A stretch of DNA of 64,000 nt, taken from Qipengyuania aquimaris. Its GTDB lineage: Bacteria; Pseudomonadota; Alphaproteobacteria; Sphingomonadales; Sphingomonadaceae. The stretch is taken from NCBI RefSeq assembly GCF_009827445.1, contig NZ_WTYI01000001.1, forward strand, positions 2,556,381 to 2,620,380, written 5' to 3'. Positions within the stretch are counted from its first letter, which is position 1, and each line of letters starts with the position of its first letter. This document shows positions 1-64,000 of this stretch, one piece after another. The translations under genes and the position numbers were made by a program. The notes under the pieces were generated by a model. The model was not told the DNA's origin. It made no database searches and saw only the letters and a list, made by a program, of their open reading frames with translations.

Positions 1-89
1 GGGAACCGCTCCCCCGCCAGCTTTCGCCACTTAGCCCGCGCATGAGCGGCCGCTCCTGGCTGCCCGCGTTTCTTTGAAAGGACCAACCG

Positions 90-299
90 ATGATTCACTA
101 TGGAAAAGTCGAGACCTACGACAGCGAAGCACAGCAAGGCACGATACAGCCCAATGCCGGAGGCCAACCGCTGTCGTTTCGCCGGGTCGACCTTCAGCAG
201 CAGGCTGGAGAACCGCGATGCGAAACGTATTTCGGATATGAGACCTGGACAAAGGACGATGGCGAAACGGTTGCCGTCCACCTGCGCCAGCTTTCCTGA
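90..299 (+). CDS. Cold-shock-domain-like small protein
   Basis: A 69-residue protein with an ATG preceded by a GAAAGGA ribosome site. The N-terminus (GKVETYDSEAQQGTIQP) has the beta1-beta2 outline of a cold-shock domain, but the RNP1 core seen in the CspA gene of this window (KGYGF) is not present and the RNP2-like strand is FRRVDL rather than FVHI. It is therefore a divergent CSD-like protein, probably a single-strand nucleic-acid binder, though binding is not assured. It stands alone and is followed by a hairpin that could end its transcript. Confidence 0.7.
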   Translation: MIHYGKVETYDSEAQQGTIQPNAGGQPLSFRRVDLQQQAGEPRCETYFGYETWTKDDGETVAVHLRQLS

Positions 300-315
300 A
301 CAGATGCAGGAGACG

Positions 316-338
316 CCCCGGGTCGATACGATCCGGGG
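316..338 (+). terminator. Hairpin downstream of the CSD-like gene
   Basis: Ten-base arms (CCCCGGGTCG and CGATCCGGGG, one G-U pair) around an ATA loop, 17 bases after the stop codon. Only a weak pyrimidine run follows (CCCTCTTT), so intrinsic termination is plausible rather than certain. Confidence 0.5.
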
Positions 339-434
339 TGCCCTCTTTCGCAGATTATCGCCACGGGAGGCCGGGAAGGCGCTCGATCCGGGTCAATCCG
401 GCGCCGGTCGATGCGGGCGCGGAGGGCTAGCCCC

Positions 435-566
435 TCAGGAGTTACGCATATTCTCCAGGCCCGCAATCGCACCGGGCTTGGTGCTGGGGTTGGAGGCGTT
501 GGTCTTGACCTTTTCCTTCTTGGGCTTGCGCGCTTCGCGGCTCTTCTTCTGTTGGCCTTTGGCCAT
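435..566 (-). CDS. 43-residue lysine-rich small protein
   Basis: The reading frame MAKGQQKKSREARKPKKEKV... ends NMRNS and has 43 codons. Its ATG is preceded by GGAAAAGA at good spacing. It is very basic in the N-terminal half, with no membrane segment or cysteine. Short Lys/Arg-rich proteins of this kind are common in sphingomonads and may bind nucleic acid, but no function is established. Support comes from the clean ribosome site and the strongly biased composition. Confidence 0.6.
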   Translation of the reverse strand: MAKGQQKKSREARKPKKEKVKTNASNPSTKPGAIAGLENMRNS

Positions 567-662
567 GGTCTTTTCCAATCGGGGCGGAATGCCCCAGTCC
601 CTCTATGGGCCGATTGCAGGGAATAGATAGCGAAACCGGCGGGCGCAGCTGCCTCGCCGGGC

Positions 663-890
663 TCATCCGCGCCCCAGCTTCACCAGCACCCGGTCCAGTG
701 CCTGCAGGAAGTTCGACCGTGCGGGTGGCCTTTGGCCGTCTTCGCCTGCGGCTCCGACTCCCGCCTTGCTGAACGGCGGCGGGCCTCCGCCCACTCCGTC
801 CATTCCGGCGCGCAGGTCTTCGATGATCGCGCGGGTGGCCCGAAGGAGTCGGGGGCCCTGCCGATGCTGACTGCGTCGAAGGGCTTGCCA
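663..890 (-). pseudogene. Broken partial copy of the YaiI/YqxD-family gene
   Basis: This stretch is closely similar to the 3' part of the intact YaiI-family gene at 1859-2320: both end with the same FLQALDRVLVKLGR tail and share the DLRAG...GGGPPPFSK segment. The copy carries about 39 extra in-frame bases before the tail. Around 838-855 it also has an 18-base segment where the intact gene has 7, a net +11 that shifts the frame between the GKPFDAVSIG and ATRAIIEDL parts. The 5' two-thirds is missing. It is a decayed duplicate, not a working gene. Confidence 0.8.
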
Positions 891-919
891 ACACATTCTC
901 AGCGATTACACACGTCATC

Positions 920-1636
920 ATGGACGGAAACACATCCCCGCTCGCCAGCCTTCTGAAGGTCGCCGCGCTGGCTTCGCTCGCCTCGGCGATCACCACCGCC
1001 ACACTCATCTACGGGCCCGACGCTGCTCCTGCCGAGGGGCTGGAGGTGCAGGCGCGGTTATCGGGCGACTGGTCCTATCTCTACAAGCCATGGGTGCTGT
1101 TCTTCCATCCGCAATTCGCCTTCGTTGCGGCGCTGGGTGCGGCGGCGGTCTTGTGGCGGGCGCGGCCGGCGCTGGTGGCGATCGGCCTGTTCTACCTTGC
1201 CCTGTGGGCGACGACCGAGATGACGCAGCAGGCCTATATCATCGATGCGCTCAACCAGTTTTGGCGGCCCGGCTATCTCGGCGCCGAGAATGCGGCCGAG
1301 CGCGCGGGATACGAGACGCTGTTGACCGGCTTCCGGGCGATCTCGGACAGCCAGTATTTCGTGCTGCTGTTCGGCTTCGGCATGGGCTCGGTGCTGCTGG
1401 GCGCGGCATTCCTGTCGAGTGACGCGCTGGGCAAGGGCGTGGGCGTGGTCACGCTGTTCCTGGGGGTGGTGAGCCTTGCGGCGTTTGCGGGCTATTATTT
1501 CGGTCCGGCTGCGGGGGTAACCGGAGTTACAGGATGGATTTACGCCAACCTTTATGGCCCGCTGCAGACCGGCGTGCGGCTGGCGCTCGCGTGGTGGCTC
1601 TGGCGGCAGGCGATGCGGCATCGGGGCGCCAGCTAG
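920..1636 (+). CDS. Multi-pass membrane protein of unknown function
   Basis: A 238-residue protein with about five to six hydrophobic segments: near the N-terminus, around residues 60-100, 145-170, 175-195 and 205-235. Between the second and third lies a more polar loop. I do not recognise a family. The gene sits between the intact YaiI-family gene and its broken copy, so it may have arrived or been rearranged with the duplication. The start is an ATG with no strong ribosome site. Confidence 0.65.
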   Translation: MDGNTSPLASLLKVAALASLASAITTATLIYGPDAAPAEGLEVQARLSGDWSYLYKPWVLFFHPQFAFVAALGAAAVLWRARPALVAIGLFYLALWATTEMTQQAYIIDALNQFWRPGYLGAENAAERAGYETLLTGFRAISDSQYFVLLFGFGMGSVLLGAAFLSSDALGKGVGVVTLFLGVVSLAAFAGYYFGPAAGVTGVTGWIYANLYGPLQTGVRLALAWWLWRQAMRHRGAS

Positions 1637-1858
1637 CAGCGACCGCTTTCCTACTCCGCCCAAACCTGCCCAATCTTCGTGGATGAGCACACGGCGAAGC
1701 CTTGCCCTTTCGCTTCCCGCCACCGGTCACGATGGCCGGGCCGCCCGGGACGAGGGAGGTTTGCTCGCGCCATGTGTCAACTTCGCGCGAGAGACTTAAA
1801 AGCGCGCGATCATGCGGGTTTGCGGCGGGAAATATCGGGTGACACGGTGTCGCCTATG

Positions 1859-2320
1859 TCAACTTCGCCCCAGCTTCACCAGCACCCGGTCGAGCGCCTG
1901 CAGGAAGTTCGAGCGGTCCGCCTTGCTGAAAGGCGGTGGGCCTCCACCCATTCCGGCCATCCCGGCGCGCAGGTCCTCCATGATCGCGCGGGTGGCGATG
2001 GCGCTGCCGATGCTGGCGGCGTCGAAGCTCTTGCCGTCGTGGCGCAGAACGGCGGCGCCTGCCTTGAGGCAGCGTTCGGCCAGCAGGATATCGGCGGTGA
2101 TGACCACGCTGTGCGGCCCCGCTTCTTGCGCAATCCAGTCGTCCGCCGCGTCGAACCCGTCCGAGACCACCACGCGCTTCACCCGCTCGCTCACCGGCAC
2201 GCGAAAAGGACTGTTACTGACCACGCGGACGTGCGCCTTGTGACGGTCGGCGACGCGGTAGATCTCCTCCTTCACCGGGCAGGCATCGGCATCGACGAGG
2301 ATTGTGACGGGCTTGGTCAT
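1859..2320 (-). CDS. YaiI/YqxD family (DUF188/UPF0178) protein
   Basis: A 153-residue protein of normal length for the family. It opens with ILVDADACPVKEEIYR, the conserved acidic start, and has the ITADILLAERCL segment and GGPPPFSKADR near the C-terminus. The family has a PIN-like fold with conserved aspartates and is suspected to act on nucleic acid, but no activity is established. A second, frameshifted copy of its 3' end lies about 1.2 kb away at 663-890. Confidence 0.9.
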   Translation of the reverse strand: MTKPVTILVDADACPVKEEIYRVADRHKAHVRVVSNSPFRVPVSERVKRVVVSDGFDAADDWIAQEAGPHSVVITADILLAERCLKAGAAVLRHDGKSFDAASIGSAIATRAIMEDLRAGMAGMGGGPPPFSKADRSNFLQALDRVLVKLGRS

Positions 2321-2401
2321 GGCGCGTGCCTAGCGAGTGATCCGGCCGCGCACCAGCGCGCCCGACTTGACGGGGCGAGGGCGGAGGGGGAAACTCGAGC
2401 C

Positions 2402-2806
2402 ATGACCCAGACCGAAACCAACCGCGCGCTCATCACCAAGGCTTACGACGGACTGGCGAAGGGCGATCCGACGCATTTCACCGCCCTGTTCGACGAGAAT
2501 ATCGAATGGCGGGTCATGGGCTCGTCCGCCTGGTCGAGACATTTGAAGGGCCTGGAAGCGGTGGAGCGCGACCTCGTCGGTCCGCTCTTCGCGCGGATCG
2601 ACGGGCCCTATCTCACCACGGCCGAACTGATCCTCGCCGATGGCGACCGCGTGGCCGTGATCGCCAAGGGCAACGCCGCCACGGTCGACGGCGCGCGCTA
2701 CGACAATGACTATTGCTTTGTCTTCCGCCTGGAGGACGGCAAGATCGTCGAAGTGCGCGAGTATATGGACACAATCCTGGCGGATGCGGCGCTGGGGGCT
2801 GGCTAG
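2402..2806 (+). CDS. SnoaL-like / NTF2-fold protein
   Basis: A 134-residue protein (MTQTETNRALITKAYDGL...) with the SnoaL/ketosteroid-isomerase-like cone fold: N-terminal helices, then IEWRVMGSS, a central FARIDGPY segment, and a terminal KIVEVREYMDT strand. Such proteins include isomerases, cyclases and non-enzymatic binders, so the substrate cannot be named. The ATG at 2402 fits where homology begins; the frame is open further upstream without family resemblance. Confidence 0.85.
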   Translation: MTQTETNRALITKAYDGLAKGDPTHFTALFDENIEWRVMGSSAWSRHLKGLEAVERDLVGPLFARIDGPYLTTAELILADGDRVAVIAKGNAATVDGARYDNDYCFVFRLEDGKIVEVREYMDTILADAALGAG

Positions 2807-2893
2807 GGACGGATTTCGATTACAAGTGTAGACATGGCGCGGGCGTGACGCTACCCCGTGGGCAGTTTCGATTGCTTGCGAGGGGTTTGAGAA

Positions 2894-4393
2894 GTGCCGA
2901 AAACGATATTGGCCAGCGCGCTGCTTGCCTGTGCAGCGCTCGCCGTCGCACTTCCCCACACGGCATCGGCCCGGGCGGAGACTGATGGGGAAAACCGCTC
3001 GGTCGAAGCGGGGGGCGCCCATGACGACAAGATCGCGACGATAGAGCAGGGCCTGCGTCCGGCCCTCGGAGCAAAGGGCGAGCCGGGTCCGGTCTGGACG
3101 CTTGCGGAAAGGATGGCGCACCACCGCGTTCCCGCCATCAGCATAGCGGTGGCGATCGACGGCGAACTGGCCTGGGCGAAGGCTTACGGGGTTGCGCAAG
3201 CGGAGGGCAGCGAGGCAGTCGACACCGACACGCTGTTCCAGGCCGCATCCTTGTCGAAACCGGTCGCGGCGCTCGCGGCGCTGACGCTGGTCGACGAGGG
3301 CAGGGTCGATCTCGATGCGCCTGTGAACGACTATTTGTCCTCTTGGAAAATCCAGCAAAACGCCTTCACCGCGCAGCGCCCCGTCACCTTGCGCCACCTG
3401 CTGTCGCATCGCGCAGGCACGACCGTCCACGGCTTCCGGGGCTACGACATCGCCAAAGTCTATCCGTCGAGCGAACAGGTCCTGACGGGAGAGGCGCCGG
3501 CCAACACCCAGCCCATCGTGGTGGACAAGGTGCCGGGTGAGAGCCGCCGCTATTCGGGTGGCGGGTACCAGATCGTCCAGCTGCTGATCGAAGATGTCGC
3601 GACAACGCCGTTTGCGGATTACGTGACATCCCACGTCCTTGAGCCTTCCGGGTTGGCGCTGAGCAATTACGATTACGTCCAGAGCGGCAGCAATGTGGCG
3701 CGGGGCCATAGGGGCAAGGCTTCGCAGCCGATGGCGGAACACGGCTATTACGCCTACCCCGAGATGGCGGCGGCCGGTCTTTGGACGACGCCGAGCGAGC
3801 TCGTGCTGCTCGGCGGCAAGGTGGCCGATGCGCGAAGGAATTCCGCAGGGTTGGTCTCGACAGAGCTGGCCAACCAGCTGGTCCCGGACAGCGCGGATGA
3901 TCCGGGTCTCGGCTTCGGGCTGAACGCGCCCGGCGACGGGATCGTCTTCGTCCATAACGGGCATAATCCCGGATACAGCGCCCGATGGTTCAACTATGCC
4001 GACGGCAGGGCGAGCGTGGCGATCCTCACCAATTCCGATACCGGAGGCGACCTGATCCGCGAGGTAGCGAGCGCGATCGGTCACGTCTACGGCTGGAGAC
4101 AGGACGCGTTCGAGGAACGGGAAACGATCTCTTTGCCTGCGGAGTGGCAGGACGCGGTTTCCGGCGGATATGCCTTCGACAGAGAAGCGGCCTCCCCGAT
4201 CGTCGAGATCGAGGTCGAAGACGGCAAGCTATGGATCGAGGGCGAGCTCGCCGAGCGTTCATCCTTCTACGCCACCTCGCGAACCGAATTCTTCATCGCC
4301 TCGGGCTTGAACTTCACCGTCGAGCTTGGTCACGATGGAGATGTCGAGGCGCTCGATATCGAAGGCGAGATACGCCTCGTGAAGCTGGACTGA
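2894..4393 (+). CDS. Exported serine hydrolase, class C beta-lactamase fold
   Basis: A 499-residue protein from a GTG start with an N-terminal signal peptide (LASALLACAALAVALPHTASARA). The serine beta-lactamase/esterase fold is shown by the SLSK nucleophile motif (Ser119, Lys122), the YSGGGYQ motif that supplies the catalytic Tyr, and a late HNGHNPG motif in place of KTG. A C-terminal domain of about 100 residues follows. It is probably a periplasmic peptidase or esterase of the EstB/Pab87 type; true beta-lactamase activity is not implied. Confidence 0.85.
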   Translation: MPKTILASALLACAALAVALPHTASARAETDGENRSVEAGGAHDDKIATIEQGLRPALGAKGEPGPVWTLAERMAHHRVPAISIAVAIDGELAWAKAYGVAQAEGSEAVDTDTLFQAASLSKPVAALAALTLVDEGRVDLDAPVNDYLSSWKIQQNAFTAQRPVTLRHLLSHRAGTTVHGFRGYDIAKVYPSSEQVLTGEAPANTQPIVVDKVPGESRRYSGGGYQIVQLLIEDVATTPFADYVTSHVLEPSGLALSNYDYVQSGSNVARGHRGKASQPMAEHGYYAYPEMAAAGLWTTPSELVLLGGKVADARRNSAGLVSTELANQLVPDSADDPGLGFGLNAPGDGIVFVHNGHNPGYSARWFNYADGRASVAILTNSDTGGDLIREVASAIGHVYGWRQDAFEERETISLPAEWQDAVSGGYAFDREAASPIVEIEVEDGKLWIEGELAERSSFYATSRTEFFIASGLNFTVELGHDGDVEALDIEGEIRLVKLD

Positions 4394-4396
4394 TCC

Positions 4397-4966
4397 TTAC
4401 GGCAGATTCGCTGGTTGCTCGGTCTTGCGCACTAGGCTCCAGTCGTAGCCCAATTCCTTCACCCGCTGCTCCAGCAGTGTGCGGGTCGCGGCGTCGGGTT
4501 GCGCCTTGCGGGTAAGCATCCAAAGGTAGCGGCCACTCGGTTCGCCTACGATGGACCAAGGGTAGAGACCGTCCGGGCCTTGTTCGCCGCGGTCGAGCAC
4601 CCAGTAATCGCCATAGAAGGGGCCGAAGAAGCTGACCTTCAGTTTCGCGCCCCCGCTGCCCTCCACGATCTTGGCCTTGCCGGTCGACTGGTCGAATTCG
4701 CCGTCGAGGCTGTCCTTGTAGCAGGAATTGACGACCTTGATCTTCCCGTCGTCGCGCAGGGAATATTCCGCCGTCACGCCTTCGCAGCCTTCCTGGAAGG
4801 GCGCTTCGTAGCGGGCGTATTCGTACCACTTGCCCAGATAGGCCTGCGTTTCCACCGGCTTTGCCGGTTGCGGGACGCTGGCATTGCCGACCGGGCCGGG
4901 CGTACCGACACAAGCGGCGGCAAGGGCGAGGACAGGGGCGAGGACCAGGGCGCGAAGGGTGTTCAT
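4397..4966 (-). CDS. Outer-membrane lipocalin (Blc-like lipoprotein)
   Basis: A 189-residue protein from the ATG at 4966. The frame is open further upstream, but only this start gives a proper lipoprotein signal (LALAAAC). Lipocalin hallmarks are YLGKWYEYARYEAPFQEGC near the N-terminus of the mature protein and the late YLWMLTRKAQPD strand. Bacterial lipocalins bind lipids and are often made under stress. It converges on the serine hydrolase gene with 3 bases between stops. Confidence 0.88.
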   Translation of the reverse strand: MNTLRALVLAPVLALAAACVGTPGPVGNASVPQPAKPVETQAYLGKWYEYARYEAPFQEGCEGVTAEYSLRDDGKIKVVNSCYKDSLDGEFDQSTGKAKIVEGSGGAKLKVSFFGPFYGDYWVLDRGEQGPDGLYPWSIVGEPSGRYLWMLTRKAQPDAATRTLLEQRVKELGYDWSLVRKTEQPANLP

Positions 4967-5022
4967 GTCAGGCAAACCCCGTCCAAGCTGGTCAGGTTCC
5001 CCAATTGCCGCCATAGGGGCGC

Positions 5023-5178
5023 ATGGCCGACCTATATCTCAAGAACCTCGAATCCGAACGCCGCCAGCTATGGGCGAAATGCCGCCTGCACGGGCTGGCC
5101 AAGGACACTCCCGAACGCCAGCGGATCGCCGCAATCGACGAGGCTATCGCGGCGCACAAGGCGAAGCAGAAGGGCTGA
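5023..5178 (+). CDS. 51-residue conserved small protein
   Basis: The frame MADLYLKNLESERRQLWAKC... has 51 codons and is helical and charged, ending AHKAKQKG. It starts 56 bases from the divergent lipocalin start, so the two share a promoter region. It shows no signal peptide or membrane segment. It is likely a small helical protein of unknown role; support is codon regularity and composition only. Confidence 0.5.
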   Translation: MADLYLKNLESERRQLWAKCRLHGLAKDTPERQRIAAIDEAIAAHKAKQKG

Positions 5179-5211
5179 CGCTCGCCAGACTAAGCGGCGG
5201 GCGTTGGCGGA

Positions 5212-5631
5212 TCAGGGCGTCAGTTCGCCCTGTTCGCGACCTTCCCACCAGGCGATGCGTTTCGGGCTGACTTCGATCAGGACGAGGCCTTCAGTATCGA
5301 GGCCGTTCTCGAACCATTTCTCCAAATCCTTGACCCAGTGCTTTTCCAGCGTGGCGCGATCGCGGTGGAGTTTGCCTGTGCCTTGGACGGCGCAGTAGAA
5401 CTCGCCGCTGGTGTAGGTGGCGCCGCATTCGTCGGAACGTTTGAGGTCGTCGTCGATGCGGCCGTCGTCAGTGGCGAAATGAAAAGTGGTGCCGTCGCTT
5501 TCGCTCACGTCCTTGTTGTTCGACATCGGGCGCGCGGCAATCGCGCCCTCTTCGCCCGTCTTGGTGACCAGCATGGCGACATCGATGGATTTGAGCTTTT
5601 CGGCGATCTGGGCAAGCGAACGGTCGGACAT
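5212..5631 (-). CDS. General stress protein 26-type pyridoxamine-5'-phosphate-oxidase-like protein
   Basis: A 139-residue split-barrel flavin-binding protein. It follows the PNPOx-like 'general stress protein 26' pattern: an N-terminal helix, VAMLVTKTGEEGAIAARPM, then FHFATDD and a KWFENGLDTEGLVLIEVSP segment before AWWEG. Family members bind FMN or FAD and are induced by general stress; their substrate is unknown. Confidence 0.88.
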   Translation of the reverse strand: MSDRSLAQIAEKLKSIDVAMLVTKTGEEGAIAARPMSNNKDVSESDGTTFHFATDDGRIDDDLKRSDECGATYTSGEFYCAVQGTGKLHRDRATLEKHWVKDLEKWFENGLDTEGLVLIEVSPKRIAWWEGREQGELTP

Positions 5632-5965
5632 GGGCGTCTCCGGCTAGGCAGGGGGGTGCGCAGATAACGGGCAAGGCGTCCATCGGTGCCCGGCGGCCTT
5701 GCGTAAGTCTTTCCTACGAGGGCGAAATCTGCCTCTTTCGCCGGCCAAGCGTATTGCCCCGAACCCCTTTGCAATCGGAGCTGAACCGCTTTGCGCGATT
5801 GCGCAGGTTATCCTTCCGGGACGGTGTTCCACCCGTTCCACTCTGTCGGGAACTGCCTCGTGGAAAGCCTATCAGCGCGCTTTGGCCGATTATGCTGGAA
5901 AGCGCTGTACAAGGCCCCATATCGAGAATTGGGACGGGTTAGAGAGAACACAAAGGAGCAAACCC
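5632..5965 (+). other. 334-bp intergenic region upstream of the HPF-like gene
   Basis: I see no gene here. It separates the divergent PNPOx-like and HPF-like genes and must hold their promoters. It contains a small hairpin TGCGC-gatt-GCGCA near 5797 and a GGAAC without a matching CGTT at the right distance, so I cannot name a promoter class. An AAAGGAG ribosome site precedes the ATG at 5966. Confidence 0.5.
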
Positions 5966-6310
5966 ATGCAGGTCCAGTTCAATTCCGACAGTTCGGTCAT
6001 GGGCACGGAAAACGTCGCAGAACGCATCGAAACGAGCGTGCGCGAGAAGCTTGCACGGTTCGAGGATCGGCTCACCCGGGTGGAAATCCACGTGCGTGAC
6101 GAGAACGGACCAAAGCACGGTGCGGACGACAAGGCCTGTATGATCGAGGCGAGACCGAGGGGCGGCAAGCCGATCGGTGTCACCGAACATGCTTCCAAGG
6201 TCGATGATGCAGCAAGCAAGGCGGCGCGCACGCTTGCCCAGCGGCTCGAGCGGCATTTCGGAAAGGCTACGCGTCACGGTCATGATCCGCGCCCCGAAAA
6301 GGTTTTGTAA
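5966..6310 (+). CDS. HPF/RaiA family ribosome-associated protein
   Basis: A 114-residue protein with the S30AE (HPF/RaiA) fold: MQVQFNSDSSV strand, an amphipathic helix (VAERIETSVREKLARFEDRL), VEIHVRDENG, ACMIEARPRGGKPIGV, then a second helix. Such proteins sit in the 30S decoding channel and silence or dimerise ribosomes in stationary phase. It has the short form without the C-terminal dimerisation domain. The ATG at 5966 has an AAAGGAG site; upstream codons in frame show no family likeness. Confidence 0.85.
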   Translation: MQVQFNSDSSVMGTENVAERIETSVREKLARFEDRLTRVEIHVRDENGPKHGADDKACMIEARPRGGKPIGVTEHASKVDDAASKAARTLAQRLERHFGKATRHGHDPRPEKVL

Positions 6311-6384
6311 TAAAATTAGGCGTTTCGGTGAGGGCGTGGTATCGCGCCCTCGCTGACGTCGAAATTTGCGACGGACTTCGGATT

Positions 6385-6413
6385 TTGACGACCGCCGCCT
6401 GCCCCTTTTAACG
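6385..6413 (+). promoter_or_regulatory. Possible housekeeping promoter for cspA
   Basis: TTGACG at 6385-6390, a 17-base spacer, then TTAACG at 6408-6413. The -35 is good and the -10 weak. If used, transcripts would carry a leader of about 100 bases before the CspA start, as is usual for cold-shock mRNAs. Confidence 0.35.
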
Positions 6414-6470
6414 GGCCCCGGCGTAAACCAGACGACGTTTTCCTTTCATCGGACGATTTGACGCACGACC

Positions 6471-6493
6471 CCCGCGGCACCCTGCTGCGCGGG
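6471..6493 (+). promoter_or_regulatory. Leader hairpin before cspA
   Basis: A GC-rich hairpin with arms CCCGCG and CGCGGG and an 11-base loop ends about 27 bases before the CspA ATG, just upstream of the GAAAGGG ribosome site. It could be a temperature-responsive leader element, as in other cold-shock mRNAs. That role is inferred from position only. Confidence 0.35.
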
Positions 6494-6520
6494 CAATTAT
6501 GTTCTTGAAAGGGACACACC

Positions 6521-6733
6521 ATGGCCAAGACTGGCACCGTAAAATTCTTCAACACCGACAAGGGCTACGGCTTTATCCAGCCCGACGACGGCTCGGCTGA
6601 CAGCTTCGTTCACATCAGCGCCGTGCAGGCTGCAGGCATGCACTCGCTCGACAAGGACCAGCGCGTCAACTTCGAAGTCGAACAGGGCCGCAATGGCAAG
6701 GAAAGCGCCGTAAACCTCTCGGCTGCCGACTAA
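6521..6733 (+). CDS. cspA: Cold-shock protein, CspA family
   Basis: A 70-residue single cold-shock domain with both RNA-binding motifs intact: KGYGFIQP (RNP1) and FVHIS (RNP2). Such proteins melt RNA structure and act as RNA chaperones in cold or stationary phase. GAAAGGG precedes the ATG. It belongs to a run of single-gene stress functions from 5.2 to 7.8 kb. Confidence 0.95.
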
Positions 6734-6747
6734 GCTCGACGACAATC

Positions 6748-6786
6748 TCGCGCGTCGCAATGGATCTATTCCGCTGTGACGCGCGA
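6748..6786 (+). terminator. Hairpin downstream of cspA
   Basis: Perfect 9-base arms TCGCGCGTC and GACGCGCGA with a 21-base loop, starting 14 bases after the CspA stop. No clear T run follows, so it may be a terminator or an mRNA-stabilising structure. Confidence 0.4.
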
Positions 6787-6819
6787 CATCCTTTCAATTT
6801 GTCGTTGGAGCCAGAATAA

Positions 6820-7029
6820 ATGAGCCAGACTTACGAATTTTACGCGGCGCGCGCGCGCGAAGCAGCCGCGGAAGCGAAAAAGGCCACGCTCGACAACGTG
6901 CGTGAACGTGCGCTCCGATCCGAAGCGACGTGGCTCGGACTGGCAAAGCAAGCGCGGGCTGTGGCGGCTCGCCGCGAAAAAATCGAACTTGAAAAAGCTG
7001 CCGAACGCGAGGCCTCTGCTTCGGCTTAG
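6820..7029 (+). CDS. 69-residue helical small protein of unknown function
   Basis: An ATG with GGAG upstream opens MSQTYEFYAARAREAAAEAKKA..., an Ala/Glu/Arg-rich, probably all-helical protein with no signal or membrane segment. It lies between CspA and the EcfG-controlled fasciclin gene, which suggests but does not prove a stress role. No family recognised. Confidence 0.6.
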   Translation: MSQTYEFYAARAREAAAEAKKATLDNVRERALRSEATWLGLAKQARAVAARREKIELEKAAEREASASA

Positions 7030-7102
7030 ATTCATTATTTCTGATCGGTGTGAAACCATTCGCCGCAGCGATCGCACAGCTTGCCACATTCCCGACAAAT
7101 TC

Positions 7103-7128
7103 GGAACAATTCAGCATTTCTCTTCGTT
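7103..7128 (+). promoter_or_regulatory. EcfG-type general stress promoter
   Basis: GGAAC at 7103-7107, a 17-base spacer, and CGTT at 7125-7128 match the alphaproteobacterial EcfG (sigma-EcfG/PhyR regulon) consensus exactly. The -10 lies 66 bases before the fasciclin ATG. The assignment rests on the consensus and spacing. Confidence 0.75.
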
Positions 7129-7194
7129 TGTTTTGCGAAGCGCCAGTCGGATGAACCGCTGCTTTTGCGCTACAAACATACGAAAAGGGACGAA

Positions 7195-7773
7195 ATGAAA
7201 AAGCTGACAATTGCACTCGCATCTGCTGCCTCGCTGGCGATCGCCGCCTGCGCCGAAGAACCGGCTGAAAATGCGGGCTATGACGACAATGCTGCTGCCG
7301 ACCAGATGGCCAATGATGACGCCGCGCCGGGCACGCTCGTCGAAGTCGCACAAGGTGACGAGACGTTCTCTACGCTCGTGAGCGCCGTGACGGCCGCCAA
7401 CCTTGGTGAAACGCTGTCGGGCGAAGGACCTTTCACGGTATTCGCACCGACGAACGACGCGTTCGCCAAGATTCCGGAAGCAACGCTGACCGAGCTGACG
7501 ACCAACGATACGGAAACGCTTGGCAGCATCCTGGCGTATCACGTCGTGGAAGGTAACGTCGACGCCGCTACGCTCACGCAGGCAATCACCGATGCAGGTG
7601 AAAGCGGCTACACCATCAACACCGTGAACGGCGGTACGCTGACGGCCAATGTGGTGGACGGCAATGTGGTGCTGACCGACGCTGCCGGAGGTACGTCGAC
7701 CGTGACTTCAACCGATGTCGCCGCTTCGAACGGCGTGATCCACGTAATCGATACGGTCCTGATGCCCCAGTAA
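7195..7773 (+). CDS. Fasciclin-domain lipoprotein
   Basis: A 192-residue protein with a lipoprotein signal (LASAASLAIAAC) from the ATG at 7195, which follows AAAAGGGA. After an acidic linker comes one FAS1 domain with GPFTVFAPTNDAFAKIP, ILAYHVVEGNV and GVIHVIDTVLMP. FAS1 proteins mediate surface adhesion or matrix contacts. A perfect EcfG promoter upstream places it in the general stress response. A bidirectional terminator follows. Confidence 0.92.
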   Translation: MKKLTIALASAASLAIAACAEEPAENAGYDDNAAADQMANDDAAPGTLVEVAQGDETFSTLVSAVTAANLGETLSGEGPFTVFAPTNDAFAKIPEATLTELTTNDTETLGSILAYHVVEGNVDAATLTQAITDAGESGYTINTVNGGTLTANVVDGNVVLTDAAGGTSTVTSTDVAASNGVIHVIDTVLMPQ

Positions 7774-7798
7774 GCTGAGGCTTCAATTCCAACATGAA

Positions 7799-7827
7799 AA
7801 GGCGGCCCTGCGAAGGGCCGCCTTTTT
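7799..7827 (+). terminator. Strong intrinsic terminator
   Basis: Arms GGCGGCCC and GGGCCGCC with a 6-base loop, followed by TTTTT and preceded by AAAA, so it can stop both the fasciclin gene and the convergent gene at 7853. Confidence 0.9.
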
Positions 7828-7852
7828 CATCTTTGGTGGTGGGAAGAAGGGC

Positions 7853-8404
7853 CTAGGACCGGCCGTCTTCCAGGGCGGCCGCGACGTCGATCGACTTGGC
7901 ATTCCCGATCCACACTTCACTGGATGCCGCTGAAGGTACGCCAGGATCCGCCTGAGGTAGAGGAGAAGACGGGGTCTGTTCGGAAGGCCGTTCAAGCCGG
8001 CTGTATTCAGCGGCCATCTGCCGCGATTGACCTGCGTTGAGGTCGCTATACGCCAGACGTTCGATCTCCTCATCGGAATAGTACTGCTCGACACTCGCAG
8101 GAGTAGCCTGCTCTTGATCCTTGGCCCGGAGCATGGAGCGTGCGTGAGCGGTGTCCCGATAACGGCCATGCAGAGCCAGTTCGGCAACCGGGATCGTCCC
8201 GTCGGCTGTCTGAAGCGGGTATTGGTTCGGTGGTCGCTCGGAGGCTTGGCGCGGTGTTTGAGGCGCGAATGCAATCTGCGCTTCGGGCAAGCTATCTTGC
8301 GAGGAGCGCGCAATGATCGGGCTGTCGCCGATAGCACTACCGCCGACTGCGCCACCGACGGCCACAAGCGCTGCGGCGACAAGGAGGTGGGGACTGATCT
8401 TCAT
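7853..8404 (-). CDS. Exported protein of unknown function
   Basis: A 183-residue protein with a short N-terminal signal-like hydrophobic stretch (LLVAAALVAVGGAVGGSAIG). The rest is polar and rich in Pro, Gln and Ser and looks largely disordered. No catalytic motif or domain is recognised. Shares a terminator with the convergent fasciclin gene. Confidence 0.6.
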   Translation of the reverse strand: MKISPHLLVAAALVAVGGAVGGSAIGDSPIIARSSQDSLPEAQIAFAPQTPRQASERPPNQYPLQTADGTIPVAELALHGRYRDTAHARSMLRAKDQEQATPASVEQYYSDEEIERLAYSDLNAGQSRQMAAEYSRLERPSEQTPSSPLPQADPGVPSAASSEVWIGNAKSIDVAAALEDGRS

Positions 8405-8516
8405 GCCAAAACAACAAGACGCCCCCTTGTTGGGTTCCCGCCGGGCAGCTGTTGGCGTGCTGGTGTGTTTCCTCCACCTTCGCTAACGTCATTGCTGGAT
8501 TGCGAGGGAACGATTG

Positions 8517-9443
8517 ATGGTCAGTTTGCGTGCGCGTGCTTTCGAGTTTGTTTTGCCTTTGCTCGGAATCAAGCGCTTCTTTTCCGAGCCCGACAAGATG
8601 GACAAGAGGATCGCCAAGATGCGCCGGGCGAAATCACCGCGACCCTCAAAAAGTGCGCACAGCGACTTCGTGATTGGTGAGGACACAAGCAGAGGCTATC
8701 CGCTGGTCTCGCTGGAACCCCGCGAGACCGACGAAAAATCGGGTCTTCATCTCCTGTATTTTCATGGCGGTGGTTACGTCATGGATATTGCTGCGCTGCA
8801 TTGGGAAGCGATTGCCAAGCTTTGCAGTCTTGCCGGGGCATCGGCGAGCATTCCGATCTATCCCCTGGCGCCGGAAGTGACCGTTCAGACGACGCTTCCC
8901 GCTATGCGGGCCTTGTATGACGAACTGGCGCAGAAATACGGTGCTGGGAATATCGCGATTGCAGGCGACAGCGCAGGCGGAGGCATGGCGCTGGCGCTGG
9001 CGCAGGATCTCGCCAAGGACGGCGAGACGCTGCCGAATTCCCTCACGCTGTTCTCGCCATGGGTGGATGCGAGCGCGTCTGGCGAAGGTATGGCTGCGAT
9101 CGACCCCTACGACAAAATACTCTCGCCCCAGGGGCTGGAAGCGTGCGGCAGGCGGTATGCGGGCGGGCTGGACCTCGAAGACACAAGGCTTAGCCCCCTG
9201 TTCGGAAGCCTGGACGATTTGCCGCACACCAGCATTTTCGTCGGCACGCGCGACATTCTGCTGGTCGATGCCCGCCGCTTGCGCGAAAGGATGGAAGCAG
9301 CCGGAAGCCCACCTGCTCTCTATCGAGAAGCGGATCGCATGCAGCATGTCTGGATGATACTGCCGATACCCGAAGGCGCCGCAGCGCTTGAGGAGGCTGC
9401 GTCGTTCATGCGTGATGTGCACAAGAAAGGAGCTGCGCAGTGA
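8517..9443 (+). CDS. Alpha/beta hydrolase fold-3 esterase (HSL family)
   Basis: A 308-residue protein with the hormone-sensitive-lipase family signature: oxyanion motif HGGGY at residues 83-87, nucleophile GDSAGGG with Ser152, an acid in the FVGTRDILLVDA segment, and the catalytic His in MQHVWM. The start at 8517 is chosen over a TTG one codon earlier because of spacing to GAGGGA. Substrate is unknown; short-chain esters are typical. Its stop overlaps the next lipoprotein gene, suggesting co-transcription. Confidence 0.9.
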   Translation: MVSLRARAFEFVLPLLGIKRFFSEPDKMDKRIAKMRRAKSPRPSKSAHSDFVIGEDTSRGYPLVSLEPRETDEKSGLHLLYFHGGGYVMDIAALHWEAIAKLCSLAGASASIPIYPLAPEVTVQTTLPAMRALYDELAQKYGAGNIAIAGDSAGGGMALALAQDLAKDGETLPNSLTLFSPWVDASASGEGMAAIDPYDKILSPQGLEACGRRYAGGLDLEDTRLSPLFGSLDDLPHTSIFVGTRDILLVDARRLRERMEAAGSPPALYREADRMQHVWMILPIPEGAAALEEAASFMRDVHKKGAAQ

Positions 9444-9859
9444 AACCCATACCCCTCGTTTTATCGCTCGCATTTCTCGCCGGGTGCGGGGCTGGAAACA
9501 GCGAGATCGAAGACGCCGAGGCCTTCTCCGGGATTGCGGATGACGAGATCGTCAGCCTCGCAGGGACAGAACCTTTCTGGAGCGTCGAGATAAAGGGCAG
9601 TCAAGCTACCCTCAGCAGCCCCGAAAACCTTGAAGGGACCAGTTTTTCGGTCGAGCGTTTCGCGGGCCTCAACGGGATCAGTTTTTCGGGACGGCTGGAC
9701 GGCGCGAGCTTCGATGCCATGGTGACACCGGGCGAATGTTCCGACGGGATGAGCGACCGCACTTATCCTTACACTGTCACAATCTCTTGGGGGCCGGATC
9801 AGCTGGTCGGGTGCGGCCACACGGATAGGCAGCAATTTTCCGGACCCGAAATGCCTTGA
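9440..9859 (+). CDS. COG3650-like lipoprotein
   Basis: A 139-residue protein from a GTG overlapping the esterase stop (GTGA). It has a lipoprotein signal (LSLAFLAGC), then GTEPFWSVEI and TPGECSDGMSDRTYPYTV ahead of a late VGCG, which match the uncharacterised COG3650 family. Probably outer-membrane lipid-anchored. Function unknown. Confidence 0.8.
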   Translation: MKPIPLVLSLAFLAGCGAGNSEIEDAEAFSGIADDEIVSLAGTEPFWSVEIKGSQATLSSPENLEGTSFSVERFAGLNGISFSGRLDGASFDAMVTPGECSDGMSDRTYPYTVTISWGPDQLVGCGHTDRQQFSGPEMP

Positions 9860-9917
9860 TGGCGTGGAATAGAGAAAACGTTTTGGAACCGATCGCCCGA
9901 TAGAAAGCTGACGAAGG

Positions 9918-10370
9918 ATGCGTGAAATTCCAAGCTATCCCAAGTGGCTCGGCCTGGCCGGCCTGTTGCCGCAATTGGCCTGTGTAGCAATAGTCCTGTT
10001 TGGCCCCGAGGCATGGCACGAGGCGGCCCGCGGAGTTGCGGCTTTCTACGCCGCCCTGATCCTGAGCTTTCTTGGCGGCATGTGGTGGGGACTTGCCGCG
10101 GGTGCGCCCGCAGCGGAGCGGCGTAGCGCTTTGCGATGGGTCTGGATCGCAGCCGTTACGCCCAGCCTCGTGGCCCTTGCTTGCCTTGCTCCGATGGCCA
10201 TCTGGGCCATTGCCACGGAGCCAGCCTTGGTCATGCTGGGCGCGGCCCTGCTGATAAGTCTGGGTGTGGATGCACGCCTTGGCCAGCTGGCGCCGCCATG
10301 GTGGATGCATCTGCGTGTGCCGTTATCCGTAATTCTGGGATCGGCTACGCTCGCTGTAGCGCTGGCGTAA
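9918..10370 (+). CDS. DUF3429 (TMEM69-like) membrane protein
   Basis: A 150-residue integral membrane protein with about five hydrophobic segments. The pattern IPSYPKWLGLAGLLPQL near the N-terminus and the ILSFLGGMWWGLA segment fit the DUF3429 family, related to mitochondrial TMEM69. Function unknown. Confidence 0.82.
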   Translation: MREIPSYPKWLGLAGLLPQLACVAIVLFGPEAWHEAARGVAAFYAALILSFLGGMWWGLAAGAPAAERRSALRWVWIAAVTPSLVALACLAPMAIWAIATEPALVMLGAALLISLGVDARLGQLAPPWWMHLRVPLSVILGSATLAVALA

Positions 10371-10378
10371 ATCCCGCA

Positions 10379-11785
10379 TCAGTAGAGGCCGGGATTGGTT
10401 CTCTCGAACTCGGTAGGCCGGTCCTTGACCAGCAACCTGCGCTGGGGAGTGCTCGACTGGGCTCTCTGGACACCAGTGATCGATGTGCAAGTGCGTCCGG
10501 CCATAAAGTCGAGGGCGGCGCTGATCGAAGGTTCTGCAGGGTTGCCCAGCGGCTGGAAAATATTGTCTTGTGCCGCGCAGGTTTTTTGGACCACGCTGGC
10601 GAGGCCGTTGAAGTATTCCCCCTGATCGGCAGCATTGACCGTCTTGAAGGTGACAGCTCTAAGGCGGTCGTCACAGGCAGAGCGGTCAAAGGCCGACTGT
10701 CCCACGGGCTTCCCGAAAGTGTTGGATCCTACAAGCGCCAGATTTTCGCCAAGGTAGGGGATGAAGGAGTTGGTCACCAACTCGCTGGCGGATGCCGTGC
10801 TTCCCGTCGCAATTACCGCCAGCTTGGTGACTGCAATCTGCTCGGGCAGGTTCTGGAAGAATTCGGTTGAGTTTTGGGAGCTTTTCGAAGGACGCAGCAC
10901 TGTCTTGGAGAAAACCTGGCCCTCCAGACCTTCCGCCATGAGATCGCCCAGCGTGTTGGCAGCAGATACCAGACCGCCACCATTATAACGCAAGTCGAGA
11001 ATGACCTTGTCTATTCCTTGCGCTTTCAACTCCTGGAATGCAGTCCGTAATTGTGATGAGGCATCGTCGGAGAAGAAAGTCCTCAGGTTGATGTAGCCGA
11101 CATTATCGGTGCCATCATTGAGAATGACCACGCCGTAGCGATCGGATATCGGATCGAGAGTGTACTCGGCCTTGGTCACAGTCACATTGCGCGTGACGCC
11201 GCTGGTGTCTCGGATCGAGAAGTCGCGCCGTACGCCTGGCTCAGTCGGTCCCAGTGCATTGAGAACGGCATTCGTACCGCCGCTGGCAAAGAGGGATTCA
11301 ACCGACTGCCCGTTGATGGAGAGAATTTCCGTGCCGCGGTCGAAACCGGCGCCGAAGGCGGGGCCGGTCTCATACACTTCGGCTGCGAAAAGCCGGCTTA
11401 CACCGTCTGACGTCAGGCGAACGCCAAGTCCGGCACGTGACCCCTGTAATGCCTGGTTCTCTTCCTGAATCGAGGTGAGAAACGTAAATCCGCGGTCCTT
11501 GTTCTGCGCGGCAGCCTGAGCGACCAAGGCGTCGATGTAGCTTTGCACGTCGTTGTATTGAGCCTTGTTGACATTGAGGTTCAACAAGTCGGGAAACAGA
11601 TACCATTCATTGAGGACGTCGCGCGCCCAATCTTGCCTGGACGACAAAGAGCAGGTCGTATCGCCGCCCCCGCCGCTGCTCCCACCGCCTGTTACGGGGC
11701 CTGACGGGCTGCTGTCGCCTCCGCCCCCGCAAGCGGCGAGAGACAAGGCGAGCGTGGCTGTCAGAATGGTGCGACCCATCGGCAT
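10379..11785 (-). CDS. S41 family C-terminal-processing-type protease, lipoprotein
   Basis: A 468-residue protein with a lipoprotein signal (TLALSLAAC) followed by a Gly/Ser linker, an N-terminal helical part, a PDZ-like domain (GAGFDRGTEILSINGQ) and the S41 catalytic core: VILDLRYNGGG and the nucleophile in GSTASASE. Likely cleaves misfolded or C-terminal peptides in the periplasm. It converges on the DUF3429 gene with 8 bases between stops. Confidence 0.9.
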   Translation of the reverse strand: MPMGRTILTATLALSLAACGGGGDSSPSGPVTGGGSSGGGGDTTCSLSSRQDWARDVLNEWYLFPDLLNLNVNKAQYNDVQSYIDALVAQAAAQNKDRGFTFLTSIQEENQALQGSRAGLGVRLTSDGVSRLFAAEVYETGPAFGAGFDRGTEILSINGQSVESLFASGGTNAVLNALGPTEPGVRRDFSIRDTSGVTRNVTVTKAEYTLDPISDRYGVVILNDGTDNVGYINLRTFFSDDASSQLRTAFQELKAQGIDKVILDLRYNGGGLVSAANTLGDLMAEGLEGQVFSKTVLRPSKSSQNSTEFFQNLPEQIAVTKLAVIATGSTASASELVTNSFIPYLGENLALVGSNTFGKPVGQSAFDRSACDDRLRAVTFKTVNAADQGEYFNGLASVVQKTCAAQDNIFQPLGNPAEPSISAALDFMAGRTCTSITGVQRAQSSTPQRRLLVKDRPTEFERTNPGLY

Positions 11786-12016
11786 AGAATTTCCCTCCAG
11801 AACCCCGGCGATTACCGCCTCGGGAATGCCTAGTGATTGCGCAATTAACCGTCGGTGAGCAAGTGCCTCGGCTCAGTTATCGTCTTTCGGTGGAAAACCG
11901 GGCGTTTTTCGCCTCAAAACGGTGCAAATTCGCTCTCCTGTGGTGGCGTTTCCTCCGGCGCTGTGCCTAGTCTTGGCGGCTAATCGGCGCATTGCGCCCG
12001 AAATTACGGAGTTCAA

Positions 12017-12601
12017 GTGGTGAGTACGGTGGTTCCAGACTGGATCCAAAAGGCTGTCGGAGAAGGCGAGGTCAAAGCCGAATTGACTGCAGCCCGTGTC
12101 GCGGAAGAGAAGGCGCTGGCTCGGTCGGGCTTCTCGCTGACGAGCCCTGCGTTCAAGCATGGAGGCGAACTCGATCCCAGCTTCACCGCTTGCGAAGACG
12201 ACGCGGTTGCCCCGCCGCTCGAATGGACAGCGCCGCCACCGGGCTCGCAGGAACTGGTGCTCGTAGTCGAAGATATCGAACGCGGCGACGTGCACTGGCT
12301 GGTCTGGGGTCTCAAGGCTCAGAAGGGCGCCCTGTTCGAAGGCGAAGTGCCGCCGCGCACCGGCAAGAATGCGAAGGGCAATTCCGAATGGCTGCTTCCC
12401 GATCCGCCGATTGGTGTAGAGCACCGCTATGCCTTCCAGCTGTTCGCGCTCGACCTGCCGCTGACACTGATGCCGGGCGCAAAGCACGAAGACCTGATCA
12501 AGACCATGGCGAACCACGTCACTGCGGTCGCGATCCTCACGGCCCGTTTCGAAGGCCATGAGGTCGAAGAATGGGATGCCGAAGATGAATTCGACATCTG
12601 A
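12017..12601 (+). CDS. YbhB/YbcL (PEBP / Raf-kinase-inhibitor-like) protein
   Basis: A 194-residue protein. A basal N-terminal helix precedes the PEBP fold: FTACEDDAVAPPLEW, LVLVVEDIERGDVHWLVWG, then HRYAFQLFALDLPL. Bacterial members bind small anions or phospholipid heads; the partner is unknown. Two GTG codons (12017 and 12020) compete; GGAG upstream fits the second slightly better. No signal peptide, so cytoplasmic. It leads a pair with the SWIB protein 35 bases on. Confidence 0.88.
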   Translation: MVSTVVPDWIQKAVGEGEVKAELTAARVAEEKALARSGFSLTSPAFKHGGELDPSFTACEDDAVAPPLEWTAPPPGSQELVLVVEDIERGDVHWLVWGLKAQKGALFEGEVPPRTGKNAKGNSEWLLPDPPIGVEHRYAFQLFALDLPLTLMPGAKHEDLIKTMANHVTAVAILTARFEGHEVEEWDAEDEFDI

Positions 12602-12636
12602 TAATACCAAGAAAAGCCAACTGAAAGGAACCTGAA

Positions 12637-12888
12637 ATGGCTGGCAAGAACAACGCACTGCAGAAGCCGGTGAATCTCTCGCCCGAGCTTGAGAATGTGG
12701 TCGGCAAGGGTCCGATGACCCGCGCTCAGGTCACGTCCAAGGTGTGGGATCACATCAAGGCGAACGACCTGCAGGATTCGAAGGATCGCCGCATGATCAA
12801 TCCCGACGACAAGCTCGGAGCCGTCATCGGCAAGGAACAGATCTCGATGTTCAAGATGACCGGTGCTGTCTCCAAGCACATGAGCTGA
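12637..12888 (+). CDS. SWIB/MDM2 domain protein
   Basis: An 83-residue protein consisting of a single SWIB domain: LQKPVNLSPELENVVG, then KVWDHIKANDLQDSKDRRMI and the MFKMTGAVSKHM C-terminus. Eukaryotic SWIB domains belong to chromatin remodellers. Small bacterial forms occur in Chlamydiae and alphaproteobacteria; DNA compaction has been suggested for chlamydial ones. The role here is unproven. Confidence 0.92.
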   Translation: MAGKNNALQKPVNLSPELENVVGKGPMTRAQVTSKVWDHIKANDLQDSKDRRMINPDDKLGAVIGKEQISMFKMTGAVSKHMS

Positions 12889-13293
12889 TCATCTGGTTCG
12901 GCGGCGTCGCGGCCAGTCCGTGACGCCGCCAACCCACAGGGCCAGCCAGATCAGGATCGGCTGGGCCACCATGCGGGGCACATGATAGGCAAGTCCCAGG
13001 CCGTTATCTTCGCGCGCCATATCCATCATGAAGTGATTGATGTTCGCCGGAAACACGCAAAGCGCGTAGAGCGCCAATCCTATCCCGCCCCACCGCCTAA
13101 GGTTGCGCGACCACGGCTGAACCAGCGCGATCGCGCCCGCGATTTCTGCGATACCCGTCCAGAATACCACCGCTTCGGGGGCCGGGACGGCATCAGGCAT
13201 GATCGTCAGGAACGGGGCAGGATCTGCGATATGCGCCCACCCCGCCAGCGCATAGAGGGCGGCCAAAATCCAGCGCAGCGCGGCGCGGATCAC
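12889..13293 (-). CDS. DoxX-like membrane protein
   Basis: A 134-residue four-helix membrane protein (LRWILAALYALAGWAH..., FWTGIAEIAGAIALV) of the DoxX/DoxD type. The GTG start overlaps the DUF427 stop (GTGA), so the two are co-translated. DoxX proteins are linked to redox stress or quinone-side reactions in some bacteria; the reaction here is unknown. Confidence 0.82.
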   Translation of the reverse strand: MIRAALRWILAALYALAGWAHIADPAPFLTIMPDAVPAPEAVVFWTGIAEIAGAIALVQPWSRNLRRWGGIGLALYALCVFPANINHFMMDMAREDNGLGLAYHVPRMVAQPILIWLALWVGGVTDWPRRRRTR

Positions 13294-13580
13294 TCTTCGA
13301 TTACCTCAACGCCGTTACCGAAGGCGATGTGATTCTTGATCTTGGCTGCCGCATCCTTGGGATGAGGGTAATACCAAGCAGCGTCGGTATTGATGTCACC
13401 GCCTGCATTCACCGAGTGATACTGCGCCACGCCCTTCCAGGAACACACGGTAGTCTTTTCGCTCGGCACAAGTGCGCTGCGGGCGACCGAGGCCGGGGGG
13501 AAATAATGATTTCCTTCCACGACCAGTGTTTCGTCGCTGCGCGCGATTTCCTCGCCATTCCAACGTGCCGTCACAGTCAT
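13290..13580 (-). CDS. DUF427 domain protein
   Basis: A 96-residue protein typical of DUF427: RSDETLVVEGNHYFPP, TTVCSWKGVAQYHSV, AWYYPHPKDAAAKIKNHIAF and the GVEVIEE end. The family has a small beta fold and no established activity. Forms a two-gene operon with the DoxX-like gene downstream. Confidence 0.92.
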   Translation of the reverse strand: MTVTARWNGEEIARSDETLVVEGNHYFPPASVARSALVPSEKTTVCSWKGVAQYHSVNAGGDINTDAAWYYPHPKDAAAKIKNHIAFGNGVEVIEE

Positions 13581-13658
13581 CCCTAGGTCCTTTCATTCGT
13601 GCTTCGTATCGCTACAAGAGCCAGCGGACGCGCTCATTGTTCCGAGGAGAAATATCAG

Positions 13659-14933
13659 ATGATCCGTATTGCCGCAGCCTTCCTGGTCACCTCGGCCCTC
13701 GCGACGAGCCCGGCCATGGCTCAGGACGAAGCGGATGCAGTAGCTGCCGCCGCGCTTGAAGCGGCGCCGGTATGGGACGGACACAACGACGTGCCGATCC
13801 AGCTGCGGGCTCGGTTCGACAATCGGATCAACGATTTCGATTTTAACGATACGCTGGACACAGCCACGGATGGGCGCGCTGCCATGCATAGCGACCTCGT
13901 GCGTCTTCGCCGCGGCAAGGTCGGTGCGCAGTGGTGGTCCGTCTACGTGAGTGCATCGTTGCCCGAACCCGAAGCGGTGCAGGCAACGATCGAGCAGATC
14001 GACGTGACCAAGCGCCTCATCGCGGCCAATTCCGATGCCATGGCGCTCGCGCTGACGGCCGACGATGTCGTGGCTGCCATGGCCGATGGCAAGATCGCCT
14101 CGCTGATGGGGATGGAAGGCGGGCATTCGATCGGCAACAGCCTGGCCGTGCTGCGTCAGATGTATGCGATGGGCGCGCGCTACATGACGCTGACGCACGG
14201 GCGCACGCTAGACTGGGCGGACAGCGCCACCGATATTCCGCGTCACGGTGGACTTAACGAATTCGGCATGGACGTGGTGCGCGAAATGAACCGCATCGGC
14301 ATGCTCGTCGATCTCAGCCACGTAAGCGAAGAGGCCATGCACGACGCGCTGGATGTGGCAGGGGCTCCGGTCATCTTCAGCCATTCGGGTGCGCGCGCGG
14401 TGACCGGTCACTTGCGCAACGTTCCCGACAGCGTACTGCAGCAGCTGCCGCAGAATGGCGGCATCGTGATGGTCGTTGCCTTGCCGTGGTTCATTACCGA
14501 GGACTTGCGCCAGCACGCGGCCAACCGCGCGGCCGAACGTGCCCGGCTCGAAGCGCTTTATCCCGGCCTGCCGGACACGGTCGCGGCGGAGCTTGCTCGG
14601 TGGGAGGCGAACAACCGTCAACCCGTGTCGACCATTTCGGACATGGCCGACCATATCGATCACGTGCGGGATGTCGCGGGGATCGACCATATCGGCATCG
14701 GCGGCGACTATGACGGCATGCCAACCGGCCCGGTCGGCATGGAAGACGTAACCGGCTATCCCGCGCTCTTCGCCGAACTGGCGCGCCGCGGATATTCGCA
14801 GGCCGATCTCGAGAAGATCTCCAGCAGCAACATGATGCGGGTGATGCGCGGGGCGGAAGCCTATGCGGCAAGCCGCTCGGGCGCGGCTCCGATCGAGTAT
14901 GCGGTTGGTGCCCCGCGCGCGGCGGAAGACTGA
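13659..14933 (+). CDS. Exported membrane dipeptidase, M19 family
   Basis: A 424-residue protein with a signal peptide (FLVTSALATSPAMA) from the ATG at 13659 after CGAGGAGA; earlier in-frame codons lack signal character. M19 zinc ligands are visible in WDGHNDVP, MGMEGGHS and VDLSHVSE/FSHSGARAV, and the C-terminal GIGGDYDG segment is family-typical. It hydrolyses dipeptides, probably in the periplasm. Confidence 0.93.
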   Translation: MIRIAAAFLVTSALATSPAMAQDEADAVAAAALEAAPVWDGHNDVPIQLRARFDNRINDFDFNDTLDTATDGRAAMHSDLVRLRRGKVGAQWWSVYVSASLPEPEAVQATIEQIDVTKRLIAANSDAMALALTADDVVAAMADGKIASLMGMEGGHSIGNSLAVLRQMYAMGARYMTLTHGRTLDWADSATDIPRHGGLNEFGMDVVREMNRIGMLVDLSHVSEEAMHDALDVAGAPVIFSHSGARAVTGHLRNVPDSVLQQLPQNGGIVMVVALPWFITEDLRQHAANRAAERARLEALYPGLPDTVAAELARWEANNRQPVSTISDMADHIDHVRDVAGIDHIGIGGDYDGMPTGPVGMEDVTGYPALFAELARRGYSQADLEKISSSNMMRVMRGAEAYAASRSGAAPIEYAVGAPRAAED

Positions 14934-14936
14934 CCC

Positions 14937-15266
14937 CTATTTACAGGGGTCGTGACCCCAGTTCTTGAGTGAATAGCGCCAGTCGCTGTTCTCGATATCG
15001 CCGGACGGTTTCTGGGCCAGATGGCGGTGGATATAGCCGATCACCTTGTTCATGTGATCGTACTGATCGTCTGACAGGTCTTCCTTGTTCGTGCGCTTGA
15101 TCTCGACGATCCTGCGCCCCGACTTGTGACCGGTACTTTCACCGCCTTCGCTATCGCCGACCGATCTGGATTCCTCGGTGTCGAGCCATTCTTCGAGTTC
15201 CTTTGGCTGCATGTTCACGCAGGCGTAAAACTCGTCGTAGACGTCGTCCTTCTTGTCCTGATCCAT
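14937..15266 (-). CDS. DUF3140 domain protein
   Basis: A 109-residue acidic protein with family-like segments FYACVNMQPKELEEWL, GRRIVEIKRTNK and VIGYIHRHLAQKP...WRYSLKNWGHDP. I prefer the ATG at 15266, which overlaps the DUF3008 stop by one base, over a TTG one codon earlier. Last gene of the four-gene small-protein operon 14937-16006. Function unknown. Confidence 0.88.
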   Translation of the reverse strand: MDQDKKDDVYDEFYACVNMQPKELEEWLDTEESRSVGDSEGGESTGHKSGRRIVEIKRTNKEDLSDDQYDHMNKVIGYIHRHLAQKPSGDIENSDWRYSLKNWGHDPCK

Positions 15267-15457
15267 CAATCGTCGTCTGCAGTTTCGGGCAGGTCGGAAC
15301 GGTCGGTGGAGGCCATTTCCTCCAGTTCGCTCTCGGACATGCTTTCGTACATTTCCACGGAAGCACCCTGTAGGTCCGACTTGTCGGTTTCGCCGCGCTT
15401 GGCCGCAAGGGCGGCGCCCGCAGCCTGCTGCTGCGCTTTGGATTTGGCTTTTGGCAT
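15266..15457 (-). CDS. DUF3008 small protein
   Basis: A 63-residue protein with the DUF3008 pattern: basic N-terminus KAKSKAQQQAAGAALAAKRG, then LQGASVEMYESMSESELEEM. Unstructured, charged small proteins of this family are often found with stress genes. It lies between DUF2945 (4 bases upstream) and DUF3140 (1-base overlap). Confidence 0.88.
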   Translation of the reverse strand: MPKAKSKAQQQAAGAALAAKRGETDKSDLQGASVEMYESMSESELEEMASTDRSDLPETADDD

Positions 15458-15461
15458 TGTG

Positions 15462-15689
15462 TCAGTCCTGCGCTTCGAGCTCTGAACCGAGCTTCAGGAC
15501 TTCGTCACCGTCTTCCTGCTTGATCAGGTAGGCGGGATTGTCTTCGCTTCCGTCACGGGTGACTTCGCTGCCCTGGAGGGTGCGAGTGACCTCACGTTCG
15601 AACCGGTCCTTGATCTGGCCCTTTGCAGTGCCATTACCCCAATCCCACTTAACGTACTGATCGGTCTGGAAACTGTTCGAATTGCTCAT
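15462..15689 (-). CDS. DUF2945 / HVA1-type TUDOR-like protein
   Basis: A 75-residue protein with YVKWDWGNGTAKGQIKDRF, TRDGSEDNPAYLIKQEDG and DEVLKLGSEL. This is the small SH3/TUDOR-like fold of the 'hypervirulence-associated protein' family. The fold suggests binding of a polymer or peptide, but no partner is known. Second gene in the operon. Confidence 0.88.
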   Translation of the reverse strand: MSNSNSFQTDQYVKWDWGNGTAKGQIKDRFEREVTRTLQGSEVTRDGSEDNPAYLIKQEDGDEVLKLGSELEAQD

Positions 15690-15706
15690 GAGGTCACCTC
15701 GATCAC

Positions 15707-16006
15707 TTAGTTTTCAATAACTTCGATCCCGTCCTCTTGGGTAACTTCGCCGCCATCGTCGGGTTCCCCGTCGATGCCGACTATGCTGTCGGTGCTGTCG
15801 CCACCTTCCATGGAAGAAATCTCGCCGCTGACGGTTGCTTCTTCTTCGATATCGCCCTGCGTCATCGCCGGGATGATCCAGACGATCGACATCAGGAGGA
15901 CGGCAAGGATCAGGCCGCCGGCAAGAACCCAGCGTACGACACCCTCTTTTGAGCCGCCGCTAACTTCTTCCTCATCGATATGGACTTCGTCACCTTCTTT
16001 GTACAC
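15707..16006 (-). CDS. Single-pass membrane protein heading the small-protein operon
   Basis: A 99-residue protein from a GTG after AGGGAG. A polar acidic N-terminus is followed by one membrane helix (VVRWVLAGGLILAVLLMSIVWII) and an acidic tail outside. No family recognised. First gene of the 14937-16006 operon, 17 bases before DUF2945, with a possible EcfG promoter 45 bases upstream. Confidence 0.7.
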   Translation of the reverse strand: MYKEGDEVHIDEEEVSGGSKEGVVRWVLAGGLILAVLLMSIVWIIPAMTQGDIEEEATVSGEISSMEGGDSTDSIVGIDGEPDDGGEVTQEDGIEVIEN

Positions 16007-16050
16007 GCGAATACTCCCTGTTTTGCGCGATCCCGCGTTTCAGGGGTTCC

Positions 16051-16075
16051 TACGGTCAAAGCGAGCTTATGTTCC
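16051..16075 (-). promoter_or_regulatory. Possible EcfG promoter of the small-protein operon
   Basis: On the minus strand, GGAAC (16071-16075), a 16-base spacer and CGTA (16051-16054). It matches the EcfG consensus except for the last -10 base. Its position 45 bases before the operon's first codon is right for a promoter. Confidence 0.45.
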
Positions 16076-16082
16076 GCTCGGA

Positions 16083-16907
16083 TCAGTCGCGAAGGAGGTC
16101 GTTAATCCCGGTTTTCTCGCGCGTCTGGGCGTCCACGGTCTTTACGATAACCGCACAGGCGAGGCCTGGGCCGCCATCCTTGCCAGGCAGCGAACCGGGC
16201 ACGACGACGGAGTAGGGCGGGATGTGGCCGCGAATGACCTCGCCAGTGTCGCGGTATACGATCTTGGTGGACTGGGTGATGAAAACGCCCATGGCGACGA
16301 CGCTGCCTTCGCCCACGATCACGCCTTCCACGATTTCGCTACGCGCGCCGATGAAGCAGTTGTCGCCGATGATCGTCGGGTTAGCCTGCATGGGCTCGAG
16401 CACGCCGCCGATCCCTGCGCCTGCCGAGATGTGGCAGTTCTCGCCGATCTGCGCGCAGCTGCCAATGCTGGCCCAGGTGTCGACCATCGTGCCCTTGCCG
16501 ACATAGGCGCCGATGTTGACGAAGCTCGGCATCAGGACGCAGCCCGGCGCAATGTAGGAGCCTTCGCGGGCGATGGCGCCCGGTACCACGCGGAAACCCG
16601 CCTCGCGGAAACGCGCATCGTCCCAGCCGGCGAATTTGCTCGGCACCTTGTCGAAGGCCGGATGACCGGCGCTGCCGCCTTCCATGACGACATTGTCGTT
16701 GAGGCGGAAGGACAGGAGGACGGCTTTCTTCAACCACTGGTTGACCGTCCAGCCACCTTTGCCGTCGGGTTCGGCCACGCGGCCTTCGCCGCTGTCCAGC
16801 AGGGCGAGACCCGCCTCCACCGCTTCGCGCACCTCGCTGCTCTGCGGGGTGACGTTGGCGCGGTCTTCCCACGCGGCTTCGATGCGGCTTTCGAGGTCGG
16901 CGCTCAT
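16083..16907 (-). CDS. dapD: 2,3,4,5-tetrahydropyridine-2,6-dicarboxylate N-succinyltransferase
   Basis: A 274-residue enzyme of normal length. It succinylates tetrahydrodipicolinate using succinyl-CoA, in lysine and meso-diaminopimelate synthesis. An N-terminal helical part is followed by a left-handed beta-helix of hexapeptide repeats (IAPG-, [16 protein letters not shown]-, [15 protein letters not shown]-, [13 protein letters not shown]-) and the [13 protein letters not shown] segment. It stands apart from the acyl-CoA cluster, 41 bases after the APH stop, with no terminator seen. Confidence 0.95.
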
Positions 16908-16955
16908 GCTGGTCTCCGTATAGATTTCGGAGTGGTCGTTAGCAGCGTTGCCGCG

Positions 16956-18041
16956 CTAGTCCATCCCCGCGGCGACGGCGAAGTCATAGGCGCGGTCGAC
17001 CAGCGGTCCGACCCTTTCGCTCATCGCCTTGGCGTGGGCGCTGGATGCAGTGCCGTCGATGACCCGCTTCTTGATGCCCTGCATGATGCCGGCGAGCCGG
17101 AATAGGTTGTAGGCGAAGTACCAGTCCATCGGCGGGACGGGATACCCAGTCCGCGCAACATAACGGTCCACCGCTTCCTGCTGCGAGGGAATGCCGAGTT
17201 CCTCGAGGTCGAGGCCCAGGACCCCTGCGCGGCCATCGGCAGGATTGTGCCAGTTCAGCATGAGGTAGCTGAAGTCCGCGATGGGATCGCCCAGTGTCGA
17301 CAGTTCCCAGTCGAGCACGGCGAGGACCTTGTTCTCGTTCTTCTCGAAAATGACGTTGTCGAGCCGGTAGTCGCCATGAACTACGCTGCTCTCGTGCTGA
17401 GGAGGGATGGTCTGCGGCAGCCATTCGATCAGCCGCTCCATCTTGGGCATAAGCTCTGTTTCCGAGAGCTTGTACTGCTTCGACCAGCGGGCGATCTGGC
17501 GCGCGCAATAATCGGTCGGCTTGCCGTAATCGCCGAGGCCGATCTCGTCCGGCTTGCGAAGATGCAGGTCTGCCATCGTATCGATCATGGCATTATAGAT
17601 TGCGCGCCTATCGGCAGGATCGACGCCGGGCAGGGCGCCGTTCCAGAGCGAGCGCCCGTCGGCCAGGCCCATGACGAAGAACTTCGATCCGATCACATCC
17701 GGGTCTTCGCAGAGGCCATAAGTCTTCGGCACCGGAAAGCCGGTCGGACCGAGTGCGTGCATGGCCTTGTATTCGCGGTCCACCGCATGTGCGCTCGGCA
17801 GCAATTTGCCGAAGGGCTGGCGGCGCAGGACGTAGGAGCGCCCAGGCGTATCAATCCGGTAAGTCGGATTCGACTGGCCGCCCTTGAACTTCGAATAGGA
17901 GATCGGTCCTTCAAAGCCTTCGACATTGGCTTCGAACCACGCGGTCAGCCTGTCCATGTCCAGCTGGTCGCGTTCGGGTACCTCGATGGTGCCGACCATT
18001 TCCTTGTCGAAATCGATTTCTGGCATGCCCGTGTCGCTCAT
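16956..18041 (-). CDS. APH-family kinase, ACAD10/11-type (LvaA-like)
   Basis: A 361-residue protein kinase-like phosphotransferase. It shows FKGGQSNPTYRI (glycine-rich loop), VLRRQPFG with the ATP-site Lys/Arg region, VHGDYRLDNVIF (catalytic loop, about residue 217) and VLDWELSTLGDPIADF (metal-binding Asp). The GGxSNxTY form is typical of APH domains fused to acyl-CoA dehydrogenases in ACAD10/11 and of bacterial LvaA, which phosphorylate 4-hydroxyacyl-CoA. Its start overlaps the alcohol dehydrogenase stop by one base. Antibiotic resistance is unlikely. Confidence 0.88.
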   Translation of the reverse strand: MSDTGMPEIDFDKEMVGTIEVPERDQLDMDRLTAWFEANVEGFEGPISYSKFKGGQSNPTYRIDTPGRSYVLRRQPFGKLLPSAHAVDREYKAMHALGPTGFPVPKTYGLCEDPDVIGSKFFVMGLADGRSLWNGALPGVDPADRRAIYNAMIDTMADLHLRKPDEIGLGDYGKPTDYCARQIARWSKQYKLSETELMPKMERLIEWLPQTIPPQHESSVVHGDYRLDNVIFEKNENKVLAVLDWELSTLGDPIADFSYLMLNWHNPADGRAGVLGLDLEELGIPSQQEAVDRYVARTGYPVPPMDWYFAYNLFRLAGIMQGIKKRVIDGTASSAHAKAMSERVGPLVDRAYDFAVAAGMD

Positions 18042-19129
18042 CAGTCGAATACCACCACGCTGCGCGCCGAATGGCCGGCCTTCATCTTTTCGAAGCCGTC
18101 GTTGATCTTCTCCAGCGGGATACGCTCGGCGATGATCGTGTCGAGATCGAGCAGGCCGCGCATGTAGAAATCGACGAGGCGCGGCAGGTCGACCGGGAAA
18201 TGGTTCATGCCCATGATCGCGCCTTGCAGCTTCTTGCCGGAGAGGAGATCCATTGCGCCGAGGCCGACCTTGCAGTCGAGCGGCATCATGCCGAGGATCG
18301 TCGCCGTACCGCCGCGGCGCAGCAGCTTTACAGTGAGGTCTGCCGAGGCCTGCCTGCCCACAGCCTCGATCGCGTGATGCACGCCGCCTCCGGTCAGTTT
18401 CATGACCTGTTCGACAGCATCATCCGCCATGGCATCGATTGCGTGGGTCGCGCCGAGCACCTTGGCCAGTTCGCGTTTTTCCGGAATGGGATCGAGCGCG
18501 ATAACTCTGCCGGCACCTGCGATTTTCGCGGCGTTGATCGTCGCGAGGCCGACACCGCCGCAACCGACGACGGCGACAGCTTCGCCGGGCACGACCGAGC
18601 AGGCGTTGAAGATCGCACCGGCACCTGTCGTCACCGCGCAGCCGATGATGGCGGCCCGGTCCAGCGGCATGTCCTTGTCGATCGCGACGCAAGCATTCTC
18701 GTGGATCAGCATCTGTTCGCAAAATGCGGACAGGTTGAGCATCTGCGCCACCGGTCCGCTGCCGTCTGCCCGCATGATGCGCGGGTCAGCCGTCTGGCTG
18801 CGGCGCGTGTCCGCGCCCATGCACAGCGCCATGCGGCCGGTCACGCAGAACTCGCAGTGACCACAGAATGCCGACAGGCAAGACACGACATGATCGCCGG
18901 GCTTGACGGTCTTCACCTCACTGCCGACTGCGCGCACCACGCCCGCCGCCTCGTGGCCGGGAATGGCCGGGAGCGGGTGCGGGTAGGAGCCTTCGATGAA
19001 GTGCAGGTCCGAGTGGCACAGGCCGCAGGCCTTGGTATCGATCAGCACTTCATGCGGGGCCGGATCGGCGAGTTCTACCTCGCCGATCGTCAAGCCGCCG
19101 ACCTGTTCGAGAATTGCCGCCTTTGCCAT
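18041..19129 (-). CDS. Zinc-dependent alcohol dehydrogenase, MDR superfamily
   Basis: A 362-residue enzyme. Catalytic zinc ligands are Cys38 in CGLCHSD and His59-Glu60 in PGHEAAG. The structural zinc site has four Cys in CLSAFCGHCEFCVTGRMALC. Rossmann motif GCGGVG binds NAD(P). Overlaps both neighbours by one base, so it is translated with the acyl-CoA dehydrogenase and APH kinase. The substrate is probably an alcohol from the same pathway. Confidence 0.92.
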   Translation of the reverse strand: MAKAAILEQVGGLTIGEVELADPAPHEVLIDTKACGLCHSDLHFIEGSYPHPLPAIPGHEAAGVVRAVGSEVKTVKPGDHVVSCLSAFCGHCEFCVTGRMALCMGADTRRSQTADPRIMRADGSGPVAQMLNLSAFCEQMLIHENACVAIDKDMPLDRAAIIGCAVTTGAGAIFNACSVVPGEAVAVVGCGGVGLATINAAKIAGAGRVIALDPIPEKRELAKVLGATHAIDAMADDAVEQVMKLTGGGVHHAIEAVGRQASADLTVKLLRRGGTATILGMMPLDCKVGLGAMDLLSGKKLQGAIMGMNHFPVDLPRLVDFYMRGLLDLDTIIAERIPLEKINDGFEKMKAGHSARSVVVFD

Positions 19130-20475
19130 TAGCGCGTCGCTCCTACGTCGCCCGAGCTGAAGCCCGCAGCAGCGCTACCAGCACTTGCCGAATGCGGATT
19201 GCCGCCGCGCAGCGCGTTGGAGGTGGGGCCTTCCTTCGGCATGTGCTTGGCGAATTCCATGCGCGCGATCGAGCGGGCGTGAACCTCGTCGGGACCGTCT
19301 GCCAGACGCAGCGTGCGCTGGTGGGCATAGGCATTGGCAAGACCGTAATCGTCGGACACACCACCGCCGCCATGGGCCTGGATCGCATCGTCGATGATCT
19401 TGAGCGCCATGTTCGGTGCCTGCACCTTGATCATGGCGATTTCCTGCTTGGCCGACTTGTTGCCGACCTTGTCCATCATGTCGGCGGCCTTGAGGCACAG
19501 AAGGCGGGTCATGTCGATGTCGATGCGGGCACGCGCAACGCGTTCTTCCCAGACCGAATGCTTGTAGATCGGCTTGCCGAAAGCTTCGCGCTCCTGAAGG
19601 CGCTGGCACATCTTGGCCAGCGCTTCTTCGGCAACGCCGATGGTACGCATGCAGTGGTGGATGCGGCCCGGGCCTAGGCGTCCCTGAGCGATCTCGAAGC
19701 CGCGACCTTCGCCCAGCAGCATATTCGTGACCGGGACGCGTACGTCCGTGAGTTCGACTTCCATATGACCGTGCGGGGCATCGTCGTAGCCGAAGACGGG
19801 GAGGTGGCGCAGAATCTTCACACCCGGTGCGTCCATCGGCATCAGGATCATCGATTGCTGCGCGTGGCGCTTTGCCTCGAAATCGGTCTTGCCCATCACG
19901 ATGGCGACCTTGCAGCGCGGATCGCCCACGCCAGACGACCACCATTTGCGCCCGTTGATGACGTATTCGTCGCCATCGCGCTCGATGCGGGTCTCGATGT
20001 TCGTCGCGTCGGAGCTGGCCGTGAACGGTTCCGTCATCAGGAAGGCGGAACGGATGCGGCCATTCATCAGCGGCTCGAGCCACTCTTCCTTCTGTTCGCG
20101 CGTACCGTAACGGAAGAACACTTCCATGTTGCCGGTGTCCGGCGCCGAGCAGTTGAACACCTCGGAGGCGAAACCGATGCGGCCCATTTCCTCGGCGCAG
20201 AGCGCATATTCGAGGTTGGTGAGGCCGGGACCTTCGAAATCGAAGGTCTCATCGACATGGTGGTGACTGTCATTGCGCGGTGGCATGAACAGGTTCCAGA
20301 TGCCCTGGTCCTTGGCCTTGGCCTTCAGGTCCTCGACCACCTGGATGACTTTCCAGCGATCGCCTTCGGCGTCCTGTTCCTTGTAAGTCGGGACAGCGGG
20401 GCGGACATGGTCCTCGATGAAGTTCCTCACCCGGTCGCGCCAGTAGACTTGCCTTTCAGTGGGTTCGAAATCCAT
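19129..20475 (-). CDS. Acyl-CoA dehydrogenase, ACAD10/11-like (LvaC-like)
   Basis: A 448-residue FAD enzyme, longer than the usual 380-400. It shows [16 protein letters not shown] (FAD/substrate loop), [14 protein letters not shown], and [18 protein letters not shown]. In place of the classical YEGT it ends with [19 protein letters not shown], as in ACAD11 and LvaC. That family includes proteins that act on phosphorylated 4-hydroxyacyl-CoA. One-base overlap with the alcohol dehydrogenase. Preceded by 72 bases after the transporter gene. Confidence 0.9.
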
Positions 20476-20547
20476 CGTAATGTCCTCTCATCAAATAAGT
20501 TGCGTTGCGAAACTGGCAGAGCGAGCCAGCCGCGCCAAGGGGGTAAT

Positions 20548-21984
20548 TCACGGAACCGAAGTGCCCGCGTCGATATCTCCGCGAGCGACGGCATCGAGCG
20601 CGGCGATGCGCGCCTCATGCTGTGCACGGTCGATCGGGAAGCGGCCAAGCCAATAGGCTGCGACGAATGCCAGCACGACCATCGCACCGCCGTAAAGCAG
20701 TAGCATTTCGCTCAGCACCTCGAAGGGAACCGAGCCGGGGCGGGCGTTCTCCGGCATTTGTGCGGCGCTGATGATCTGACCGGTCAGCAGGATGCCGACA
20801 CCGGTCGCGCATTTCTGGACGAACCAGTTGCCCGCGTAGAAGCTGCCTTCCGCGCGGCGACCCGTCCGTTCTTCGTAAGCCTCCACGATTTCGGCAATCA
20901 TCGAGGATCCCGAGATCATGACGACGATGCCGAACAGGTTTGCGAACACGAGGAAGGCGAAAACCAGCGTGGTCGACAAGGCGGTTCCGGGTTCCGGCCA
21001 GATACCGAGCAGGAAAAGGGTGTAGGGCGTGAGCCCGAGAACCATCGAAGTGATTGAGCCGATGACCGCGCTTTTCGGCTTGCCCCAGTCGCGGTGCATG
21101 GGGCCGACAACGAAGAACATCATTACGACGCTGACGAACAGCACGATTGGATAGATGATGAGCTCGACCCGGTCGAACTGCCAGACGAACAGATTGACGT
21201 AGTTCGTGATCGAAAAGGTCATGCCCTGACTGACGTAGGCGGCTAGCCCGCCGGCTACGAAAATAAGGAAGGCGCGTTCGGAGAAAGCATCACGGATCTC
21301 GTCGAAACTGCCTTTGATGCTGAATGGCTCGGGGCGCTTTTCCGGTAGCTTGGCGACGAGATAGTGCTGGCCGAGGGCAGAGCCGACAACTGAAACGAAA
21401 ATCAGCCCGGCCCCGAACAGGCCGAACATGCTGTATCCGCCTGCCTGCAACATCCCGTCCTGACCCGGCATGAAGACCGTGTAGGCGAGCAGCATCATAA
21501 GGATGCCTCCGATCCAGCCCGAGAGGTAGCGATAGCGGAACAGCGTGGTGCGCTCGTCGTAATCGGCGGTAATCTCGGGCACGAGGCTGACCGAGGGGAC
21601 TTCGCAGGCGGACAAGAGCACGCGCACGACGACCGCGATACCGAGCAATTCCCAGAAGCTGGGCGTGCCGTCGATGACCGGGTTCCACAGCACGGCCCAG
21701 GCCAACGCCAATGGGAGCGCGGCAGTATAGAGCCAGGGCAGTCTCCTCCCCCAACGCGTATACGTGCGGTCGGACAGGTTGCCGAGGATCGGGTCGATCA
21801 CGGCGTCGAACAGCAGCGCGGCGCCCAGCGCCAGGCTGACCATTCCGGCATCCATGCCGAGGACCTGGTTGTAGAAAATCAGCAGGAAGAAGCTGAACCC
21901 GCTGTCCTTCACGCCGAAGGCGACCGCGCCGAAGCCGTGAATGAACTTTAGCCGTTGGGGCAGGGGGCCGTCGACGAACGCCAT
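20548..21984 (-). CDS. MFS transporter, GPH (glycoside-pentoside-hexuronide) type
   Basis: A 478-residue protein with twelve hydrophobic segments. GPH features include LFDAVIDPILGNLSDRT after the second helix and YEERTGRRAEGSFYAG in the C-terminal half. It carries a small solute by cation symport. Its position among acyl-CoA genes suggests uptake of a lipid-like or carboxylate substrate rather than a sugar, but that is inference. Start overlaps the SDR stop by one base. Confidence 0.88.
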   Translation of the reverse strand: MAFVDGPLPQRLKFIHGFGAVAFGVKDSGFSFFLLIFYNQVLGMDAGMVSLALGAALLFDAVIDPILGNLSDRTYTRWGRRLPWLYTAALPLALAWAVLWNPVIDGTPSFWELLGIAVVVRVLLSACEVPSVSLVPEITADYDERTTLFRYRYLSGWIGGILMMLLAYTVFMPGQDGMLQAGGYSMFGLFGAGLIFVSVVGSALGQHYLVAKLPEKRPEPFSIKGSFDEIRDAFSERAFLIFVAGGLAAYVSQGMTFSITNYVNLFVWQFDRVELIIYPIVLFVSVVMMFFVVGPMHRDWGKPKSAVIGSITSMVLGLTPYTLFLLGIWPEPGTALSTTLVFAFLVFANLFGIVVMISGSSMIAEIVEAYEERTGRRAEGSFYAGNWFVQKCATGVGILLTGQIISAAQMPENARPGSVPFEVLSEMLLLYGGAMVVLAFVAAYWLGRFPIDRAQHEARIAALDAVARGDIDAGTSVP

Positions 21985-22844
21985 CAGTTCGTGCGCCCCT
22001 CCGCTTCCATGGCTTCGAGTGCTTCAAACATGCCCGGCGTTTCCGGATCCCAGCTATGCCGCGGGCCGAGCGTTATCCCGCCATCGACCACGATGGATGC
22101 GCCGGTGATGAACTCGGCCGCCTCGCTCGCCAGGAATGCCACGGTGCCCGCGATATCGCGCGGCTGGCCGCCGCGCGCGACCGGCTGCGCATTGGAGGAC
22201 ATCTGCGCAATGACCTGCTTGGCCATAAGCTCTGCCTCTCCGGTGAATTCGAGCGAGCTGGTGAAGATATTCGTATTGATGAAGCCCGGCTGCACCGCGT
22301 TCACCCGGATGCCATATTGGGCAAGATCGGTGGCGGCGCACTTGGTCAGGTGAAGCACGCCTGCCTTGGCGACGGCATAGGCGGTCGGCGAATAGCCCGG
22401 ACCCACTGCGGCAACGCTCGACACATTGACGATGTTGGCGCCCTTGCGGCCCTTCATATGCGGGACGGCATAGCGGATACCCATGGCGACCGATCGCATC
22501 AGGAGATCGAAGGTGCGGTCCCATTCGTCGGGCTCGATCTCGTCGATCGGCGCACGCGCGCCGCCGGCACCGGCATTATTGAACACGACATCGATCCCGC
22601 CGGTCTCCTTGGCGGCGTGGTCCATGAGCGCCTTGATATCGGACGGATCGCACACGTCGCAGCGCACGAAGCGAATGTCGTCAGGGCTGCCCGCGACAAG
22701 TTCGGCCCCGCCGTCCTCGTCGATATCGGATGCGAAAACGATCGCACCCTCGCTTGCGAACAGGCGCGCGGCGTCGGCCCCGATGCCCGATGCGGCGCCG
22801 GTAATGACAACGGTCTTGCCGGAGAATCGCCGGGACTCGGCCAT
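21984..22844 (-). CDS. Short-chain dehydrogenase/reductase
   Basis: A 286-residue classical SDR: cofactor loop TGAASGIGADAARLF, NNAG at the end of strand 4, catalytic Ser in VSSVAAVGP, and Tyr-x-x-x-Lys in YAVAKAGVLHL. A likely hydroxyacyl-CoA or related alcohol oxidoreductase. First gene of the leftward arm; the promoter lies in 22845-23023, shared with the rightward arm. Confidence 0.92.
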   Translation of the reverse strand: MAESRRFSGKTVVITGAASGIGADAARLFASEGAIVFASDIDEDGGAELVAGSPDDIRFVRCDVCDPSDIKALMDHAAKETGGIDVVFNNAGAGGARAPIDEIEPDEWDRTFDLLMRSVAMGIRYAVPHMKGRKGANIVNVSSVAAVGPGYSPTAYAVAKAGVLHLTKCAATDLAQYGIRVNAVQPGFINTNIFTSSLEFTGEAELMAKQVIAQMSSNAQPVARGGQPRDIAGTVAFLASEAAEFITGASIVVDGGITLGPRHSWDPETPGMFEALEAMEAEGRTN

Positions 22845-22896
22845 GCTCTCTCTCCTCGTTTTCCTCGCCTTTCAGCTTAGGCGAGCCATGCCTGCC

Positions 22897-22986
22897 GTCA
22901 ACGTAATCCGGCTGACGCTACGGCATGGCGCTTCACCGTGATCGCCCTTGCGGCGTGCCGCCGAATCACCCTAACGTAAACGTCAA
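22897..22986 (+). promoter_or_regulatory. Putative LiuR/MerR-like operators between divergent arms
   Basis: GTCAACGTAA (22897-22906) and TAACGTAAACGTCAA (22972-22986) repeat an ACGT-based motif. It resembles operators described for MerR-family LiuR-type regulators of acyl-CoA and branched-chain amino-acid catabolism. Both sites lie in the region that drives both arms of the cluster. No regulator gene is in the window. Confidence 0.45.
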
Positions 22987-23023
22987 GTCGCAAGACGAGA
23001 GAGAAGCAGAGAGGAGCCCCGAT

Positions 23024-24205
23024 ATGTCGGATCACGAAGCGTTCCGCGCCGAAGTGCGCGAATGGCTCGAAGCCAATTGTCCGCCCGAAATGCGCCAGCC
23101 CGTGAAGGACGAAGACGACGTCTACTGGGGTGGCCGCAATGCCGCTTTCAAGAATGACGCGCAGAAAGCGTGGTTCGAGGCCTGCCGCGACAAGGGCTAC
23201 ACCGTGGCCGAATGGCCGGAAGCCTATGGCGGTGCCGGTCTGACGCCGGCCGAAGGCAAGATCCTGCGCCAGGAAATGTCGCGCATCGGTGCTCGTCCCC
23301 CGCTGTCGAGCTTCGGTATCTGGATGCTCGGCCCGGCGCTGCTGAAATTCGGCACCGAAGGGCAGAAACAGAAATTCCTCAACGAAATCGCTCGCGGCGA
23401 AATCCGCTGGTGCCAGGGTTATTCCGAGCCCGGTAGCGGCTCCGACCTCGTGTCCATGCAGACATTCGGCGAGGACAAGGGCGATCACTGGATCGTCAAC
23501 GGCCAGAAGATCTGGACCTCCTATGCCGACGAAGCCGACTGGATTTTCTGCCTCGTCCGCACGGACAAGGCAAACAAGTACCAGGGCATCACCTTCATGC
23601 TGTTCGACATGACCAGCGACGGTGTCTCGACCAAGCCGATCAAACTGATCAGCGGCAACAGCCCGTTCTGCGAAACCTTCATGGACGATGTGAAGGTGCC
23701 CAAATCCTATGGCGAGGACATCCCCGGTTACGTCGGCGAGATCAATCGCGGCTGGGACGTGGCGAAGTACCTGCTCGGCCACGAACGCGAGATGATCTCG
23801 GGCGCCGGCGGCGGCGATCGCACCGCGGCCATCGGTGCGGCGATGAAGCGCATGAGCGGTGAACTCGACGCAGTGCTGCGGGCAGAACTGGCCATGTTCG
23901 ACGTCGACGCGCTGGCCTATTCGGCCATGGGCGAGAAATTCCTCGACGAGATGAAGGCCGGCAAGGGCCATCCCGCACAGCCCAACATGATGAAATATGT
24001 CGGGACGGAGCTGAACAAGACGCGCCACGAATTGATGATGGCGGCTGGCGGCAGCAGGGCCCTGGAATGGGAGAGCGAGGAAACGCGTGGCGGCAAGCCG
24101 GCGCGCAACTGGCTCCGCACCAAGGCGAATTCCATCGAAGGCGGCACGAGCGAAGTCATGCTCAACGTCATTTCCAAACGCATTCTCGATCTGCCGGGAG
24201 CCTGA
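23024..24205 (+). CDS. Acyl-CoA dehydrogenase (catalytic-type subunit)
   Basis: A 393-residue enzyme with WCQGYSEPGSGSDL (substrate/FAD loop), VNGQKIWTSYADEADW, and the late NSIEGGTSEVMLN, which places a Glu where the catalytic base sits in the YEGT class. The ATG at 23024 follows GAGAGGAG. Three bases separate it from a second acyl-CoA dehydrogenase gene, suggesting a two-subunit enzyme as in the FadE pairs of steroid catabolism. Confidence 0.9.
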   Translation: MSDHEAFRAEVREWLEANCPPEMRQPVKDEDDVYWGGRNAAFKNDAQKAWFEACRDKGYTVAEWPEAYGGAGLTPAEGKILRQEMSRIGARPPLSSFGIWMLGPALLKFGTEGQKQKFLNEIARGEIRWCQGYSEPGSGSDLVSMQTFGEDKGDHWIVNGQKIWTSYADEADWIFCLVRTDKANKYQGITFMLFDMTSDGVSTKPIKLISGNSPFCETFMDDVKVPKSYGEDIPGYVGEINRGWDVAKYLLGHEREMISGAGGGDRTAAIGAAMKRMSGELDAVLRAELAMFDVDALAYSAMGEKFLDEMKAGKGHPAQPNMMKYVGTELNKTRHELMMAAGGSRALEWESEETRGGKPARNWLRTKANSIEGGTSEVMLNVISKRILDLPGA

Positions 24206-24208
24206 TCC

Positions 24209-25348
24209 ATGCCACTTTATCATGACGACGACCAGGCGATGCTGGCCGAAACGGCAAGCCAGTTCATGGCCGAAGAAGGCGCCATCGCCAAACAGCTGCG
24301 CCACTGGCGCGACCGCGATTGCAAGGATGGCTTCGGCCACGGCCTGTGGAAGCAATTCGCCGAAATGGGCTTCACCGGCATGCTGGTGAGCGAAGACGAC
24401 GGCGGGCTTGGGATGGGCAGCTACGAAGCTGGGATCGTGCTCGAGGAAATCGGCCGCAATCTCACGCCTTCGCCTTTCCTTGCCAGCTCGGTGCTGGCGG
24501 CGACCGCGCTCAAGCACGCTGACAGCAATGCGCGTGAGCGTTGGCTTCCCGGGCTTGTTTCCGGCGACCATGTCTACACGGTCGCCATCGACGAGGGTGC
24601 GAAGCATCGCCCCGAGATCATCAAGACCAAGGCTGAAAAGTCGGGCAATGGCTTCAAGTTGACCGGCCAGAAGGACTTTGTCCTCCACGGTGCAAGTTCG
24701 GACATGCTCGTCGTGGCTGCGCGCACCTCTGGCAGCGATGACGATGCAGACGGCATCACGCTTTTCGCAGTGCCCAGGGACGCCGCCAATATGAGCCACG
24801 ATGCGGTGCGCCTCGTCGACAGCTCGATGGCCACCCACACGAAGTTCGATGGAGTCGAGCTGGATGGCGATGCCGTCATCGGGGAAGTCGATGGCGGACG
24901 CGAGATCCTCAACGCCATGCTTGCCGCGGGCCGTATCGGCGCCGCTGCAGAAGGCGTCGGTGTCGCCAGCGGGGCGATGGACATGACCGTCGATTACCTC
25001 AAGCAGCGCAAGCAATTCGGCAAGCTGATCGGCGAATTCCAGGCGTTGCAGCACCGTGCAGCGCATCTCTATTCCGAAGTGGAGATCGCCCGTGCGGTAA
25101 CGATGAAAGCTGCCCAGCTGCTCGACGGCGGAAGCGAGAAAGCTGACCTGATGATATCGGTCGCCAAGGCCAAGGTCGCCAAGGCGGCAGGCCTCGCCGT
25201 GAAGGAAGGCGTCCAGATGCATGGCGGGATCGGCATGACCGACGAATATGACATCGGCCTCTACATGAAGCGTGATCGCGCGCTGCAGGAATTCCTTGGC
25301 GACATGTACTACCACGCAGGCCGCGTGGCCGAACTAAGCGGCTATTGA
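24209..25348 (+). CDS. Acyl-CoA dehydrogenase (partner-type subunit)
   Basis: A 379-residue protein with the family fold (MGFTGMLVSEDDGGLGMG, DYLKQRKQFGKLIGEFQALQH, QMHGGIGMTDEYDIGLYMKR). The C-terminus ends RALQEFLGDMYYH without an EGT-like motif, so this subunit may lack the catalytic Glu and bind FAD or structure only. This split is known from alpha2beta2 acyl-CoA dehydrogenases. Overall length normal. Confidence 0.88.
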   Translation: MPLYHDDDQAMLAETASQFMAEEGAIAKQLRHWRDRDCKDGFGHGLWKQFAEMGFTGMLVSEDDGGLGMGSYEAGIVLEEIGRNLTPSPFLASSVLAATALKHADSNARERWLPGLVSGDHVYTVAIDEGAKHRPEIIKTKAEKSGNGFKLTGQKDFVLHGASSDMLVVAARTSGSDDDADGITLFAVPRDAANMSHDAVRLVDSSMATHTKFDGVELDGDAVIGEVDGGREILNAMLAAGRIGAAAEGVGVASGAMDMTVDYLKQRKQFGKLIGEFQALQHRAAHLYSEVEIARAVTMKAAQLLDGGSEKADLMISVAKAKVAKAAGLAVKEGVQMHGGIGMTDEYDIGLYMKRDRALQEFLGDMYYHAGRVAELSGY

Positions 25349-25362
25349 GCGGGAGAGAGACA

Positions 25363-26169
25363 ATGACACTCGAAGATATGTTCAGCCTCAAGGGCCGCAA
25401 TGCGCTGGTCACCGGCGGCAGCCGCGGCATCGGTCGCATGATCGTCGAAGGCTTTCTCGCTGCAGGATGCGAGAGGGTCTACATCACCGCGCGCAAGGGC
25501 GGTGAATTGCACGAAACCGCCGAGGAACTGGGCGAGCGGGTCGTTCCGATCCAGGGCGACATTTCGACCCTGGAAGGCATCGACGAACTGGTCGCGGAGA
25601 TTTCCGGCCGCGAAACCAAGCTCGACATCCTCGTCAATAACGCCGGGGCCGCCTGGGGTGCCGATTACCTCGACTTTCCGGAAGAGGGCTGGGACAAGGT
25701 CATGGACCTCAATGTGAAGACACCGTTCTTCCTGACCCAGCGCCTGCACAAATTGCTGACGGCCGAGGCCAGCCAAGACAAGCCGGGCAAGGTTATCAAT
25801 ATCGCCAGCATCGACGGCCTGCGGATCAATCCGTGGGAGACCTATTCCTATCAGGCATCGAAGGCTGCGCTGATCCACCTGACGCGTCGTATGGCCGCGC
25901 GGCTGGTGAAGGATCACGTCTACGTCACCGGCATCGCTCCGGGCGCATTCCCGTCGAACATGAACAAAGTCGCGCGCGACCATGCCGAAGCGAGCGCTGC
26001 AGGAATCCCGAACAAGCGCGTCGGAGACAAGTTCGATATGGGCGGCAGCTGCGTCTACCTGGCCAGCCGCGCAGGAAACTACACGGTGGGCGAGACTATC
26101 GCAGTCGATGGCGGGATCGTGAACGCGCACCTGCCGACACATTTCGCCGATCCTGCGGGCGGTCGCTGA
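25363..26169 (+). CDS. Short-chain dehydrogenase/reductase
   Basis: A 268-residue classical SDR with TGGSRGIGRM, NNAGAAWG, a catalytic Ser in NIASIDGLRIN and YQASKAALIHL (Tyr, Lys). The ATG at 25363 has GAGAGAGA upstream; it is 14 bases after the second acyl-CoA dehydrogenase. Ends the rightward arm, immediately before a strong terminator. Probably a 3-hydroxyacyl-CoA-type oxidoreductase; substrate not defined. Confidence 0.9.
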   Translation: MTLEDMFSLKGRNALVTGGSRGIGRMIVEGFLAAGCERVYITARKGGELHETAEELGERVVPIQGDISTLEGIDELVAEISGRETKLDILVNNAGAAWGADYLDFPEEGWDKVMDLNVKTPFFLTQRLHKLLTAEASQDKPGKVINIASIDGLRINPWETYSYQASKAALIHLTRRMAARLVKDHVYVTGIAPGAFPSNMNKVARDHAEASAAGIPNKRVGDKFDMGGSCVYLASRAGNYTVGETIAVDGGIVNAHLPTHFADPAGGR

Positions 26170-26196
26170 CAACTTCTCTTTGACATGAGTGAGATA

Positions 26197-26234
26197 GGGG
26201 GCAGTCGAAGCGGTTCGACTGCCCCCGACTTTTT
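26197..26234 (+). terminator. Strong intrinsic terminator of the acyl-CoA operon
   Basis: Perfect 13-base arms (GGGGGCAGTCGAA and TTCGACTGCCCCC), a 4-base loop, and a TTTTT run at 26230-26234. Acts on the rightward arm. Confidence 0.92.
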
Positions 26235-26251
26235 CTACGCCGCGGTGGGCC

Positions 26252-26836
26252 TCAGGCGAGCAGCCCCAGCGTGCGCATGCTGGTAATATCCGCCGCCCCG
26301 ATAATCAGGTGATCCTCGAGCACGATACCCAGGCTGCGCGCATATTCATCCAGCCGTCTTGTGCTTGCCACATCGTTGTCGCTGGGGGTGGCACAACCCG
26401 AAGGGTGGTTGTGGGCGATAATCATGCGCTTGGCGTCTCTTTTGAGCGCCTTGGTGAAAAGTCGTCGCAAGGAAAGGCGCAGTTGCCCCTTGTCGCCTTC
26501 TGCCACCAGTTCCTGAGAGATTATCCGCCCCGCGGAATCGGCGAATACTGCCACCATGCGTTCGGTTTCCAGGCGGCTCATGGAATCGAACAGCCTCTGG
26601 CGCAGTTCGCGCGGCGTCTCGGTCAGCGGTTCGCTAGGGACTGGCTCCTCCCGTGTCAGACCCAGGCGCACCAACCAGCGGGCGAGTACCATTCCGAGTG
26701 TCCAACGCTGAGGGCATACCGGACCGATCGCTTCTCGGTCTTCGACTTGCGTGCCATAGAGCGAGACGACTGGGGTGAATTGGCTCAGTAGCTGCTCTGC
26801 TGCCATTCCCGGATCGGGATGGCGACCTTCCAGCAT
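26252..26836 (-). CDS. RadC-like JAB/MPN domain protein
   Basis: About 194 residues from the ATG at 26836, 5 bases after the preceding membrane-protein gene. The metal-binding MPN+ signature HNHPSGCATPSDND is complete, preceded by ERMVAVFADSAGRII. RadC proteins have a metalloprotease-like fold but no proven activity. It lacks the long N-terminal helix-hairpin-helix part of full-length RadC (about 220 residues), so it may be a shortened form. Confidence 0.85.
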   Translation of the reverse strand: MLEGRHPDPGMAAEQLLSQFTPVVSLYGTQVEDREAIGPVCPQRWTLGMVLARWLVRLGLTREEPVPSEPLTETPRELRQRLFDSMSRLETERMVAVFADSAGRIISQELVAEGDKGQLRLSLRRLFTKALKRDAKRMIIAHNHPSGCATPSDNDVASTRRLDEYARSLGIVLEDHLIIGAADITSMRTLGLLA

Positions 26837-26841
26837 ATTCG

Positions 26842-27273
26842 TCAGTCGTTCGAAACGGTTTTCGCTCGGCCTGCGTGCAAGTAGGTTCCCAAAGCCGTCA
26901 GGCCGATTGCCATCCAGTACGGCCAGCGATCCATGATGGCGTACACCAAGGGATGAAGATCGGCGTCTATCGCGCGCAACAGATGCGCGAGGACGGAGAG
27001 TAGCTGGACCCCACTTACCCATAGCGGCCACCAACGATCGGCACGCAAAGCGACGATAAGGATGAGGCCGAAACCGATGCAATCGAGTACAACCCGGTGC
27101 CAGGGTATCTGGTCATAGTCCGACCACCAACCGACGAGCAAACCATAGAGCGTATTCGCAGCCAGCATCGCGAAAAGGATCATCGCGATTTGCCGCTCCG
27201 GCCTGCCACCTTTTCGCATGGCGAAAAGTACGACGAGTATTACGAGCGCGACTTGCAGGAGGAACCGGGCCAT
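26842..27273 (-). CDS. Small multi-pass membrane protein
   Basis: A 143-residue protein, about four membrane segments (FLLQVALVILVVLFAM, AMILFAMLAANTLYG, VVLDCIGFGLILIVAL, and a C-terminal pair). No family recognised. I chose the ATG at 27273 (MARFLLQ...), because the open frame upstream overlaps the preceding gene and lacks a good start. It sits between a 108-residue protein and RadC. Confidence 0.6.
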   Translation of the reverse strand: MARFLLQVALVILVVLFAMRKGGRPERQIAMILFAMLAANTLYGLLVGWWSDYDQIPWHRVVLDCIGFGLILIVALRADRWWPLWVSGVQLLSVLAHLLRAIDADLHPLVYAIMDRWPYWMAIGLTALGTYLHAGRAKTVSND

Positions 27274-27308
27274 CCATGCGCGCTGACCGATCTCGACCCA
27301 AAAAGCAA

Positions 27309-27635
27309 TCAGTCGGCATTTGCGGCCAGGCCCGTTGTGAAGAATTCGCGGTCGGGACAAGTCGGCTCGTCGGGTCCGTTCACCTCGCGGGCGATGTCGG
27401 CGAGCTGGCCATGAACCCGCAGCGCGGCGGATCGAGCAGAAAGAAGTCCGTCGACCAGCTTGCCCATGCGCAGGAGGGCAGCCTGGCTATCGTGCGCATC
27501 TGTATCGATATCGCGCTGTGCCATGGCTGTGGTGTGCATCAGGTAAAGCGACTGAATGAGAGCATCGGAAACGGCGCTCTCTGTCGATTGCATCTGGCGT
27601 GTGAGCCGTGCGGTGGCGGAGTTACGGTCAAGCAT
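27309..27635 (-). CDS. 108-residue protein of unknown function
   Basis: ATG preceded by GAGGATCG. A helical, polar protein (MLDRNSATARLTRQMQSTES...) with a Met-rich centre and no membrane helix or signal. No family recognised. It is 44 bases downstream of the membrane-anchored LuxR-type gene and reads the same way, so it may belong to that transcript. Confidence 0.6.
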   Translation of the reverse strand: MLDRNSATARLTRQMQSTESAVSDALIQSLYLMHTTAMAQRDIDTDAHDSQAALLRMGKLVDGLLSARSAALRVHGQLADIAREVNGPDEPTCPDREFFTTGLAANAD

Positions 27636-27679
27636 TGCGATCCTCGTCTTGGCATTTGAATGCCGGGGATCGACGACCG

Positions 27680-28186
27680 TCAGCTGAGCAGGTCCCCCAG
27701 GACATTGCCTGCTGCCACCACCAGCACAAAGGCTGCCGCGGCAAGGAAAGCGGCCATCAGGACCAGCAGAAGTCTCCAGCCCACGCTCAGATCAGACGGT
27801 CTGATCCCCGACCGCAGCCGGCGAGCCTGGCTCTCCTGTGTTTCATGCGACCCGAGGACCAGAGCATCGCCAAAGACAAGCGTTTCACCTGTCGACTGCG
27901 TGCTTTCTTCTGGCCCTGCTTGCGGATGTTTTTCGACGGTGATCTGCTCACCGGTGATTGAATGACACCTTTCGTCCCATTCGCGGAACTCGCGCACCAG
28001 CCTCTGGCGAGGCATTGCATCGAGCTGAGAACGAACGGCGTCGATACGCTTGTCTACCGAGTGCGGAGAGATATCCAGCTGTCGCGCAATTTCCTTTGAT
28101 GTGAAACCTTGCGCGGCAAGATCCAGCGCCTCGCGCTGCTTGTCCGTCAGGCGCCCGAATACATCATATGATCTTTGGAGATCCAT
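27680..28186 (-). CDS. LuxR-type HTH protein with C-terminal membrane anchor
   Basis: 168 residues from the ATG at 28186 (GAGG upstream; a TTG lies three codons earlier). An N-terminal LuxR/GerE helix-turn-helix (RLTDKQREALDLAAQGFTSK, IARQLDISPHSVDKRI) is followed by an acidic linker and one C-terminal membrane helix (LLLVLMAAFLAAAAFVLVVA). No receiver domain. It looks like a membrane-tethered transcription factor, or a regulator released by proteolysis. Confidence 0.8.
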   Translation of the reverse strand: MDLQRSYDVFGRLTDKQREALDLAAQGFTSKEIARQLDISPHSVDKRIDAVRSQLDAMPRQRLVREFREWDERCHSITGEQITVEKHPQAGPEESTQSTGETLVFGDALVLGSHETQESQARRLRSGIRPSDLSVGWRLLLVLMAAFLAAAAFVLVVAAGNVLGDLLS

Positions 28187-28297
28187 TCGCCTCAACCTTA
28201 GCTTCTTCCCTGCTCCGCGCCAATACTCGGAGAGGGAAGAAGGGTCGGAAATGGGAGCATCCCTTGGAGATGTTTTCTTGGCCGACGGCCTGCCAGG

Positions 28298-29056
28298 CTA
28301 CTTGATGAAATATCCGACCACGCCCCAGCGGCCCTCTTCCAGGCTCATCACGACAGTCTCCGTCGTACTGCTTGCTTCGGCGAAGTCGGTTGCGAATGTG
28401 ATGATCATGAGTTGGCCGTCGGGCGCTCCGGGGAGAGCGGAATGGGCGGAAACAGTCTCGACCGTGCGCGAGACCAGCGCGCCTAACGGTTCACGAACAG
28501 GTGCGGCCTTTGCTGCCCAGGTCTCAGCGGTCACCGCAGACTTGAACGTGGGTCCGGCCTGCGCCCAGCTTTCTGCGTAATCGCCATCGTCGATCAGGCG
28601 CACCCAATTGCGCGCTGCGGTTTCGATGACCGCGTCCTGCGCGCTGGTTTCGGTGTCGGTCTGGACGGCTTCGGTCGTTCCGGTGGAAGAAAGGATAAGT
28701 ACGGCTGCGATGGCTGCTGCGAACATGAGAATACCTCCGATAATCCAGGGGAGGTAGGACCTTCCGCCTGGCTGTTGCGATGGTGTCGGAGTATTCCCAT
28801 TCGCAGACCCCTGTGGCATCCCTATTTGTTCGGCCCCAAGTCTGGAGGGGGCCTGTGCCTCCGTATCCCCCAAGATTCTTGCGGCCTCCCGGCTGGTCGA
28901 AACCCCCAGTTTCTTGCGGGCCTCGCGCAGGTAGTCGTTGACGGTATGCACCGACAGATCGAGCTCGATGGCGATGGTCTTGGCCGTGTGGCCAGCGAGC
29001 AGGAGGCGGAGGACTTCGCGTTCGCGATCGGTCAGGCTTGCCACTCCGTCAGACAT
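28298..29056 (-). CDS. LuxR-type HTH protein with membrane helix and DUF4019 domain
   Basis: 252 residues. A LuxR/GerE HTH (SLTDREREVLRLLLAGHTAK, IELDLSVHTVNDYLREA) at residues 7-60, a Pro/Gly linker, a membrane helix about residues 103-125, then a DUF4019 domain (AARNWVRLIDDGDYAESWAQ, RTVETVSAHSALPGAPDG) outside the membrane. The layout suggests envelope sensing coupled to DNA binding. Two bases after gmk, same strand. Confidence 0.85.
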   Translation of the reverse strand: MSDGVASLTDREREVLRLLLAGHTAKTIAIELDLSVHTVNDYLREARKKLGVSTSREAARILGDTEAQAPSRLGAEQIGMPQGSANGNTPTPSQQPGGRSYLPWIIGGILMFAAAIAAVLILSSTGTTEAVQTDTETSAQDAVIETAARNWVRLIDDGDYAESWAQAGPTFKSAVTAETWAAKAAPVREPLGALVSRTVETVSAHSALPGAPDGQLMIITFATDFAEASSTTETVVMSLEEGRWGVVGYFIK

Positions 29057-29058
29057 GA

Positions 29059-29706
29059 TCAGCTCATCAGTTCACGCACGAAGGGAATGAGGCCGGTCTG
29101 GCGCTGGCGCTTCATGCGCTCGGCGTCCAGGATTTCGCGAACCTTTGCAAAACATGCGTTCACGTTCTCGTTGATGACCACATAATCATATGCATCCCAG
29201 TGGCTGATTTCTGCCCTGGCGCGCTCCATGCGAGCGTCGATCACTTGCTTCTCGTCTTGTCCACGCGCTTCGAGGCGGCGGCGCAATTCATCGATGCTAG
29301 GTGGCAGGATAAAGACCCGCACGACGTCCTGCTGGTCCTTCTGGTACAATTGCTGCGTCCCCTGCCAGTCGATATCGAAGAGGAAGTCCTGACCGTCTTT
29401 AAGCGCCGCACGGATGCGGCCTTTCGGCGTGCCATAGCGATGACCAAATACCGTCGCCCATTCATAGAAATCGTCTTCGTCGACCATGCGGTCGAACTCA
29501 GCATCATCCACGAAGTAGTAGTGCACTCCGTCCTTTTCGCCGGGGCGCGGCGGACGGGTGGTAACACTCACCGACAATCTAATCTCGTTGTCGGCTTCCA
29601 GCAGCATACGGGAAATGGTCGTTTTTCCCGCACCGCTCGGGGAGGAAAGGATGAACATCAGCCCGCGTCGAGCGAGCGCTTCCTGTGCAGGAGTGGAATC
29701 GGCCAT
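29059..29706 (-). CDS. gmk: Guanylate kinase
   Basis: A 215-residue enzyme that turns GMP and ATP into GDP and ADP. P-loop SSPSGAGKTTISRML near residues 20-30, then SVTTRPPRPGEKDGVHYYFV (GMP-binding), EWATVFGHRYGTPK and LFDIDWQGTQQL are all canonical. Full length. Leads into the DUF4019 regulator gene. Confidence 0.96.
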   Translation of the reverse strand: MADSTPAQEALARRGLMFILSSPSGAGKTTISRMLLEADNEIRLSVSVTTRPPRPGEKDGVHYYFVDDAEFDRMVDEDDFYEWATVFGHRYGTPKGRIRAALKDGQDFLFDIDWQGTQQLYQKDQQDVVRVFILPPSIDELRRRLEARGQDEKQVIDARMERARAEISHWDAYDYVVINENVNACFAKVREILDAERMKRQRQTGLIPFVRELMS

Positions 29707-29757
29707 GCGCGCTGTTGGCGCATATCACGGGTATTGATCAAGCCCGCGAGCGAGAAA

Positions 29758-30198
29758 TCACACGGCGCTGTCAGCGTCTGCCTGGTTACGAAGTACTTTC
29801 TGCCCGGACCTGCGCGCCTTCCGGCGCGACTGGCTACGGTCAAAGAGGATCTTGAGCGCAAGCGCCGAGGAAACTGCAATTGCACCGGGAACTGACTTTG
29901 TCGCGACCTTGGTCACGCCATATGCTGCAAGCGTGTGCACGATAGACCGGTTCTCGACCGCATCCTTGGCGAACTGGCTGCCGTACTGGCGGCCCAGAAC
30001 CATCTTTTCGACTGTCTGTCGCGACAGGCGGCCCACGCTGCGCAGCAGGATATCGTTGATGATAAGGTTGGTCGATGGATTGGTGCTTGGCCCAGGAACC
30101 GGATCATCCTTGGCAGGATTGCTATCGGTCGCCTTCTCCAGCGCATCCGCCGCGCGATCGGTGATGTGGTTCGGTTTCTTCTTGCTGGAAAAGCCCAT
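29758..30198 (-). CDS. 146-residue conserved protein near sspB
   Basis: From the ATG at 30198 (MGFSSKKKPNHITDRAADAL...). A basic N-terminus, a central helix-rich segment and a weakly hydrophobic stretch (VPGAIAVSSALALKILF) that might touch the membrane; a very basic C-terminus. No domain recognised. 37 bases after sspB, so co-transcription is likely. Confidence 0.6.
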   Translation of the reverse strand: MGFSSKKKPNHITDRAADALEKATDSNPAKDDPVPGPSTNPSTNLIINDILLRSVGRLSRQTVEKMVLGRQYGSQFAKDAVENRSIVHTLAAYGVTKVATKSVPGAIAVSSALALKILFDRSQSRRKARRSGQKVLRNQADADSAV

Positions 30199-30235
30199 GT
30201 CCTGCCCCTTGCTGGCGCGGGAACTGGCCGCGCGT

Positions 30236-30736
30236 CTATTTCTTGCGGCCGAAATCGACCGTGACGACGTTCGAGCCGTCTTCCGCACCTTCAACGGGCG
30301 CACCGTCCGCCTGTTCCTCGTCATTGCCGGCCGGGTCGGTCGGGGCAGGGGCCATATCGGCCACGGTCGCCTGGAACTGAAGCCCGAAGTCCACTGCCGG
30401 ATCAACGAACTGCGTGATGGCGGAATAGGGAATGTCGAGGGCGGCGGGGATCTGGTTGAAGGACAGGCCGACGCTGAAGCCGTCTTCGCGCACATTCAGG
30501 TCCCAGAACTTGTTCTGCAGAACGATGGTCATTTCATCGGGGAAGCGTTCGCGCAGGCTGTCGGGGACCGATACACCCGCAGCGTGGGTCTTGAAGGTGA
30601 TGTAGAAGTGGTGGGCGCCCGGCAATTCGCTGCCGCCCGCTTCGATTTCGCCGAGCACACGACCGACTACGGCGCGCAGGGCTTCCTGTACGATCGTGTC
30701 GTAGGGAATAAGGCTGTCGGGCGTCTCGTCGCTCAT
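30236..30736 (-). CDS. sspB: SspB, ClpXP adaptor (alphaproteobacterial type)
   Basis: A 166-residue protein with YDTIVQEALRAVVGRVLGE, HHFYITFKTHAAGVSVPDSL, MTIVLQNKFWDLNVREDGF and a flexible acidic tail ending NVVTVDFGRKK, the ClpX-binding motif. SspB tethers ssrA-tagged proteins to ClpXP. Start and length fit the family. Divergent from hisB. Confidence 0.92.
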   Translation of the reverse strand: MSDETPDSLIPYDTIVQEALRAVVGRVLGEIEAGGSELPGAHHFYITFKTHAAGVSVPDSLRERFPDEMTIVLQNKFWDLNVREDGFSVGLSFNQIPAALDIPYSAITQFVDPAVDFGLQFQATVADMAPAPTDPAGNDEEQADGAPVEGAEDGSNVVTVDFGRKK

Positions 30737-30849
30737 GGGCCCCTAGGTGATACTCCAGAGGCTTTCGGTCAAGCGGTTTAAGCCTGTGTTTGCCGCCTGC
30801 GTAGCTGCATTTTCTTGCGCATAGCGTAGGCTCGCCTATAGCGCGGGCC

Positions 30850-31443
30850 ATGCGAACAGGCCGTATCGAACGAAACACCGCCGAAACGAAAATCCTTGTC
30901 GAGGTCGATCTCGACGGGACCGGCTCCTACGATATTTCGACCGGGATCGGGTTCCTCGACCATATGGTCGAACAGTTTTCGAAGCATTCGCTTATCGATG
31001 TGACCATGAAGGTCGATGGCGACCTGCATGTCGACCAGCACCACACGACCGAAGACAGCGCGCTTGCGCTGGGGCAGGCGCTTGCCCAGGCACTTGGCGA
31101 CAAGGGCGGGATCGCGCGATACGGCAGCGCCTATTCGCCGATGGACGAAACGCTGGCGCGCGTAGCGCTCGACATTTCCGGGCGTCCCTACTTCGTTTGG
31201 AAGGCCGGCTTCAGCCAGGAAAAGCTGGGTGAATGGGACACCGAGCTGATCGAGCACTGGTTCCACTCCGTCGCGCAAACCTGCGGCCTGACGCTGCATA
31301 TCGAACTGCTCTACGGCACCAACAACCACCACATCTGCGAAAGCATCTACAAGGGCTTTGCCCGCGCAATGCGGATCGCCTGTGAAATCGACCCCCGCAA
31401 GGGTGGGGCAATCCCGAGCACGAAGGGGCAGTTGGGTGGCTGA
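30850..31443 (+). CDS. hisB: Imidazoleglycerol-phosphate dehydratase
   Basis: 197 residues, the monofunctional form. It removes water from imidazole-glycerol phosphate in histidine synthesis. Metal-binding motifs [33 protein letters not shown] and the late [16 protein letters not shown] are complete. First of five his genes, with hisH beginning inside its 3' end. Confidence 0.97.
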
Positions 31444-32062
31444 GGTGATCGCCCTCGTCGATTACGGCGCGGGTAACTTGCATTCGGTCGAGAACGCGCT
31501 GCGCAAGGTCGGGGCACATGTCACGGTAACTGCCGATCCCGACGTGCTGCGCGCGGCCGACCGGATCGTCTTGCCGGGCGTCGGTAGTTTTGGCGCCTGT
31601 GCAGCCGGTCTTCGCGCCGAAGACGGAGTGATCGAGGCGATGCACGAACGGGTGTTCGTCGGCGGGGCGCCCTTTCTCGGTATTTGCGTCGGCATGCAAT
31701 TGCTGGCGACGCGCGGTCTCGAGCACGGCGAGACGCCCGGTCTGGACTGGATTGGCGGCGAAGTGCGCCTGATCCAGCCGCGCGATGAAAGCGTGAAGGT
31801 CCCGCATATGGGCTGGAACGACGTCGCACTTACGCATCACGCCGAAGATCATGCAGTGGTCGAGGAAGGCGAGGCCTATTTCCTCCATTCCTATCACTTC
31901 CATGCCGACCGGGGCCGCGACGTGCTCGCGATGACCGACCACGGAGGCGGCCTCGTTGCGGCAGTCGGCCGGGACAACTTGCTTGGCGTGCAATTTCATC
32001 CCGAAAAGAGCCAGGGCTTTGGGCTCGGGCTGCTCACCCGTTTTCTCGAGTGGAAACCATGA
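31436..32062 (+). CDS. hisH: Imidazole glycerol phosphate synthase, glutaminase subunit
   Basis: 208 residues. It releases ammonia from glutamine and passes it to HisF. Class I amidotransferase: oxyanion LPGVGSF, nucleophile Cys in [11 protein letters not shown], and His/Glu in [15 protein letters not shown] at 31436 overlaps hisB by 8 bases; another GTG three codons later is possible. Confidence 0.95.
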
Positions 32063-32787
32063 TCGTATTTCCCGCTATCGACCTGAAATCCGGCCAAGTC
32101 GTGCGCCTAGCCGAAGGCGACATGGACCGCGCCACCGTTTACGGTGACGATCCCGCTGCTCAGGCGAAGGTTTTCGCCGAAGCTGGCGCGGGCCACCTCC
32201 ATGTGGTCGATCTCGACGGCTCTTTCGCCGGATCGGCGCAGAACCGTGCAGCGGTGGAACGCATCGTCGAAGCCTTTCCCGGCCATGTCCAGCTAGGCGG
32301 CGGGATCAGGCGGCGCGAGGATGTCGAAGGCTGGTTCGATGCCGGTGTTTCACGCATTGTCATGGGTTCGGCTGCGCTCAAGGACCCGGAATTCGTCAAG
32401 GACATGGCCCGCGAGTTCGAGAACGGCATCGTCGTCGCTGTGGACGCGAAAGACGGCATGGTCGCGACCGAAGGCTGGGCCGAAGTGTCCGATGTGCCCG
32501 TCGTGGACCTCGCGCGCCGGTTCGAGGATGCAGGCGTCGCCGCGCTGCTGTTCACCGACATAGGCCGGGACGGGCTGCTCAAGGGCGTTAATCTCGACGC
32601 GACGGTCGAACTCGCGCGTCGCGTGGACATTCCGGTCATCGCCAGCGGCGGCGTGAAAGGTATCGACGACATCCATGTCCTGAAGCTGCATGCGCACGAG
32701 GGGATCGAGGGTGTCATCACGGGCCGTGCGCTTTACGACGGACGGCTGGATCTGGCCGCAGCCCTGGCGGTGGCGGAGCAGCAATGA
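32059..32787 (+). CDS. hisA: ProFAR isomerase
   Basis: 242 residues, (beta/alpha)8 barrel that performs the Amadori rearrangement of ProFAR. It has [14 protein letters not shown] with the catalytic Asp on strand 1, VQLGGGIRR phosphate loop, [13 protein letters not shown] and VIASGGVKG. The ATG overlaps the hisH stop (ATGA). A GTG three codons earlier is less likely. Confidence 0.96.
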
Positions 32788-33557
32788 CCGTCCGTATGCG
32801 CGTCATACCCTGCCTCGACGTGCGCGATGGGCGCGTGGTGAAGGGGGTCAACTTCGTCGATCTGAAGGACGCAGGCGATCCGGTCGAGCAGGCGCAGGCC
32901 TATGACCGCGCGGGCGCGGACGAACTTTGCTTCCTCGACATTTCTGCAAGCCATGAAGGGCGGGGAACGCTGCTCGACATGGTGCGGCGCACGGCTGCGG
33001 TATGTTTCATGCCGCTTACCGTCGGCGGAGGCGTTCGCAGCGTTGAGGACGCTCGCGCCCTCCTGCTTGCAGGCGCAGACAAGGTGGCGGTCAATTCCGC
33101 GGCTGTCTCTCGCCCCGAACTCGTGCGCGAGATTGCCGAAAAGTTCGGGAGCCAGTGCGTGGTCGCGTCGGTCGATGCGCGCGCTAAGACCGAAGGCGAG
33201 GGCTTCCGCGGCTGGGAAATCTATACCCACGGCGGGCGCAAGCCGACCGGCATCGACGCGGTGGAACATGCGCAGAAGCTCGCGGAACTGGGTGCAGGCG
33301 AATTGCTCGTGACCTCGATGGACGGGGACGGAACGAAGCAGGGCTACGATCTCGAACTCACGCGCGCGATAGCGGACAGCGTCTCGGTGCCGGTAATCGC
33401 CAGCGGCGGGGTCGGCACGCTCCAGCACCTGGTCGACGGGGTGACCGAAGGCCATGCAAGTGCGGTGCTGGCGGCGTCGATCTTCCATTTCGGACAACAC
33501 ACCGTCGCCGAAGCGCACAGCGCCTTGCGTGCTGCGGGCTTGCCTGCGCGCGGCTGA
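32784..33557 (+). CDS. hisF: Imidazole glycerol phosphate synthase, cyclase subunit
   Basis: 257 residues, paralogue of HisA. It joins ammonia from HisH with PRFAR to make imidazole-glycerol phosphate and [23 protein letters not shown] (catalytic Asp), [27 protein letters not shown] and [12 protein letters not shown] are canonical. ATGA overlap with hisA. Confidence 0.97.
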
Positions 33558-33575
33558 TCGGTGCAGGAGGGCCTC

Positions 33576-33890
33576 ATGGAAACCCTGACCCGTCTCGAAG
33601 CGACAATTGCAGAACGCCGCAAGGCCGATCCCAAGTCGAGCTATGTTGCGCAACTTTCGCACCGCGGAACGCCCGTCATGGCGCGCAAGCTTGGCGAAGA
33701 AGCAGTGGAAGCCTGCGTGGCAGCCCTCTCCGGCAGCCGCGAGGAGCTGGTCGGCGAAGCTGCCGACGTGATCTTTCACCTCATGGTGCTGCTCGCCGAC
33801 AAGGGCGTCTCGCTCGAAGAGGTCATGGCCGAGCTCGACCGCCGCGAAGGCGTGTCCGGGCTCGACGAGAAAGCCAGCAGGAGTACGTGA
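33576..33890 (+). CDS. hisE: Phosphoribosyl-ATP pyrophosphatase
   Basis: 104 residues from the ATG at 33576 after AGGAGG; codons before it are not conserved. An all-alpha MazG-like fold: SYVAQLSHRGTPVMARKLGEEAVE and ELVGEAADVIFHLMVLLADK give the acidic metal-binding residues. Hydrolyses PR-ATP to PR-AMP. Stop overlaps the HIT gene by one base. Confidence 0.95.
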   Translation: METLTRLEATIAERRKADPKSSYVAQLSHRGTPVMARKLGEEAVEACVAALSGSREELVGEAADVIFHLMVLLADKGVSLEEVMAELDRREGVSGLDEKASRST

Positions 33891-34267
33891 TGCCGATCGA
33901 CCCGACCTTGCCCTATGACGACGACAATATCTTCGCGAAAATCCTGCGCGGCGAAATTCCGTCAACCAAGGTCTATGAAGACGAGTGGGCTTTCGCTTTC
34001 GAGGACATCAACCCCCAGGCCGAAGTGCACACGCTCGTCATCCCCAAGGGGCGTTATGTCAGCTGGGACGATTTCAGCGAGCGGGCGAGCGACGAAGAAA
34101 TCGGCGGCTTCGTCCGCGCCGTCGGCAAGGTCGCCCGCGATAAGGGATTGGTGGAGCCGGGCTACCGGATGATGGCCAATATCGGCGCGCATGGCGGGCA
34201 GGAAGTGCCCCATCTCCACGTGCATATTTTCGGCGGGCAGCCGCTGGGGCCGATGATCGCGCGATAG
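33890..34267 (+). CDS. HIT (histidine triad) family nucleotide hydrolase
   Basis: 125 residues from the ATG at 33890 sharing a base with the hisE stop. It has NIFAKILRGEIPSTKVYED, HTLVIPKGRYVSWDDF and the histidine triad HLHVHIFGG. HINT-type proteins cleave phosphoramidates such as AMP-lysine. The position after his genes is common in sphingomonads. Confidence 0.94.
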   Translation: MPIDPTLPYDDDNIFAKILRGEIPSTKVYEDEWAFAFEDINPQAEVHTLVIPKGRYVSWDDFSERASDEEIGGFVRAVGKVARDKGLVEPGYRMMANIGAHGGQEVPHLHVHIFGGQPLGPMIAR

Positions 34268-34365
34268 ATTTCGTCGCGCGGGAATCTCGTTTCACCCCCG
34301 TTCATGTAAAACAGACGAATTGCCGCTTTGCCGCGAATCCTCGCTGCGCTAGAGCGCCGTCATAA

Positions 34366-34821
34366 ATGTCACTGCCCAATTTCCCCGACGGTGTAATTCA
34401 AGGCGACCGGCATCTTTATGCCGTGCGCGCCTATTACGAGGACACGGACCTCTCGGGCATCGTATATCACGCGAATTACCTGCGCTGGTTCGAGCGCGCG
34501 CGCTCCGATTTGCTGCGCCGCCTCGATATCGACCAGCGTGCCGCTATCGAGAGCGGCGAGGGCGCCTATGCCCTTTCTGAGGTAAATCTCAAATATCTCC
34601 GCCCGGCCAAGCTCGATGACGACGTCCTGATAGAGACGCGCTGCACCGAGCTCAAAGCCGCCTCGTGCCGGATGCACCAGAAGGCATTCAGGGGCGATGA
34701 ACTTCTTGCCGAGGCACATTTGCGCGTCGGCTTCATTTCATTGGAAGGGCGGCCGAAACGCCAGCCCGAAGAATGGCGCGCGGCTTTCGCGCGTTTTACA
34801 GAATCACCAGAGGACCGATGA
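34366..34821 (+). CDS. ybgC: Tol-Pal-associated acyl-CoA thioesterase
   Basis: 151 residues, hotdog fold. The 4HBT motif is clear: VRAYYEDTDLSGIVYHANYL with the catalytic Asp, then WFERARSDLLRRL. It hydrolyses acyl-CoA and may act in phospholipid metabolism at the membrane. First gene of the tol-pal operon, overlapping tolQ by 4 bases. Confidence 0.95.
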   Translation: MSLPNFPDGVIQGDRHLYAVRAYYEDTDLSGIVYHANYLRWFERARSDLLRRLDIDQRAAIESGEGAYALSEVNLKYLRPAKLDDDVLIETRCTELKAASCRMHQKAFRGDELLAEAHLRVGFISLEGRPKRQPEEWRAAFARFTESPEDR

Positions 34822-35516
34822 CCACACTCGATACGCTTGCTGCGGCTGCCCCTACACGGCTCGACCCCATCCAGCTTTTCCTCGATGCCGACATCGTGGT
34901 GCAGCTTGTCATGCTGGGCTTGATCCTGGCCAGCATCTGGGTGTGGACGATTATCGTTTCGTTTTCGCTGCGAATGAAGAAGCTGCGCCGCCGTACCCGC
35001 AAGTACGAGGAAGAGTTCTGGCAGGCAGAGAATTTCGACCGGTTCATGTCGGACCGCGGCAACAAGGATGTCCCGTCCGCGCGCGTCGCCCAGGCGGCGG
35101 TCGGTGAATGGCGCAAGTCCACCAAAGGCGAAATCCGCGACCGGGAAGGCCTGCGCGGTCGCATCGCCACAGCGATGGAAAGCCAGATAGCGCTGGAAGC
35201 AGACGATATTGCCGAACGGCTGAACTTCCTTGCCACGGTCGGGGCCGTCGCACCTTTCGTCGGACTGTTCGGCACGGTGTGGGGCATCATGAACAGCTTC
35301 TTCCAGATCGGTGCGCAGGAAAGCTCCTCGCTCGCGGTGGTCGCTCCGGGTATCTCCGAAGCGCTCTTTGCTACGGCTATCGGCCTGTTCGCGGCCATTC
35401 CGGCCGTCATCGCGTACAACCGGTTCAGCCATTCGGTCGAGCGTTTCGAGGCTGGCCTGCATCGCTTCTCCGACCGCCTCTACGCCACTTTCAGCCGCCA
35501 GCTGGAGCAGCGCTGA
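34818..35516 (+). CDS. tolQ: TolQ, proton-motor subunit of Tol-Pal
   Basis: 232 residues. One N-terminal membrane helix (VMLGLILASIWVWTIIVSF), a cytoplasmic domain and two further helices (FLATVGAVAPFVGLFGTVWG, LFATAIGLFAAIPAVIAY). Homologous to ExbB and MotA; it uses the proton gradient with TolR to drive TolA. Starts at ATGA overlapping ybgC. Confidence 0.95.
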   Translation: MTTLDTLAAAAPTRLDPIQLFLDADIVVQLVMLGLILASIWVWTIIVSFSLRMKKLRRRTRKYEEEFWQAENFDRFMSDRGNKDVPSARVAQAAVGEWRKSTKGEIRDREGLRGRIATAMESQIALEADDIAERLNFLATVGAVAPFVGLFGTVWGIMNSFFQIGAQESSSLAVVAPGISEALFATAIGLFAAIPAVIAYNRFSHSVERFEAGLHRFSDRLYATFSRQLEQR

Positions 35517-35517
35517 C

Positions 35518-35994
35518 ATGGCGATGAGCCTCGCCTCCTCCAAGGGAACGCGGCGCGGGAGAGGGCGTTCGCGGCGACCGATGTCTGAAATCAACGTGAC
35601 GCCGTTCGTCGACGTCATGCTGGTGCTGCTCATCATCTTCATGGTCACTGCCCCGCTGCTTACGGCAGGAGTCCCGATCGAGCTGCCCGACAGCCGTGCG
35701 AACGCTCTGCCACAGGAAGCGCAGCAGGTTTCGATCAGCATAGATTCCGACGGTTATGTCTATATCGACGATACGCAGATCGCCGTCGGCGGCCTGCCTA
35801 ACGCGCTCGAAAACATCCCGCGCCAGGGAGAGGGTCCCGATATCACTCTGCGTGCGGACCGGTCGCTCGATTACGGAAGGGTGATGGCCGTGATGGGAGA
35901 ATTGAATCGTGCGGGCCTCAACCGCATTTCGCTGGTCACAAACGGTGGCCAGGCGAGTGCTCCGGTCAATCCCGGTTCATCCAGCGAGGAATAG
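35518..35994 (+). CDS. tolR: TolR, motor subunit of Tol-Pal
   Basis: 158 residues, ExbD/TolR family. A basic N-terminus (GTRRGRGRSRRPMSEINVTP) precedes the single membrane helix FVDVMLVLLIIFMVTAPLL, which carries the essential Asp; then the periplasmic domain with ADRSLDYGRVMAVMGELNRAG. One base after tolQ. Confidence 0.95.
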   Translation: MAMSLASSKGTRRGRGRSRRPMSEINVTPFVDVMLVLLIIFMVTAPLLTAGVPIELPDSRANALPQEAQQVSISIDSDGYVYIDDTQIAVGGLPNALENIPRQGEGPDITLRADRSLDYGRVMAVMGELNRAGLNRISLVTNGGQASAPVNPGSSSEE

Positions 35995-36003
35995 CCAGCG
36001 CTT

Positions 36004-36816
36004 ATGGAGAGAGTAGGCATCAGGACCGAGGAACGCACCGGACTGCTTATTGCAGTCGGGCTCCACCTCGCCTTGCTGGCCGCGCTGCTTGTCCAGGCGT
36101 TGATGCCGGCAGCCGAAATTCCGCGCACCGAACGCATGACGGTCAGCCTGGCGGAGGACGTCGGCCTGGAAGCCACTGCGCCCGAACCCGTTGTTGAAAG
36201 CCGCGCGGCGATTGCGCCGGAGCTTTCGGATACTCCTGCTCCTGCTTCGGAAATGCTGGAAGCGCCCGACACGCCGCAGGTCGATCGACCGACCCCGCGT
36301 GTCCAGCCCAATCCCGCCCCGGCGCGCGATACCCGCCCCCAGCCACGTCGCGAACAAACCCGTGAACAGCCGCGCGAACAGGCCCAGCCCCGCCGGACGG
36401 AACGCACTGGCGGCTCGCGCGTGGGCGACAATTTCCTCGCCGGATCGGGCGACAGCACGACCACCAACGAAACCCGCGTTCCTGCATCGCAGATCGGCGC
36501 AAGCGCCAAGGCGTCGCTGGTCCAGCGTATCTCGCGCGAAATCAAGCCGCACTGGCAACCGCCAAGCGGACCCGAGGTCGAACAGATCACGACTTACCTC
36601 AGGTTCCAGCTCAACCCTGACGGCAGCCTTGCCGGCAGGCCGACCGTCGTCCGCCAGACCGGGGTAAACGACACCAATCGCGCGCAGGCCGGGCGACACG
36701 GCGAACAAGCCATTCGCGCCGTACAGCTAGCGGCGCCGTTCGAATTGCCAGAAGAATTCTATGAGGCCTGGAAGGTGGTTGGACCCTTCGGCTTCGACTG
36801 GAGACTTGCCCAATGA
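36004..36816 (+). CDS. tolA: TolA, envelope-spanning protein of Tol-Pal
   Basis: 270 residues. N-terminal membrane helix (LLIAVGLHLALLAALLVQAL), a long Pro/Arg/Gln/Glu-rich linker (about residues 50-150) that would span the periplasm, and a C-terminal TonB/TolA domain (LVQRISREIKPHWQPP, LRFQLNPDGSLAGRPTV). Compared with E. coli TolA the linker is Pro-rich and short, as is usual in sphingomonads. Confidence 0.9.
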   Translation: MERVGIRTEERTGLLIAVGLHLALLAALLVQALMPAAEIPRTERMTVSLAEDVGLEATAPEPVVESRAAIAPELSDTPAPASEMLEAPDTPQVDRPTPRVQPNPAPARDTRPQPRREQTREQPREQAQPRRTERTGGSRVGDNFLAGSGDSTTTNETRVPASQIGASAKASLVQRISREIKPHWQPPSGPEVEQITTYLRFQLNPDGSLAGRPTVVRQTGVNDTNRAQAGRHGEQAIRAVQLAAPFELPEEFYEAWKVVGPFGFDWRLAQ

Positions 36817-38198
36817 AATGCTTAGCTCTGATCCCGCTCGCACTCTTCGCTGCTCCCCTGGCAGCGCAAAACCAGGACCTCGGCGAACCGATGCAGGAAG
36901 GCCAGGCTGTCGAAACCATCGCCGAAGAAAGCGGGCTGACCGGATCGGTAAGTTTCGAAGGTAATCTCGATGACCTCGGTATCGCCATTCCCGCGTTCGC
37001 GACCGACCGTGATGTTGCAACGCCAGCCAATGCCAACGGTACGGCGGCGCTCGGTGTAGAGCTCGCTCGCGTAATCACCTCGAACCTGCGCAACAATGGT
37101 CTCTTCAAACCGACGGGCCCGGATTCGCTTCCGACCCCCGCATTTGCAAACATCACGTCGCCAAACTGGGCGACCTGGTCGACCCGCGGCGCGGAAATGC
37201 TGGTGCACGGTTATGTTCGAGCGCGCAGCGACAATCGCCTGACGGTGGGTTGTTATCTTTACGACATGGCCTTGCAGGACCGCTTGGTCGCTGAAGGCTG
37301 GGTGGTCGCGCCTGCAGACTGGCGCCGCGCTGCGCACAAATGCGCCGACCTCGTATACGCGCGCCTGACCGGTGAAAGCCCGTTCTTTGACAGCCGTATT
37401 GCCTACATCGCTGAGACGGGCCCCAAGGATAATCGCACCAAGCGTCTCGCCATCATGGATAGCGACGGGGCCAACCACCGGTTCATTACGACGGGCCGTT
37501 CGACCGCTCTTACGCCGCGCTATTCGCCGGATTATCGCCAGCTGGTCTATCTCAGCTATGTCGACGGCAATCCGCGTATCTACGTTTATGACATCGGTAC
37601 CGGGCGGCAGACGCTCGTCACGCAGAGCGACAATCCGACCTTTGCACCGCGGTGGAGCCCGGATGGACGCTACATCCTCTATTCCATGGCGGTTGGCGGC
37701 AATACCGACATTTATCGTGTGTCGGCCAATGGCGGTCGCAGTGAACGGCTGACCGATGCGCCCGGCATCGATATCGGCGGATCGTTTTCGCCCGATGGCA
37801 GCAAGATCGTTTTCGAGAGCGACCGTTCGGGCAGCCAGCAGATCTACGTGATGGATGCAGACGGTTCCAACCAGCGCCGCCTGTCCTTCTTCGGAGGGCG
37901 CTCGGCAACGCCGGAATGGAGCCCGCGCGGAGACCAGATCGCGTTCACTCACATAGCCGGTGACTTCAACGTGGCGGTCATGAATCCGAGCGGGCGTGGC
38001 TTCCGCAAGCTGACCCGCGGCTGGCAGGACGAAGCGCCGACCTGGGCACCCAATGGCCGCATCATCCAGTTCTTCCGGACGGAGCGCAACAGCGGGCGCA
38101 CCTCGCTGTGGCAGGTGGATCTTACGGGAGAAAACGAACGCAAGTTGCCGACTCCGGTGGATGCGTCCGATCCGGCTTGGGGACCGATCCTTCCTTAA
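36813..38198 (+). CDS. tolB: TolB, periplasmic beta-propeller of Tol-Pal
   Basis: 461 residues with a signal peptide (LALIPLALFAAPLAAQ), an N-terminal domain and six WD-like blades (RYSPDYRQLVYLSYVDGNPR, RWSPDGRYILYSM, SFSPDGSKIVFESDR, EWSPRGDQIAFTH, TWAPNGRIIQFFR). It shuttles between Pal and TolA. ATGA overlap with tolA. Confidence 0.95.
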   Translation: MKCLALIPLALFAAPLAAQNQDLGEPMQEGQAVETIAEESGLTGSVSFEGNLDDLGIAIPAFATDRDVATPANANGTAALGVELARVITSNLRNNGLFKPTGPDSLPTPAFANITSPNWATWSTRGAEMLVHGYVRARSDNRLTVGCYLYDMALQDRLVAEGWVVAPADWRRAAHKCADLVYARLTGESPFFDSRIAYIAETGPKDNRTKRLAIMDSDGANHRFITTGRSTALTPRYSPDYRQLVYLSYVDGNPRIYVYDIGTGRQTLVTQSDNPTFAPRWSPDGRYILYSMAVGGNTDIYRVSANGGRSERLTDAPGIDIGGSFSPDGSKIVFESDRSGSQQIYVMDADGSNQRRLSFFGGRSATPEWSPRGDQIAFTHIAGDFNVAVMNPSGRGFRKLTRGWQDEAPTWAPNGRIIQFFRTERNSGRTSLWQVDLTGENERKLPTPVDASDPAWGPILP

Positions 38199-38279
38199 GT
38201 GCATTTGAGTAAGCATGGGGGCGCCATTCAATCGGGGGCAAACCGATTGCAACAAGCTGTTTTATAAAGGGGACAGCCA

Positions 38280-38795
38280 ATGAATACACGTATTGCCACT
38301 GCCGCCGTGTTGAGTTCTGCACTGGCCCTCGCTGCCTGCCAGAAGAAAGCACCCGAAGAGCTGCCGCCGCCGCCGGAAGATGTGACGGCGACCACGCCTA
38401 CGACCACTACGCCCGCCGGCCCGACTGTCGGCAGCATGGAGCATTTCCTCGCTGCGGTCGGACAGATGAATACGGTCGTCTATTTCGACACCGACCGCTA
38501 CAACATCGACGCGGAAGATTCTGCCAAGCTGCAGCGCCAGGCGCAGTATTTCAGCCAGTATCCGAGCGTCACCTTCACGATCGAGGGGCACACCGACGAA
38601 CGCGGTACGCGTGAATACAACCTCGCTTTGGGCGAACGTCGCGCAAACGCGGCGAAGAACTATCTGGTTAGCGTTGGCATTCCTGCTAGTCGCATCCGGA
38701 CGGTAAGCTACGGCAAGGAGCGCCCGGTCGCCCTCGGTTCAAATGAGTCTGCATGGGCTCAGAACCGTCGTGCCGCCACTGTGACGATCAACTGA
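38280..38795 (+). CDS. pal: Pal, peptidoglycan-associated lipoprotein
   Basis: 171 residues. Lipoprotein signal (SSALALAAC), a Pro/Thr linker, then an OmpA-like domain (VYFDTDRYNIDAEDSAKL, FTIEGHTDERGTREYNLALG, RANAAKNYLVSVGI) that binds diaminopimelate of peptidoglycan. It anchors the outer membrane and is the last tol gene, 81 bases after tolB. AAAGGGG precedes the ATG. Confidence 0.96.
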   Translation: MNTRIATAAVLSSALALAACQKKAPEELPPPPEDVTATTPTTTTPAGPTVGSMEHFLAAVGQMNTVVYFDTDRYNIDAEDSAKLQRQAQYFSQYPSVTFTIEGHTDERGTREYNLALGERRANAAKNYLVSVGIPASRIRTVSYGKERPVALGSNESAWAQNRRAATVTIN

Positions 38796-38807
38796 TACAT
38801 GTGTGGC

Positions 38808-38840
38808 GGCGGGCTGGGAGAACACTTTTGCGAGCCCGCC
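38808..38840 (+). terminator. Hairpin after pal
   Basis: Arms GGCGGGCT and AGCCCGCC with a 17-base loop, 12 bases after the pal stop. No T run follows, so it might instead protect the 3' end of the tol-pal mRNA. Confidence 0.4.
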
Positions 38841-38960
38841 GGCGCATCGCCGGGAGAACCCTTTGCGAAATGGTATTGCTGCGAGCCGTTGCGAAACCGG
38901 CCATCTCACCTAGATTGACCCGCATGTTTGCCCGCTCCACTTCACCTGTGCCCGTCGTCT

Positions 38961-39494
38961 ATGCCTAAGGCGCGGCGATCCAACGACTGGGGATTTCCCA
39001 GGTGGCGCGGGTACGAAGCGAGCCGCGAAGCCGCCACGGTACGCCTGTGCGATCGCCATGGTTGCGAGGAGGTGGGCGATTGCCCCGCGCCCAAGGCACC
39101 GAACAGTCCGGAACGCTGGATGTTCTGCCAAGCCCATGCTGCCGAATACAATCGCAAGTGGGACTATTTCGAAGGTCTCGACAAAGAGGAAAAAGAGGCG
39201 CGGGCCAAGGCGGAAAAATCCGAAAATGCGGGCTATGCGGAGGCCCAGCATTATGGCTGGAGCGGCAGCGGCGACGGATCAAGATCGGCCGATGAAATGC
39301 GCGCGCTCGACGTACTTGAGCTCGAGGCCGATGCAGACTTTGCGGCTGTCAAAAAAGCTTTCAGGGCGAAGGCCAAGGAAGTTCATCCTGACGTGAAGCC
39401 AGGCGATGAGGAGGCCGCGGCGGAGTTCCAGAAATACTCCTTGGCCTATGAGATTCTCAAATCCGCTGAAGATAGGCGCGAGTGGAAGGGGTGA
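38961..39494 (+). CDS. J-domain protein with Cys-containing N-terminal part
   Basis: 177 residues from the ATG at 38961. The C-terminal 60 residues form a J domain (RALDVLELEADADFAAVKKA, KEVHPDVKPGDEEAA with the HPD motif). The N-terminal part holds CDRHGCEEVGDC and WMFCQAHAAEYN, four Cys and some His that could bind zinc. It would stimulate a DnaK-type chaperone on a particular client. Confidence 0.85.
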   Translation: MPKARRSNDWGFPRWRGYEASREAATVRLCDRHGCEEVGDCPAPKAPNSPERWMFCQAHAAEYNRKWDYFEGLDKEEKEARAKAEKSENAGYAEAQHYGWSGSGDGSRSADEMRALDVLELEADADFAAVKKAFRAKAKEVHPDVKPGDEEAAAEFQKYSLAYEILKSAEDRREWKG

Positions 39495-39589
39495 TTGTCG
39501 GGTAAACCTTTGTATTTGCGGCTTTCGATAGTGAACCGCGCGTTTACCTTTTATTGCTCTTTGTTAATTACAAGGTCCTTGGAACGACC

Positions 39590-39871
39590 ATGACCTTGCA
39601 ACAGCGTACCTTTGACCGTGCGGCGAGCAACCTCGTCATCGACTGTATCGTGCTTCGCCGGCGCGAGCGTGCGATCCTGTGCGATATTTCAGCCAGCGGA
39701 TGCCGGATGGAACTGTTCGATGGTTTCGTTCAGCTAGGTTCTACAATCATCTTCGAATTGGACGAACGCCTGGCATTTGCCGGGGAGGTTGTCTGGACGC
39801 GTGGCGGAGAAGCGGGCGTGCAGTTCACTAAGCCTCTTCCGGCCAGCATCATGACAGCTCTCGAAATGTAA
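39590..39871 (+). CDS. PilZ-domain protein
   Basis: 93 residues from the ATG at 39590 (MTLQQRTFDRAASN...). A minimal PilZ fold: RRRERAILCDISASGCRMEL supplies the RxxxR-like and DxSxxG motifs, followed by GSTIIFELDERLAFAGEVVW and GGEAGVQFTKPL. PilZ domains bind cyclic di-GMP. The first Arg cluster is somewhat displaced, so binding should be treated as likely rather than certain. Confidence 0.82.
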   Translation: MTLQQRTFDRAASNLVIDCIVLRRRERAILCDISASGCRMELFDGFVQLGSTIIFELDERLAFAGEVVWTRGGEAGVQFTKPLPASIMTALEM

Positions 39872-39879
39872 CTGTGCTC

Positions 39880-40770
39880 TCAGGATAGGCGGGCCAGGAT
39901 AGCTTTTGCCATGCGCGATCCGAGTTCGGGTCCCTGTTCGGGATAGTAGTACGGCTCGATCATTTCCGCCTCCATTACCGCGAGTTTCCCGTCAGGAAGG
40001 CGTGCCATGTCGATCCTGCAATAGAGCGGGCGATCAAAGGGCAGGTTATCGACAACAGTGCTTGCAGTCGCCAAGTCTGCACGAGTGGGTGAGTAGTCGG
40101 ACTCATACCCCCCATAGAGCGACTGGATGCGGTATTCTCCCTCCGCCGCGCGCTTGAGCACGCCGTGCGAGAACTCCCCGTCGATGAAAAAGAAGGTGTA
40201 TTCTCCCTCTTCGACGACACTAGGAAGGAACGGTTGCACCATGCATGGCCGTCGCATCGCCCAATCCGCGTCGGGAGGATTGCTGCGTGAAAAGCTGAAC
40301 TGGCCCAGTCCTCCTGCGCCGACCTGCCGCTTCACCACGACACGGTCGACGTCGAAATGATCCATCGCGTCCCTCACACCATTCGCATCGATCGATTCTT
40401 GCCAAAGCGTCGGAACGGTGGTCGCTCCCTTGGCGGCGAGCTCCCTCAGATACCCTTTGTCGGCATTCCAATGCACGATCGCAGGAGGATTGTGGACAGC
40501 AATGCCGGCTGCATCCAGTTGGTCGAGCTTGGCAAGAAAGTCCTCCGGATAGTCCTGATAATCCCACGCCGTCCCAAGAAGGACGAGTGGGATGTCGGCA
40601 AAATCTTCAAGCGGTGCCCGCCAGTCGATCTCAACCAGTTCCAGACCAGCCTTCTCGAAGGCCGGGCGCAGTGCAGCCGTCACGAGATCGTGCTCGAAAG
40701 CATCGCCTCGTCGTTCGCCCGCGCCCGGCATCGTGTCCGCACAGGCAAGGAAGCCGATGCGTGTCGGCAT
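39880..40770 (-). CDS. ATP-grasp family ligase
   Basis: 296 residues from the ATG at 40770 (MPTRIGFLACADT...), one base after the upstream stop. ATP-grasp features are VVVKRQVGAGGLGQF (ATP-binding Lys and Gly loop), MVQPFLPSVVEEGEYTFFFI and the metal site LAVMEAEMIEP. Resembles the RimK/glutathione-synthetase group. It would join a carboxylate to an amine or thiol with ATP; the substrate is unknown. Coupled to the trans-sulfuration gene. Confidence 0.85.
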   Translation of the reverse strand: MPTRIGFLACADTMPGAGERRGDAFEHDLVTAALRPAFEKAGLELVEIDWRAPLEDFADIPLVLLGTAWDYQDYPEDFLAKLDQLDAAGIAVHNPPAIVHWNADKGYLRELAAKGATTVPTLWQESIDANGVRDAMDHFDVDRVVVKRQVGAGGLGQFSFSRSNPPDADWAMRRPCMVQPFLPSVVEEGEYTFFFIDGEFSHGVLKRAAEGEYRIQSLYGGYESDYSPTRADLATASTVVDNLPFDRPLYCRIDMARLPDGKLAVMEAEMIEPYYYPEQGPELGSRMAKAILARLS

Positions 40771-40771
40771 T

Positions 40772-42085
40772 CTAGACCGCTTCCAGTGCCTGTTCGAAGT
40801 CGGCAATCAGGTCGTCCGCATCCTCGATACCGATGGAAATGCGTACGAGATTGTCCGAAATGCCTAGTTCGGCACGGCGGCCCTCAGCAACCGAAAGATG
40901 CGTCATCGAGGCCGGGTGACTCGCCAGAGTCTCGGTCCCGCCAAGACTAACGGCGAGCTTGGCAATCTTCAGCGCGTCGAGGAAACGGAAACATTCCGCC
41001 TCGCCACCTTTCAGCAGCAGCGAGAAGGTGGAACCCGCGCCGAGGCAGTGCCGGTCGTAAATGTCCTGCTGGCGAGCATCCTTGATCATCCCGAGATAGC
41101 CGAGGCCTTCTACCTTCGGGTGCTTGGCAAGGAAATCGCACACCTTCTCGGCATTCTCGCCCGCCCGCTGCATCCGCAGTTCGACGGTTTCGAGGCTGCG
41201 GCAGAGCATCCACGCCGTGTTCGGATCGCAGATGCCGCCCATCGTGTTGCGCAGCATGCGGATGGCATCGATAAAACGCTTCTTGCCTGAGACGCTGCCG
41301 GCGACCAGATCGGAGTGGCCGCCGACATATTTCGTCAACGAGTAGACCACGAGGTCAGCACCGTGATCCAGCGGACGCTGCCACAGCGGACCGAGGAATG
41401 TATTGTCGATTGCGATCGAGCACTTGTCCGGATCGAAATGCGCATCGCGCGCTTCCCTAACCGCTTCGATGTCGACCAGTGCATTCGTCGGGTTGCCCGG
41501 GCTTTCGAGGTAAATCATAGGCACTTCGCCGCCCTGTTCCTCGGCCATGGCCTTGGCTTTAGTCATTACCTCGTCAATTTGCGCACGGTCGGCACCAGCC
41601 GGGAAATCGATGAACGTAACCCCATACTTTGCCATCGTCTTGGCAATGAAGCCCTCAGAAGCGGCATAAAGGGGACCCGAGTGGACAATTACGTCACCGG
41701 CCTTGCATGCTGCCAGCAGCAGCACGGCGATCGCGGTCATCCCGCTGGAGAAGCTGAGGGCTTCTTCGGCGCCGTCCCACACGGCGAGGCGATCTTCGAG
41801 GATTTCCTGATTGGGCGCGTTGAAGCGGGAATAGACCAGTCCATCCGCACCGCCCGGACGCTTGCCGGTGATGCCTTCGAAATGGCGCTTGCCGTCGGCC
41901 GCGCTCGGGAACGCAAAGGTCGAGGTAAGGAAAATCGGAGCCTTGAGGCTGCCTTCCGATAGGGTCGGGTCGAACCCGTGACCCATCATCAGCGTGCTGG
42001 GCTTGAGCGGGCGTCCGCCGACCTCGGGGATCTTGCGCTTTGGAGCCATGCGGGGGCTGACGGGATCGATATCGTTGTCGCTCAT
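40772..42085 (-). CDS. Cystathionine gamma-synthase family PLP enzyme
   Basis: 437 residues from the ATG at 42085; upstream codons belong to a structured leader. A long N-terminal extension precedes the Cys/Met-metabolism fold: SFSSGMTAIAVLLLA, IYLESPGNPTNALVDIEAV, the PLP Lys in VVYSLTKYVGGHSDLVAG, and SLGGTETLASHPASMTH. It catalyses gamma-replacement or elimination on a homoserine ester, homocysteine or methionine; which one cannot be read from sequence. 1-base spacing to the ATP-grasp gene. Confidence 0.9.
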   Translation of the reverse strand: MSDNDIDPVSPRMAPKRKIPEVGGRPLKPSTLMMGHGFDPTLSEGSLKAPIFLTSTFAFPSAADGKRHFEGITGKRPGGADGLVYSRFNAPNQEILEDRLAVWDGAEEALSFSSGMTAIAVLLLAACKAGDVIVHSGPLYAASEGFIAKTMAKYGVTFIDFPAGADRAQIDEVMTKAKAMAEEQGGEVPMIYLESPGNPTNALVDIEAVREARDAHFDPDKCSIAIDNTFLGPLWQRPLDHGADLVVYSLTKYVGGHSDLVAGSVSGKKRFIDAIRMLRNTMGGICDPNTAWMLCRSLETVELRMQRAGENAEKVCDFLAKHPKVEGLGYLGMIKDARQQDIYDRHCLGAGSTFSLLLKGGEAECFRFLDALKIAKLAVSLGGTETLASHPASMTHLSVAEGRRAELGISDNLVRISIGIEDADDLIADFEQALEAV

Positions 42086-42087
42086 AG

Positions 42088-42130
42088 GGGAGCATCCTTC
42101 CTGCAACGTCGCTCCCAGGAAGGCGGGAGC
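42088..42130 (-). promoter_or_regulatory. Structured leader of the trans-sulfuration gene
   Basis: On the minus strand, arms CCTTCCTG (42116-42123) and CAGGAAGG (42096-42103) pair over the AGGAAGG ribosome site. GGGAGC in the loop (42111-42116) can pair either with GCTCCC upstream (42125-42130) or with GCTCCC downstream (42088-42093), giving exclusive hairpin or pseudoknot forms. This is typical of a translation-controlling riboswitch. I cannot assign it to a known class. Confidence 0.5.
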
Positions 42131-42230
42131 TAAATTTGGGGTCAAGCGGCACCCGTTCCTAACCTCCGCAGGAACGCTTCTCCGCATGCCGTGGCAATGG
42201 GGCGTGGATTACGGAGCGTCAGGCCCCTTT

Positions 42231-43640
42231 TCAAGCGGCAAGCGAGGCCATTCCCCAAACCACGAATACGATCAGGAAAATGCCCACAAGATCGAGCAGG
42301 ATCCCGGCCTTTACCATGCGCTCGATCTTTATCCGCCCAGTGGCCCAAGCGATCGCATTGGGCCCAGTCCCGGCAGGCAGCATGAAGCCCCAGCTGGCGG
42401 CGAGCGCTGCGGGCATTGCGAGCAATACCGGGTCGGCGCCAAGGGCCACCACCAGGCTCGCCACGACAGGAATGATCCCGCTGGCCGTCGCCACGTTGCT
42501 TGCAAACTCGGTGATGAGGACAACCATCCCAACTATCGCCAGCGCCACCAGAACAAGAGGCCAGTTTTCCAGCGGTAGCAGTGCATTGCCGAGCCAGTCG
42601 GCAAGTCCGCTGGCCGACATTCCCGCAGCGAGGGCGAGACCACCTCCGAACATCATGATGACACCCCATGGAGCCCTGTCGGCTTCGTCCCATTTCAGCA
42701 TCGGTCGGCCCGTTCCGTCGGGAAGCAGGAACAGGAGCAGGCTCATGCCGATGGCGATCGTGCCATCGGTCAACGATCCTGCCGGCAGGAACGGCGCAAT
42801 CCAGCGCTGTCCCATCCAGAGCAGGAATGTCAGGATGATCAGGGGGACAAGCCGCCGCTCCGCGCTGGACCACGCGCTGTGTGTGTCGATCGATGCTCGT
42901 GCGGCCTGCGTATCGAAGGGGTGTTCGGCGACCCGCTGGACCCGGGCAATCAACCAAGCGGCAATCGGGATGCCGACGACTACCACGGGCAGGCCGTAGA
43001 ATGCCCAGTCTGCAAAGGTGATCCGTGTCCCGGTAAGCGTGTCGAGCAGCCCGACCGCAATGGCGTTCGTGGGGGATCCAACCAGCGTTCCCAGCCCGCC
43101 GATGCTGGCCGCGAATGCGATGCCCATGGGCAGGGCACCGGCCAGCCCTTCCTGTTCGCTATCGGCAAGACCTCCGCCGGCCAGCACTGCGACTGCCATC
43201 GGCATCATGATCAGGGCAGTCGACGTGTTGGAGATGAGCATTGAAAGAATCGCTGCCGTAATCATGAAAGCCAGCAAGACGCCTGTCTGGCTGCCAGTCC
43301 CGACCGCTCTCAGCAGAGCAAGCGCGAGGCGGCGATGGAGACCGGTCCGTTCGATCGCAAGGGCGATGAACGCACCGCCCAAGATCAGGAACAGGATGGG
43401 CGAATAGTAAGAACCGGCGGTCGCCTTCGCGTCCATCACGCCGGCGAAAGGGAGGACAAGGAAGGGCATCAAAGCGGTGGCGGTGAGGGGCATCGCCTCG
43501 GTCATCCACCATGCGGCCATGAGCACGACAAGGCCCGCGACGACGCCGGCCTCGCGGGACATGCCGGTAGGTAGCGGCGCGAAGATACCCGCCATCAGGC
43601 TCAATGCCCCGACGGTCAGCCCTATCTGTTTTGCGTTCAA
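42231..43640 (-). CDS. SLC13/DASS-family sodium-coupled anion transporter
   Basis: 469 residues, about eleven membrane segments. Both SNT-type motifs are present (MLISNTSTALIMMPMAV and FASNVATASGIIPVVASL), defining the sodium and carboxylate sites. Imports dicarboxylates or sulfate-like anions. The start is a TTG at 43640 with GGAGGG upstream; the nearest ATG is out of frame. Same strand as the trans-sulfuration gene, 145 bases away. Confidence 0.9.
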   Translation of the reverse strand: MNAKQIGLTVGALSLMAGIFAPLPTGMSREAGVVAGLVVLMAAWWMTEAMPLTATALMPFLVLPFAGVMDAKATAGSYYSPILFLILGGAFIALAIERTGLHRRLALALLRAVGTGSQTGVLLAFMITAAILSMLISNTSTALIMMPMAVAVLAGGGLADSEQEGLAGALPMGIAFAASIGGLGTLVGSPTNAIAVGLLDTLTGTRITFADWAFYGLPVVVVGIPIAAWLIARVQRVAEHPFDTQAARASIDTHSAWSSAERRLVPLIILTFLLWMGQRWIAPFLPAGSLTDGTIAIGMSLLLFLLPDGTGRPMLKWDEADRAPWGVIMMFGGGLALAAGMSASGLADWLGNALLPLENWPLVLVALAIVGMVVLITEFASNVATASGIIPVVASLVVALGADPVLLAMPAALAASWGFMLPAGTGPNAIAWATGRIKIERMVKAGILLDLVGIFLIVFVVWGMASLAA

Positions 43641-43710
43641 ATCATCCCTCCGCTCTCCGTGCTAACGGGGGCGGGGCAGCGGGCCAAGGGATTTGATGCG
43701 CGCGCTTGCG

Positions 43711-44907
43711 TTAGCCGGCGGACGGGGTCTCTGCAGGATCGGCAACAGGTTCCTGTTCCGGCGCTTCCTCATCCTCTGCACCGATCAGGTCGCTGCCGTC
43801 GCCCGGCATGATGAAGACGCGTCCGGTGCGGCCTTCCTTGCGCAGCTTCTCGTATTTCTTTGCGCGTTCGCCGAGATATCGAGCGACCGAGGGTGGAATG
43901 CGCGTCCCGTTGAGGCGACCGTCGCTATACGTGGCGTTGTAGCCCGGCTCACGCTGACCACCAGCGAGGTCGGCAATGGTTTCTTCGTACTGATTGACCT
44001 TCACGCCGGATTTCGAAGCGAGCAGCTCCGCGACCTCGTCTTCTGCAAATTTGGCGAGATGCGCTTTCAGATCATCGCCCATTTGCGGAAAATAGAAAGG
44101 TGCCGCTTCCTCATAGATCGCAGAAACCAGCAGGTTCTTGCCGAAACCCTCCACTCCGCGCAGCGAGTTCACGAATTCGGTCGCCCCTTCACGAAGAAGG
44201 CGCTCGGTGTTCTCGGCGGTATGGGCTTCCCGCTGGATGGAAGGGCTGCCCACGTCGCCACGGAAAAAGCCGTAGATTACCTTGGCGTCTTTCCAGTTCG
44301 GGTAAACAATGCGCGTGCGAATGTCCTTGGGGCTCATCGCTACGCCACCAACCGTGATGAAAGCTGTTTCATCAAGAGGGGTTTGGTTTGCGCCAAGCAG
44401 GAGGCGGGACGGTGCCTTGAGCGGGTAATTCAGCGCGATCTGCTCGATTATGGCGACGTTATGCAGGTTGATCCAGAAAGCCAGCTGCTCGGCCCGGGGC
44501 AGGGTCGCGATATCGATCTGCGTGCCAATCTGTTCGAGATCCTGTCGGTACTCGGTGAATGTCGCAATCGCTGCTTCATCCATGAGTGAAAACGGGATGC
44601 GGTTGCCTTCCATCCTGACACGGGATTTATGGCCCCAGACAAAACGCGTTCCCAGCGAGGGGTCAGGCCTACCTGCCCCGTCGCGCGTGGAAAGACCCAT
44701 GCGCAGGACCATGTATTGCAAGGCGTCCTGCCAGATCGAATAATCCAGGGATGTCTGCTTTTCGGGCCGGGGCACGAATCTTTCGAAGCCGGCAACCGCT
44801 ACCTCTGACGAGGCGGCGGTACCAACGGGCCGTTGTTGCGCTGAAGCAGAAGTGGATATTGCGCACGCCGCTAACAGGGCAACGGAAGCAAAAAGACGGT
44901 CTTTCAC
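43711..44907 (-). CDS. DUF547 exported protein
   Basis: 398 residues from the GTG at 44907, which fits AGGGA spacing better than a TTG two codons earlier and begins a clean signal peptide (LFASVALLAACAISTSASA). The DUF547 core shows AEQLAFWINLHNVAIIEQIA, ISPKDIRT-like MSPKDIRTRIVYP and SLRGVEGFG. The C-terminal tail is acidic. DUF547 has a papain-like fold in some predictions, but no activity is known. Confidence 0.85.
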   Translation of the reverse strand: MKDRLFASVALLAACAISTSASAQQRPVGTAASSEVAVAGFERFVPRPEKQTSLDYSIWQDALQYMVLRMGLSTRDGAGRPDPSLGTRFVWGHKSRVRMEGNRIPFSLMDEAAIATFTEYRQDLEQIGTQIDIATLPRAEQLAFWINLHNVAIIEQIALNYPLKAPSRLLLGANQTPLDETAFITVGGVAMSPKDIRTRIVYPNWKDAKVIYGFFRGDVGSPSIQREAHTAENTERLLREGATEFVNSLRGVEGFGKNLLVSAIYEEAAPFYFPQMGDDLKAHLAKFAEDEVAELLASKSGVKVNQYEETIADLAGGQREPGYNATYSDGRLNGTRIPPSVARYLGERAKKYEKLRKEGRTGRVFIMPGDGSDLIGAEDEEAPEQEPVADPAETPSAG

Positions 44908-45076
44908 GATCAATCCCTGTCAAAGTAGCGATGACTGCATTTTATACGTAAAAATGCGTCGAAGGTGCCTGCGACAATACAAGACTCTGCAATAACAAGG
45001 CCATGTGGCCTGCCGATGAACCGATGCCATTCGTCGATGCATTGTCGGTATTCGAAGTCGTTGCATCGGCCTGAGC

Positions 45077-45113
45077 AAAAAAGGCGGAGTAGTCATCGAG
45101 TGACGCTCCGCCT
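45077..45113 (-). terminator. Intrinsic terminator of infC
   Basis: On the minus strand, AGGCGGAG (45106-45113) pairs with CTCCGCCT (45082-45089), followed by TTTTTT (45077-45082). Lies 25 bases after the infC stop. Confidence 0.85.
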
Positions 45114-45137
45114 CTTTAAACCGGTAATCGGGCTGGC

Positions 45138-45680
45138 TTACTTCGGAGCAAGCACCATCAGCATCTGGCGTCCTTCGAGGCGCGGGAAGCTTTCCACCTT
45201 GGCGATCTCTTCCACATCGTCGCGCACGCGGTTGAGCAGGTCCATACCCAGCTGCTGGTGCGCCATTTCACGGCCACGGAAGCGCAGAGTGCACTTCACC
45301 TTGTCTCCGTTTTCGATGAACTTCACGACGTTGCGCATCTTCACGTCATAGTCGTGCGTATCGATGTTCGGACGCATCTTGACCTCTTTGATATCCTGGG
45401 TCTTCTGCGTCTTGCGTGCGAGGTTCGCCTTCTTCTGCGCCTCGTAGCGATATTTGCCGACATCGAGGAACTTGCACACCGGCGGGTCCGCATTGGGGCT
45501 CACTTCGACGAGGTTGAGGCCCAGTTCGTTGGCCTGCTCGGTCGCTTCGCGGGTGTACATCACCCCCAGGTTTTCACCTTCGTGATCGATCACGCGGACC
45601 TTGGGGACATTGATCATGTTATCGTAACGCGGGCCGCTTTTCACGGGCATTTGCATGCTGCGCCGGGGTGGACGGGCTAT
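45138..45680 (-). CDS. infC: Translation initiation factor IF-3
   Basis: 180 residues. N-domain ([41 protein letters not shown]), a basic linker, and C-domain ([40 protein letters not shown]). I place the start at an ATA at 45680: AGGAG lies 8 bases before it and [18 protein letters not shown] would be the N-terminus. The first ATG in frame (45656) has no ribosome site. infC is known to use rare start codons for self-regulation. Confidence 0.9.
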
Positions 45681-45756
45681 GGGGCATTCTCCTGATTCTG
45701 CCGTTTTGTGTGGTGGCTATGTAGGGAGAAACACCGCAAACCGCTAGTGGTGATAG

Positions 45757-46458
45757 CTATGCGGCTTTCCATAGCGGGAAACGGGCCAGTTTGCCCTTCG
45801 CCGGAACCACGGCGTCGATGCGTTCGGCAGGTTGCAGCGCCTTCAGGATTGCCGGGTCTGCCGCGTTCATGCCGCCGGTGTAAGCTCCGAATGCCGGGAG
45901 TATCATTCGCCCGCTGGGTTTTCCGTCGGCGCCTTCATTGGCGCTGACAACGGCGCACGGCCGGCGGATCATCCGCTGGCGGATCTTGAGTTGGAGGCGA
46001 GGGTGGTAGTGACCCGACAGCTCCGGACGGTTCTCGCCCTTCTTGGCGCGGTGGCGCAGGATTGTGCCGTTGATCTCGATCTCTTCGACTAGCGTGCCGC
46101 CGCAACGCGCCTCCATGTCGGGATCGTGGTTTCCCGTGATCCAGACCCAGTCGACGGCCTTGGTAAGAGCTTCCAGCATGCCGCAGGCGTGCGGTTCGAG
46201 CCGGGCGGAGCCTTGCGAATCGTGAAAGTTGTCGCCCAGCGTGATGACCCGCCGCGCGCCGGTCTCGCGAATGGCGAGCGCCACCCGCTCGAGCGTCTCG
46301 CGGCTATCATAGGGCGGTATCATCTGGCCGTGCCCAGCGAAAAAGCTGCCCTTTTCGAGGTGAAGGTCGGCGACCAGCAGCGCACGTTCGCGCGGCCAAT
46401 AGAGCGCACGGCCCTCCGTGAGGAGCCATTCCTCGCCAGCGAACGAAAGGGGAACCAT
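45757..46458 (-). CDS. pdeM: Ligase-associated DNA-damage-response endonuclease PdeM
   Basis: 233 residues, calcineurin-like metallophosphoesterase. Motifs in order: VADLHLEKGS, TLGDNFHD, WITGNHDP, SGHYHPR. The PdeM group is normally clustered with a DEAD-box helicase and ATP-dependent ligase, but here it stands alone, divergent from hemF. It likely cleaves nucleic acid during repair. Confidence 0.88.
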   Translation of the reverse strand: MVPLSFAGEEWLLTEGRALYWPRERALLVADLHLEKGSFFAGHGQMIPPYDSRETLERVALAIRETGARRVITLGDNFHDSQGSARLEPHACGMLEALTKAVDWVWITGNHDPDMEARCGGTLVEEIEINGTILRHRAKKGENRPELSGHYHPRLQLKIRQRMIRRPCAVVSANEGADGKPSGRMILPAFGAYTGGMNAADPAILKALQPAERIDAVVPAKGKLARFPLWKAA

Positions 46459-46503
46459 GGCTCGCTATTGCCGTAGCTGCCTGCGAATGGCAAGGCCTCT
46501 CGC

Positions 46504-47361
46504 ATGACCGACTGGACCGAGAATACCCAAGCAGCACGCAGCTGGTTCGAGACCCTGCGCGACCGCATCTGCGCCGAGTTCGAAGCGATCGAACGAGAAG
46601 CCGGATCGGATGCGCAGTTCCAGTACGATAGCTGGCAGCGTGAAGAGGAGGGCAATGCCGATCCCGGTGGCGGCACGCGCGGGTTGATGAAAGGCAAGGT
46701 CTTCGAGAAAGTCGGCGTGAACGTCTCCACCGTCCGGGGCAATTTCGCGCCCGAGTTCGCCGGTTCGATCAACGGCGCGACGGCCGAAAATCCCGGCTTC
46801 TCCGCGACCGGCATCAGCCTCGTCGCACATATGGCCAATCCCCATGTGCCGGCGGTCCACATGAACACCCGCTTCCTGACGACCAGCAAGGCCTGGTTCG
46901 GCGGCGGTGCGGACCTCAATCCTCCGTTGCCGTATGAAGAGGACACCGAGGACTTTCACGCCCGCTTCCGCGCTGCATGTGCGGCCCATAACCCGACCTA
47001 TTACGACCGGTTCAAGAAATGGGCGGACGACTATTTCTACATTCCCCACCGCGGTGTGCATCGCGGGGTAGGGGGCATCTTCTACGATCACCTGGAATGC
47101 GAAGACGACGCCGCTTTCGAGCGCAATCTGGCTTTCACCAAGGATGTCGGTGAAGCCTTCCTCGACATTTTCCCGCAGCTGGTGCGCCGGCGCATGGGCA
47201 GCGAATTCGATGATGCGGACAAGCGCCAACAGCTCGAATGGCGCGGCCGCTATGCTGAATTCAATCTCGTCTATGACAGGGGCACACTCTTCGGCCTCAA
47301 GACGGGCGGCAATATCGATGCCATCCTGATGAGCCTGCCGCCCGAGGCGACGTGGAGCTGA
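46504..47361 (+). CDS. hemF: Oxygen-dependent coproporphyrinogen III oxidase
   Basis: 285 residues. It decarboxylates two propionates of coproporphyrinogen III to vinyls using O2, in heme (and, where present, bacteriochlorophyll) synthesis. Signatures: FVNISTVRG-like VNVSTVRGNFAPEF, HMANPHVPAVHMNTRF, WFGGGADLNPPLPY and YFYIPHRGVHRGVGGIFYD. ATG overlaps no gene; ends one base before the GH16 stop. Confidence 0.96.
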   Translation: MTDWTENTQAARSWFETLRDRICAEFEAIEREAGSDAQFQYDSWQREEEGNADPGGGTRGLMKGKVFEKVGVNVSTVRGNFAPEFAGSINGATAENPGFSATGISLVAHMANPHVPAVHMNTRFLTTSKAWFGGGADLNPPLPYEEDTEDFHARFRAACAAHNPTYYDRFKKWADDYFYIPHRGVHRGVGGIFYDHLECEDDAAFERNLAFTKDVGEAFLDIFPQLVRRRMGSEFDDADKRQQLEWRGRYAEFNLVYDRGTLFGLKTGGNIDAILMSLPPEATWS

Positions 47362-48261
47362 CTACTCGGCCGGTGAGTAAACGCGCACCCAGTCGACGAG
47401 CATTTCAACTTCGCCGCGCTTCACGGCTTCTACCGTTTCGGCGGGAATGCCCGGATAAGGTTTCTCGATACGGTTCGTCTTGAACGGATAGGCGCCGCCC
47501 ATGGCGAAGTTCAGGATCAGGTACTTCTCGTTATCGAAGCGCCAGTCGCCATAGTTCTCGACCATCGGCTTGGTGACGCGGTAGAGGACGTGATCGTCGA
47601 TCAGGAAGTCGATCTGCGTGTCGGTCCACTCTACGGCGTAGGTATGCCACTGGGTGACATCGACGCCATCGGGAAAGAAGAACTTGTTCACGATGGGCGT
47701 TTCGCCCGAGTAGCCGGGGCCGTGGAGGGCAACGCCGATCCAGTCCTTTTCTCCGACGTACTCCATAATGTCGATCTCGCCGGTGCCAGGCCACTTGTCG
47801 TTGCCCAGCAGCCAGAATGCTGGCCAAACGCCGACGTTGTCGGGCAGCTTGATGCGGGCTTCTGCCCGGCCATGCATGAAGTCGAACTTGCCCTGGCTCT
47901 CGATCCGGCCCGAAACGAACGGCGCATTGCGATCCGCCTTCGTGTCGGCGCCGGGCTTGAATACCGGGCGCAGGACCAGCGCGCCGCCTTCGGCACCTGC
48001 TGCATCACCCGTGAAGGCGATGACCGAAGGATCGTCGATGTAGGCCTGCTGCTCGTTGTTCACCCAGAAATCGGGGCCGATGACGATCCACTTGTCTCGG
48101 TCGAGCGCGCCGTCGTTGAATTCGTCCGCGAAGATCAGCTCGCGCTCCGGCGCAAATGCCTGGGCCAGTGCCTCGCCCGCGTCATGATTATGCGCGTGTG
48201 CCGCCGGCGCAGTGCCGAGCGTGAGGGCGCCTGCAAGTGCTAAGGTCAAATGGCGGGTCAT
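47362..48261 (-). CDS. Secreted GH16 beta-glucanase (laminarinase-like)
   Basis: 299 residues with a signal peptide (LALAGALTLGTAPAAHA). GH16 catalytic motif GEIDIMEYVG gives nucleophile Glu162, Asp164 and acid/base Glu167. Other family marks are FADEFNDGALDRDKWIV and WHTYAVEWTDTQIDFLIDD. Cuts beta-1,3 or 1,3-1,4 glucans such as laminarin, an algal storage sugar, which suits a marine organism; agarase activity cannot be ruled out. Confidence 0.92.
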   Translation of the reverse strand: MTRHLTLALAGALTLGTAPAAHAHNHDAGEALAQAFAPERELIFADEFNDGALDRDKWIVIGPDFWVNNEQQAYIDDPSVIAFTGDAAGAEGGALVLRPVFKPGADTKADRNAPFVSGRIESQGKFDFMHGRAEARIKLPDNVGVWPAFWLLGNDKWPGTGEIDIMEYVGEKDWIGVALHGPGYSGETPIVNKFFFPDGVDVTQWHTYAVEWTDTQIDFLIDDHVLYRVTKPMVENYGDWRFDNEKYLILNFAMGGAYPFKTNRIEKPYPGIPAETVEAVKRGEVEMLVDWVRVYSPAE

Positions 48262-48439
48262 AGTTGCCTCTCCGAAGTCGTCTGATAACGTTCACAATAC
48301 GCGAACCAGCTTCTTTTGCGAGCCCCGTGCTTACGAATTCAACGCGCGGGGTGGAAAGCTGTGCCGCGATCGTGGATAGGGCGCAAGGATTTGAAATACG
48401 CGTCCAAACCGAAAGGGCGCATCCTTTTCGGAGAGTTCT

Positions 48440-50338
48440 ATGTACCGCCTCGCATCCGGCATCGCCATCCTCCTCGCAACTGCGGCCTGCACCACGATGG
48501 AAGATCGTGACGGCATGCCTATCGTGACAGAACCGATGGTGGCACCCATCCTCACCACGCCGGAGGCGCAGGACAATCTCACCTATGCCGAGCCCGAAAA
48601 GGCTCGCGTCACGCATGTCGCGCTCGACCTCGCGCTCGATTTCGCGGCGAAGCGCGTCGGTGGGACTGCGGACCTTCGCGTGCTTGCCGATCCCGGTGAT
48701 GAAAGGCTGGTGCTCGACACCAACGGCCTCGAAATCTCGCGCGTTACGGATCACGTTGGCCGCGATCTGACATTCGAAATCGGTGAGCAGGTCGAAGAGG
48801 GAGGCAAGGGCGCTCCGCTGACCGTGATGCTCAATGGCGTACGGAACGTTCGCATCCACTACATGGCGCCTGCGGATGCCGAGGCGCTGCAATGGCTTTC
48901 GCCCGAACAAACCGCCGGCGGTGAATATTTTTTCCTCTTCAGCCAAGGGCAGGCGATCCTCAATCGCACCTGGATCCCGACGCAGGACAGCCCCGGCATC
49001 CGCCAGACCTGGGAGGCCCGGATCACCGCGCCCAAGCCGCTCGACGTGGTGATGAGCGGGGTAGCGCAGGGCGAACCGGAAGACCTCGGTGATGGCCGCC
49101 GAGCATTCCGCTTCGTGATGGACAAGCCGGTGCCGCCCTACCTGATCGCGATTGCAGCAGGCGACATCGATTTTCGGGCGATCGGTCCGCGCACAGGCGT
49201 GTGGGCAGAGCCCTCGGTCCTCCCGCGCGCTTATGCAGAAGTCGGCGATACCGAGGAAATGGTGGTCGCTGCGGAAGAGCTTTACGGAGAGTATCGCTGG
49301 GGACGCTATGACATGATCGTCCTACCGCCTGCATTCCCTTACGGGGGTATGGAAAACCCGGTCATGACCTTCCTCACCCCTACCTTCATAGCCGGTGACC
49401 GCTCGAACAACGGCCTCGTCGCACATGAACTGGCGCATAGCTGGTCGGGCAATCTCGTGACCAATGCGGTCTGGGGCGACAGCTGGCTCAACGAAGGTGT
49501 CACCACCTATTTCGAGAACCGCATCGTCGAGGCGGTTTATGGAAAAAAGCGGGCCGAGCAGGAGGCCGCGCTGATGTACGCAAATATCCAGGAAGTGTTG
49601 TCCGAGGTCGGCAATGACGCTCCTGGCACGGCTCTCAGCACCGATGGCGGATACGAGCTTGGTAGTGCAATCGCCTATGACAAGGGCGCTTTCTTCCTGC
49701 GGACGGTCGAACGCATCGTCGGGCGCGAACGCTTCGATGCGTGGCTGCAGCAATGGTTCGACAACCACGCCTTCCAACCCGCCACCAGCGAGATGTTCTA
49801 TGACGACATGATGCAGAACCTCGTCGCTTCCGAACAGGAGGCGAAGGCCATGATGCTGCGCGACTGGATTTTCGCGCCGGGCTTGCCGTCCAACGTGGCC
49901 AAGCCCGAACCCGCAGCCTTCGCCGCGGTCGATGCGGCGGTAGAGGCCTATGCCGCGAGCCGGGTTATCCCTGCTGCGTACTCCGGCTGGACGGCTGCCG
50001 AGCAAATGCGCTTTCTCGACAATTTGCCTGCTACTCTCTCGGCAGAGGAGCTGGCGCAACTGGATGCCAGCCTCGGTCTCTCCGGCACGGGCAACAACGA
50101 GATCCTGTTCCTCTGGCTCGAGATGGCGCTCGAAAATCGTTATGCGCCTGCCGTGCCCCTGGCCGAAGAGTTCCTTGCCCGGGTCGGACGCGCCAAGTTC
50201 GTTCGCCCGCTGTTCGGTGTTCTCTGGGACCAGGGCGATTGGGGGCGGCCTATCGCGCAGCGCATCTATGCAAAGACCCGCGACAGCTATCACGCGGTGA
50301 CACGTGCGGGAGTGGACCGGGTAATGGCAGCGGACTGA
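48440..50338 (+). CDS. M1 family aminopeptidase, LTA4H-like lipoprotein
   Basis: 632 residues with a lipoprotein signal (IAILLATAAC). Exopeptidase motif GGMENPVM, zinc site His329-Glu330-x-x-His333 (HELAHSW) with Glu352 in SWLNEGVTTYFE, then a C-terminal alpha-helical domain as in leukotriene A4 hydrolase-type enzymes. Removes N-terminal residues from peptides at the cell envelope. Confidence 0.93.
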   Translation: MYRLASGIAILLATAACTTMEDRDGMPIVTEPMVAPILTTPEAQDNLTYAEPEKARVTHVALDLALDFAAKRVGGTADLRVLADPGDERLVLDTNGLEISRVTDHVGRDLTFEIGEQVEEGGKGAPLTVMLNGVRNVRIHYMAPADAEALQWLSPEQTAGGEYFFLFSQGQAILNRTWIPTQDSPGIRQTWEARITAPKPLDVVMSGVAQGEPEDLGDGRRAFRFVMDKPVPPYLIAIAAGDIDFRAIGPRTGVWAEPSVLPRAYAEVGDTEEMVVAAEELYGEYRWGRYDMIVLPPAFPYGGMENPVMTFLTPTFIAGDRSNNGLVAHELAHSWSGNLVTNAVWGDSWLNEGVTTYFENRIVEAVYGKKRAEQEAALMYANIQEVLSEVGNDAPGTALSTDGGYELGSAIAYDKGAFFLRTVERIVGRERFDAWLQQWFDNHAFQPATSEMFYDDMMQNLVASEQEAKAMMLRDWIFAPGLPSNVAKPEPAAFAAVDAAVEAYAASRVIPAAYSGWTAAEQMRFLDNLPATLSAEELAQLDASLGLSGTGNNEILFLWLEMALENRYAPAVPLAEEFLARVGRAKFVRPLFGVLWDQGDWGRPIAQRIYAKTRDSYHAVTRAGVDRVMAAD

Positions 50339-50425
50339 TTGCATCCGCTGCACGCGGCGGTGCAGCCAACGCCATTGAGCGGACCATCAGGAACGATTAG
50401 GCAGCAGGTAACAGGGAGAAGCGCA

Positions 50426-51409
50426 ATGCCCTCAAGCCTTTCCGCCCGCCTTGCCCCGATCGCGATATTACTCGCTCCGCTGGTGGCCATTCTCGCTGCT
50501 CGCCTAGCTACCCATAGCGATCTTGCCGCGCGACATCCGCGCACCGCAGCGCTGTTGTTTCTCTGGATCGCTGCCGATGCGCTGACCCTTGCCGCGATTG
50601 CCAAGGCCTCCAAGAACCGTCCCGGGCTGAGGGTCCTCTTGGGTACGGTCGCAGCAGGCTGCATCGTCGCGACGGTGGCTGCTGCAGGCCCCGTGCGCGA
50701 GGCTTTGCTCGACATGCGGGCGGTGGTGGTCGCGATGACGCTGACGGTGATCGCTTATCTAGGCTGGAGCGCTGCCGTTGCGATGCGCTCTTATCGTAGA
50801 ACCGGATCAGCCGAAATGGCGGCGTGCGAGGTATTGCCAGCCAATCTCGTCCGCTTCGCAATGTTCGAAAGCAGCATGATGCGCCTGGCACTCTTCAAGT
50901 GGGGCGCGCGGCCGCATGTGCCCGAAGGCGCGCAAGGCTTCGCCTATCATCGCGTGATTAACCCGATGATCGCGGCTTTTCTCGTCCTGCAACTGATCGA
51001 GATCGTCGTCGTCGATCTTCTTGTCAGCCACTGGAGCCGCCTTGCGGCGCTTGCACTGCTGGTGCTTGGCATATGGGGCGCGCTGTTCCTTATCGCGCTG
51101 ATGAAAGGCTTCCGGCTCTATCCGATCCTCCTGGACCGGCAATTCCTACATGTTCGCGCAGGGCTGCTGATCGACCTACGTGTCCCGATCGATGCAATCG
51201 AAGCGCTGGACCCTTCTATCACCAAGGCAGAAGCCGATCGGGCTGACGTCCTGAACGCCGCGCTCTTATCTCATCCCAATGTAATCCTGCGTCTGCGCTC
51301 GCCCATTCTGCATGCAAACCTGTTCGGGAAGACCCGCATGCTGCGACGAGTAGCCTTCCGGCTGGACCAGCCTGCACCGTTCATCGAGGCACTCGAAGCC
51401 CGTTTGTAG
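50426..51409 (+). CDS. Multi-pass membrane protein of unknown function
   Basis: 327 residues from the ATG at 50426 after GGGAGAAG. About six hydrophobic segments in the first 240 residues, then a soluble C-terminal part with a PH-like or DUF304-like outline (LHVRAGLLIDLRVPIDAIEA, VILRLRSPILHANLFGKTR). No named family. Starts 87 bases after the aminopeptidase gene. Confidence 0.65.
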   Translation: MPSSLSARLAPIAILLAPLVAILAARLATHSDLAARHPRTAALLFLWIAADALTLAAIAKASKNRPGLRVLLGTVAAGCIVATVAAAGPVREALLDMRAVVVAMTLTVIAYLGWSAAVAMRSYRRTGSAEMAACEVLPANLVRFAMFESSMMRLALFKWGARPHVPEGAQGFAYHRVINPMIAAFLVLQLIEIVVVDLLVSHWSRLAALALLVLGIWGALFLIALMKGFRLYPILLDRQFLHVRAGLLIDLRVPIDAIEALDPSITKAEADRADVLNAALLSHPNVILRLRSPILHANLFGKTRMLRRVAFRLDQPAPFIEALEARL

Positions 51410-51459
51410 GATTTTTGCGTTGCATTGCAGCACGCTTTAGCCACATCGTGTGAGCCGAG

Positions 51460-53553
51460 ATGCTGCGACAGTACGAACTTGTTGAACGGGTCAAGGAATA
51501 TGACCCCGACGCCGACGAGGCGATGCTCAATCGCGCCTATGTCTATACCGTGCAAAAGCACGGTACCCAAACCCGGGCGAGCGGGGACCCGTACTTCAGT
51601 CATCCGGTCGAAGTTGCCGGTCTGATGACCGACCTGCAGCTCGACCAGGAAACCATCGCTACCGCACTGCTGCACGATACCGTCGAGGATACGCTCGCGA
51701 CGATTGACGACATCGAGGCCAATTTCGGCACCGATGTCGCGCGGCTGGTCGATGGCGTGACCAAGCTTTCCAAGATCGAGCAGATGCCCGAGAACGAGCG
51801 GGCCGCCGAAAACCTGCGCAAATTCCTGCTCGCCATGAGCGAGGATATCCGCGTGCTGCTCGTCAAGCTGGGCGACCGGCTGCACAACATGCGCACGCTG
51901 CATTTCATCAAGAAGCCTGAAAAGCGTCAGCGCATCGCACGCGAAACGATGGATATCTACGCGCCGCTGGCAGAGCGCGTGGGCATGTACGAATACATGC
52001 GCGAGATGCAGATGCTGGCGTTCGAACAGCTCGAGCCGGAAGCATTCGAAACGATCACCCAGCGGCTCGACCAGATCAGGCAGGAAGACGGCGGGCAGGT
52101 CGATGCCATCGCGCTCGACATGAAGCACGCGCTGGCGGAAGCAGGCCTCACCGTAGAGGTTTCGGGCCGCGAGAAGCATCCGTATTCGATCTGGCGCAAG
52201 ATGGCCGAACGGCACGTGTCCTTCGAGCAGGTCACCGACATCATGGCGTTCCGCATCATCACGGACAACGTGACCGATTGCTACCGCGCGATGGGGGTGC
52301 TGCACACGACGTGGCAATTCCTGCCGGGCCGTTTCAAGGATTACATCTCGACGCCGAAGACCAACGGTTATCGCAGTCTCCATACCTCGCTGATCTACGG
52401 CAAGTCGATGCGTGTCGAAGTGCAAATCCGCACGCGAGAAATGCACCAGACGAACGAATTCGGCCTTGCCGCTCACTGGGCATACAAGCAGGGCGACAAG
52501 CCGGACGGCCAGGTCGGCTGGCTGCGCGACCTGATCGAGATCGTCGATGCCAGCCACGATCCGGAAGAGCTGCTCGAGCATACGCGCATGGCGATTTACC
52601 AGGATCGCATTTTCGCCTTCACCCCGAAGGGCGCATTGTTCCAGCTGCCCAAGGGTTCGACGGCGGTCGATTTCGCCTTCGCCGTTCACACCGATCTTGG
52701 CGCCCAGACGGTGGGGGCGAAAATCAATGGTCGCCACATGCCGCTGCGCACGCAGCTCAACAATGGCGACGTGGTCGAGATCCTCAAGGGCAAGAACGCC
52801 GAGCCGCAAATGAGCTGGCTCGGCTTCGTCGTCACGGGCAAGGCGCGCGCAGCGATCCGCCGCGCCGTGCGACTGAAGGAACGGGCCGAAGTCGCCGACA
52901 TCGGCCAGAAACTTTACGACGAAATCGCCTCGCGCGTGCCGGCAAAGATCGGGAAGAAAGCCTTGCGCGCGGCGCTAACGCGTCTCGATATGGAGGAGGA
53001 GGACGACCTCTATTATGCCATCGGATCGGCAAAGATCGCCGATCGCGAAGTCATGGAGGCGCTCGTCCCCGGCTGCACCGAAGGTCTGGCCGATGACGAT
53101 GCCGAATGGCTGCGCAGCGGAAAGTCGCTGTCCATTCGGGGCCTTACTCCCGGGGTCGGATACAAGCTGGCGGAATGCTGTCACCCTGTCCCCGGCGATC
53201 GCATTGTCGGCATTCGCAAACCCAATGAGGGGGTGGAGGTTCATGCAATCGATTGCCACGAGCTTGCCAGCGGGATCGACACCGATTGGCTCGATCTGTC
53301 CTGGGGCAAGCGTTCGCGGGGGGCAGTCGGTCGTCTCAGGGTTACATTGTACGACCGTCCGGGTACATTGGCCGAGATGGCGGGTATTTTTGCCAAGAAT
53401 GTCGTGAACGTGAAAAGTCTCGAGCAGGTGCAGCTCGACCATCCTTTCACGACTTACGAAGTCGATCTGGAGGTGCAGGATCTCGCCCACCTCACCCGTA
53501 TCCTGAGCGCACTGCGCGCCAGTGACTCCGTCGCACAGGCCGAGCGCGCATGA
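51460..53553 (+). CDS. Bifunctional (p)ppGpp synthetase/hydrolase, RelA/SpoT family
   Basis: 697 residues, full long-form Rel. HD hydrolase domain with ALLHDTVEDT; synthetase domain with GREKHPYSIWRKM, KDYISTPKTNGYRSLHTSL and EVQIRTREMHQTNEFGLAAH; TGS domain (FAFTPKGALFQLPKGSTAVD); C-terminal ACT domain. Both catalytic centres look intact, as expected where one Rel protein serves all (p)ppGpp control. ATG at 51460. Confidence 0.95.
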   Translation: MLRQYELVERVKEYDPDADEAMLNRAYVYTVQKHGTQTRASGDPYFSHPVEVAGLMTDLQLDQETIATALLHDTVEDTLATIDDIEANFGTDVARLVDGVTKLSKIEQMPENERAAENLRKFLLAMSEDIRVLLVKLGDRLHNMRTLHFIKKPEKRQRIARETMDIYAPLAERVGMYEYMREMQMLAFEQLEPEAFETITQRLDQIRQEDGGQVDAIALDMKHALAEAGLTVEVSGREKHPYSIWRKMAERHVSFEQVTDIMAFRIITDNVTDCYRAMGVLHTTWQFLPGRFKDYISTPKTNGYRSLHTSLIYGKSMRVEVQIRTREMHQTNEFGLAAHWAYKQGDKPDGQVGWLRDLIEIVDASHDPEELLEHTRMAIYQDRIFAFTPKGALFQLPKGSTAVDFAFAVHTDLGAQTVGAKINGRHMPLRTQLNNGDVVEILKGKNAEPQMSWLGFVVTGKARAAIRRAVRLKERAEVADIGQKLYDEIASRVPAKIGKKALRAALTRLDMEEEDDLYYAIGSAKIADREVMEALVPGCTEGLADDDAEWLRSGKSLSIRGLTPGVGYKLAECCHPVPGDRIVGIRKPNEGVEVHAIDCHELASGIDTDWLDLSWGKRSRGAVGRLRVTLYDRPGTLAEMAGIFAKNVVNVKSLEQVQLDHPFTTYEVDLEVQDLAHLTRILSALRASDSVAQAERA

Positions 53554-53915
53554 GCTTGCTAACCGGTATCGATCACGTCCAGCTCGCCATGCCCCATGGC
53601 GGCGAAGTTCACGCCCGCAAATTCTGGGGCGATCTGATGGGCCTGGAAGAAGTGGCGAAACCCGGCCACCTAGCCGTAAACGGCGGCTGCTGGTTCGAGG
53701 GCGAGGGCATCTCGATCCATTGCGGTGTGGAAGATGCATTCCTGCCAGCGCGGCGTGCGCATCCTGCATTGCTGGTCGAGAATCTCGGAGCCCTGGTGGC
53801 CAAGCTCCAGGCCGCAGGGATCAAGTTCAAGCCAGGCAAGGAACTGGAAGGATATCGCCGCGGAGACGTGGACGACCCCTTCGGCAATCGCATCGAATTG
53901 ATGGAAAAGCTCTAG
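53550..53915 (+). CDS. VOC (glyoxalase/bleomycin-resistance fold) protein
   Basis: 121 residues, two betaalphabetabetabeta units: GIDHVQLAMPHGGEVHARKF and, later, LLVENLGALVAKLQAAGIKF then VDDPFGNRIELMEKL. Metal-ligand His and Glu positions are visible. Substrate unknown. ATGA overlap with rel; its end overlaps the convergent gene by 4 bases. Confidence 0.9.
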   Translation: MSLLTGIDHVQLAMPHGGEVHARKFWGDLMGLEEVAKPGHLAVNGGCWFEGEGISIHCGVEDAFLPARRAHPALLVENLGALVAKLQAAGIKFKPGKELEGYRRGDVDDPFGNRIELMEKL

Positions 53916-54364
53916 CGCGCGGGCGGACGGACCAGCACGGCGCGATGGCCGGGCAGGGTCAGGATCAGGCGATCGTTTTCGACCCGCATTTGCGGCGATC
54001 CAAAAGCAAAGCGCGCGAACAATACGTCGTTCGGTTTTTCCTCACACCACTGCAGCGTGCAGATCATGCTCCGATCCAGGGCGCCGCGAGGTTGATCCAG
54101 ATCTTCGAAGCCGCAGGAATTGCACCCGTCGTGAAATCCGGAAATCTCGCCCCAGCGGACGCCCAGGGAATAACCACCATCACTCACGTCCACCCCGTCG
54201 ATCTCGACGAATTTCCACCCTCCGTCCTCTTCCGGCGCGGCCACCATGTGCCACAGGGTCTCGCCCGGCGGCAGCGTAACGTCCACGATCACCGCAACCA
54301 GCGCAATGCCGAGCCCGCCCGCGGTGAGCCAGGCCAGGCGTTTGTGGTGCTGGCTCCGGCTCAC
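53912..54364 (-). CDS. Membrane-anchored protein with META-like domain
   Basis: 150 residues. N-terminal membrane helix (AWLTAGGLGIALVAVIVDVTL), then a periplasmic domain with SGFHDGCNSCGFEDL and ICTLQWCEE, cysteines that may form disulfides. The domain resembles META/HslJ-type beta proteins, but weakly. Overlaps the DUF1905 gene start of its own operon by 4 bases. Confidence 0.6.
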   Translation of the reverse strand: MSRSQHHKRLAWLTAGGLGIALVAVIVDVTLPPGETLWHMVAAPEEDGGWKFVEIDGVDVSDGGYSLGVRWGEISGFHDGCNSCGFEDLDQPRGALDRSMICTLQWCEEKPNDVLFARFAFGSPQMRVENDRLILTLPGHRAVLVRPPAR

Positions 54365-54678
54365 AGGAGTTCGAGTTCCAGAGTGAGCTCATCACCCTCG
54401 ACAAGGTCTTCCCGCTTCATCACCTTCTTCGACACAAGCAGCACCCATTCCGACTTCCGGTTCTGGGGAAACACCGAAGTCTTCCAATGGGTTCCGCCGA
54501 TCCGGGCGATGACCTTTACCGACCCGAAACCCCGGCGGCTGCCGAATTCAAGGCGGGAGAGAGCTTCGTGCATGGCGATGGCTTCGGCCTGTTCGCCGGT
54601 TAGCGTCACGAGATGATAGGTCCCGCGCTCTCCCCGCCATTGGCGCAAGGGAAGGGTGCAGGTGAGGGTTTCGCTCAC
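54361..54678 (-). CDS. DUF1905 domain protein
   Basis: 105 residues from a GTG at 54678 overlapping the cyclophilin stop (GTGA). DUF1905 marks: TYHLVTLTGEQAEAI, RRGFGSVKVIARIGGTHWKT, SVFPQNRKSEWVLLVSKKVM and REDLVEGDELTLELEL. A small beta-barrel of unknown function. Middle gene of a three-gene operon 53912-55796. Confidence 0.88.
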   Translation of the reverse strand: MSETLTCTLPLRQWRGERGTYHLVTLTGEQAEAIAMHEALSRLEFGSRRGFGSVKVIARIGGTHWKTSVFPQNRKSEWVLLVSKKVMKREDLVEGDELTLELELL

Positions 54679-55796
54679 TCGCCCGCGCGGCGGATGGGGA
54701 CAGGAATATTGCAAATATCCGCGCCGCCTGCCGGGACGATGAAAAACGGATCGCGGCGATTGGCGCGTGCTTCGATGTATCTGGCGAAGGTCTCTCCTTC
54801 GGTAGACAGGTACTCGAAAGCCGGGCGCTCTGCAGTTGGCAGGTCGCTCGCCACGCGCACGGTCACGATGGGTGTGCGCTTGGCCGCTTCCTCCTCGGTA
54901 TAGAAACCGAGCGCTCCCGATCCGCGCGGCAGCGATGAGAGATGCTCCATCCCTTCGATAATCCGTCCGACGAGCGCGATGTTACGGTCGAGATGACGTG
55001 GAGCATGACCGATCACGGTATACAGTTCCGCCCCTGATCCCGTGTCCGGCGAATAATTACGTCCAACTCCGACCATGCCATAACAGTGTACCGGCCAGAC
55101 CCCCGAGGACTTGCGCCCACCTTCAGCAAAATCCCGGGCAATCGGCCAACCGAGCACGATACTGGTCAATGGGGCGTAGGCATCACCGGTTTCGACTTTC
55201 TCGAACTTCACGCTCGATGCATCGCCCGACTTTAGCGCTTGCTCGAAGCCTTCCGGGACAGGAACCTCTCCATTGGCTGCAATAAGGGCGTTGCGCATCA
55301 TCATGGCGCCAAGATGATAGTTCATTCGAGGGCGGCCCCGAGGGTCGGGGACGGACAGCAATCCGCTCGTGGTGTAGTCGCTCTCGTCCATCACCTTCAG
55401 GCCTTCGGGCAATAGCTTGGGCTCGCCATCGGCTTCGGGATTGTCGTAGTTGAGGTCGCCCCACTGGACGACGTAATTGTCCTGCACACGGTTCACGGTG
55501 ATGTCATCGTACCAGCCCGTGCGGGCGAGAGTGCGGATGTTCTTCACCCAGCCTTGGCTGAAGGGAGCGGGCATGAGCTGGATCACAACCTCTCGTTCCG
55601 TCCCGTCGGACGCCGGCGCCAGGGTCATCACCAAAAGGTCTTCAGCGGGTATGGAAACCCAATCCTCGGCCTCGGCGCCCTCTACGATCTCGTTCGGCGA
55701 CGGCGCTCCGGCAGGCTCGTCCTGCGCTGCGAGCGGAGAGGTCCATGAAGTGGTAAGAGCGAACGCTGCGGCGAGCGAAATCAAGGGTTTGTTCAT
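54675..55796 (-). CDS. Exported cyclophilin-type peptidyl-prolyl isomerase
   Basis: 373 residues from the ATG at 55796, which gives a proper signal peptide (LISLAAAFALTTSWTSPLAAQ); earlier codons lie in the tRNA terminator. Cyclophilin core: ARTGWYDDITVNRVQDNYVVQWGD with the key Arg and Gln, and MGVGRNYSPDTGSGAELYTVI-like late strand. It is longer than the usual 160-300 residues owing to an insertion after the core and a C-terminal extension. Folds envelope proteins. Confidence 0.87.
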   Translation of the reverse strand: MNKPLISLAAAFALTTSWTSPLAAQDEPAGAPSPNEIVEGAEAEDWVSIPAEDLLVMTLAPASDGTEREVVIQLMPAPFSQGWVKNIRTLARTGWYDDITVNRVQDNYVVQWGDLNYDNPEADGEPKLLPEGLKVMDESDYTTSGLLSVPDPRGRPRMNYHLGAMMMRNALIAANGEVPVPEGFEQALKSGDASSVKFEKVETGDAYAPLTSIVLGWPIARDFAEGGRKSSGVWPVHCYGMVGVGRNYSPDTGSGAELYTVIGHAPRHLDRNIALVGRIIEGMEHLSSLPRGSGALGFYTEEEAAKRTPIVTVRVASDLPTAERPAFEYLSTEGETFARYIEARANRRDPFFIVPAGGADICNIPVPIRRAGE

Positions 55797-55832
55797 GGGT
55801 TCGGAGCCTGCCACGCAATCGGACAAACAAAA

Positions 55833-55870
55833 AGCCCCTTTTCGCGCGTTTTGAGGGGCGAAAAGGGGCT
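55833..55870 (-). terminator. Terminator after tRNA-Ser(GGA)
   Basis: On the minus strand, AGCCCCTTTTCGC and GCGAAAAGGGGCT arms with a 12-base loop, then TTTTTGTTT. It ends the tRNA transcript before the cyclophilin operon. Confidence 0.88.
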
Positions 55871-55996
55871 CTGAAGCGATGGTCGCAGGGAATGCAATTC
55901 CGCGCACCATCGCGACTTGGGGGGTGGTAAAGTTGCAACGAGCGCCCCGCGCTCGGGTTCCAACGGTTCATCGCAAATTTTCACAGCTGGAGAAAA

Positions 55997-56087
55997 TGGC
56001 GGAGCAGGAGGGATTCGAACCCTCGATACGGGGTTACCGTATACACACTTTCCAGGCGTGCGCCTTCGACCACTCGGCCACTGCTCC
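55997..56087 (-). tRNA. tRNA-Ser (anticodon GGA)
   Basis: 91 bases including an encoded CCA. Acceptor arms GGAGCAG/CTGCTCC match, the anticodon loop reads CTGGAAA, the TpsiC arm has GGTTCGAATCC, and the long variable arm (GTATACGGTAACCCCGTATC) marks a class II serine tRNA. Reads UCC and UCU. Confidence 0.97.
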
Positions 56088-56211
56088 GCGATCTCGATCG
56101 GGCTTCCCTAAAGCGCGTGTGGCAAGGGAGCGGCGTCAAGAAGGCGCGCCTCTAGCGGTCTTAGCAGCGTGGTGCAAGCAGGCAAACGCCCATGCTTCAC
56201 GCAGTCGCTCG

Positions 56212-56592
56212 TCAGTGGGTGAGTTTGCGACGCATACGGTAGCGCCCGTTTTCGAATTGCTCGAAATATTGGTGCACGTCAGGGTGCGAGACCGGACCGG
56301 TGAGTGCGTCAATCACCAGGTTCTGCTGGCTGACGTAGGCGACGTAATCGCTCTCGTCGCTCTCTGCCAGCAAGTGATAGAAAGGCTGGTTGCGATCCGG
56401 GCGAATTTCCTCGGGGATCGACGAATACCATTCTTCACTATTGGCGAAGACGGGATCGATGTCGAAAATGACGCCGCGGAAATCGAAGGTCTTGTGTTTG
56501 ACGACATCGCCGATGGCGAAGCGTGTCTTGATTCGGCGTGGCGCCTCGAGAGTGCGACCTGCCTGGGCGGAGAAAAACAAAGTCCTGTCCAT
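56212..56592 (-). CDS. hspQ: HspQ, heat-shock / hemimethylated-DNA-binding-like protein
   Basis: 126 residues from the ATG at 56592. YccV/HspQ domain: KTRFAIGDVVKHKTFDFRGV, IFDIDPVFANSEEWYSSIPE, RPDRNQPFYHLLAES and YVAYVSQQNLV. In E. coli HspQ binds hemimethylated DNA and acts as a Lon adaptor. A short C-terminal extension is present, as in alphaproteobacteria. It lies between two tRNA-Ser genes. Confidence 0.9.
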   Translation of the reverse strand: MDRTLFFSAQAGRTLEAPRRIKTRFAIGDVVKHKTFDFRGVIFDIDPVFANSEEWYSSIPEEIRPDRNQPFYHLLAESDESDYVAYVSQQNLVIDALTGPVSHPDVHQYFEQFENGRYRMRRKLTH

Positions 56593-56753
56593 GTCACGAG
56601 AGGATATGGGAAGTTCCCGCCGACGAACAAGCCTCGTCCCGCCTCCGTCCCCCGTTTTCTGGTCCGAAAGGACTTGGCAAGCCTGACGCACACGGCTAAT
56701 GGCCCCCTCGCTTCGACCGAGGCCCGAGGGCCCATCAGGCACACCCGACATGC

Positions 56754-56843
56754 GGAGAGGTGGCAGAGAGGTCGAATGCGCCGCACTCGAAATGCGGTAT
56801 ACGGGCAACCGTATCGTGGGTTCGAATCCCACCCTCTCCGCCA
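56754..56843 (+). tRNA. tRNA-Ser (anticodon CGA)
   Basis: 90 bases with encoded CCA. Acceptor GGAGAGG/CCTCTCC, anticodon loop CTCGAAA, long variable arm (GTATACGGGCAACCGTATC) and GGTTCGAATCCC TpsiC arm. Reads UCG. Its 3' end faces the gene-free repeat region and the recombinase island; no second copy of the 3' end is visible at the far side of the island. Confidence 0.97.
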
Positions 56844-57243
56844 GTCACCCCCAGCACTCGTCTCTGTTTTCAGGGTAATCCCGCTTCGCCGCGGAACAGG
56901 CGGCTTTGCGCAGCCCATTCGCGACTCGCAGCATCGTCTCCGGCGTCTCTGTGCCGTTATCAGGGTAAGTTTCGCGGCCTGGTCTCTTGAGATATCGTTA
57001 TCGGTGCGGTTTCCCTGCTTATCAGGCAATTAACAGGGAAAAATGCGCATTTCGGATCGAAAACAGGTAAATTGACGGCCGAAAGACGGCCGGGTTCGTA
57101 GAGAAGCTTCGCAATTTCAGCGCTTTACATGCCAAAAATGGCGGTTTCCCTGTTATTCGACCGAACAGGGACTTAATTCGACGTATCAGGGTGCGATATC
57201 GACCGGATCAGGTTGCAGTCTCGGCATAACAGGCAATTGTCGA
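56844..57243. repeat. Gene-free 400-bp region with CAGGG/CCCTG repeats
   Basis: No gene seen. It holds about ten CAGG(G) or CCCTG cores, many in (A/T)ATCAGG or AACAGGG context (56871, 56961, 57013, 57023, 57034, 57148, 57166, 57186, 57208, 57230). One inverted pair is perfect: CCCTGTT (57148-57154) and AACAGGG (57164-57170). CAGGCAATT occurs at 57023 and 57230. A palindrome AAATGCGCATTT lies at 57041-57052. Likely binding or crossover sites for the neighbouring recombinase, or remnants of them. Confidence 0.6.
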
Positions 57244-58821
57244 TCAGGTGTAGCCCAGTACCTTACGCTGCTTCGACCAGGCCAATGGCACCGCAATTGA
57301 CTTGAATGACTGGAGGGTGAGAGAGGCTGGCTGTCGGCCATCCAGAATATCTCGCTGGATGTCGGGCGACAGGAAAGCGAGCCGCAGGATATTCGTGTCG
57401 TAGCGCGAGGGAGGACCCGCCTGCATGATGGGCATGCCGCGCTTCCACGTGACCATGGCACGGGCCTTGCGCAAAGCGGCTACGAGCACTGGATCGATGT
57501 TGCGAGCAGGTTTGCCTGCATTGACGGCGACCGCCTTGCCTCCGCGAAGCGGCAAAGCCAGTGGAAGGAATACGACGCAGCTCTTCTTTTGGGAGTGAAT
57601 AAGCTCTTCGCCCGGCGCTAACCTCGCCGCAATCGCTATCGGATCGATAGAGGACAGTTCGATGACGAGCCCACGGTTCGTTAGGCGAACCTTCGAGATG
57701 AGCTTAAAGTTGGGCTCGCTTATGCCCATCCAGCGCATAGAGGCATCGCAAACGATGCGCTCTATCGTAGGTGCTGACAACCTTCTGATCATGTCGCCAT
57801 CCTCAGGCGCGGCCCCTTGCTGAAGCGACGTTGAGACATAGTAGCGATAGGACTTGCCCATCTTGCCCCGCGAAAAGGTTGGGCTCATCGGTTCTCCGGT
57901 TGCATCGAACAGCTTTCCGGTAAGCGGCGCTCTGGCCATTTGCGTGCCAGCTCGCTGCGACCTACGCCTCGCATTGCTAGCTAGCCTTCGCTGAACGCGC
58001 TCGAACAGGTCCGGGTCGATAATAGCGTCATGCTGTCCTTCATAAGCGTGCTCCTTGTGGACGATCTGACCGAGGTAGATGCGGTTGCGCAGCAGGTGGA
58101 ACAGCGCACCGCGACTGAACGGTAGGCCTCCGGTCTTCTTGCCCTTCCTGGTGACATGGACCTTGGAAAGAACGCCTTCGATCACGAGATCGCGCTGAAG
58201 CGCATGGACCGAACCTAACTTGAGATAGCGTGTGAAGATGCGCTGGACGATGGCAGCCTCGGCTTCGTTGACCTCAAGCTTGCGGCTTTCTTTCTTGGGG
58301 CGATCGTACCCCAGCGGCGGCAAGCCGCCCATCCACATGCCGCGCTTCTTTGAGGCCGCAATCTTGTCGCGGATGCGCTCGCCGGTCACCTCGCGTTCGA
58401 ACTGCGCGAAGGAGAGCAGGACGTTGAGCATCAAACGACCCATGGAGTTTGTGGTGTTGAACGCTTGGGTGACCGAGACGAAACTGCAGTCGGCTTTCTC
58501 GAATATCTCGACGATCCTTGAGAAGTCGGTGAGCGAGCGCGTGAGGCGATCGATCTTGTAGACCACGACGACGTCGATCAGCCCTGTCGCGATATCCTCC
58601 AGAAGAGACTGGAGGCCCGGACGCTCCAGCGTGCCTCCTGAATACCCCCCGTCATCGTAAAGCCTGGAAAGCAGTGTCCAGCCTTCGCTCGCCTGGCTCA
58701 TCACATAGGCTTCGCTGGCAGCGCGCTGGGCATCGAGGCTGTTGAAGTCTTGGTCGAGGCCTTCTTCCGAACTCTTGCGGGTATAGATCGCACAGCGAAG
58801 GGTCTTTGGCTTTTCTGGCAT
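57244..58821 (-). CDS. Large serine recombinase
   Basis: 525 residues from the ATG at 58821. Resolvase domain with nucleophile Ser17 or Ser18 in IYTRKSSEEGLDQDFNSL and VVVVYKIDRLTRSLTDFS; recombinase domain from GMWMGGLPPLGYDRPKKE; then a C-terminal part (APLTGKLFDATGEPMSPTFS, SYRYYVSTSLQQG). The usual zinc-ribbon cysteines are absent, typical of this subgroup. It would cut and rejoin att-like sites. Start overlaps the DUF2924 stop by one base. Confidence 0.92.
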   Translation of the reverse strand: MPEKPKTLRCAIYTRKSSEEGLDQDFNSLDAQRAASEAYVMSQASEGWTLLSRLYDDGGYSGGTLERPGLQSLLEDIATGLIDVVVVYKIDRLTRSLTDFSRIVEIFEKADCSFVSVTQAFNTTNSMGRLMLNVLLSFAQFEREVTGERIRDKIAASKKRGMWMGGLPPLGYDRPKKESRKLEVNEAEAAIVQRIFTRYLKLGSVHALQRDLVIEGVLSKVHVTRKGKKTGGLPFSRGALFHLLRNRIYLGQIVHKEHAYEGQHDAIIDPDLFERVQRRLASNARRRSQRAGTQMARAPLTGKLFDATGEPMSPTFSRGKMGKSYRYYVSTSLQQGAAPEDGDMIRRLSAPTIERIVCDASMRWMGISEPNFKLISKVRLTNRGLVIELSSIDPIAIAARLAPGEELIHSQKKSCVVFLPLALPLRGGKAVAVNAGKPARNIDPVLVAALRKARAMVTWKRGMPIMQAGPPSRYDTNILRLAFLSPDIQRDILDGRQPASLTLQSFKSIAVPLAWSKQRKVLGYT

Positions 58822-59225
58822 CAGCCGTCCCGCAGACCGAAAAAGCGCGGCCCGTTCCAACGTGATCCGGCGATGGCGCTCGCAGCTGCGGAGAGGCTTG
58901 GATAGAGCTCATCGTCCCAGCGAAAGCCGCCCTCTTCGACAACAACGGTTACCTCGAGCCCTTTCCAGTTGCGCGTGAGTGTAGCGCCAAGGCCAAGGTG
59001 CCGGCCTTCGGCCTCGATGGGTCCCGACCGTTCAAGGGTTCGCCTGGACTTGGCATCCAGTCCGCCAAGTTCCTCGGCCTGAATTCGCCAGGCAAGCATT
59101 TGGCGCATGATGAGCACGGAGCGAAGTTGGGGAGGGGCGCCGTAGCGGTCCCTCCAGTTTGCACGAAGCGCTTCCAGGTCCATCCGGTCGATCTTGGCCA
59201 CGACGTGATCAAGGTCTTCAGTCAT
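58821..59225 (-). CDS. DUF2924 protein with RAMA-like C-terminus
   Basis: 134 residues. The N-terminal half (LEALRANWRDRYGAPPQLRS, MLAWRIQAEELGGLD) is the DUF2924 signature. The C-terminal half ends WDDELYPSLSAAASAIAGSR-WNGPRFFGL, which resembles the RAMA domain found with restriction and adenine-methylase systems and proposed to read modified DNA. Always next to DUF3489 and a recombinase in this kind of module; overlaps both here. Confidence 0.85.
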   Translation of the reverse strand: MTEDLDHVVAKIDRMDLEALRANWRDRYGAPPQLRSVLIMRQMLAWRIQAEELGGLDAKSRRTLERSGPIEAEGRHLGLGATLTRNWKGLEVTVVVEEGGFRWDDELYPSLSAAASAIAGSRWNGPRFFGLRDG

Positions 59226-59434
59226 GTCTGTTCATCCGCCCGATAGCGACGCACGCCGTCGATCTTCTCAGAGGCAATGGCGAGCCCGCGCTTCTTGAGA
59301 GCCCCTGCCAGCGCGCCGCGCACCGAGTGCGATTGCCAACCGGTTGCCTTCATCATCTCGGCAATGCTGGCGCCGTTCTTTCGTCGGATCATCTTCTCCA
59401 GATGATCAAGCTTGGTCATTGCTCTTGCGGTCAT
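59222..59434 (-). CDS. DUF3489 winged-helix-like small protein
   Basis: 70 residues from the ATG at 59434. DUF3489 pattern: TKLDHLEKMIRRKNGASIAE, MMKATGWQSHSVRGALAGAL, then the KIDGVRRYRAD wing. A probable DNA-binding protein, perhaps the control factor of the recombinase operon. ATGA overlap with DUF2924. Confidence 0.88.
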   Translation of the reverse strand: MTARAMTKLDHLEKMIRRKNGASIAEMMKATGWQSHSVRGALAGALKKRGLAIASEKIDGVRRYRADEQT

Positions 59435-59623
59435 ATGTCTTCTCCGATCGCGCGGCGCAAAAATTGCCGCCGCTACCGGAGCAAGCCCGGGATCGCCGGG
59501 CGCAGGCCCACCAATGCTCCGATCGCCCCGACAGTCCAGTCCGAAGTGGACAAGTCCCAATTTCTTGGGGATTAGCAATCAGCGAACTAGCGCCTGGGGT
59601 TGTGTTCCCTTATTGTTCCAGTC

Positions 59624-60931
59624 ATGGAAACCACCCAAGAGCTGGCATCTCCATCTGCCGACCAAGCGCTCCAGGTCACCTACAAGGACCTTTTCGAGCT
59701 TACGCCCGATCCCCGCAATGCGCGTACGCATCCCAAGCGCCAGATCGAACAGATCATCGCCTCGATAAACGCGTTCGGGTTCACCAATCCCATCCTTGCA
59801 GACCCTGAAGGCAATCTGATTGCCGGGCATGGGCGGCTGCGCGCTGCAAGGCAGATAGGGCTGAGCAAAGTCCCGGTCATCGAACTTGCCGGTTTGTCAG
59901 AAGCGCAGAAGAAGGCGCTGCGGCTTGCCGACAACAAGATCGCGCTCAATGCTGGCTGGGATACCGAGATCCTCAAACTCGAGCTTGCCGATCTGTCGTT
60001 GCCCGAGATCGATATCGATCTTTCACTCACCGGCTTCTCCGCCGGCGAGATCGACGTTGTGTTGTCCGAAAGCGAGGATCCCGACGACGAGGTCATTCCC
60101 GAAGTTCCGATCGAGCCGTGTGTCTTTGCCGGCGATATCTGGCAGCTTGGTGAGCATCGGATAGGCTGCGGCGATGGCCGTGATGTGGGCTTTCTTCGCC
60201 GCGTCGTAGGCGAGGGCGCGCAAGTGGACTGCGCGTTCCTCGATCCGCCCTACAATGTGAAGATCAATGGCCACGCCAATGCCAAGGGCCGTCACCGCGA
60301 GTTCGCCATGGCCTCGGGCGAGATGAGCGAGGCTGAGTTCCGAAGCTTCCTCACCGATACGCTCGGCGCTTGCGCCAAGGTCTCGCGCGATGGTGCTGTT
60401 CACTTCGTCTGCATGGACTGGCGGCACATGGACGACGTCACGACGTCAGTGGCGAGTATCTACGACACCCTGCTCAACATCTGCGCCTGGAACAAGAGCA
60501 ATGCGGGCATGGGATCGCTCTATCGTTCCAAGCACGAGATGGTCTTCGTCTACCGCGTAGGCGATGCGCCGCACACAAATTGCGTAGAGCTGGGCAAGCA
60601 TGGCCGCAATCGCACAAACGTCTGGGACTACCCTTCCGTCAACTCGATGCGTGGCTCGCGGCGCGAGGACCTGACGCTTCATCCCACCGTAAAGCCGGTG
60701 GCCATGGTCGCCGATGCAATTTGCGATGTGACGAAGCAGGGCGAGCTGGTGCTCGACATCTTCCTCGGCTCCGGGACCAGCCTTATTGCTGCCGAGCGTG
60801 TCGGACGCGCCTTTCGCGGCGTGGATATCGATCCCGCCTATGTCGATCTTGCCATGACCCGCTGGAGCGAGATCACCGGAAAACAGCCAAAGCTGATCAA
60901 TCGCGACCAACAAATGGAGGCCGCAGAATGA
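59624..60931 (+). CDS. ParB-domain / beta-class DNA methyltransferase fusion
   Basis: 435 residues from the ATG at 59624. ParB/sulfiredoxin-like domain about residues 20-110 (PDPRNARTHPKRQIEQIIAS, AGHGRLRAARQIG). Then an N6-adenine or N4-cytosine methyltransferase with motif IV DPPYNV at residues 207-212 ahead of motif I FLGSGTSL at about 380, the beta-class order, as in CcrM. Methylates DNA with SAM; no restriction partner is adjacent. Divergent from DUF3489. Confidence 0.92.
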   Translation: METTQELASPSADQALQVTYKDLFELTPDPRNARTHPKRQIEQIIASINAFGFTNPILADPEGNLIAGHGRLRAARQIGLSKVPVIELAGLSEAQKKALRLADNKIALNAGWDTEILKLELADLSLPEIDIDLSLTGFSAGEIDVVLSESEDPDDEVIPEVPIEPCVFAGDIWQLGEHRIGCGDGRDVGFLRRVVGEGAQVDCAFLDPPYNVKINGHANAKGRHREFAMASGEMSEAEFRSFLTDTLGACAKVSRDGAVHFVCMDWRHMDDVTTSVASIYDTLLNICAWNKSNAGMGSLYRSKHEMVFVYRVGDAPHTNCVELGKHGRNRTNVWDYPSVNSMRGSRREDLTLHPTVKPVAMVADAICDVTKQGELVLDIFLGSGTSLIAAERVGRAFRGVDIDPAYVDLAMTRWSEITGKQPKLINRDQQMEAAE

Positions 60932-61452
60932 GCCGGGCGGGCAATGGTCGCTTCCAGAAGGGTCAGTCGGGCAATCCCAACGGACGCCCAAAAGCTCGCC
61001 GACCGAACAACTCGGCCTTCGACATCATCTTGGACAAGTCACTCACCGTCACCCAGAACGGGGGCGCGCGTGAGCTGACGGTCGAAGAGGCCTTGGAGCT
61101 GCAGACCTACCAGGCTGCGCTGGGGGGAAGCCGCATGGCTATTCGCAAGGTTCTCAAGATGATCGAGAAGCGCGAGGCTGCTTTGGCCAAGAAGGCGCCA
61201 GTGCAATCTACTCCCATCAAGACGGAGTTCCACTACACCTCGGATAACGCCAACGAGGCCATGCGACTTCTCGATATCGCAGAGCCCGATCCGGGAATGG
61301 AAGGAAGGCGCTGGTTCGTAAACGCCTGGGCGACGCAGGCAGCGCTTAGCCGGCCAGGCCGCAAACGGTACGAAGGCAAGGAAGTCGACAATATCAAGTT
61401 CTTCACCAAGGACTGCAATACGCTTCGCTGGCCTCGCGGAAACTACCGATGA
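60928..61452 (+). CDS. DUF5681 protein (first copy)
   Basis: 174 residues starting at ATGA overlapping the methyltransferase. The DUF5681 N-terminal motif is complete: GRFQKGQSGNPNGRPKARR. A central helix-rich segment (VEEALELQTYQAALGGSRMA, KVLKMIEKREAALAKKAP) follows. DUF5681 proteins often accompany ParB-methylases and phage-terminase genes; the function is unknown. Confidence 0.85.
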   Translation: MSRAGNGRFQKGQSGNPNGRPKARRPNNSAFDIILDKSLTVTQNGGARELTVEEALELQTYQAALGGSRMAIRKVLKMIEKREAALAKKAPVQSTPIKTEFHYTSDNANEAMRLLDIAEPDPGMEGRRWFVNAWATQAALSRPGRKRYEGKEVDNIKFFTKDCNTLRWPRGNYR

Positions 61453-62000
61453 CTGCCGAGCATCGCGGAGGATACGCTAACCCGCCGCAGGCGACACGCT
61501 TCAGCAAAGGTCAGTCCGGCAACCCTCGCGGGCGACCACGTAATCGTCATCGGGGCATTCCGCATGACGCCATTCTGGGTCAGATGGTCACCATTAGGGA
61601 GAATGGCAGAGAAAGACGGGTTACTGCGGCTGAAGCCTTTCTTCTGCAACTAACGCAAAAAGGTCTGGCAGGCGACAGCGCGGCGGCACGCGCCTCCCTT
61701 GAAGCGATCGAGAAGGCGCGATCATCGCGCTCCGACCAGGAGCAGACCATCAAGACAATTATTCTCCAGCCGATTGCTTCCGGTATGGATGCGATAATCG
61801 ATACCCTCGGTATCGCTGTGTTGAAGTATCCGAAAGACGAGAGACGCGTTCGCTGGGAGCTGAATCCTTGGATCGTAGAGGCCGCGTTAGCGCGGCGTGC
61901 GGGCGAGCCGCTCTCAGCAAGCGAACAGCGCGAGGTCTGGGAAAATACCCGCACCCCGCAAAAGGTCACGTGGCCTCAATGGTGGAGCTACTTTGGCTGA
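61449..62000 (+). CDS. DUF5681 protein (second copy)
   Basis: 183 residues. ATGA overlap with the first copy. The same motif TRFSKGQSGNPRGRPRNRH opens it, and LLQLTQKGLAGDSAAARASL matches the helical core of the first copy, so the two are paralogues. The C-terminal half (VRWELNPWIVEAALARRAGE) has diverged. Last gene of the island. No terminase gene follows. Confidence 0.85.
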   Translation: MTAEHRGGYANPPQATRFSKGQSGNPRGRPRNRHRGIPHDAILGQMVTIRENGRERRVTAAEAFLLQLTQKGLAGDSAAARASLEAIEKARSSRSDQEQTIKTIILQPIASGMDAIIDTLGIAVLKYPKDERRVRWELNPWIVEAALARRAGEPLSASEQREVWENTRTPQKVTWPQWWSYFG

Positions 62001-62146
62001 ATGGCAGCTATGCGCCCCAGATTCAGACATTCGGGTGAGAGGGCGGGGCGCCTTAAAGCGGACCGCCAAACTTGGCTGCTCAAATTAGCAGAGGCGCTGG
62101 TTTCAGATTAAAACCGATACTGGGCTCAGGGCCAATCGGCGCCACC

Positions 62147-63187
62147 TCAAGCTGTTTGGCGAGCGATCAGCTTTGGCGGCAGAACGAGGCTTTCAGTGCT
62201 TTCGCCATTCATGCGGCGTAGCAAAAGGTCGACGAGGCATCGGGCACCGGCGGCGATATCCTGTCTGACAGTTGTGAGCGGTGGCTGCGTCTGCGATGCG
62301 ATAGGTAGATCGTCGAAGCCTATTAGTTTCACTTTTCCCGGCACGGCAATCTTCCTGCTTTGCATTTCCTTGAGACATGCGACCGCCAAAAGGTCCGTAG
62401 CGGCGAAAATTCCGTCGAAATCGCTATGCGAACTTGCGAAGTGTTCAGCAATCTCGTCTGCCGCCCGGTCCGGATTTAGATGAGTTGGGAGTACACTAAT
62501 CGACACCCCCATCTTGTCGGCCACAGCCTTCGCCCCGGCAAAGCGTGCAGCGAATTCGATTGGGTCGGTCGAACCGAGAAACGCGATACTCTGGCAGTCG
62601 GAGGCGATCAGGCGCTCAGCTGCCAGCTTTCCGCCAAGTCGGTTGTCGGACCCCACCACACAGTGGCGCTGTCCCTCTTGGTGATTGCCCCAGACGACCA
62701 TGGGCCGGTAGCCGTCAGCCACATCTTCGATGCGGTCAAACTGGTCTGACTGCCCGATCACGATGGTGCCTTCCACCATGCCTGAACCTATGAACCTGTC
62801 GAGCCAGTCTTCGTCTTTGTCGGGTATGACCCGGCGCAGCATAAGGTCGTAACCACGCTCGGTCAGTTCATCGGCCAAATAGCCTAGAAGGGTCATGAAG
62901 AAGGTATCAGATATCTGCTGGCGTCGATCGTGCCCCAAGGGGATCACAACTCCGATCACCCCGGTTTTCTGGCGCCGGAAACGGCTCGCCATCTGATTGA
63001 GGCGAAAGTCATGTTCGCGCGCCAGCGCCTCGATCTTCTCGCGGGTCTTTGCGTTGACGAGGCTCTTGCCTGCCAGAGCTCTCGACACGGTTCCCGGCGA
63101 GACCCCGGCCAGCTTCGCCAGGTCGGTAATCGTCCGGACACGCTTCGGCATCTCAACAGGCTTATCGTCGTTAGGCAGTTTGGGCAT
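62147..63187 (-). CDS. LacI family transcriptional regulator
   Basis: 346 residues. HTH at about residues 19-40 (ITDLAKLAGVSPGTVSRALA), then a periplasmic-binding-protein-like sugar domain (TGVIGVVIPLGHDRRQQISD, IGFDDLPIASQTQPPLTTV). Normal length. Six bases after the sugar transporter gene, so it likely controls a sugar-use locus in response to the sugar or its phosphate. Confidence 0.93.
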   Translation of the reverse strand: MPKLPNDDKPVEMPKRVRTITDLAKLAGVSPGTVSRALAGKSLVNAKTREKIEALAREHDFRLNQMASRFRRQKTGVIGVVIPLGHDRRQQISDTFFMTLLGYLADELTERGYDLMLRRVIPDKDEDWLDRFIGSGMVEGTIVIGQSDQFDRIEDVADGYRPMVVWGNHQEGQRHCVVGSDNRLGGKLAAERLIASDCQSIAFLGSTDPIEFAARFAGAKAVADKMGVSISVLPTHLNPDRAADEIAEHFASSHSDFDGIFAATDLLAVACLKEMQSRKIAVPGKVKLIGFDDLPIASQTQPPLTTVRQDIAAGARCLVDLLLRRMNGESTESLVLPPKLIARQTA

Positions 63188-63193
63188 CTGCTC

Positions 63194-64000
63194 CTAGCTC
63201 GCTCGCGGTTGCATGACTTTCGGCACGGGCCTTCCCGCGTCGACAAACATCGTCGCGATGGCTCCTAGTATCATCAGGCCTCCGCCCAGCAACAGCACAT
63301 TGCGCGGATCCCCGCCTAGGATCGGCTCATAGAATAGCGGCATGGTAAGCGTCTGGATGAGCATCGGTATGACGATGAACATATTGAAGATGCCCATGTA
63401 GATTCCATTGCGCTCCGGCGGAATTACGTCGGCGAGCATAACATAGGTATTGCCCATCATGCCGGCCCAACCGATCCCGATACCAAGCATGAGGACGAAT
63501 AGCCCAGCCGTTGTCTCTACACCCGGGATCATGAGCATCGCCGCTCCCGAAGCGGTAAGGCAAATCGCATGCACCAGCCTTGCCCCTAGCTTCCGCACGA
63601 TTGGGATCAGCAGCAGGGCTCCGAGAAAAGCGATGAAATTGTAAAGAGCGCCCGCCTGCTGCGTGGTGAGTGTGGCTTCCCGGAAGGCGGCGCTTGACGG
63701 ATCTGACGTGTCGTAGAGCGACCTGCCGACAGCGAAGGTGATGTACTGCCAATAGGCGAACATTGCGTACCATTGGCAAAGCATGGCCAGAGAAAGCTGA
63801 CGCATCGCTTTTGGCATATCGCGGATCGCGCTGACGATTTCCTCAGCGGTGGCGGCGACCGTCAACGGTTTCGTGTCGAGGTCTTCTTTTTCTTCCTCCG
63901 TCATTGGAAGCTCCGGAACGCGCCAAACCGACCAGACGATCGTGCTGATCGACAGGATCGCACCGATGATGAAGGCGATTTTCACGATTACGGGAATGCC
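63194..64000 (-). CDS. MFS transporter, partial (SLC45-like sugar permease)
   Basis: Truncated by the window edge: 268 codons of the C-terminal part are visible and the frame stays open to the last base, so no start is present here. Membrane segments and the FDVLLG-like loop LIPIVRKLGARLVHAICLTA, GNTYVMLADVIPPERNGIYMG fit the SLC45/SuT-type symporters found beside LacI regulators in sphingomonad sugar loci. Substrate not defined. Confidence 0.8.
   Translation of the reverse strand, partial: GIPVIVKIAFIIGAILSISTIVWSVWRVPELPMTEEEKEDLDTKPLTVAATAEEIVSAIRDMPKAMRQLSLAMLCQWYAMFAYWQYITFAVGRSLYDTSDPSSAAFREATLTTQQAGALYNFIAFLGALLLIPIVRKLGARLVHAICLTASGAAMLMIPGVETTAGLFVLMLGIGIGWAGMMGNTYVMLADVIPPERNGIYMGIFNMFIVIPMLIQTLTMPLFYEPILGGDPRNVLLLGGGLMILGAIATMFVDAGRPVPKVMQPRAS

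Follow-up and report, generated by a model that had tools for sequence, protein, structure and literature searches.

A conserved two-hairpin leader RNA upstream of PRK07049 in Sphingomonadales and its probable role as a translational switch on the ribosome site

The leader described here lies on the minus strand of a 64,000-nucleotide stretch of the Qipengyuania aquimaris genome (2.66 Mb, a single contig), hereafter the window, whose numbering is used throughout. The gene that follows the leader (40772 to 42085, minus strand; start codon ATG at 42085-42083) encodes a PLP-dependent "cystathionine gamma-synthase family protein" (PRK07049/NF005455). Its product scores 666.9 bits against NF005455, for which the cut-off is 504, and carries a Pfam match to PF01053; Qipengyuania xiapuensis and Erythrobacter sp. 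SD-21 are among the nearest named relatives, with proteins of approximately 95% identity. The gene had been described from the sequence alone as a trans-sulfuration gene. Membership in the Cys/Met PLP family holds, but a standard role in that pathway is unsupported, given that three further genes of the same family occur in the genome and are best assigned as methionine gamma-lyase, O-succinylhomoserine sulfhydrylase (MetZ), and cystathionine beta-lyase. The YGC active-site motif, which is the defining rule for true methionine gamma-lyases (PMC11568061), is absent from the PRK07049 paralogue, where LYAAS stands in place of the LYGCT found in the genome's best-scoring methionine gamma-lyase; on this criterion, PRK07049 does not qualify as a methionine gamma-lyase. 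The two closest solved structures, 5ijg and 7swh, are named at the family level only.

Upstream of the leader, and outside the conserved element within it, lies a gene for a sodium:sulfate/dicarboxylate (DASS) symporter (42231 to 43640, minus strand; PF00939). The symporter gene was found at 55 of 75 element-bearing loci and was not found at the other 20, which indicates that the element tracks PRK07049 and not the transporter. A DASS symporter gene also precedes PRK07049 in several relatives that lack the element, and a functional link between the two genes is possible. A possible promoter, TTGAAA-N17-GTAATC, overlaps the stop of the transporter gene (42206 to 42234, minus strand); it was read from the sequence and is weak, and a scan of the leader for strict consensus promoters returned none. 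The similar arrangement TTGNN-N16-20-TANN is present in 49 of 105 relatives. Elsewhere in the window, two tRNA genes of opposite orientation are separated by fewer than 700 bases (56000-56087, minus; 56754-56840, plus).

The sequence-only reading had placed a riboswitch-like leader at 42086 to 42230, of which approximately 42096 to 42184 is conserved and the remainder up to 42230 falls outside the conserved part. Read along the minus strand, the conserved part begins with the purine-rich segment CGGAGAAG (42177 to 42184; consensus GGAGANG), in which most letters reach at least 90% conservation across 102 sequences and which comprises an internal loop and the 5' side of a short putative helix, P1, with the CC at 42148-42149 as its 3' side (partner 42182-42183). 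The first hairpin, HP1 (P2; 42154 to 42176, minus strand), has a 7-bp stem formed by CGUUCCU (42176-42170) and AGGAACG (42160-42154) around a nearly invariant 9-nt loop, GCGGAGGUU; this hairpin had been noticed in the single sequence, and its stem covaries across relatives. In the second hairpin, HP2 (P3; 42111 to 42130, minus strand), the 6-bp stem formed by GCUCCC (42130-42125) and GGGAGC (42116-42111), also supported by covariation, closes an 8-nt loop that hardly varies, GCCUUCCU. Within this loop is the anti-Shine-Dalgarno sequence CCUUCCU (42117 to 42123, minus strand), with one variable position in 102 diverse sequences, and the Shine-Dalgarno sequence AGGAAGG (42096 to 42102, minus strand) is its exact complement and could be its partner in either a pseudoknot or a stem. 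The ribosome site does lie inside an 8-bp stem, as had been claimed, formed by CCTTCCTG (42116-42123) with CAGGAAGG (42096-42103). The single-sequence fold includes this stem but is unremarkable (z = -1.2; 26 of 200 shuffles fold equally well), and the significance of the leader is thus drawn from the comparison across species, in which the stems covary and the loops are nearly invariant, and not from fold energy alone. No terminator was found between HP2 and PRK07049.

For this comparison, we used the upstream regions of PRK07049 orthologues from genomes of the source genome's family, and stem statistics were calculated over 15 proposed pairs in 102 diverse, non-redundant sequences. The proposed pairs were formed in 96.5% of cells, compared to 89.6% after shuffling, and 110 cells were compensatory compared to 26; none of 500 shuffles reached these values. 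Changes on both sides occurred in nine of the 15 pairs, and pairing fell to 44-56% when the partner was slid by one column. The HP1 stem pairs swap among U-A, C-G, G-C, and A-U, with variable positions paired in 99% of cases (73-88% when shuffled), and three HP2 pairs changed on both sides. We also tested 3403 column pairs against a purpose-written, tree-based null modeled on that of R-scape, and the five top-ranked were all proposed pairs. Two pairs in HP1 (23-42 and 25-39) and one in HP2 (82-97) reached E<=0.005, the HP2 pair (U-A 70, C-G 24, U-G 7, G-C 1) at E<=0.0025. The P1 pair 15-49 (E about 0.5) and the HP1 pair 24-40 ranked next and were non-significant, as were the remaining P1 and stem pairs against this null. 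The inner pair of P1 reads G-C 75, C-G 11, and A-U 3, but at this E value the helix is suggestive only. HP1 and HP2 were independently predicted by RNAalifold. The check for covariation in the leaders of orthologous genes, which had been proposed together with the initial description, was therefore positive for both stems.

The letters that are fixed outside the stems are those of the HP1 loop, the HP2 loop, and the purine-rich GGAGANG 5' of HP1; linkers and flanks vary. This pattern bears on the idea that the inverted repeats act at the DNA level as transcription factor operator sites, which would suit a position upstream of a metabolic gene and which draws on a GGTTNC-N4-GNAACC palindrome that is frequent in the orthologues without the element. 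However, the leader shows the reverse of an operator pattern, given that the arms vary with compensation and the loops that would be the spacers are fixed, and we regard an operator as highly improbable. The leader is non-coding. A leader peptide, an upstream open reading frame, and an N-terminal extension were each rejected on mixed frames, in-frame stops, and the lack of any conserved short frame: HP2 occurs in all three frames relative to PRK07049, in-frame stops are present in 51 of 84 cases, and an upstream AUG is present in 45 of 105. In the source window itself, an open frame runs upstream to 42187.

The arrangement around the ribosome site is where the comparison altered the initial description most. 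GGGAGC had been proposed to pair with GCTCCC either upstream or downstream. The upstream partner (42125-42130) is the other arm of HP2, whereas the downstream copy (42088-42093) is specific to this genome and is replaced by unrelated sequence in relatives; the conserved alternative would be that of the HP2 loop CCUUCCU with AGGAAGG. Similarly, the hairpins had been called mutually exclusive, and the pairings may compete, but exclusion is not required, given that HP2 and the loop-Shine-Dalgarno pairing are compatible and together would make an H-type pseudoknot. The geometry would suit such a fold: HP2 has 6 bp, a single loop base would separate it from a second stem of 7 bp, and in this genome eight bases would cross HP2. 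The mean energies are -10.8 kcal/mol for HP2 and -12.7 kcal/mol for the Shine-Dalgarno hairpin, which is better by about 2 kcal/mol.

AGGAGG is the optimal match to 16S rRNA, and the use of AGGAAGG in its place suggests that the Shine-Dalgarno sequence is fitted to the HP2 loop. Of the 163 leaders with the element, 101 carry AGGAAGG, compared to 0 of 51 element-less orthologues, and the strength of loop-Shine-Dalgarno pairing differs between the two groups (Mann-Whitney p = 1.5e-20, an optimistic value for related sequences, in which common descent weakens the fit as statistics). About a quarter of the leaders have no AGGAAG near HP2, some of these having an inserted hairpin before a later site; in four leaders with such an insertion and a later ribosome site such as GGGAGG, the HP2 loop is still able to pair. 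The loop variants CCUCCC (two leaders) and CCUGCC (one leader) are not accompanied by changes in the partner. Given that the loops hardly vary, covariation cannot demonstrate either the loop-loop or the loop-Shine-Dalgarno pairing. We consider it likely that translation would be controlled through the HP2 loop.

The HP1 loop adds a second potential partner, in that its GGAGG could also pair with the HP2 loop, at -7.3 kcal/mol for the isolated duplex. This suggests that HP1 and the ribosome site may compete for the HP2 loop, and a kissing pairing between the two hairpin loops is possible. The HP1 loop also pairs well with the 16S anti-Shine-Dalgarno sequence (-10.7 kcal/mol), which the HP2 loop in turn resembles, and we considered that a small RNA acting in trans could target the leader, or that the leader could be a ligand-free ribosome standby or decoy site, where the GGAGG of HP1 would attract ribosomes and HP2 would modulate this recruitment. 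Such a role leaves the conserved stem-closing pairs, the other loop bases, and the internal loop unexplained, and we judge it to be improbable.

HP1 and HP2 were found together at 163 Sphingomonadales loci, 105 of them non-redundant. A covariance model returned a single match in the source genome at 7e-17, with nothing else better than 0.7, and with a broader second model 67 of 199 family genomes gave matches at E below 2e-5, with no further match before 1e-3. All 67 of these strong matches lie directly upstream of PRK07049; for 65, the measured distance to the protein match that follows is 23-88 nt, and the other two are at contig ends with a partial gene. A pattern scan of an 84,980-species collection gave at least 119 stretches, and the matches listed belong to Sphingomonadales or to bins classified no further than Alphaproteobacteria or Proteobacteria. 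The listed Sphingomonadales matches are mostly from Erythrobacteraceae, with a few from Novosphingobium, Parasphingopyxis, Sphingorhabdus, and Sphingomonas rhizophila, and PRK07049 is immediately downstream at all 80 loci that were fetched. No matches were found outside the source genome's family in a class sample (289 genomes) or a phylum sample (398 genomes), nor in the viral contigs scanned. Within the family, 159 genomes have the gene and 67 have the element; by these models, more than half of the orthologues thus lack it, so it represents a lineage-specific layer of control.

The covariance models gave only weak matches to second copies in the source genome or before other genes. Some weak matches are CCTGCGAAGGCAGG-type dispersed hairpin repeats, which the HP1 and HP2 loops slightly resemble, and the element may be derived from such repeats. 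In the element-less orthologues, the palindrome mentioned above often lies near the start codon (eight examples were noted), and several that carry it have no evident Shine-Dalgarno sequence; by its sequence, it looks like a transcription factor operator that would place the same gene under different control.

Linkage to a single target gene family in one order would equally be expected if the hairpins were bound by an RNA-binding protein that opens or closes the ribosome site; the PLP enzyme could itself be this protein, in a feedback loop. The fixed GGAGG and CCUUCCU loops on two hairpins could serve as the protein's binding sites, and the source genome holds no second site. However, an internal loop, a fixed 9-nt loop, and a second hairpin capable of forming a pseudoknot exceed what most protein sites need, and Pfam shows no RNA-binding domain in the PRK07049 product. 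We view a protein-responsive leader as fairly unlikely.

The sequence-only reading could match no known class, and this agrees with our searches. Rfam 15, at gathering and permissive thresholds, returned nothing beyond chance matches and the window's tRNA genes, which lie away from the leader; the leader had no match up to E = 10, and 20 relatives had none up to E = 1 except for one chance IRES match. The same reading had raised control by SAM or SAH riboswitches, and a methionine-type gene whose ribosome site may be part of an H-type pseudoknot would be in keeping with a diverged member of that group. This was not borne out, given that the SAM-II (RF00521), SAM/SAH (RF01727), and SAH riboswitch (RF01057) covariance models did not match the leader. 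SAM-II was also not found in 99 family genomes, a search in which the control was silent as well. In addition, Leyn 2014 found neither SAM_alpha nor SAM-SAH in Sphingomonadales, and the only regulator that this study reported for methionine-type genes of the order is the SahR protein (PMC4239095). We therefore give a diverged SAM-family riboswitch very little credence. In the literature searched, neither the element sequence nor a leader of PRK07049 is described.

Covariation and gene linkage back the reading of the leader as structured and regulatory, with pairings that compete or form a pseudoknot around the ribosome site, and we conclude that the element is almost certainly a new family of structured cis-regulatory RNA in the 5' leaders of PRK07049 in Sphingomonadales. 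Our favored explanation, to which we assign a probability of roughly 0.6, is that it is a translational switch on the ribosome site, probably a riboswitch driven by a metabolite. Sensing is probably the task of HP1, with its GCGGAGGUU loop and the purine-rich internal loop that is conserved beside it. Translation would be off when the HP2 loop CCUUCCU sits on the Shine-Dalgarno AGGAAGG, either as an H-type pseudoknot built on HP2 or as the 8-bp hairpin replacing HP2. It would be on when the loop is kept away from the Shine-Dalgarno sequence, in HP2 alone or by the GGAGG of HP1, leaving the ribosome site free. By analogy with leaders of similar complexity, we lean toward a small molecule as the ligand; the obvious candidate is a metabolite from the pathway of the gene itself, and it would most likely decide between the two states. 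More tentatively, the element could be a new riboswitch class, so far seen only in Sphingomonadales, in which a sulfur-amino-acid metabolite shifts the anti-Shine-Dalgarno loop from the ribosome site to a kissing contact with the Shine-Dalgarno-like loop of HP1, or back. The element is compact, strongly conserved, and not represented in Rfam; it has a single clear target gene and a mechanism that suggests itself, and its ligand would reveal the function of a poorly understood enzyme.

Several known leaders offer points of comparison. The preQ1-II and guanidine-II leaders rely on a pseudoknot that involves the ribosome site or on a pair of hairpins with kissing loops, but they precede unrelated genes and have no Rfam match here. 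The SAM/SAH riboswitch is a small H-type pseudoknot in which a loop pairs with the Shine-Dalgarno sequence to control translation. Our element may share this pseudoknot geometry at the Shine-Dalgarno sequence with RF01727 but differs in its extra HP1 domain and lack of an Rfam match, and the SAM/SAH riboswitch has been reported only before metK in Rhodobacterales (PMC4239095). SAM-II (SAM_alpha, RF00521) is likewise an alphaproteobacterial leader before methionine-type genes and consists of one stem and a pseudoknot (Corbino 2005, PMC1273637), whereas the PRK07049 leader has two separate hairpins and one target gene family and is not matched by the SAM-II model. The betaproteobacterial metXZ element of Leyn 2014 is set apart by its description, given that it has a terminator hairpin with a U-tract and precedes metX and metZ, whereas the leader described here has no terminator between HP2 and the gene, its downstream gene scores as PRK07049, and MetZ is encoded by a separate gene in the genome. 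Nevertheless, the two are alike in being conserved leaders with alternative or pseudoknotted pairings, the metXZ element doing so ahead of genes for methionine biosynthesis.
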